A DNA stretch of 36,306 nt from Saccoglossus kowalevskii (taxonomy: Eukaryota > Hemichordata > Enteropneusta > Harrimaniidae). Below the pieces are notes generated by a model. It was not told the origin of the DNA, made no database searches, and saw only the letters and a list, made by a program, of their open reading frames with translations. The DNA is taken from positions 24,735-61,040 of the forward strand of contig NW_003128868.1 of NCBI RefSeq assembly GCF_000003605.2. Reading direction: 5' to 3'. A program made the translations under genes and the position numbers. Below, in pieces: positions 1 to 36,306 of this stretch; within the stretch, counting starts at the first letter, position 1, and the number at the start of each line of letters is the position of its first letter.

Positions 1-912
1 GTATTAAGCACCCCATCTCAATAGAATCCCATGAACCATATTTGCTCTATTAGAAGTACCTGATCTCCAATAGAATCCCATGATCCATATTTGCTCTATT
101 AGAAGCACCCCATCTCCAATAGAATCCCATGAACCATATTTGCTCTATTAGTATGAAGCACCCCATCTCCAATAGAATCCCATGATCCATATTTGCTCTA
201 TTAGAAGCACCCCATCTCCAATAGAATCCCATGAACCATATTTGCTCTATTAGTATGAAGCACCCCATCTCCAATAGAATCCCATGAACCATATTTGCTC
301 TATTAGAAGTACCTCATCTCCAATAGAATCCCATGAACCATATTTGCTCTATTAGAAGCACCTCATCTCCAATAGAATCCCATGAACCATATTTGCTCTA
401 TTAGAAGCACCTCATCTCCAATAGAATCCCATGAATCATATTGCTCTATTAGAAGCACCTCACCTCCAATAGAATCCCATGAACCATATTTGCTCTATTA
501 GAAGTACCCCCATCTCCAATAGAATCCCATGAACCATATTTTTTCTATTAGAAGCACTCCATCTCCAATAGAATCCCATGAACCACATTGCTCTATTAGA
601 ATCACCTCACCTCCAATAGAATCCCATGAACCATATTTGCTCTATTAGAAGTACCCCATCTCCAATAGAATCCCATGAACCATATTTGCTCTATTAGAAG
701 TACCTGATCTCCAATAGAATCCCATGATCCATATTTGCTCTATTAGAAGCACCCCATCTCCAATAGAATCCCATGAACCATATTTGCTCTATTAGAAGAC
801 CTCATCTCCAATAGAATCCCATGAACCATATTTGCTCTATTAGAAGCACCTCATCTCCAACAGAATCCCATGAACCACATTGCTCCATTAAAAGCACCTC
901 ATTTCCAATAGA
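1..912. repeat. 49-bp tandem repeat array (about 18.5 copies)
   Basis: The core of each unit reads CCAATAGAATCCCATGAACC, followed by ATATTTGCTCTATTAGAAG and a CACCCCATCT or TACCTCATCT segment. Cores start near 23, 72, 121, 174, 223, 276, 325, 374 and onward to 862, so the usual period is 49 bp; units carrying a TATG insertion are 53 bp. The array runs off the left edge of the window and ends in a partial, diverged unit near 911. Variant pairs recur: the TACCTGATCT plus GATCCAT pair occurs near 55-110 and again near 697-735, so blocks longer than one unit have been copied. Frames that are open through it on the minus strand only translate the repeat; I do not regard them as genes. Confidence 0.97.
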
Positions 913-3330
913 CGACAACATTTAATAAAATATGCATATAAAAAGTATGTTTCATTGCATAAAAATCGAGCTTAGTACGGTAGTTTGGTTCATCGTTTTA
1001 CTTTTCAGAACAATCATGTCCATTGAGATTATCATCAATGGGGTGTGAATGAGTAAACTCTTCTTCGACATGACCTGTTGGCAACCGGGAAAGGTGTTTA
1101 TTATACTTCCTTCACACTCAGTTTACCTTTTCGAAAATTCGAATTACCAGTTTTTAGGGAAATATCACATTTATTTTTAGTGCTAACTGAACGCATTTTA
1201 ACATCGCAGAAAATCACTTCTGCATTGCGTTAGGAAAATTACATCGTCAATAAACAGAAAACTTCGATGGTATGACACATTTTGATTGGTTAACGAAGGA
1301 CTGTTAGGTCAAAAGACATTGTTTCAGGTGAAATCGTGGTGAAAAGCATCATGGCGAAAATTGCTTTGTATCACGAGTTTGCATATGCTCGAAAACATTC
1401 CACAACGAAAATAATGATAAAGATCTTGCCTTTGACTGTTTTCCCCACAGACCTTGCCCATTTTTACACCGTAAATTCAGACGGTATGTAAATCCTATTG
1501 TAATAAAATGTGTGTATTTTTAAGAACATGATTGATTGTCATTGAAATCTAGGACGCCCCAAAAAAATCATCTTTTCTGAGGCGGTCCTAGAGTATAAGC
1601 CCACCACTTAATTTTCCTGATTTTACATGTTCAGGCCCCTTGGCTTATGACAGGGAGTACGGTACTTGAATATATGCTATTAATAGTAAATATGATATAC
1701 GAGCACTGACATAAACACAGCACAATAGGTCAGAAAAGATATTTAATTGTGCGCAGATAGCTACAAATTAACTAAACTTCAATTTTGTTCAAATAAACCA
1801 GATGCTTTGCAATGGGCGTAATGTGCAAAATATTTTTTTCCAATTTTATAGACTTCTTGTACTGATTTTCAATTCCCATCAATTCACAACTGACTTTCAT
1901 TCCCCATGGCATTTAAATTGTTAACAAATCCAAATTAATCTGAATAATTTACATGTTTATTATGTTTGTATTCTCAATGTGGTAGGTACTATAATTTGAT
2001 ACATGTACCCTCACAAAATAAACATCAAATTTTACTCATAATTATGTAATATGGACAAGAGAAAACATTATTCCCCCTTTCCATAATGATGCACGTTTTC
2101 CTATCCCTGTAACTTCATGCAGGAATCTTAATAAATTAGATTTAAAGTTCCCAACTGGTCATTTTAAATGATTAGTCATGCATGCTGGATGAAATTGACA
2201 TAATTCCTTATCGATGACAAGTCTTGATTACATTTTTCAAAATTTACACGAGTAAAAATTATTTTGTGAAAACCAACGAAAGTGGACTTTGAAATTCAAG
2301 GTGTTCAAAGGACAATGCTCAGATTCAGCAGGTTATTGTCACCTTAGTGCATTACACCGATGTCAATTTGTGAAGGTAATTCAATAAGTACGCAACAACA
2401 CACAGGAATTCTCATGTGGTATATAGGGTGTCCACGTACAATCGCTCAGTTAGGATTTGTCATGTTAAACAGTTGTGTACTTAAGACATGATGCGCAACA
2501 ATAAAATAAAAACCAGTGTTTACAAACTACATACCAGAACACAAGTACTACACTGTTGAAACCTCAATAACAACTACATATTGGCTGTGATTGTGTTACC
2601 ATCCACCTTTGACCCCAGGCAGGCTCCAATTCCCATACAAAAAGTTCAGAGGTCAGTCAGTTAGTGGGGAAATTATACAACTTGGGGCTAATTTTTTAAC
2701 TTTTAACATCATGGGGTGACTTATTTCCAAATTAACATTTGAGGTAATAACATAGAAGGGAAAGTGTACAGTATTGCATTTATGAAATATACTAGTAAAG
2801 AAAATTGTAGCAGAAATTTGTTTTAGAAACTACAACTATATAGTATCAGTGAATTTACTATATTTTATTCAATATTTATAAGATAATTTTGAGGTAAAAT
2901 GTTCTTTTTTGCTTTCTATACAATCTAATTTAGGCTATCATATCACCCACTTTTCTGAGAATCATATATTTGTTAATAAGTTCTTTAAGCCTGAAACTGG
3001 GCAAGACGTTTGTGGTACTACGAAAATATGGTGTCAGATTTTTTTTTGTAATAGCTAACCACAGATGTGTGAACACAAATAAATAAATACCAAAAGCTCT
3101 ATTTGTGACTACAAGTTTTTTTTTTCTTTTATATGTCAGGTGTATAGTGTGAATAAGGTGATGCAACAGCCAAATAAATGAATTTAGGCTTGAAAAATTC
3201 AAGCATTCAATTTTTATTCAAAAATATGATACTCCCAATGTTTTGTTGTCAGTTAGGCAACAAAAAAAGATCACTGTTCCTCATTCTACCCACAGACTAA
3301 AAAAACTGCACCAGAGATAAGAAATAAAAG
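913..3330. other. AT-rich intergenic sequence, no gene seen
   Basis: No open frame here combines length, splice sites and a recognisable domain. The sequence is AT-rich with homopolymer runs, and I see no RNA gene or clear repeat family in it. Confidence 0.6.
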
Positions 3331-3543
3331 TACTGTAGAAAACTTTATTTTCGCTTGGAATTTATTTTCGCTATTTTCACTGTAGGGATGATTCCGTGAA
3401 AATAAAATCCAGTGAATATAATTTTTTTTCCTATATTTCACATTAAACTCATGAAAAATCAGTGAAAATAAATTCCAAGCAAAACGCCCAAAAAGCCTTT
3501 TAAGCGAAAATTAATTCCAGCGAAAATAAAGTATTCCACAGTA
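3331..3543. mobile_element. MITE family A, copy 1 (TA-flanked)
   Basis: A 213-bp palindromic element. The left end reads TACTGTAGAAAACTTTATTT and continues TTCGC. The right end is its inverted counterpart, GCGAAAATAAAGTATTCCAC followed by AGTA. Both ends sit on a TA dinucleotide, as expected for TA-targeting (Tc1/mariner-type) non-autonomous elements. Diverged copies lie at 8640-8850 and 30768-30873, which confirms an interspersed family. There is no coding capacity. Confidence 0.85.
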
Positions 3544-6410
3544 ACAGTTTGTAGGTCCAAATTTGAGCATAATCCGCAGTCAAAATGCCTCTTATTTCAA
3601 TAAAAATTATAGTGTATAGTGCACCTACATTTTACACATGTTATATACATCGCTATGAGTCTCATATAGAACTGCTGCCCTTTAAGGCAAAAGCCTAGTC
3701 ATAATTTTTGACAAAATTGGTCATAAATCACATGACAATGTTCATGAGTTTATTATATACAATCATGAAGATAATGTCTCATGGTACAATGAAATAGCAT
3801 TATTTTGTGTGTTACAGTTAAGCTTTTTGAGAAACGTGTCCTAATATTTCTTGAAAATTGCTATTTTTAGAACAATTCCATTGAACACAATGTTAAAGAA
3901 AAATATTATTTTTTTTTACACTTTTTAAAACCCAGATTTTTTAAATAATTCAGACAACAAAAAGTATTCCATCACTAACAATATATGATTTTTTCAGCCT
4001 ACATGTATGTCACCAGGTTAGATTTTGAGATATTGCATCTCTGCCATAGGAACCTGTGGTAAAATCGCTATAATAGTATCAAAATAGCGACTTTCTACTA
4101 AAATACAACCATCAATTTCTCGAAAAAAAGGCTGGTGACCCCCAACTTTTCTTAGGTCAATATCCTTATATTGCCTTGGAGTACAATTTATTGCAAAATG
4201 AATAAATTCTGTTTTCTTTAATTTATGAGTAGGCTTTTCTACCTTAAGCCACTTTACTTTCCAGATTATACAGACAGTATATAAGGGGTGCAGATATCAG
4301 ATGCAATTACTAAATTTATACAAAAAAGTTCAGTGATATATTTTTGACAAACCCCATCCACACCCAGCTTGGTTCAAGTCAATATTTATTCTTTACCAAT
4401 TTATTTACTAATTTTTTCATACACAATTATGAAGAATAGCTTGACAGATATGTAATGAAGTTATTATTATTGTTTTATTTATTGGTAATTTGACGTTTTA
4501 AATAATAAAACCACCATAATACATCGGAATTTAATTTCTAGCCTTAGTTTAAATTACAAATACCTTCGTTTCATGGCAGTAGCTTAACTGGGAGATTGTA
4601 TATCATTAACAACTGATATTATTGGGAGTGGTCACGGTAATCACCTGTTTTATGACTACTCTGGCTCCAAATTGAACATGTCGGCGATTTTAGTTCATAA
4701 ACACGTCGGAAAAAATAAAAAATAAAACACGAAAAAACAAGGTCACATCTAACACGTTCTTACCGATAATATTCATCATCGAGTTGCCATGGCTATTAAG
4801 CTGAATGATTTGGAATTCGAGGTATAAGCGGGGCCTGGTAATGGTATGTACGATTACACGCCAATAATTAGGCCATTTTTAGGTGGTTGTCGGTCAATGG
4901 AACAGCACACTAGCTGGAATTGGCTACTGGTCGCTGGACTTCAAACAGTAGGTTCATCGGTGACTATACAGAGATAGACGCAAACTATAAAATAACTTCA
5001 GTTGTTTTAAAAAAGACTACAAAGCTTACCTTCACATATAGCTCCATCACCTTTCCGTGTGTAAAAGTAAAAAATTCCACTTGTTGTTCGCTAGCAGCGT
5101 GTGTAAAGCAGAGTACACGTCTTACCTCTTGACTAAAATTTTATGAAGTTTCGGCCTCGTTTTCAGAGCTGATTATGACTCCCTATCTTTATCTAATAAG
5201 CAATGAGGTGGGAACATTTCGTATGCGTGTTCAACATCGTGAAACCGTTCTAGAAATATGGAAATTACTTCGTCTGGCCTTGTCTACTGGAAACGCGGTT
5301 TCTGGGGCAAATGTTAAAGAGATAAGCTGGGCAGGGTCACTTATTTATCGGTTCACTGAGATTTTCCCACAACATATTATAACAAATAAACTGAATTTTG
5401 AGATATAAAGAATATTTATTTCCGAACATTACATTGTTGTCACTGAATCTTACAAAATCAAACATAAACAAGGTCTCACAAAATATTAATTTAGAACAAA
5501 TAAGATTGAAAAAATAATAATTAAAAAATTATTTTAATTAAAATTGAAAAAAAAACTGCATTTATGCAGCGATTCGTAGCAACGCCAGTTTACAGTGTTA
5601 GGCAAAAGTTCTTTTTTGTAGATACAATTTGAAAAGAAATTGTCGAAATTTTGCCGAATTTAATTTAATGTGCAAACATTATTCAGTATATTGTGTTAAC
5701 TTCGACACTGTTGCTCGTGACGAACCAGTAGTTTGTAACAGGTAACAGAACAATCGAGTAGACAAAAAAAGAACAACGTACCGACTTCATAATATTAGCC
5801 AATCAGATTTAGTATGTACAAATATTATAACATACATGAACGTTTCTATATCTTTCGCACTCGTCAATTTCTGCAGTGGACTGTACTGCGTTTGCGTACA
5901 TGACCGATGTATTTAGATGCTGTCGCCGGTGATTTCGCCTCAAACTAGTTACAGGCGGTGTACACCGGCGACAGGAACTAGAAGCAAGCGGAGGCTCTAT
6001 CTACATCCGATCGGATCTTAATCGGATTTGCGTACAATGATACAATGAAATGAAACACACAAAAAACAAAAACGAAAACGGCATAATACATGTAAATATA
6101 TACATGTATTTGGATGATCCCTAGAATGAAATACACAAGACGTATTGCGATTGCGCAATGGACGCACTCTTTTTCCCTGAATTGGAACAATCTTACAAAG
6201 CAAATCTTACAAAAGTGTATATTTGGTTGAACAAATCAAAACACCCTAACTATTTAAAATGGAATTATTAAATACTGTTATGAATTATCACTCCTTTACA
6301 TGCATTAACTAAGAATAAAAGTTCGTAACCTAATTGTAATATCTAACTAAAAATACACATGACGTCATGTTATTAACTGATTCATACTCTCCTAAAAAAA
6401 TAAAATCTTC
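3544..6410. other. Intergenic sequence with no convincing gene
   Basis: AT-rich sequence with several short open frames that lack family similarity. The only exon-like signal is a small ATG exon in strong Kozak context at 4789-4821, described under the findings. No RNA gene or clear repeat family was recognised. Confidence 0.5.
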
Positions 6411-6570
6411 AAGCGGGGAGAGTCGTCACCTGCGCTTTCGTCGGGTGGCCATAGCGTGTCTTTGTTTACAAACAAGCGTCTACCCATGAGCCTTTGCGTT
6501 TTTAGCGCGTGTTGTTAACGTCGTTTGGGACTCAATTCCCGCGCGTGCGCAGGTGACGACCCTCCCGCTT
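6411..6570. repeat. Short palindromic element with ~25-bp inverted ends
   Basis: The left arm at 6411-6435 (AAGCGGGGAGAGTCGTCACC then TGCGC) pairs with the right arm at 6547-6570 (GCGCAGGTGACGACCCTCCC then GCTT), with one mismatch and a one-base length difference. The 110-bp centre is CpG-rich compared with its surroundings. It looks like a small MITE or foldback element; no coding capacity. Confidence 0.75.
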
Positions 6571-7605
6571 TAATGTTAAAGCGTTCACACCGTTAAGAGG
6601 GGCGATACACGGTATGATCGAAGTGTCTTCGCACAAACTACAAAGGTCAACATCCTACCTAATTTCAACCTTGACTGACGATTTAAGGGTGGTAATATTA
6701 TTATTATTATTATTATAAGTAGTAATACGGTATTTCTACGTTGCTATGACGATAAACACTACAATATAATATATTTAGTGAACAACTATATATACATTTC
6801 TAGTCACATTTGTAGGCAACAATTTCTGACGGCAAAATTGATATCCGCATCGAGTCAAACAGAAAGACCGTATGCTAACTAAAAATATTGGAAATGGAAA
6901 CAAAATGTATCGGTGATATAGCGCCACTAACGACCAATATTAATAATTATTTCGTTTTTCAGATACACATACTAACACAATTAGATTAGAAACACGTCAT
7001 CTTAAAATAAAATCATCAAAGGTCGATGGTCGTCGCGTCACGCATATGCACATCTGTGATGATAAATACATTTATTTTCCCACAATCCACCGCGCTCTAC
7101 TGTCAATTTAATATGGCGGCAAGTGTGAGATTTGATCTGAGCGAAATGGACGTAGTCACGGTGCTCACGGCGCTTATGGGACAGATCGTATTTTACCCGT
7201 ACGAATATTGGTATTGTCCATTTACTTGTACGCTCTGATTTGCACGCAAGACTTGAAGTTGTTTCTGTGTAAGTGTGCGCACTGAATACTGATGAATGTT
7301 GTCAACAATCTCGTTATTATAGAACACATATCTGGCGCATGCGTGGCGCGAGGACAACCGCCTTTAATATTAAACTATACTTTTAGACTAAATAATTAAA
7401 AGTTCAAAGATTTGTTCATATAAATAACTACTACGTTACTAGATATTGACTTGTAACTTGTACCACGAGTCTCTGTGTTACGCTTATCCGAGCGTGGCGC
7501 AAAGACTTTTGGGACGAGGATCGAGTCAACTACATTCAATATATCGAGTGGGTCACGTGTATTAGTGTACTCAGTTTTTAATTACAAAGTCCCAAATAGC
7601 ACCAT
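6571..7605. other. Spacer downstream of the CLIC gene
   Basis: Contains an ATT trinucleotide run near 6697-6715. A short frame begins with MAAS near 7112, but it has no recognisable domain or clear donor. The sequence next to 7605 must include the 3' UTR of the minus-strand CLIC gene. Possible minus-strand polyadenylation signals are ATTAAA around 7577-7582 and AATAAA around 7070-7075; neither is decisive. Confidence 0.45.
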
Positions 7606-7755
7606 CTAGCGCCTCTTGACCGGCACACCGAGATGATCAGCCCATCCATTAATGATTTCCTCTTCTGGGTACGCCGTGGTCTTGAAAACTTCTGTTTGAA
7701 ACGCTGTCGCCATATAAGTCTTTAACACGTCCATTTCATCGGGTATTTCAAAATC
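7606..7755 (-). CDS. CLIC: CLIC exon 4 (C terminus and stop)
   Basis: Begins after acceptor CGCACAG|GATTTT and encodes DFEIPDEMDVLKTYM and onward to VPVKRR and a TAG stop. This is the typical CLIC C-terminal stretch, in which the chain after the DFEIP motif forms the last helices. The open frame extends further upstream, but that part lies in the intron. Confidence 0.92.
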   Translation of the reverse strand, partial: DFEIPDEMDVLKTYMATAFQTEVFKTTAYPEEEIINGWADHLGVPVKRR

Positions 7756-10700
7756 CTGTGCGAAAGATGCACCAACAATAATTAGCGTTGAAAAATGCGA
7801 AAATATAAAAGTCAACCTAGTAATTCGCATATCAAAGCCTAAAATTGTGATTGACAAGCTGTTACTGGGTATTTAAAATTCCATTGCAGTTCAATAAATA
7901 TATAGGTTAAAGGCCTCTGTTTATCAACTCGACTATTTATAATGAGGCCAACATTTTATTGTAATAGTCTGTATTACCGTTTTTTTTTTTACATATTTTC
8001 CTATGCGGAATATTTCTGCATATATTCTGCAAATATTTCTATATTAATATATGGACACGTAAGCTGCGTTCAGACTACACCAAGTTTATAATAACATTGA
8101 GATTTGGAAAGAAATCCTGAAAAACATTGGAACACTGAAGCCTGGACTAATGTCGTAATGACACATCATTCTCAGTGTTGTAATCACTAAAAGACCACTT
8201 TATTTTAGATAGTCCTCCATTTCATGGATTGGTAAGAGGTTTTCTGCAGATCATACATTGTGGGAATGTAACTTAGTAAAAAATACGCGAGCTGGTATGA
8301 TTGTCCGATTTTATTTCAAGTTAGTCAGTGGCAGTTTTTTTTTTAAAGTTTGCTTCACAGTCTTATAACAATCACAATGATCTCAATAATATAACGTAAT
8401 ATTCGAAATGGACGCGTGTAACATTTGTTTTAGGAATTTATAACCGGCGGCTGCACCTCAGCAGTCTTACGGAAATGGCCGGATGCAAGAAAGACCATTG
8501 TTAACTTTTTTCCAATTAGTTGCTTAGATAAATATGTTTCAATATAGATACTTTTAAAAGCTTATCTCGTAATTATCAACATCCTCGAGTCTCCCGAAAT
8601 TCAAATCCAATTCCGACGGAACGTAGTCGTAGGGGTAAATACTGCAAAATACTTGTTTTCGCTTGGAATTAATTTCTGCTATTTTCGCTGAAGAATTGAT
8701 TCAGTGAAAAGAAATCCAACGATGATACCGTTTTTTCCTATATTTTACATTCAACTCGTCAAAAATCAGTAAAAATAAATTTCATACAAAACACTCAAAA
8801 CGTCTTTTCAGCGAAAATTAATTCCATATAAAATAAAGTATTTAACATTTTGAAGCGCCCCGACAGTAGTCACGAAGCGTGCGTTCGAAATTCGTGTAAA
8901 CAAATTAACTGCCAGTATACACACGTTGCATACGTCGCACGGGACCTACGTCGAACATGACGCGGTTCGGCGACTGTGATGACTTGAAGTTGACAGTCGT
9001 ATTAAGTATTTGTCCCTAAAGATATGACATATTTGTGAATGACTGAAACTCAAAAGTCGCAGCGCGCGTACAAATTTTGCGTGAACGTCGCGTGAGACGC
9101 AGAGCGGAACGGGACAACTGATGTTGACGTCATCAACAAGGATCACGGAAGATTTAAAAAAAAAAAGGTTAGCTACTATATTCTTGTAACACGCATTTGG
9201 CTTAAAAGGTTAAACTTCTACAATATACGTATTTACCTTGAAGTGTTTGGCTGCTACTTTAAGATGATACAATTTGGGTAGAATATTGCAATCTGGTAGT
9301 TTAAGCGTATCGCCATCTAGATAAACACCCGGTGAGTTGGATAAGAAATTATTCAGCTTTCGGACTTCAGTGAGCAAGGCATTTTTGAGATGTACCTCGG
9401 CTGACGCGTCCCTGTTTTTTAACACTCTGCAAGGTAACGAACGAACGATAAAGAGGTAGGTATAATGATAAGGGATGACGCCAAAAGATCGATGTCGGAT
9501 AAACAACTTATTTGCTTTAGTTTGGGGGTGGGGGTGGGGGGTTGACCTCAAAAAGTGTCTATCCTACAAAAACGATTTTATTTTTCAATGAAGTCAAAAA
9601 AACCTTGGAGTATTTGTAGTTCGTTTTTTTTTCTAACCAATCATAGTCAAAAATAACAGAAAATGAAAAAAACAAACATCCAAGACGAGAAATAGTTTGG
9701 TCCGAGTGTAAATATGTGCGTGAAATGAGGTCAATTTCAGGGCATGGACCTAGATCATGCGCAGAACCCAGAAAGTAGTTTGCGCATGCGTATATTCCGC
9801 TTCATTATTACAACCAACTGCTATGCCATATTCCTGTCCGATTATCAATTTGTATTTAATGGTGAATGTGGTCTGACGCCATGATCAACATTTATCAATT
9901 AAGTTTCAGTGGGGGGTGGGGGGTTTTGGGAAAAAACTAAAAGAATTAAGTTTTTTATCCGACATCGATTTTTTGACGTCGTCCCTAAGGAATGGTGCAA
10001 AGCGCCATTACGTCTGGTGACGTCACATTGCATCATCGCGATTACGTCACTCCATGTTACCTATAAGAATGCCGTGCCTGCAGGCTAAAGCATACAAGGG
10101 CTGTTTACACACAAATACAAATACTAAAATAAAATACATTTATCAATTGTTTGGCAAGCTCAACACAAACAATTATTGACCGCCTGTATACTTACGCTGC
10201 AAATTTGTGAAATAACCTATCCCCAGCATTGTCTGCCGCCACATTGTCCGCCCTCAACTTTGGTTCTGGGAAAGTGGTTTCTAGATATTCCGCTATGGCC
10301 GTCGAGTCGTCCATCCTACCGCCATCGTGTGTGAGCACCGGTACTTTTCCCGCAGGGCTTATATCTAGAAAACCACGTGGTTTGATTTTCATATTGACTG
10401 GTATGAGTTTGTATTCTAAGCCTTTTAGTTGTAGTATCATCTGTATACGATGTGAGAATGGACAATCTCCAAGGCTTTTGCCGTCAGTGCCCGCCTACAG
10501 AAAAAGAAAAACACATTGTGAGTATGACAACAATGTCCTTGGACCCACAACGCGGCTCAAAATAATGAATCCTTACACGACTTGTAGACAATTTCGCCGA
10601 AACAAGTATATTGTGAATATACCATGAATATATAGTCTGACATGGTTTTCCTTACATAGTTGGACGACTTTATGCTATGCCACAAACTTCAAGTAAACTC

Positions 10701-13700
10701 AACATGGGATATGAAATGTCCCAGTATATAGCATGGTAGACAACTCAACTCAATCTGGGATAGAGAGGGTTTACCGAAGCCCTAGCTAACGTACAGTCGA
10801 AGTAAAACCTCGACTTCTTTGTTGTCACCTGGTGGTTACTACGTTGTAGTATTCCGTAGCTTATAAATGCACCAATCAACGCGCCTCCTTTCAATTACAC
10901 GGGCCAATCATTCTACTTTTAGAAGCAGACGTTCAAATAGTGGCCTCGTCAGTGTATTTTGCATGAGTATGTTTAGAATATAACGGAAAATACTATCATG
11001 TATGGCGGACAAGAAGAATGTAAGAAACATCACAATACGACATTGGGCCATTCCAGTTAATATCTGCACCCCTCTGTTGATGTGGTTGGATTTTCAGCAC
11101 TGTATGATGGGGAAAATACCCCGGAATTCCAACTGTATATGGAGAAACAGAATCTGGAAATCCAGACGAGTATGAAAAAAAAAAATTCTGGAAAAAAATC
11201 TAGGCAGTTATGGCTACTAAATAAAATATGGCCTAGTTTATCTCGCCACATACTGGTTGATGAGGTTGGATTTCCAACAGTATGATTCTGACTGTATATG
11301 GTAAAAAAAATTGGGCCAGTATGAAATAGTTATTACTGAAATTAGATAAGGATGGTGGCACGAATGAGCTTACCAACACCGTGAATCAGGACTAGATTGG
11401 ATTTCCATATCAAATATATAATTTTGAACTTGGTAAATTAGCATATGATGAGAGTTATATTTGGAAATCCTACTCTGTATGGTGGCACAATGGAACTCAT
11501 CAACACCATAAGTAGGAACTATAGTTTTGGATTTCCATTACTGTATGGTGAATGGTGATTTGGAAATAAAACTTTGTATGACTTATACACCCATGGAAAT
11601 TATACCCTGTATGAAGTAAACACACAAGCTCATCAACAGGGGGTGCAGATATAAACTGGAATGGCCCATTTGTGGTAAATTAAATAAAATAAATATAAAT
11701 TACCACAAATGTCGTACTGTGATGTTTTTTTTTTTTTTTTTTTTTTTTTTTTGAATGTGACAAGACCGTGAATAAAGCATCGTTCAAAAGTTGATATGTA
11801 ACGAGATTCACGAATCTTTTGGTAGAAGCCCGATACATCTGTATTCTGGAAAGAAATTAAGTTATCTTGGTCACTGAGTGCTAACTCACTCTAAGTTCAC
11901 CATTATGCCAGCAATTCAATACATTTGTTGGAAGATTAATTAATTCTAAATTATATAAAATAAAAAATCGAAAAAAAAACAGGTAAAGACGCGATATTTC
12001 ACACAGTACGAAAATAAAAATACATAATATATTTCGAAATTTGAGCTATATTTTATCGGTGTCTACGTTTTTTTTTTATGTCAATACTTATTAATTTTAG
12101 CACCACGCTCATAATATCATCGATGACAGACGAGAATTGTGCGGTTGCGGGCATACTAGTAACATAACTTCTCTTAAAATTAAACCAAATTAATCACAAC
12201 TCATCCGGCCAGTAAGCATCTTGTTTAAAAAACTATGCGGCAAGTTGTGTGAAATAGCACTGCGTATTGTCAAAGCGGAAGTGACGTATCAACTGTTTCT
12301 CTAGGGGAATAGTCAAGGGGTCAACCAAAGTTCGTGTTATGGTTGTGGACAAGAGAGACTATATAAAGACCACATGTTGCGCCACCCAACAAATGCGCCT
12401 GAATTAAGTTCGAATTTAAAAAACATGTGACCCACTTCAGATATACAGAAGTTGCAGCGTCGTACTCTTACAGTTCAACACGATCTTACGCCCTCTGAAT
12501 TCACGTAACCTCTGATCATAACGTATCAATGCATCGTTACGTCACGACTGGAACATACTGTATATTACCATCTGTTAGAGGGTCTATGGTATTACGAATC
12601 ATTTGAATGACACGTACATTCGAACTAGTCGCCAAGGAAGCTTTACTGTGTCAATCATTCGTCACTAAAGGGGGCAGTAGTTAGACAGTATATGTATATA
12701 TAGGTTTCACGTCACAATTATGCTGTTCACGCTTTAGTGAATCGTTAAAAATGCCCTCACACTTCAACAATTAGTCTCTAGAGTCCTTGCAGCTTGATGT
12801 ATGGTCGCAATCATCAAGGACGAGAGTCGTTACGTCGAAGAACAAACACAATCAATGCTCAACCTTCGCCAATCCGAACTACTTCGGTGTGTAACTTGAA
12901 TTATTGACTCCATAAATCAGGGTCACGTGATGGTTACGGCAATCTACGACAAATAAGTCGCATATTCGGCGTTCTCGATAATTTCAACTTATAGACCATG
13001 CTATAACCAGGTTACGACAATTCTAGAACGCCCATTGGCCAATTAAAGACAACCGGGTTACAAATTACACAATACAACACGTAACACCATATCCACGGAC
13101 CAACAAGGGGGTTATTGACTGGTGTTCTGTCTGGAGAGCAACTGCGTGCACACAACGAAACAACCTGTATCGCTCAGCTAAACGGAAACTTGGTACTCCA
13201 CAATCTGTGTATACACATATCCGTGTGTATAATTTTACAGTAACCGTGTTGTTATGCAACTTGAATATTACGAAAATAAACACTGAGTAAATGTCACGGA
13301 GAATGAACTGAAATAGTAGCGGATCTCTTAGTGACACTAAGTGGTGATGGAAGTAAATTGCGAGCAACATTCGGTGAGCGTCCCAAAGTTCTTGATACAC
13401 TTGCATGTGCACGTGAAAGGACCCCTCTCAACTTCAAATGGTCAACCCTTAATCTGTGTAAAGAGATTATTTTGCTCAGACAGTCATTTCGGTAAACAAC
13501 AAGGAATAATTAAGTCTCCGTGGTCAGCCAAATACTGGCACCGCTGGGGATTTGCAGCTTTCATTCGAATTTCCACAGTTTCTGAAGCTGGAATGTAACT
13601 AATTGATTGCCTGATTACGTAATATTAGTATGCCCTTTGACTTCCTCGCCTTGCATGTCCGTGTTATGAACATAATATGATGGCTAAGGTTTCTATGATA

Positions 13701-16700
13701 GACACGATGACTAGATAGCTAGATACTGTGGACATGCCATATAGAAGCGCTATCCATACAGACTACGTGATTAAGACCTCTCTCACTTCAGCATTTTAGG
13801 ACTAAGAGTCCTCTTGTTTTCAGAACTGTGTACAACTAATCCTCTTTTGTGAAAATGTGGACTTTTTTTCTCATAAAATGTAAAATTTAGAACCTGTATT
13901 AAAAGCTACTATGGAACATTCGCATACTTGTTGGGAATAGGATGATCAAACTGATTTTACGGCATTGTGGCAAAAATCAAAATCTAACCCTGTGACTAAT
14001 TTCACTATTGCAGTATGTATAACCCAGTCCAGAATATTTCGTTGTATATAAAGTATTTCAGCACGGTAGCCTAACTGTGTGGTTTATTGTCCATTTTCGA
14101 CTTGCTTTTTCGTATTTGTACATTAACCAATCAATAAAAAACAATCCATAAACCAACCTCAATTACAGAAAAAACGTGTCGATTTAATTGATTATAAATC
14201 AACATTGATGTAATTTGAGTAGACATGTATTCAATGGAATTTATCAGACAGACAAGTGGGATATCAAAGGAATGTCTGAGTGGCCACATGCTTGACTGGC
14301 CGTATTATAACGGCTAGACTGGCGTAGTTCATTTTAATCCTATTTCAAATGTCACATTGGAATTCAGCAGACGGAACACTGATACGAATTGAACTTTGCA
14401 TGTTCTTGTACTCAATGCATTTCTATTGAGATTGACAAATGCGTCGATGTCAATAACAGTTTTATGATTGTATCTTTATCCGAGAGCATTTTTGTGGGCC
14501 TATAACAGTAACAGTTCGGGTAGTAAGTAAGCACATTGTTTCAATGAAACGGTAGGATGTGATAAGAGATGGAAGGAGTCGTTGACTAGAGAATGTGGGA
14601 TTCCAATTCGATAGGATCGTGTGGGGATGCGTCTGGCATGAATGAAGGTGGTATAGGATGATAAGATGAAAACACGATTGGATAATGAGATTGATGGGTG
14701 GAGGGATGCGGGGATGTAGGTGGGGTGATGGGATAAGAATACGAGTGAAGTGTAGTGGGTGGTGGGATGAGAACAAGATAGGATCGTTTTATTTGGATGA
14801 ACATGCAATAGGATAGTTGGATGGATGGGTTGGTAGGATGAAAATACCATGGAATAGTGGGTGGATGGGTTGGTCACGTTGGGATGAAAATACAATGGGG
14901 TTAGTGGGTGGGTAGATTGGTTGGCGGGATGAAAATATAATGGGATAGTGTGTGGATGGCCTGGTTGGTTGGATGGAAACACCATAGAATATTGGAGTCG
15001 ATGGGTTGAGATAAAATTAAATATTGGGATGGATGGATGGGTTGGTGGGATGAGAATACAACGGGATCTTTTTGACCAAATGTAGTATCCTCAACCTTGA
15101 TTTTTTTGGATACAATTTTCAACTGACTGCGGAACACTCACACCAAAAATCTAGATGAGTAACCCGCGCTAACTTCCCCCTAAAACCATCCACAATGAGT
15201 GCAGATTCTGAGATTGCATGTTATAATGAATTTTGTATTCCGACAATGTATATCAGTGACAAATACCTTTGATTTAGATTAAAATAAGAATACACCAAAG
15301 TAAGTACATTGCCCAGGGTTTAGTGACTGGCGTCCTATTCAAAGTGTATAACGTATGGAACATGTGTCAAATGAATTGTCTATTTACAAAATTTCTGGAA
15401 ATGTGTGTCATTTATCGATATTATCACGAGATGCCCCAAGAGACAGGTCAACACAGTCTGGTATCCTGGGTCTAGTACACAAATGATATCCGATATGAAA
15501 TGCCATACATTTTTAAATCTTGCATTATCGAAATAAACGTAAATTAATTGTCGTGGAGTAGAGAAATAACATTCACACAACCAATGTGCGATGTTGAGTA
15601 GAGAACAGTTCGATAATAAAGTACTTAATCAGTTTAATAAAACATTTTACGCCTTCATTCTGAATAAAATGTATGATTTGCGACAGAAAAGTGGTCCTTT
15701 TAAAGATGTGAAAAGCATAGTAACAATAAATGACAGTGATGTTAGGAAAACACTTTGAGTATAATGGTAATTAATGTTTCTTTCCCAGCTATATACGAAA
15801 ACAGAACGTTGTTTCTTAGATTTATCATGTGCGCCATTTTTGGTCACTATAATAATATTACTGTGCACAACGTAGTCTGCGATAAAATTGGATTCACGTT
15901 TTTACTGAATTTATACATTAATAAATAGTTCGGTTGTCACATACATGTTTTTCTATTTTTTGTAGTGCGTTTCCAGGTGTAACAATTCGGGGAAAAAAAT
16001 GACCGTGCGTAGAGAGGTAATTGACCACAAAATTGAAGGCTGCTTGTGGCAGGGGTACTATTGCGTAAAACACAAAAGGGAAATTGATTGAGTAGGTCAT
16101 CTTTGTTTTCACTGCGCATGTCACAAACTCTATATTTAGAAACTAGATCATTGTCACAGTTTAATTGAATTATATGCAAATAAAATTATTTTCAGAAAAT
16201 ATGAAGGTATATATTTTGATGGCTGAAATAATGCCAACTGTATTTCCACATAGCGCAGTAAATAAACACAACCTTTCCCACGCAAGGATCGTTGATATAA
16301 TTAATATTCATTAAACTGGTTATTTCCATATAGAATATTTCGTGTCTTAATTTCTCTGTCCACGTATGTAAATCTGCTCTACAAACTCATCGTTTAGTAT
16401 CGAGCACTCTCACCTGGAATAATCGACTACCTTCCTATATACAATGTATATATATATATATATATATATATATGCATTGTTTCATTGCTTCATCCACTCC
16501 GATGGTTGACATTATCCCTCAAACAGGGCGTATTCACCATCTAGGCATTTTTGTATTTTAATGCTTTTATTAATATATATTTGACCAGTGCTTAATAAGT
16601 TCTAACCGTATTCAATTATTAACAACACATCATTATATATTTTGTGCACGTAGCCCAGCAAATAAGACTTCGACGTACGTTTGATCTTTTACGCTGAGAA

Positions 16701-18958
16701 CAAATGTTTAATTAATAAACATACTAAATGTTTCTCAAGAAAAATAATATGGTAGGTGTGAGCAGATATATTTATTATACATGGTGGCATTGTCATTTCC
16801 TAGACATCCACGTTTACCCACCAGAATAGACTTATTTAAAAGGACGGTGGTCGTCGTGCAGCGCGTGTTCGAATTTCATGTAAACAATGTATTTTACACG
16901 CGTTGTATACGTTGCCGTGAGTCCCATATCGAACAGGACGCGACTAAAACCACCGCCCTTTAAATAGGTCTATTCTGTGGGTAAACATGGATGTCCGGAA
17001 AATTAAAATATATAACCATAATCTCAAACTGTCCCGAGCTATAGTCATACGTAATGTTGGATTAAAGGGGTTGCCGATCCCTGGGATTACATCTTTTTAT
17101 TATCAAGTTTACAATATTATTTTTAGTTTCAATCTGATGAGGAAACATTTAAAGATTTGATTCAAATTCAAATTTGAACCAAATTAAACTTTCATAAAAT
17201 AACCCGCGACTGTGACGTCATTGCATATTGCTGATTGGACAGTGACAAATTGAATTCACAATCTGGGTGGAACTATATGGTTAATGGGTAATGCTCATTG
17301 TGTGGAGGTGCCGAGTCATGAGGTGGGACAGCGAAATCGTATTGTAAGGCAAGGGAGTTCACACTCCGAGTCGGATATCATAAAGAAGGACAACTCATGC
17401 CAGGTCCTCCTTTCCTTCTTCGCACTCGTAAGCTATGACACACCTGTATTTGACTCAGAGACCCGGATGTCGTCTATACCGGGTATTCCGCCCAATGAGG
17501 TTCAATAACCGCGGAATGTTGGCGTTATGATGGTGCTATTTTGCAACACAATAGTCACGGACAGGTTAAATACCGTGTGACTCATTCTGAGCAGTTCCGC
17601 GCATGCGCAGGTATTCTCCGGTGTTGACTGACCCCCATCAACCACAGTTTTCTGAGCATTCAGGTTGGACACAAAGAAGCGCGTGTCATTGGCTGGCCTA
17701 ATTGAGCCGTGTATTACAAAATAGATCCGCACGTAATACAACAGTGCGGGTGCGTACTGAATAAAAATAAGACGAACTGCCCGTCTCATCAAACACATGA
17801 AATGTAAATATTAGCCGTATTCAAATTAACATAAGAAATCGGCATGGTCGCTCGTAGGATTCGCGGTCATCATAACGAAAGAAAAAATACCTGCTAATAA
17901 ATATTTGACGCAAATCAGTTTATTGCAGATGTTGAATTTTTAACGAAAAAATCTGCATGATTTACTCGCTGCTTCGACTCACTCTGTGCGAACATAACAG
18001 TGAATATTGTGCTCTCTATTAACTCATTATAAATTCTAAAATGGCGGATCAGTGCAGACTGTCAACAGTGAATATTTGCCATAATACAATTACAATTTCA
18101 TACATTTGAGTTTAATCAATTTGACGTTTGACGTCGAGGCGGGTTTATCGAGGCGCTAGGTGGTGTAGGTAGCAAACAATCTGTGTCATAAGCAATCAGT
18201 GACCATGACATCGCACGTTTTTTTTTCTATTTGAATGGCGATCATGACAATTCAACGGATTTGACATAAAACAAATATCATGGAGTGAAATCGAATCGCC
18301 ACTTAGAGCAATTTCAGGGACTGGTTCTTCGAGTCCGTGGAAATTGTCGTAAGAAATTCAACGATTGAGATCGGTAATACGTTACTGTCCCACAAATTAG
18401 CCGATCGACGCCCGCGTAACACGGTAGTACCAAACTCATAGTACATCGTATAGTCAACGCCTAAGACACTGCCTCAGTATTGTGGTTCGCTGCTGAGACG
18501 GCATTGCTTATGCATGTATTCATAGCCGAGAAGTCGACCTGACAGGGGAAACACTGTGGTGTTCATTGCTATAAAAGCTGGTGGCTGCAATGTCATTCAA
18601 AATACCGTTCTATAGAAAGGCGTGCTTTGTTAATGGGTGCGGCTGGGTCTTAGGCTGTGATATAGTACGCCGGTGCTGTTTAGCATGTCAGATAACACTT
18701 ATCTGTTTTTAGTCGACGTTGATATCAGTACGAAAATACCCACTGCATATAGTCGCGATTAACAGTCGAGATATGTATATATATAAAGGTTGAGTTTACG
18801 CAGAGTCCCGGTAACGCGGATTCCGTCCGTGCTTTCACGGTAGTCTCCCCGACACAGTCAATATCCACCTAACGTTTCCACAGTGCACTAGCTCTCATGA
18901 CTACGAAACAACACGAATTCATGCCATAACTCACCTTCACGAAAAGTTCAATATCCAT
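7606..18958 (-). CDS. CLIC: Chloride intracellular channel (CLIC) protein, four coding exons
   Basis: Exons in transcript order: 18935-18958, 10196-10494, 9237-9426 and 7606-7755. The junction phases (0, 2, 0) agree exactly, giving 663 bp and 220 residues. The N-terminal thioredoxin-like half has ELFVK at residues 4-8, the CPFS redox motif at 19-22 and the cis-proline in KVPVL at 58-62. The helical half carries LDGDTLKLPDCNILPKL at 144-160, followed by DFEIP at 172-176 and an acidic C-terminal helix. CLICs are GST-fold proteins that exist in soluble form, with glutaredoxin-like activity, and in a membrane-associated form; the segment after CPFS is the known putative membrane-spanning stretch. 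At 220 residues this is shorter than vertebrate CLIC1 (about 240), because the loop before the LDG motif is short. I cannot assign a paralogue number. The start chosen gives the typical IELFVK beginning; the frame upstream is open for a while, so a longer N terminus is possible. Confidence 0.93.
8640..8850. mobile_element. MITE family A, copy 2 (in CLIC intron 3)
   Basis: Aligns along its full length with the copy at 3331-3543: TACTGCAAAATACTTG at the left, then TTTTCGCTTGGAATTAATTT. The conserved centre reads TTTTTTCCTATATTTTACAT, and the right arm is TCAGCGAAAATTAATTCCAT. The right terminus has decayed. Similar length and no coding capacity. Confidence 0.8.
8862..8990. repeat. Diverged palindromic repeat related to the 16.8-kb MITE core
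   Basis: Contains GTGCGTTCGAAATTCGTGTA followed by AACAA, and CACGTTGCATACGTCGCACG followed by GGACCTACGTCGAACATGACGCG. The same series of motifs occurs in the core of the element at 16795-17004, with about the same spacing. The two ends are partly inverted (GACAGTAGTCACGAA against GCGACTGTGATGAC). Probably an old copy of the same family that has lost its outer arms. Confidence 0.6.
9237..9426 (-). CDS. CLIC: CLIC exon 3 (GST C-like domain)
   Basis: A 190-bp exon from acceptor TTGCAG|AGTG to donor AAG|GTAAAT. It completes the split alanine codon of exon 2 and encodes VLKNRDASAEVHLKNALL through the LDGDTLKLPDCNILPKL signature to AAKHFK. Codons upstream of the acceptor belong to the intron. 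Confidence 0.92.
9471..9988. mobile_element. MITE with ~38-bp inverted ends inside CLIC intron 2
   Basis: The left end, AGGGATGACGCCAAAAGATC then GATGTCGGATAAACAACTTA, is the inverted match of the right end, TAAGTTTTTTATCCGACATC then GATTTTTTGACGTCGTCCCT (9949-9988). Just inside each end lies a G-run block: GGGGGTGGGGGTGGGGGG near 9523-9540 and GGGGGGTGGGGGG near 9911-9923. The arms do not pair through these blocks, because both read as G on the same strand. The element fills most of the 769-bp intron. Confidence 0.75.
10196..10494 (-). CDS. CLIC: CLIC exon 2 (thioredoxin-like domain)
   Basis: A 299-bp exon bounded by acceptor CTGTAG|GCGG and donor GC|GTAAGT. It encodes AGTDGKSLGDCPFSHR and onward, through KVPVL and DDSTAIAEYLE to LFHKFA. 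The exon includes coding sequence upstream of the first internal methionine, up to the acceptor. The catalytic-type cysteine of CPFS is kept, as in vertebrate CLICs. Confidence 0.93.
11025..11727. mobile_element. ~700-bp element with terminal inverted repeats in CLIC intron 1
   Basis: The left end has AAACATCACAATACGACATT then GGGCCATTCCAGTTAATATC and TGCACCC. The right end, read in reverse complement, has ACATCACAGTACGACATTTG and, after a hairpin insertion, GGGCCATTCCAGTTTATATC and TGCACCC. The hairpin at 11667-11711 (CATTTGTGGTAA against TTACCACAAATG) is found only in the right arm. The interior is made of degenerate units based on GGTTGGATTTCC and CTGTATGG, some of them inverted. The open frames in it have no recognisable product. 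Confidence 0.8.
11725..11752. repeat. Poly-T tract (28 bases)
   Basis: An uninterrupted run of 28 T abuts the right end of the inverted-repeat element. It could be a homopolymer expansion at the insertion site or the poly-A tail of a retroposed sequence read on the minus strand; no target duplication was found to decide. Confidence 0.9.
11753..14629. other. CLIC intron 1, part with no recognised feature
   Basis: Apart from overlapping short frames on both strands at 13065-13598, which show no family similarity, I see no gene or repeat. This belongs to the long first intron of the minus-strand CLIC gene. Confidence 0.5.
14630..15065. repeat. Degenerate minisatellite, ~40-bp period
   Basis: Repeats of the form GGGATGAAAATACAATGGGA followed by TAGTGGGTGGATGGGTTGGT recur with substitutions and indels across this segment. 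The pronounced purine skew leaves long minus-strand frames open that are rich in His, Pro and Thr; these are by-products of the repeat rather than genes. Confidence 0.85.
15066..16794. other. CLIC intron 1, AT-rich with a TA microsatellite
   Basis: The only clear structure is a TA dinucleotide run at about 16447-16473, flanked by CAATG and CATTG. No gene was recognised in the rest. Confidence 0.6.
16795..17004. mobile_element. 210-bp palindromic MITE in CLIC intron 1
   Basis: The left arm, AGACATCCACGTTTACCCAC then CAGAATAGACTTATTTAAAA, is mirrored by the right arm, TTTAAATAGGTCTATTCTGT then GGGTAAACATGGATGTCC. Each arm is about 55 bp with few mismatches. The GC-rich core carries GTTCGAATTTCATGTAAACA and CGTTGTATACGTTGCC, also found in the diverged copy at 8862-8990. 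The ORF spanning it is incidental. Confidence 0.85.
17005..18934. other. CLIC intron 1, 5' part, nothing further recognised
   Basis: CpG content rises here compared with the intron interior, as often near an animal promoter. A frame starting MGNAHCVEV at 17284 and a minus-strand frame at 17502-17798 have no recognisable domains or convincing splice sites. Confidence 0.45.
18935..18958 (-). CDS. CLIC: CLIC exon 1 (start codon)
   Basis: Encodes MDIELFVK and ends AAG|GTGAGT, a strong donor in phase 0. Placing the first intron directly after the ELFVK motif matches what I recall of vertebrate CLIC genes. It joins in frame to AGTDG at the start of exon 2, across an 8.4-kb intron. It was found by searching for the expected motif, because it is far too short to appear as an ORF. 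Confidence 0.85.
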
Positions 18959-19333
18959 TTTTTCGCGTATGATCAACTGAAAGTGGTATATTCGGCCGAC
19001 AGTTTCAGTTAGGCCTGTGGTAACGTGTACTACTAGGTCAAGCGTTCACTGAATCGCATCGCTTCATTTAGACCAGCCTCGATGTGACGCACGCTAATGA
19101 ATAAATAAATTCCCTTTCACTCGTTCAAAATGGCGGAAGAATTGAAAGGCAGAATCGCAAGGGCATTCATTCGTCCGTAAATAATGTATTGCACCTTCAA
19201 TTCAAGTGTAAGAATAATTGTGGATTTTTAAGCACACACTGTCAAGATATATTCATCGAATTGTTTAAATATTAGCGAAGCGGTATTTTCATTAAATTGA
19301 ATAATTATGCACTTTATTTATAATACACGTACA

Positions 19334-19378
19334 ATGACTACACAAGTGAAAGCATGGACTGATCGAGATGTATGCAAG
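19334..19378 (+). CDS. Possible first coding exon of a divergent gene (SAM-like start)
   Basis: An ATG opens 15 codons, MTTQVKAWTDRDVCK, which end exactly at a consensus donor AAG|GTAAGT in phase 0. The W-T-x-x-D-V-C pattern resembles the start of a SAM domain (W-x-x-x-D-V-x-x-W-L), whose next residues would lie in exon 2. It begins 376 bp from the CLIC start codon on the opposite strand, so the two could share a promoter. I did not find a following exon, so this may be a chance match. Confidence 0.28.
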
Positions 19379-20371
19379 GTAAGTATCCTATAAAACTGAA
19401 GAATATTGTTCGCCATAAAATTGCAGAAGTGATTTTCATTTATACGACGCAAACACAGTAGCCTAGTTATGATTGTGTTCTTGGAAAGTGTACAATGTCC
19501 TGCTATGTGTTGCAGCCGTATGATTTGATATCGGGTGAGTAAAAAATAATAGCAACGAAATTGACAGTTGCGTCACAGTTTATTTCTGCGAAGGTGACGA
19601 GTATTTGCGTGAAAACATTCTGAGCTTTTCCACGTTGAACAACAAATATTAGAAGTACACTGTAAAACACTGGGTGTTTGATACTGATACTAACGGAAAT
19701 GTTCAAACCGTTTTCAAGTTATAGCGGAAACAGCTTTTAACGTGTCGTGTTACATCCAAAGAAATAACAAACATGTGTAGTACTCTGGGTGGCCGTGAAT
19801 AGGGACTTGTATTTTTGTAAAGTAAAAACACCTACAAGGGGTTGTAAGTGGAATTCCTCGGGGTATTAATTCATGGTTTCATTATGATGAAATAAAAACG
19901 AAAATGACGAAATTTATTGGCTTTATATACTGATTACTGGTGGCGCTATTATGAATCCGATACGAATACAGAACATATGGCATAACATGAAAAAGACTGG
20001 TGATTACTGCCGAACTTAAATATGTTTAGAAGGTAATAATGATATTGGTGATAAAATCAAAAAAAAAAAATTACGTAATGTCGTAAAGCATGATATAATA
20101 GTCTAGAGTTTTCTTGATCTTTTTATAATACTGCCCTCCACTACGCCCTCAATATTTGACTCCCGGCATTGTCGCTGCGCATAACGATGTCGCTGCAACG
20201 TAGACGAGGGCACAATGCACCACTGGGCAACACGGTGATGTAAAGTGTAAAATAACACCAGCGCCACTCACTATTATGAGTCGTAAAGATCATTGTACAG
20301 TATTATTATGATTATGTAACTTGGTACAACTTATTTTAGTTTATTCCCGAAATAAATCCAGGTCCATCCAC
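19379..20371. other. Spacer, no gene recognised
   Basis: AT-rich sequence between the possible divergent exon and the foldback element. Its short open frames show no family similarity. Confidence 0.5.
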
Positions 20372-22038
20372 TACGGCAACCGAGGTGGCTCACAACATGG
20401 CGTTTTATAAAACCATTTTTACAATTCATTTACATTTTAAAAACTCATTTATATTTTATAATCCTTTTTTAAACACCATTTTCTGTTCTGGAATCGATTT
20501 TTAAACCCACTTTCGTTTCTGAGTTTTGTTTTTATTTTAAAAACCAGTTGTTTAAATCCATTTTCATTTTTGAAATCCGTTTTCATTTTTAAAATTCCAT
20601 TTCGTTTTAAAATTCCATATTCTTTCTTAAAATCCATTTTCGTCTTATAATCTGTTTTCATTTTTAAAATCCATTTTTGTTTTCATATTCCATTTTCATT
20701 TTAAAAATCCATTTCCGTTTTCAAATTCCATTTTCATTTTTAAAATCCATTTTCATTTTTAAAATCCATTTTCGGTTTTCAAATTCCATTTTCATTTTAA
20801 AAATCCATTTTCGTTTTCACTTTTTGACCTGTGACCCCGCCCTCTGGCCTCATACCACATGACTAGGAATTGTAACTAGGATTCTGGCATTTGTTTTATT
20901 TCCACCAGTGACGTTTTCATGATATTTATTGCTTATTTACGCAATTTCTTCTTCAGACTATAATCTATTTGGCCGTGGTTCCACGGCGTTTTTGGATGCA
21001 TAGAGGGTTCTAAGCTTCATCTGTCGGCTTACGCTGTGGCGTGGAATGCCTGTACATACACAGATGGCGCTGCCTTGTATACCTACAGTACCTTATCCGG
21101 TACGATAACACAGCATACCCACAGCTATAACTTGTTCTAATCTGAGTATCAACGTTACAGCTGATAAAATGAGAGCTCCAAGGTTGATTAGAATAAGTTA
21201 TAGCCGTGGTTTTGCTGCGTTTTGGTACCGGGTAGGGTATTGTTGGTAAACAAGGCAACGTCGTCGGTGGACAAGCCTGACCACAAATGCATTTGACGCC
21301 AAAGTGTAAGCCGACCGAATTAGCCAAGAACCCTTGATGGACCAAAATCGCCGCGGAACCACGGCTAAAGTTATAGCCTGAAGAAGTCTTACAATGGAAA
21401 CATCATTGGTGAAAATAAAAAAAAAAAAACTATCAGGTAAAGTTGAAATGATACTAAACAAAACCGGGATACAAAACACAAATCGAATATCGAATCGAAA
21501 TGAGAATCTTTGTAAAAACCATTACCGTAAAAACGGTTAACGTTAATGCGATAGGCGGGGAAACAACAGCGATTTTTATGTAAATTCTGATGGCAAATTT
21601 GCTTCAACGTGAAAAATACGTATATACCTATACTTCAAATGTCAACAAAAACGTGATAATAGATTTTAAAAATAAAAACGGATTTAAAAAAAATAGATTT
21701 TTAAAATGAAAGTGGATTTTAAAAATGAAAATAGATTTAAAAAAAGAAAATGGATTTTGAAATCAAAAATGGATTTTGAAAATGAAAACGGATTTTAAAA
21801 ACGAAAGTGGATCTCCTAAAAACGAAAATAATTTTGAAAATAAAAAAACACATTTTAGAAATGGATTTAAAAAACGAAAATGGATTTAAACAATTGTTTT
21901 TTTTAAAGAAAACATATACCAGAAACAAAAATCGATTTCAGAACCGAAAATGGTTATTAAAAATGAATTATAAAATAAAAATGAATTGTAAAAATGGTTT
22001 TATAAAATGCTATGTTGTGAGCCACCTCGGTTGCCGTA
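20372..22038. mobile_element. 1.67-kb foldback-type DNA element with long inverted arms
   Basis: The termini are TACGGCAACCGAGGTGGCTC then ACAACATGGCGTTTTATAAA at the left, and the inverted counterpart ending GAGCCACCTCGGTTGCCGTA at the right. Pairing continues inward for some 200-400 bp through degenerate units of ATTTTCATTTTTAAAATCC. ATCCAC lies directly outside both ends (20366-20371 and 22039-22044), an apparent 6-bp target site duplication. The arms enclose a second, nested palindrome centred near 21165. No transposase frame is visible, so the element is non-autonomous and its superfamily is unresolved. The open frames in the arms only translate the repeat. Confidence 0.88.
20948..21385. 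repeat. Nested large palindrome at the centre of the foldback element
   Basis: The left arm (CTTCTTCAGACTATAATC, then GGCCGTGGTTCCACGGCG, then GTCGGCTTACGCTGTGGCG) pairs with the right arm, which in reverse complement reads CTTCTTCAGGCTATAACT, GCCGTGGTTCCGCGGCG and GTCGGCTTACACTTTGGCG. Pairing continues through CCGGTACG/GGTACCGG to a centre where AGCTATAACTTGTTCTAATC faces GATTAGAATAAGTTATAGCC. The loop is only about 45 bases. Confidence 0.82.
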
Positions 22039-22044
22039 ATCCAC

Positions 22045-23228
22045 CCATGGCGCTATATTATCCATGATATACTAGTATAGGAAATGCTCAGGAATTGTGG
22101 GATTAATTTCTCGATCGTTTTGGTAGGGAGATAACCAACATGTACCGTGTCAAAATAATAGTACGATTGAAATAACACAAATGCTTATAAGCAAGAAAAA
22201 AATGCATAAATTATTTATTTTCCTAGTCGTAACCAACTCTCTATATTATATATTCTATCTACACCGAAACGATTGTATAATAATTACGATAACAGTATGT
22301 ACACGTTTTGTCTTCTGGTTTCACGTGAAGGAACCCACATGTATATACAACAGCGCAGCAAATTCATGTTCTTCACGCTATCATATTTATGTTTAGCCTT
22401 GAATTAGCTGCATTGCGATAAACTATTTGAAACATTTCAGCTCATTATACCAGTTAACGTCTTGAATTCAGGGGGCCATGGTGACTGTGCGACGATTGAT
22501 CAATGGTATTAGTAGGAACGCTTTGTTCGTATTGTCGATAAGTACGTCGTAGATCATCGAAATCGGCCGCATGGTGGTGTTCGGCGTTTTACTCACGTGA
22601 CCCCCGACTAATTCATGAATACACATAGCTGTAAAGCATTAATTTTCAGCGATAGTATGTCATTTTAGAATTGTAACTCTGACTCGGTTATATTGTAATT
22701 GTACACGTTCTCGTGGGTTTAGTTTCACAATTACTCGGGAATAGGTATAAGGTAGTTGTTTCCCGATTTCAAATTTGCCACCACGAAGACCCGACCCAGT
22801 TATATAGATGTATGTTACAAGCATGGGGGTAAAAGAGGTATTTTACCTCCATGTAACAAGCAGCATTCATATCTCATGGAGGAAAACCAATCTCCTACAC
22901 GGTAATATGAAGAACGATCTAAATAATTAATAAATGGTTAAATCATTCAAAATCTGCATTTTATCAAAAGTGAAATGATTTTTGAATTTGAACAAGTCAT
23001 TGTCAATAACAAGTCTCCGTCCAGTGGTTAGTGACTGTCCACATTATTGCCAAATAATCATTTATACTCATGTGACAGACATGATACAAAGTGAAACCAG
23101 GTTATTAGTGTAATTCCTTGCTTTATTCTGTCCATGAGATTCATACTGCATTTTAGCGCGAAAGACGATCAGCTGTCTTGAATAAGATTCTGAAACAGAT
23201 ACATACATAAATGTGTGACATGATGTAT
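22045..23228. other. Spacer with one hairpin at 22812-22860
   Basis: The only structure I see is the imperfect hairpin GTTACAAGCATGGGGGTAAA against TTTTACCTCCATGTAAC at about 22812-22857. No gene was recognised. Confidence 0.5.
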
Positions 23229-23600
23229 GTGTAAAGTGAACATGATCAGTCCAGTCATGTTAGTATTATGGCTTCAAACACAGCATTCGTCGAAATCAAA
23301 CAAAATGGTCACCAGTCAGCCATTTTGAATGAAATCAGACGAAAATATATTTATGATATATGTGTCAAGTTTGAATGTGATCGGTCAAAGCATGTCAGAG
23401 ACATGACGCTGGAACTGCATTTGTTTAAACAAAATGGCCGCCAGTCGGCCATTTTCAATCTGATCTAAAAAAATGACGCTCATCAAGGACGCATTATGTT
23501 CAATTGACTTACCACATTTGAAATATGTTACTACAAAAAATGCTTGATTTTGATGAGTTGTAAGCACTAAAATGGTCGAAATACGGCCATTTTGTAGTAG
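23229..23600. repeat. Interspersed repeat B: ~137-bp modules with an AAAATGGC...GCCATTTT motif
   Basis: Two tandem modules contain ACAAAATGGTCACCAGTCAG followed by CCATTTTGAAT, and ACAAAATGGCCGCCAGTCGG followed by CCATTTTCAAT. They are separated by TTGAATGTGATCGGTCAAAG followed by CATGTCAGAGACATGACGCTGGAAC. A third, weaker module lies near 23570-23595. The same modules recur at 36090-36306 in the same orientation. The open frame through the first copy is not a gene. Confidence 0.8.
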
Positions 23601-25264
23601 ATCGTGAAACGAATTATGTGCATTAAAATTATATGATATGCGATGCGTGAAGTGTTATTGAAATCGGCCCAGGCATGGTTGAAATACAGACGGGCCACAT
23701 CACGGGGGTGAAATTATAAGTCCTCGTTTTCGGGGACTAAAAATAGTGGAAAGGGATGGTTTTTGATTCTGCAAAACACCCTTAGGTTCTGTGTATACAA
23801 GCCAAGTGCCCCCACAACGGATATTCCTACACCACCCCGTCGATCATTTTCAGTTACTTGTGTACGAAACGACCATCTCCCTCCTTTCTGTTCATACGTG
23901 ATTCAATTCGACGCATCATTGAATTTGCGGTGACAGTTTTAACATTTATTCTAGACTTCTAGGAAATTATGGATGGCCACTCATCTGTGAACCCACCTCT
24001 ATGCTCTATCATTGCGCATCGGTGTGTGGTTTGTTATGCCGCCCTTAGAGTGGCTTAATTATACTAGTACATTGAACACGCAAGTAGCGTTTGTTTGTTT
24101 TTTCTTGTCCATTGTAGGTATTTCTTAGATTAGTTTAGCATGCAATCGGCAGTGCATGGCGGATTTTTAGTATGTCCAGATTAAACAAAATAACCGTTTC
24201 AAGCAGCAAAATCAACCAGACACTCACAACTAACGAGGCAAATTCCTCCATATGTTGAAGGCTTCTAATTCAAATACATAGCAGATAATGAACCGAACGT
24301 CCGTTCTTTGAGTGTCATTAGCGCCCTCTACGATCAAATACACACGTTGTCAACTGTTCAGTGTACAGAGGGCGAAGTGTGATGCTATTGCTATTTGCAA
24401 TCGTACTGAAAGCGATAATCAAAAAATCCACTGAAAAAAATGATTTTACAACTTAGTGAACACCCCCGTAACATCAAATCCACTAAAACACAGCTTTTAT
24501 CACGACATCAACACAGTTTATACTGTCTAGTCACGTGTTACGTGTTGTGCTGATCATATTTACATATAAACGAGTTTCGGACATCATAATTTACATATTC
24601 AAGTTATCGCAGGTGAACGGTGTACTACAAATATGAATGTTTTTGAACACACTTTGAACGTGACATCGAATTCTTGAACGGTAAATCAAAGGACGATATG
24701 TTTCGCTTTGATCTGCAAGTTGCTGGTTCAAATACAACTTCAAGTTGTTGTGTTGCCTTCGACACAGCTCAGACAACTAATAAATTACTAGTACTAATTT
24801 ATTAGTTGTTCGAGGACACAGTAACCTCTATTTCTTTATAAAAAAAAATAAAGGTCACGCGCTAGTGACCTTTAGAATTGAAAAATAGTCAAAATCAGAA
24901 TACATGTGTTTTACTAGTTCAATATTTATTTGCAATCGATGACTGAAATGCCTCGCGAGAATAAAGTGAGATCTCGTGTTGCAAGGAGGCCAAACACTGG
25001 CAGTAACGACCGAGTTAGTTCCCCAAGGTTAACAGTGTAACAAATTCTCCGATCTATTATATGATCCAAAGATATGCATATGCTACTAATAATTGCTATA
25101 TTGAAATTATACCCATTTGCTCTTATGGTATTTATTACGAGTTATCGTGCACATGAACGACAAAATTGATTCGAAAAACAATTATTTTTTCACGTCGATG
25201 TAGCGTTGCAAAAATCAGTATACCAGTATATCTTTTCTTAAATTCACCACCGAGGGCGTGATTT
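23601..25264. other. Spacer with two small perfect hairpins
   Basis: At 24773-24809, ACAACTAATAAATTA is a perfect 15-bp inverted match to TAATTTATTAGTTGT across a 7-base gap. At 24850-24873, AAAGGTCAC pairs with GTGACCTTT across six bases. The rest contains no recognised gene. Confidence 0.55.
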
Positions 25265-25672
25265 CCACAGTCACTTGGGGGCTGAAAATCAATGGATACT
25301 AATTTTAAAAAAATATCATCCGCTATACGTATATAAACAAACAAGTTGTGAAGCATGGCACCTAGTATAATCGACACCTTGTCGGTTCAAATTTCGATTT
25401 CTTACCTTAAAATGCGAAACAAAAAGTTTAGAGGGGATCGGGTGTTCATAATCACTAACTTTGTTTTATTCAAAACTGTACAAATCCTGCGTTTTCTGAT
25501 GATATCCGACGAATTCATGAATGAAAATGGCCAGCAGCCAGAATCAAGGGGGATTCGCACAGAGTTCTGGGTAAATCAAAAAAATACTCGCTGTTATGGC
25601 ACGTCTGACTGGCTGAAAATGAGTATGAGCACTTGATATATTTATTGATTTTCAGCCCCCAAGTGACTGTGG
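25265..25672. repeat. Perfect 29-bp inverted repeat flanking ~350 bp
   Basis: CCACAGTCACTTGGGGGCTG followed by AAAATCAAT at 25265-25293 occurs as its exact reverse complement at 25644-25672. The enclosed sequence shows no further pairing and no recognisable gene. Perfect identity suggests a recent event, either an element with short termini or an inverted duplication. Confidence 0.85.
25642..25647 (-). promoter_or_regulatory. Candidate polyadenylation signal of the THAP gene
   Basis: A minus-strand AATAAA lies about 130 bp past the stop codon of the THAP-like gene and is the nearest canonical hexamer I noticed. It lies at the edge of the 29-bp inverted repeat. Confidence 0.4.
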
Positions 25673-25775
25673 TGATTTCGGTTCGTACCGAATGCCGGAC
25701 GTTTCGGCCAAGAGTTTCGTCGAGGGCGGGCGTTTAATTTCGGCCTGTAATTCTTTTCTGTAAAATAAACCATCT

Positions 25776-26178
25776 TCAGTATTTGAAATTAGCGTTAACA
25801 GATGATGATGATGGCGACGGTGGAATTGATGTTCTTGATACTGGGTGTGATGGTGATGATGGCGACGGTGGAATTGATGTTGTTGATACTGGGTGTGATG
25901 GTGATGATGGCGACGGTGGAATTGATGTTCTTGATACTGGGTGTGATGGTGATGATGGCGACGGTGGAAGTGATGTTCTTGATACTGGGTGTGATGGTGA
26001 TGATGGCGACGGTGGAATTGATGTTGTTGATACTGGGTGTGATGGTGATGATGGCGACGGTGGAAGTGATGTTGTTGATACTGGGTGTGATGGTGATGTC
26101 CGATCTGATGTCGAAGAAGATAGACTGTCTTGACCAACATTTTTTGTGAACTTCAGTCGCATTTTGGTAGACTCACAC
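25776..26178 (-). CDS. THAP gene terminal exon with Ser/Pro repeats
   Basis: Starts after acceptor TTTCAG|GTGTGAG. Of the three possible frames, only the one completing the phase-2 codon of exon 2 stays open. It encodes CESTKMRLKFTKNVGQD and onward, six copies of a 16-residue unit PSHPVS(T/R)TS(I/L)PPSPSS, then VNANFKY and a TGA stop. The repeat is probably a disordered linker; I infer no activity for it. Confidence 0.6.
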
Positions 26179-27266
26179 CTGAAATAAATCATAAATTCCA
26201 CAATAAGTGTAACTACAAAGACATGAAAGCATTCGCTCAATTTGATAGTACAAAATCCTGACAAATAAGTTGTGTGCAAAACATACCCCTTAAACCATTT
26301 TAGGCAATATTACTTTAGATAGTTCGCTGCTATTTAGATTTCACACCAAATTTTCATAATATTTTTCACAGTATTTTGGCGGGTTATATTCTTTAAGAAT
26401 TCGCAATGAATATATGGTCACCATGCTACTTTTGACATAGGGTGAACCATGGGAGTACTTATGGTTGTCATAAAATATTTAAAAAAAAATAGATTAAAAA
26501 TGTTCTTCATTACATTAAATCATATAGTAACCCAGAGTGTACTAAATGTCACATATTTTTAATTATAAATCTTTGTTTGTGGATCAATATAATCCGAGGG
26601 ATAAATATTTCCATTTTGAAATAGAAACATTGTAATGAAATTCTGACAACAATGGTAGCAAACTAGCAGAACAATAAAGTACTTACGAATACTTTTTCTG
26701 CGACTTAATCTTTGGTGACGATTTAATTTTGATATCGATGTGGTATTTGTCAGGTGTGGGAAAACAGATGGTATAAAATGCTTGTTTTACCTGCAATAAA
26801 ATAAGTTAAAAAATGAAGGAATGAAAAACTTGAATTACAATTTGTGTATAAAATTTTGGAACAAAATTAGCCTGCCAGTGAATATATGTATCTTTTCAGA
26901 CAAATGAAGTACAGGATGAAGCAAATTATGAAATTGCACTTATTTTTTTTTTATTGATCAGTTTTGGAAATTAACCAAGATTAATAAGTCATTCCAGAAA
27001 ATTGAAACAAATACAGAACTATAAAAGGTGTTCATTTGGGATAACTTACCAGATAAAAAATGCTTTGAACAGACATAAGTGTGGTTTGACTTCGGTGACC
27101 AAACCTTAGACTTGTCCACAGATCCGTCACCATTAATCTTTGCCCTTTTGATGGCTTGAAGCCACCTTTTTCTCCTATCAGACCCAACTGGAATAATGTA
27201 AAAGTTAAGGTTAGGACATTTCGATTTAGTGTTAGTGCATTTGGGAACACAGCAACTTTTTGGCAT
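25776..27266 (-). CDS. THAP zinc-finger protein gene, possibly frameshifted
   Basis: Exons are 27050-27266, 26687-26790 and 25776-26178. The first encodes an N-terminal THAP (C2CH) DNA-binding domain: CCVPKC at 5-10, the invariant Trp at 35, and CSKHF with Cys66 and His69. THAP is a sequence-specific zinc-finger domain related to P-element transposase and is found both in transcription factors and in transposons. The third exon encodes a short Lys/Ser-rich stretch and then six Ser/Pro repeats. Exons 2 and 3 join in phase, but exon 1 ends in phase 1 while exon 2 is fully open only in phase 0, unless a weaker AG ten bases downstream is used. In another frame, exon 2 reads FIPSVFPHL, which looks like the conserved AVPTIF-type box that closes THAP domains. 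This suggests a one-base frameshift or alternative splicing. Confidence 0.6.
25807..26098. repeat. 48-bp tandem repeat, six copies, inside the THAP gene's last exon
   Basis: The plus-strand unit is GATGGCGACGGTGGAATTGA then TGTTCTTGATACTGGGTGTGATGGTGAT. Copies differ at few positions (ATT or AGT; CTT or GTT). The period is a multiple of three, so all repeat frames are preserved. Five of the six frames are free of stops through the unit, which explains the stacked open frames on both strands. Confidence 0.95.
26179..26686. other. Intron 2 of the THAP-like gene
   Basis: A 508-bp AT-rich interval between donor ATTC|GTAAGT and acceptor TTTCAG|GTG on the minus strand. No other feature was seen. 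Confidence 0.5.
26687..26790 (-). CDS. THAP gene exon 2 (frame uncertain)
   Basis: Bounded by acceptor TTATTGCAG|GTAAAA and donor ATTC|GTAAGT. One frame is open from end to end (VKQAFYTICFPTPDKYH and onward) and joins exon 3 in phase. A second frame, interrupted near its 5' end by TAA, reads KHFIPSVFPHLTNTTS, which fits the end of a THAP domain better. Both cannot be used at once. Confidence 0.5.
27050..27266 (-). CDS. THAP exon 1 (C2CH zinc finger)
   Basis: The start codon directly follows an acceptor, TTTATCAG|A-ATG, and an upstream donor CAG|GTAAGT at 27356/27355 fits a 5' leader intron of about 88 bp. The exon encodes MPKSCCVPKCTNTK through RRKRWLQAIKRAK and HTYVCSKHFLS, then ends TCT-G|GTAAGT in phase 1. 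Two THAP zinc cysteines, the conserved Trp and the CxxH pair are all present; only the C-terminal part of the domain lies beyond the donor. Confidence 0.85.
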
Positions 27267-27557
27267 TCTGATAAATCACAATGACACTAGTGAGCCAAGT
27301 ATGATGTGGACTTCACCAGAGGATTATGCTGACTGACAATGTAATATCTACTTACCTGTAAAATCGAAACAGGTGATTCCATTCTTGACGATGAAATGTA
27401 ATTTTCGATGAAATTAATATACAAGAAATGTCAAAAGTTTTAAAACTTGACTTGTTTTGATTAATTCTCAAAAATATTTTTATCGCCATTCATTTACGCC
27501 ATTCATTTACAAATACATATATTTGTGATCGAAATACAACAACATTTTTGCTCCTGG

Positions 27558-27803
27558 TCAACCTCTTGGGTATCTTGGACCTCTTGGACTTTTAGTTTCG
27601 TCCATCATATGGCTAATGTCCGGTTTTAAACAGAAAAGCTTCTCAATAAGAAGCACAATACGGTCGTTCACACGATGTATCACCACGTCTGGAAGTGGTC
27701 TGGTTTGTTTAAAGATATTCAGTTTATTCTGGAGTTGAAAATAGTGTTCTTTTTTTACCAGTAGACGAAACACATTGGGTGACGTGCCATTTTTCATGGG
27801 CAT
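27558..27803 (-). CDS. Unrecognised 81-residue ORF
   Basis: An open frame with no splice sites needed, running from MPMKNGTSPNVFRLLVKKEH to SPRGPRYPRG and a TGA stop. Its composition, with mixed hydrophobic and charged residues in the middle (DVVIHRVNDRIVLLIEKLF), is more protein-like than most open frames in this AT-rich window. I recognise no family. It could be the 3' end of a gene upstream of the THAP gene, an upstream exon of the same transcript, or chance. Confidence 0.22.
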   Translation of the reverse strand: MPMKNGTSPNVFRLLVKKEHYFQLQNKLNIFKQTRPLPDVVIHRVNDRIVLLIEKLFCLKPDISHMMDETKSPRGPRYPRG

Positions 27804-28744
27804 TTAGATATCCATTGTTTTTTTTTTTTTAATTGTATATATTTACTTGGTTTTAATTTAAGTAAAAATAGTACAAGTACATGTAATCAAAAGTCGTATA
27901 TGATTTACATGATGGTCACTAGGATAATTAATTTCTAATTTAAAAGGATTAAAATATTTATCCTCCAGTCATTTTTATACTAGAAAGTAATTAAACTATT
28001 TAATAAAATTGTTCAAAAATGCTACTAGAAATATTTAATACATAGTCTATTAAGTGATGTCGGCATACAGTTGTTTACCGAAATATTTAATATATATATA
28101 TATATTATAATAGTCTATTACGTTGAACTGTACTTCGAAACGTACGACCTGGTCGAAACTCTTGCCGAAACGTACGTCTACCGCGTCGAGGCAGCAAATC
28201 TCGGCACGTGTTAGGTTTTTATCAAGACCGAGGTCGAGTTTTTTTCCCGGCACGTGCCGACTGGGTCCCGAGTCTCGGCACGTGCGAGATATCTAACGTG
28301 AACGCCACCATGTACGTAATATTTTGGAAGCACTATTGTCAGTTGTATAATATAATATTCTAATATAAACATTAAATACTACTAAGCTTGCCTATGAATA
28401 CGTCACACGTTTTACGTATGGTCCATTTCAACACGTGCGACAAGCTGACAAATTTGTTTGTTTGCTTGTTGAAACCATCTCGTCTTCTTTAAATCACCCC
28501 GCGAGCAGAGTCCATGACACGAATGTGTTTATACGTCCATGGTCCATCCAAGCTGCATTGCATCCACATAAAACGAAGGGATATATGATCCATACATGGA
28601 GATGACTATATGTTATATTCCAAGTAGTGTATATTAAACCAAAGACACTAGTGTCTTTGATTAAACACACAACTCACAACATTTTTAATGATTTAACACT
28701 ATGATTCACACAGTGTGGCAGATGTTTTGTTCATTTACCCACCT
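27804..28744. other. Spacer with a 20-bp perfect palindrome
   Basis: CAAAGACACTAGTGTCTTTG at 28640-28659 is perfectly self-complementary. The rest, including an AT dinucleotide run near 28090, has no recognised gene. Confidence 0.55.
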
Positions 28745-28990
28745 TAGTGCCAAACACCGTACCTCCCTCAAAAGGCGACGGCACGAAATTTTGCTTGAGG
28801 GGCGAGATGTGAAATTTTGACCCTCTGAAACGCTATTTCCTGCACTTTGAAGGGCAAAATTTGCTGACACAAAGGATTTCAGCTTGATTTGGGGGAGGGG
28901 GGTCGAGGCCCCAAACACTTTTTTCGGATGGGCGACCGCCCCCTCTGCAGACCGGTGCCGCCGCACCTGTGCCTGGAGGTTGATTAACAC
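28745..28990. repeat. Probable transposon-derived GC-rich remnant
   Basis: This block differs sharply in composition from its AT-rich flanks. Read on the minus strand, it contains GGCCTCGACCCCCCTCCCCC and GAGGGTCAAAATTTCACATC, the type of C-rich and AAAATTT-rich tail that I associate with widely dispersed animal DNA-transposon remnants. I cannot assign it to a named family from memory. The frames open across it on both strands have no recognisable product. Confidence 0.4.
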
Positions 28991-29222
28991 CTGTGCAAGT
29001 GGACGTGAACGGCCAGATGACCTAGAATACACATCTAACACATTTCAGTTTCGGTCAGTGTTCAAGTGCATGTTTGTGGCTGGAATGTGTTTTCATCAAG
29101 CGTGCATATACAACTCATATACAATGTACCCATAATCCCATTCGGTGCTTGTCGTATTATCAATATGTATAATAGGTTGACCGTGACTTGTAAACCAGTA
29201 ACTGTCAAAATGCGACAACTTA

Positions 29223-29252
29223 TTACATGTAGGTACATGTAGATACATGTAG
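29223..29252. repeat. Short tandem repeat (TACATGTAG, three copies)
   Basis: Three imperfect copies of a 10-11-bp unit around TACATGTAG; each unit contains the palindrome TACATGTA. Confidence 0.8.
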
Positions 29253-29569
29253 TACTGGTACAGCGTCACGTGATTACTTGGGTCACAGTCCTATAGTGGG
29301 ACAGTGCTTGAGTGAGTTCTAGTACCACTAAAGAAGTCTGAGACAAAACACATAAATTAGTATCACCGTGGAATGCTGATAATAATAATATACTTAATTT
29401 AGAGTACTAGCTCATAGAAACATAACCAAAGTTACCGAAAAATAAGAATAAATACCAAAAAAATGTACATAATAAATATATTAAAAAACATGGCTCAGCC
29501 AAGTACTCAAAAGTGTACTACATGTCACTACATCTGGGCTATAAATAGCTGTAATTTTTGAATTCTTAC

Positions 29570-29923
29570 TTTTTATAATTCTTAAAAAGAAGTTCGCCAT
29601 TTCTTTTCTACGAAGAGCTTTAAAAGTAGTGACACGATTGTACAAGGGTTTGAGTCATACTAGTATTCCTCTTGCCTAGCTTCAGTGACATTCTAAATGC
29701 GTTATTATACATATTATATGCAACACGAATTCGATTAATCTGCCCTTTAGTATGTATAGACCACAAATTGGAGCAGTACAGTAACTCTGAAACAATTTAA
29801 TTTTTGAAGAGCAGTAAGCAAATCTTCGAATAAGCCAGTTTGCTCTAGCGTAAAACTTTTCATTTGTCTATTAATATCATCACTATCATCTCCATGTTTA
29901 TTAATGACCACACCCAAATAGGT
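29570..29923 (-). pseudogene. Decayed LINE reverse transcriptase fragment
   Basis: Reading the minus strand in shifting frames gives pieces typical of the C-terminal part of a LINE reverse transcriptase: TYLGVVINKHGDDSDDINRQ (the thumb-region YLG motif), then KIKLFQSYCTAP, then RIRVAYNMYNNAFRM and TSMTQTLVQ in another frame, then RRKEMANFF. Frameshifts and stops separate the pieces, so it is not functional. The catalytic YxDD block would lie further 5' (higher coordinates) and was not recognised. The fragment is too damaged to assign to a clade. Confidence 0.75.
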
Positions 29924-29935
29924 GTGCTATATAAA

Positions 29936-30767
29936 GGCACGATTACTCTTGTTTATAACCTTGATAACGTTGACTAAAATGTCGTCTTATATAAATACTA
30001 GTATTTCGAATACATTTATAAGTTGTTTGTCACTGAACTTGGAGTGTAGACACACTATGATGACGTCGACCTTTTAGGTAGTAAGAAAGCTGGACAACTT
30101 CCGTCGTGTGGTGGCGTTCTTATGGTGACTCTTCTGTCATTCTATTACGTGTGAACCATTCAATACTCAGCCAGCAGCTAACGTGTCGCTTTGTGTTCCT
30201 TGCAGAAAGGCGGATGCCAACCACACGTTTGTGATTGCCACATTTTCTCACTGTTAAGTGCATGTAGTCGGATATGGACAACGTGTTTGTGATTCACAAC
30301 TCACTGTGTATGAGTTATACATGTATTTTGTGTTTACATTATTTCGTCGAAAAAAGAAATCCTCGTCAAAAGGTTAATATATTTGTATCTACGTATTCAA
30401 ATAACATCAGATATATATGCTGATAAATGCCAGTTTTGTCAAAACAAGTGATACTGAAGGTTTGAAGGAACATTCAGCTCCTTAGGTCGCGATCGGATCT
30501 AATTCACAGTTGATCATTTGGAAAGATTGTTTTGTTGAAAGATTTGGGTGCTCTTGAATGTTGATCACTTCCTAGTACGAAATGACAGCATTTTGTATAA
30601 GTTAAACCTACGAAATCCTCTGTAATAAGTTGTCGTTTTGTCAAGGGTAAATATGTGTCATTTATTTATCGAAAAAAAGCACTGTTGTGAGTAATACAAT
30701 TCCATTTGACACGCTTTATCGTAAGCAATAACTAATGAAACGAGTACATAGCAAAATGTTATCAGTT
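29936..30767. other. Spacer, nothing recognised
   Basis: No convincing gene, RNA or repeat family could be identified between the LINE remnant and the third MITE copy. Confidence 0.5.
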
Positions 30768-30873
30768 CGTCGTAGAATACTTTCTTTCGCTATTATCAAT
30801 GAAAAGGTTGAATCAGTGAAATTAAAGTTCATTCAGAACATCCTAAACGACTTTTCAGCGAAAATTAATCCCC
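30768..30873. mobile_element. MITE family A, copy 3 (truncated)
   Basis: Starts GTAGAATACTTTCTTTCGCT, matching the left arm of copies 1 and 2, and ends with ACTTTTCAGCGAAAATTAAT, matching their right arm. Much of the centre and the terminal inverted-repeat tip are missing. Confidence 0.65.
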
Positions 30874-31647
30874 AGCATTCCCTTGTCTAGGTCACTCATG
30901 GAAGGTACCTTTCATGCTTCACTGTAGAATAGAGGTACTGCCTTCTGTTTTGAGCCGTGATTCACATCTGTCTATATCTGCCATTGACGTGACCAGGAAA
31001 AGAACCAAGGAAGTATTAGTCAACGTAACATTTATTCACGACTGTGATGATCCATGTTCAATATTGGAGGCCGTGTTGCATGCCATACAATTCTCAGCAT
31101 ACTGTTTATTGTGCATGTATTCTGACCCGTCTTCGATTAGGTCTAGTCACATACCTAAATCGAAGTTTTTTTTACATAATATCTAAAGCAATGGCAAATC
31201 AGTACCTAATAAATTTGTTATACATAATGTTCTAAATAAAGTCTGATGTCTTACATTGGCAGTGTCATAATCGTGGCATAAAATGACATTTATTGTCACA
31301 AATATTTACTGCCGGCGAAATAAAAAAATCCAAATTGACTGGAGCTTGATAAAATACAATTGCAATCATTCGCATGGAGGCGCTTTAACGGACGAATATT
31401 ATGCAATCACGTGTTAACTCATGGTTCTAAAATTACAATAGCACGCCTAGAAACAAAAGCTCCCAGGGCATATACTGAAAAGAATATTCTTTTATGTTCA
31501 CTGAGTGGACGTATGCCATATGTTTGTCTTCCATGCTAGTCTGCTTGGGTAACTTCCGCTGGCAGGAGGACGTCTGGTTGACACCTGATACAATGCTTTA
31601 ATCACGAAGCGCCACCAACGGTGGATTGTCTGCAGAGAACCAGGGAA
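30874..31647. other. Region upstream of the SAP-UBZ4 gene
   Basis: An open frame at 30914-31186 was examined and not accepted, because it has no recognised domain. No further repeat was seen. Confidence 0.45.
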
Positions 31648-31653
31648 TATAAA
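31648..31653 (+). promoter_or_regulatory. Candidate TATA box of the SAP-UBZ4 gene
   Basis: TATAAA within GGGAATATAAAGGG. It lies about 120 bp upstream of the putative 5' leader donor, which leaves room for a leader exon starting near 31675-31685. Confidence 0.4.
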
Positions 31654-31679
31654 GGGTGAATCTTCCGACGGAATTTTTA

Positions 31680-31771
31680 TCGTGATCGCGTTCTCAGTAC
31701 GTATGCATCCAAACTCTCATCACTGCAAAGAACGAATTCTTTTCTGATACCAAAGACCGAAACTTCTACCG
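31680..31771 (+). other. Putative non-coding 5' leader exon
   Basis: Ends TCTACCG|GTGAGT, a strong donor. It pairs with acceptor TTTTTTTTTTCAG|AA at 31887, two bases before the start codon at 31890. If this intron is removed, the ATG at 31860 lies within it and translation begins at 31890. The exon's 5' end is only estimated from the TATA-like sequence. Confidence 0.45.
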
Positions 31772-31889
31772 GTGAGTTCAAAATACGACTACCAGTTTCC
31801 GGCATACTCCTAACTCGAAAAGATTTCTAGTACGATCAATTCGTACATCTACATTAGTAATGAATTTCTTTATCTTTTTTTTTTCAGAA

Positions 31890-32136
31890 ATGACGACAAC
31901 AGTCCTGTACAACGATTTTTATATACGACAGCTAAAAGACATGCTACGTAAACGCAAACTTTCCATGAAAGGGAGAAAGTGTGAATTAATCGAGAGATTA
32001 CAATTATCCGATCTCAGTACATCGGAACTGAAAATGAAACTAAGGAGAGAAGGACTAAATGAGGTTGGGTCCAAGACGGAATTGATAAGAAAAGTTCAGA
32101 AACTGCATAGCAAAGGCAAGGAGATCCAAGGTATAG
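31890..32136 (+). CDS. Exon 1: two SAP-like motifs
   Basis: Start codon two bases after a strong pyrimidine-tract acceptor. Encodes MTTTVLYNDFYIRQLKDMLR and onward to GKEIQGI, then donor ATA-G|GTGAGT in phase 1. Each motif shows the SAP pattern of two amphipathic helices joined by a G-x-K/R turn. The second motif has the classic LRREGLNEVGSKTELIRKV layout. Confidence 0.88.
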
Positions 32137-34703
32137 GTGAGTTCAAAGTCTGAGTAGAATAATTCTACTTCGCATACCCCAAACGTCAGACAGGTAATCT
32201 CATTTTGCGAAATGTATACCATAACAGTTTGTTTATGTTAAAAATACATAGAATTCACCACCACCATACTCACACCATTACCCACGATTTTAGTCAAACT
32301 GTTTCCCAAATTCACAGCTATATTTGATGGCTACAGTGCATATTGTACCGCAACACGGGAAGGTTTGTAATTATCAACGGGACTGCTATAATGCACCGTA
32401 CCGTAACATGGGACGATTTTTTTTATTATCAACGGGAATGATATAATGTGACCTACCGTAACATTGGACGATTTTGTTATTATTATTAAATAAGTTACGA
32501 ATAAGCTAGTCATACATTCGTTGTGCATTTATTAACATTAGATATGGACACATATCGGATTGACGAACCTGTTTTGGAGACTGAACGTATTTTTTTTACC
32601 AGGGCGGCCCGGATCGTTGTGACACCACTTACGTCCAAACCACACTAAAATCTAGACGGGATGACACTAAACGCATAGCGGCGTGTCGATCCACACAGAG
32701 ATTCAAAGGGATTCATTTGTGCATTATTTTAATATTGTCCCACAATACGACTTTTCGGTACCGAAGCCATGCAAGTTGAATGTCCAAACAGCGTTATAGA
32801 ATATCATTCCATTAGTTGGCAATGAATAGCAATGATGTTATGCAAAACGACAATATGTCATATTTGTCAATAATGCTAATGATTTTTTTTTTATCTAATT
32901 TCAGATACAGTTAAAGATGCTCATAGGAAGCGTGGTAATCCATGGATGGTACTGCCACCAATGAATTGTAATGGATGTGGTTGCCAGGTTACCAATAATG
33001 ATGCGATGTCTCATCTCGACAGTTGTTGGTTTACAAATGATGGCGAACCCAATGTATATTTACTACATGCTAAGAGTGCTGACTGGGCTGGTAAGTTACG
33101 TAATCTTTCAAATGACATCGCGATCTAGCATAAAACGTACCCGGTGAATGCAATATTTTAAATTTGTCTGCGTTCTTTTACTTACAGAGAAGTTTGAATT
33201 GTATATGGCAGTCCCGCTTAATGGATCGTTTAAAGATGTTGATCTATCACTTCGGTTCACCTGGTTGCAGTGTTGCTATGGTCACCTAAGTGGCATGGAA
33301 ATATATTCATCGAATGCATTCAATAATTTGAAGGCAGGTTTTGCAATTACGCATATATATTTTCTTTCAATGATTCCACATTAGAAATTATTTGAACGAT
33401 CTCAACTCAACTTCTTGTGTGATCCGAATAAATCGTCTCTACAGTCTATAACCAATTATGTTCTACGTTTTTCGAGATACATAAACAATGTATACTGAGA
33501 TGAAATAAGATGAAATGCACTTGACTGTGTTCTGGTCGAATGCGACAGAATGGTATTTCTATAACGATAATGTATTCCCATCACAGGAAACCGACAAAGA
33601 CCCCGATCCGATCGTAACACTGAATTCCAGATACTACAATGTTGAAGGGCTGAGTGTCTGTGAGAATGAGAGACCAATGGAAACCCTGTTACTCGAGTAT
33701 ATACAAGACGGCATACAAATACTGTATGAATATGACGCTGGTTTCACCACATCAATCCTTATTCATAACTTTGGTGAGTTATTTCTACTCTCATGTATAT
33801 TTTGTGAGAAGGGTTTCTGGACACATCGACATTATTTCATTCCGTTGTGACCAAACTCTCACCACATTAGAAAATTATGAGATACTATACATGCACTAGT
33901 AAAATTAAAAGACTTTATTTGTTTTGACTGAAATTGTACACACTGTTACCGAAAATAGCTCTGAAACAATAGCGAAATCAATGGCGACCCCTTTATTAAA
34001 CACAATATACTGTATGTCACAGAAGAGGTTGCCAAGATAAACGCCCGCACATAAGCCGCCATTCCAGCTTCATAGTACAATTGAGACAATACTAATAAAA
34101 CAAAACTGTTTTATGAAAAACCACATTCACACTTTTGGTATTGGTCGTTATGATTTTTCATCTAACAAATATTGTTGAGTGTCCTGCAAACACAACCATT
34201 TTATTATGAGACATCGAAAACAATATTAAAAATTATTATATTTTATATATATTATAATTACATAATTACATTTTCATCTTTAAACCCACTTATTACAAGT
34301 TTAATGTAACCGTCGTGTCCATAGTGAGTGGCAGACGCTAGCATATTACCCAATAAATTCTCAGTACTCATTCATTTCAATCAATATTTTGTTTGCAGGC
34401 AAAAGGTGTTTGAAGCGCCCTTTACGCGAGGAAACAACCACAACGAAAATACTGATGCCCGTGATGAGAAATGAGATGCTCACTATACCTTGCGAGAAAT
34501 GTTACAAAAAGTCAACGTTATTTTTCATGGATGATGAACCATATGACAGCGAAGATGACGTCTCCGACAGTGACTTTGGAATGAAGTTCTTCTGTTCAGA
34601 TAGATGTGCACTGTCTCTTGGATTTCGCCGCCATACCCTGAAACCGTTTCTCAATTCTCCTAGATCAGGCAGTTGTGATTATAGAGGACTCAATTATTTC
34701 TAA
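31890..34703 (+). CDS. SAP-SAP-UBZ4-pRiA4b ORF-3-like fusion protein, five coding exons
   Basis: Exons 31890-32136, 32905-33090, 33188-33337, 33510-33773 and 34399-34703 join with every intron in phase 1, giving 1152 bp and 383 residues. Residues 10-38 and 41-72 look like two SAP motifs (IRQLKDMLRKRKLS..GRKCELIERL and SELKMKLRREGLN..GSKTELIRKV), which bind DNA and chromatin. Residues 104-123 form a perfect CX2CX11HX3C UBZ4 finger ending HLDSC, as in RAD18, SNM1A and FAN1, which bind ubiquitin at DNA damage. Residues 146-383 resemble prokaryotic plasmid pRiA4b ORF-3 / IS1096 passenger TnpR-like proteins: SLRFTWLQCCYGHLSGMEI (165-183), ILYEYDAGFTT (265-275), Cys pairs at 314/317 and 348/352, and LNSPRSGSCDYRG (367-379). 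The function of that family is unknown. SAP plus UBZ4 suggests a nuclear, DNA-damage or chromatin role. The domain calls are from memory and need a profile search. Confidence 0.82.
32346..32490 (+). repeat. 53-55-bp tandem repeat in intron 1 (about 2.6 copies)
   Basis: Units begin at about 32346, 32399 and 32454 with TACCGTAACATGGGACGATT and contain TTATTATCAACGGGAATGAT followed by ATAATG. The third copy is truncated. Confidence 0.8.
32905..33090 (+). CDS. Exon 2: UBZ4 zinc finger
   Basis: Acceptor AATTTCAG|ATAC and donor GCT-G|GTAAGT. The finger is CNGCGCQVTNNDAMSHLDSC: ligands Cys104, Cys107, His119 and Cys123, with Asp121 at the position used for ubiquitin contact in RAD18. An additional Cys109 lies inside the loop. 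After it comes WFTNDGEPNVYLLHAKSADW, leading into the next domain. Confidence 0.88.
33188..33337 (+). CDS. Exon 3: start of the pRiA4b ORF-3-like domain
   Basis: Acceptor TTACTTACAG|AGAAG restores the phase-1 codon as Glu145. Encodes KFELYMAVPLNGSF, then the W-x2-CC-x2-H-L-S motif within TWLQCCYGHLSG. The donor GCA-G|GTTTTG is weak but keeps the phase; the open frame continues past it to a stop near 33384, giving an alternative, shorter product if the intron is retained. Confidence 0.78.
33510..33773 (+). CDS. Exon 4: core of the pRiA4b ORF-3-like domain
   Basis: The acceptor is taken as AAATAAG|AT because it is the only AG that avoids the in-frame TAA just upstream and also fits phase 1; it has almost no pyrimidine tract, so this is the weakest junction. 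Encodes DEMHLTVFWSNATEWYF and onward, through LLEYIQDGIQILYEYDAGF to ILIHNF, ending at the strong donor TTT-G|GTGAGT. Confidence 0.78.
33774..34398. other. Intron 4 of the SAP-UBZ4 gene
   Basis: AT-rich, 625 bp, with no recognised repeat or gene inside. The frames that run into it from exon 4 are readthrough. Confidence 0.6.
34399..34703 (+). CDS. Exon 5: zinc-binding C terminus and stop
   Basis: Acceptor TTTGTTTGCAG|GCAAAAG, phase 1. Encodes GKRCLKRPLREE and onward to a Cys-x2-Cys pair (PCEKC), an acidic insert (DSEDDVSDSD), a second pair (CSDRC), then LGFRRHTLKPFLNSPRSGSC and DYRGLNYF and a TAA stop. The two pairs look like one zinc site. The final NSPRxGxCxYxG string is the part most like prokaryotic relatives. 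Confidence 0.88.
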
Positions 34704-34850
34704 TTTGAATATCCAATCCCCACATTGTGATGTCATATTTTGTTCAGTTATTACCCTGAATATTCCTTGATTTGTTGTTGTCTACATTTACTTTTATTAT
34801 ATTATTATCAGCTTGGTGTCGACTGTCATTTTTAGGGTAATATCCAACGA

Positions 34851-34856
34851 ATAAAT
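34851..34856 (+). promoter_or_regulatory. Candidate polyadenylation signal of the SAP-UBZ4 gene
   Basis: AATAAA, 148 bp after the stop codon; it is the first canonical hexamer on this strand downstream of the gene. Confidence 0.5.
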
Positions 34857-34859
34857 TAT

Positions 34860-36089
34860 ATTTCCATAATAAACAAATGTTAAACAGTATTCGTGGTTTG
34901 TGGTTTGCTGCGCCCTCTAAAGATGGTCCGCACCATCGATAATCTTGCCGACAAATGGCACAACTCCAACAAATATACAAAGCCAATCAATTGACACAGT
35001 AGATGTACAATACTGTTAGCATGGGGTTGGTCCTATCACGGTTACTAGTAACCGTAGTCCTATGTAAATTAGGTGTAGCGCTGAGACGACTCGATACTGT
35101 CGACAACTGGCGAGTTTGTGATCACAGTCCATTGTTGAGATACATCATCCCTGAATGGAGCTGGAAAGACACTAAATGCAATTGCACACGATTTGTGCGA
35201 CTGTCATCTTGTATATAATAAAACATGCGACGAGTTAAACTCTGGGACGATTTGTTCAAAGAAAAAATAAAGCTTTTTGTCATACACTGGTTTTCTGATT
35301 AGTACAAGTGCTTGTTTTATGTCATTTTAACAATAAACAACAACATTTAACCAGATTGAAAAACAAAAGTTGTACGACATGTACAATATTATCAGACTAC
35401 AAATCAACAAAAATCCATCTTGTTATAAACAAACTGTTCTACAGCAATAAGGATATTATCATTATGCACGGATTGTAGATTAACAATGAGCTTAAGTATT
35501 TTTTTTTCATCAAACCATTACATTTTGGCTGTGAGAAGAAATTGCACTCTTTTGCTTGCCGAATTATTTACATTTTCGGAAATGGATTTAGCATGACTGA
35601 ATTTTGACTTATATATTTATTCAGGTATATGCAAGATATTTGAAAACAGAATAGTTAACTGCCCGACCATCTTGAATAAGATGGTTTCAAAATTACATCT
35701 AATAAGATTTGATTCCCCATTCACATTTCATGATTGTGATGTGCCATCATAACTTAAATGGAACCCAGTAAGTCACGGAATAAGAACATATGCATACTAT
35801 GAAATGATGAATTATTTCTTTTTGTAAAACAAAAAAGTTCCCGACTTTGCCAGTCTATATTGGAGGGGTCCATGCAATATATTGAATATATACTTCAATA
35901 CGTAATATACTGACAAGTTGCATTGGGACTAGAAAAGCAAATTTTAACAAGCCATGCATGGCACAGTCCCCGTTAGTTATTCAATTTAAGATATATAGTT
36001 TTGTTCATAGTAATATAGCTGGAATATAACCATGTCAGGAATATGATTTTTTAACATTAAAATGATTGACATTTGTATCTGATCGTCAA
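34860..36089. other. Spacer downstream of the SAP-UBZ4 gene
   Basis: Holds one open frame at 35003-35218 that ends in an overlapping AATAAA; it is discussed in the findings but not accepted as a gene. The rest is AT-rich without a recognised feature. Confidence 0.5.
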
Positions 36090-36306
36090 ACAAGTACTTG
36101 TCCATATTGAGAGATATTGCTCTGGAACAGCATTCAAAATGAGCCATTTTGAATTCATGTATATATATAACATGATGTATAACGAATATATAAAATTTGA
36201 ATATAATCAGTCAAAGCATTTAAGAGATATGGCTCTAGAAGCGTAATCATTAAAACAAAATGGCCGCCAGTCAGCCATTTTGAATCCAATCTGAAAAAAA
36301 AATGCC
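36090..36306. repeat. Interspersed repeat B, second copy (cut by window end)
   Basis: Shares with 23229-23600 the sequence ACAAAATGGCCGCCAGTCAG followed by CCATTTTGAATC, and GAATATAATCAGTCAAAGCA followed by TTTAAGAGATATGGCTCTAGAA, in the same order and orientation. It runs off the right edge of the window. Confidence 0.78.

Follow-up and report, generated by a model that had tools for sequence, protein, structure and literature searches.

A hemichordate gene family that very likely sets a two-SAP exon before a prokaryotic-type finger and pRiA4b ORF-3 protein

We analysed a 36,306-nucleotide stretch of Saccoglossus kowalevskii contig NW_003128868.1, here called the window, within a host assembly of 572 Mb and 4830 contigs, and find on its plus strand a gene whose five coding exons join in frame to give a protein of 356 residues and a TAA stop. 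Exon 1 (31890–32136) encodes residues 1–82 with both SAP motifs; exon 2 (32905–33090), residues 83–144, holds a zinc finger; exon 3 (33188–33333), residues 145–193, carries the part of the core with W-x2-CC-x2-H; exon 4 (33587–33773), residues 194–255, carries the part with YEYDAGFTT; and exon 5 (34399–34703), residues 256–356, ends the protein with RN, a probable CX2C...FFCxxxC zinc site and, at residues 341–352, NSPRSGSCDYRG. The coding introns have phases 1,1,0,1, all four acceptors end in CAG, and three donors are GT. Intron 3 is of the GC-AG type, its donor (AAG/gcaggt) being the sole in-frame option of known type among three junctions tried; the donor at the same position is GT in all four family copies on contigs C993 and C4588. 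Upstream on the same strand, a TATA-box-like TATAAA motif (31648–31653) is a likely core promoter, and a probable 5' untranslated leader (31654–31771, its start not fixed) would end at a GTGAGT donor at 31772. The acceptor CAG of this leader intron lies two bases 5' of the ATG, and an acceptor occurs at the same place in other copies (acag/atATG in C993a, C4588a and C4588b; ttag/atATG in C999). With a plus-strand AATAAA polyadenylation-like motif at 34850–34855 and a second at 34868, these signals make a complete gene plausible.

The predicted protein consists of two SAP motifs (residues ~7–38 and ~39–71, encoded at ~31908–32003 and ~32004–32102 in exon 1) and a prokaryotic-type module (~100–353) that begins with the finger (104–123). 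Pfam SAP (PF02037) matches the window protein in two stretches at 42.3 bits (curated cut-off 23.9, E 5.3e-11), and a THO1 SAP structure is matched by the protein at E 0.003 and by its profile at 4e-5; no other Pfam family, and no enzyme family, matches it above cut-off. SAP finds no match in the prokaryotic relatives scanned, nor within the C993b locus, a family copy that lacks the SAP exon. The finger C104-X2-C107-X11-H119-X3-C123, W170-x2-CC-x2-HLS and Y240-E-YDAGFTT can be read directly in the protein. An earlier note on this DNA, made from its letters alone, had described exons that join without frame conflict, two SAP-like motifs, W-x2-CC-x2-HLS, YEYDxGxTT, paired cysteines and NSPRxGxCxYxG, and all of these are borne out; its product of 383 residues is not, and since the spliced product has 356, the residue ranges given there are shifted.

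The prokaryotic relatives of the module were reached by a pattern for the prokaryotic motif YEYDFGST, which led to a viral contig, from there to its protein and on to matches on four plasmids; in two of these the annotation reads 'plasmid pRiA4b ORF-3 family protein'. When 84,980 species genomes were scanned, 534 stretches came up and 507 relatives were confirmed; the best 80 of these, together with loci L105 and L106, make up our set of 82. A profile built from prokaryotes only (84 rows, no animal sequence) finds the window protein in one match from finger to end at 99.7 bits, against 8.2 bits for the best of 2000 shuffles; the loci behind this profile were selected by means of a tail motif to which the animal sequences had contributed. 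hhalign pairs the animal and prokaryotic alignments with a probability of 98.9% using 4 rows and 99.6% (E 7.8e-25) using 42 rows. Split into parts, a core profile scores 50.7 and a tail profile 72.9, compared with 10.9 and 5.8 for the best of 1000 shuffles, and the 72.9-bit match falls on the C-terminal zinc site and NSPR tail (34467–34688, plus strand, residues 279–352).

At the residue level, 35 columns show at least 95% conservation across the 84 prokaryotic rows, and 24 of them are retained in all six animal copies, among them C104, C107, H119, C173, C174, H177, C287, C290, C321 and C348; no Cys or His column of the 35 is lost. Some animal copies depart from YDFG and from the Ser and Phe that follow CC-x-H, which hints at a changed function. 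Pfam PF07929 (pRiA4b ORF-3) itself finds no match in the window protein (E ≤ 10) and none in a six-frame search of the genome. This profile matches 17 of 42 prokaryotic relatives (E ≤ 0.001); of ten prokaryotic proteins scanned against it, five lie above its cut-off, one just short and four have no match, and the first relative found scores 19.8 against a cut-off of 26.6. The C-terminal part is, by sequence, a strongly diverged member of the widespread prokaryotic pRiA4b ORF-3 family. Proteins of the Deinococcus deserti WP_162485629.1 type are collinear with the animal copies from finger to NSPRxGxCxYxG, whereas the latter are interrupted by introns, carry a longer loop ahead of YxYD and sit on a very long branch. 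PHROGs, PADLOC and NCBIfam give no telling match for the module, and none of the titles listed in searches of the openly accessible literature deals with an animal pRiA4b-type protein. We regard it as very likely that the gene consists of a two-SAP exon and a complete prokaryotic-type protein comprising finger, pRiA4b ORF-3 (MM3350-like) core, C-terminal zinc site and NSPRxGxCxYxG.

The finger (32967–33026, plus strand) has the CX2CX11HX3C spacing of UBZ4 and of many prokaryotic relatives. CX2CX11HX3-4[CH] precedes the core in 81 of the 82 relatives (the best 80 of 507 plus L105 and L106), 32 of which have exactly CX2CX11HX3C; the start of the sole fingerless relative, L097, may be wrongly called. 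Because the finger stands at the same place in nearly the whole set, only the SAP pair of exon 1 looks added, and finger and core are most simply taken as one inherited unit. Scored alone, the animal finger does not rise above shuffles with a prokaryotic finger profile, so that the one-unit reading rests on spacing and position.

The alternative that survives best, though we think it unlikely, is that the finger is a genuine UBZ4 of eukaryotic origin, which displaced part of a bacterial core or was added to it and takes the protein to ubiquitin-marked chromatin at damaged DNA. UBZ4 modules are described in PMC4267625 as CCHC fingers of DNA-repair proteins. Besides the exact spacing and the shuffle-level score of the finger with the prokaryotic finger profile, the alternative draws on an Asp at H+2 (HLDxC) in all six animal fingers, as in RAD18 and WRNIP1, compared with 2 of 35 prokaryotic HX3C fingers, and on the PDB search with an animal finger profile, in which three of eight matches are UBZ chains (WRNIP1 once, RAD18 twice); their E values of 0.08–0.25 are not significant, and the top match, at 0.022, is a consensus C2H2 finger. 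No UBZ family is among the Pfam matches of the window protein. The prokaryotic profile also weakly matches RAD18 (E 0.025), and an AlphaFold2 model of the bacterial relative L085 (Anaerolineales; mean pLDDT 89.7), which stands in for the window protein throughout our fold comparisons, overlays the RAD18 UBZ with TM scores by target of 0.68 and 0.75 (E 1.0 and 1.3); UBZ4-likeness is thus not special to the animal protein. The animal finger shares CX2CX11HX3C and HLDxC with RAD18 and WRNIP1 but sits within a module common to prokaryotes, and it may bind ubiquitin. A UBZ4-spaced finger in bacteria and archaea calls for caution in motif-based annotation.

These results support the main idea of the earlier note, in that the gene is real and unusual and its bacterial-type half was correctly named, as the profile match (99.7 bits) and hhalign (99.6%) indicate. 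The proposed pRiA4b ORF-3 match holds by way of intermediates and not as a direct PF07929 match. The UBZ4 finger is exact in its spacing and probably not a separate eukaryotic module, given its place in 81 of 82 prokaryotic relatives; instead of a fusion of three parts, the protein is probably a SAP pair joined to one intact prokaryotic-type protein.

The window gene is one of a family. Five further copies with matching exon layout lie elsewhere in the assembly: C993 holds two in opposite orientation, the short contig C4588 two that are ~97% identical and possibly an assembly duplicate, and C999 one, so that the family spreads over four contigs of up to 1.26 Mb. Across 15 paralog pairs, dN/dS (NG86) is 0.16–0.31, with dS reaching ~2.4 in the oldest pairs, where it is saturated and the estimates are rough. 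By these ratios the animal copies are under purifying selection, and the family is old and selected, not a recent insertion; the window gene apparently belongs to a duplicated, working animal gene family.

At least three decayed copies are also present, on C999 near 19.7 kb, at L009 (8819–9220) and in the window itself (29105–29239, minus strand), the last a remnant of exon 2 of another family copy. A minus-strand stretch at 28549–28584 (ISLRFMWMQCSL) may be the decayed exon 3 of that lost copy, the match being weak when taken alone (E 0.19). A THAP-like frame lies ~4.6 kb upstream of the window gene; the THAP-type domain also occurs in transposases. The decayed copies and this frame would fit a relic without function or a transposon-borne open reading frame. 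Against such a reading, which we consider very unlikely, stand the dN/dS values, and transposon carriage is further disfavoured by the flanks of the window copy, which share no DNA with those of other copies (E ≤ 1e-5, at least 80 bases), similarity being confined to the exons. The domesticated mobile-element origin suggested in the earlier note is a separate idea that may or may not hold: PMC3942029 describes pRiA4-type genes as travelling on some bacterial transposons, and the unshared flanks speak on the other side.

The fold of the module was approached with the L085 model, for which Foldseek finds six PDB matches at E ≤ 0.001, the next lying at 0.14. The best (E 2e-6) is MM3350 (2i1s) of Methanosarcina mazei, titled a protein of unknown function and matched in two chains over 154–158 alignment columns of 235 residues. 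The other four, all from snRNA-promoter complexes, are 7xur_B, 8iue_3, 7zx8_b and 9fso_Z (E 1e-5 to 9e-5, probability 1.00); entries 7xur, 8iue and 7zx8 hold SNAPC3, which we infer 9fso_Z to be from its complex. The match to MM3350 and then to SNAPC3 (SNAP50), a subunit involved in activating small RNA genes, suggests a DNA-binding scaffold, and we see the predicted SNAPC3-like fold as the most interesting new lead. According to PMC9758055, SNAPC3 has a C4 zinc site of its own in the C-terminal part (C354, C357, C380, C383) and another site (C221, H313, C317, H319), which is not a CX2CX11H finger. SNAPC3 and SNAPC4 together contact both grooves of the promoter element, as stated in PMC9758055 and PMC9652321. 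The latter also describes the zinc fingers of SNAP50 as structural, the protein as not binding DNA alone, and its structure as having no known homologue; with structural fingers and no DNA binding alone, the fold match gives no function.

By sequence there is no match between the module and SNAPC3. hhalign against two SNAPC3 sequences gives probabilities of 2.6 for the prokaryotic and 0.6 for the animal alignment, no better than column-shuffled SNAPC3 (best of 60, 3.8 and 6.2), and the SNAPC3 family PF12251 has no match in the window protein (E ≤ 10). In the host genome PF12251 has four matches, all on contig C166, which carries a separate, ordinary SNAPC3 (E 3.9e-78 against human SNAPC3). Derivation of the family from the animal's own SNAPC3 gene is rejected as highly improbable on the strength of that C166 gene and of a profile comparison at shuffle level where prokaryotes give E 7.8e-25, even though the bacterial relative matches in fold and the C-terminal zinc stretch FFC...C...H.L..FL..P lines up in a pairwise alignment. 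A deeper kinship would be another matter: finger-type pRiA4b ORF-3 proteins and SNAPC3 might descend from one ancestor, the window family being a second, later recruitment with its own SAP tether that serves as a lineage-specific promoter or chromatin factor, a scenario we hold to be speculative and rather unlikely. If true, one of the core subunits of the snRNA-promoter complex would go back to prokaryotes or viruses.

In trees, the animal copies form one clade (100/100) on a stem of ~3 changes per column. The phylogeny, which had been proposed as a check on horizontal transfer, unites the animal copies but places no prokaryotic group as their clear neighbour. Three Chloroflexota members have an insert in the same loop, and their grouping with the animal copies is neither established nor rejected (AU p 0.197). 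An apparent N-terminal extension of L068 was judged spurious by eye. A bacterial contaminant or a chimeric assembly, to which the bacterial look of the C-terminal part might point, can be dismissed in view of the five coding exons with spliceosomal introns, the spread of the copies over four contigs (up to 1.26 Mb), this long stem, and the result of a single bacterial query, whose matches in the genome are all exons of this family, at 33–43% identity.

The best overall explanation, to which we give a probability of roughly 55%, is an animal family that gained a prokaryotic-type protein, acquired a SAP exon in front and works as a DNA-tethered scaffold. The gene would have reached an ancestor from a prokaryote or via a giant virus; introns would then have been added and the SAP exon placed in front. 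The SAP pair may hold the protein on DNA or chromatin, where the finger and a zinc-stabilised, SNAP50-like core could form a scaffold that touches DNA and partner proteins, rather than a nuclease or recombinase; for this role taken separately, we put the chances at slightly below even. That an animal genome keeps under selection, and joined to a DNA-binding tether, a type of protein which is widespread in prokaryotes and whose function is unknown offers a genetic handle on its family, and through the SNAPC3 fold match the question of where a basal transcription factor came from can be put to the test.

As to the route, the gene may have come from a prokaryote, may have passed through a giant virus or may be an old inheritance that was lost elsewhere. 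The module has a patchy distribution among prokaryotes, occurring in 21 of the 301 genomes from the phylum of L085. Among 28 close same-strand neighbours from 44 prokaryotic loci, the ten scanned include no common partner gene. An animal query finds no match in plasmids and one in phages (E=9), and an animal profile none in viral contigs; a prokaryotic query finds four plasmid records, no phage record and three viral contigs, a further tail pattern on this side finding 0. In the prokaryotic, plasmid and viral collections that were compared, bacteria, archaea and giant viruses are the sole sources of the module outside the animal family. The giant-virus members, likened by predicted fold, are the Klosneuvirinae proteins A0A3G4ZQD0 (Barrevirus) and A0A3G5ACM7 (Hyperionvirus), whose predicted structures align with the bacterial relative across 227 columns (E 2.5e-15) and 255 columns (E 5.6e-13), respectively.

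A prokaryotic relative of the finger and pRiA4b ORF-3-type module of the window protein is enclosed within a type II CRISPR operon of Bergeyella zoohelcum (locus L081, 108-6330), in which the genes follow the order cas9 - relative - cas1 - cas2 with intergenic gaps of ~12 and ~7 bases; two 45-base repeats are found downstream of this operon. Reading of the Capnocytophaga cynodegmi locus (L092, 42-5928) suggests the same gene order, and the relative residing at these two loci may be an accessory Cas gene that has thus far gone unrecognised. Other prokaryotic relatives are long proteins that carry additional domains, a Rho_N domain in the case of L047 (3989-5881), and DUF6930 together with DUF7309 in both L020 (3992-6196) and L032 (3995-5992). 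Those of L124, L125 and L126, which belong to the same phylum as the Anaerolineales relative from which the fold model was made (L085), harbor an insert of ~100 or more residues, positioned in a loop that is also longer in the animal proteins.

Among the animal paralogs, three share a short open frame 5' of exon 1, which begins MIKVQKYTT in L009 and L011 and MIKIQKETI in L010, and which may correspond to an additional N-terminal coding exon; the leader of the window gene contains no counterpart of this frame. Near-identical tandem repeats of ~130 bases adjoin the C993a copy of the family (L009, 7865-8512).

A decayed family copy lies close to the intact gene in the window, in the opposite orientation (28549-29239, minus strand). 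Also on the minus strand, inspection by eye points to an open frame with an apparent THAP domain (26961-27275, with MPKSCCVPKCTNTKSKCPNL) and, at 9213-10494, to frames that resemble exons encoding a chloride intracellular channel (CLIC).
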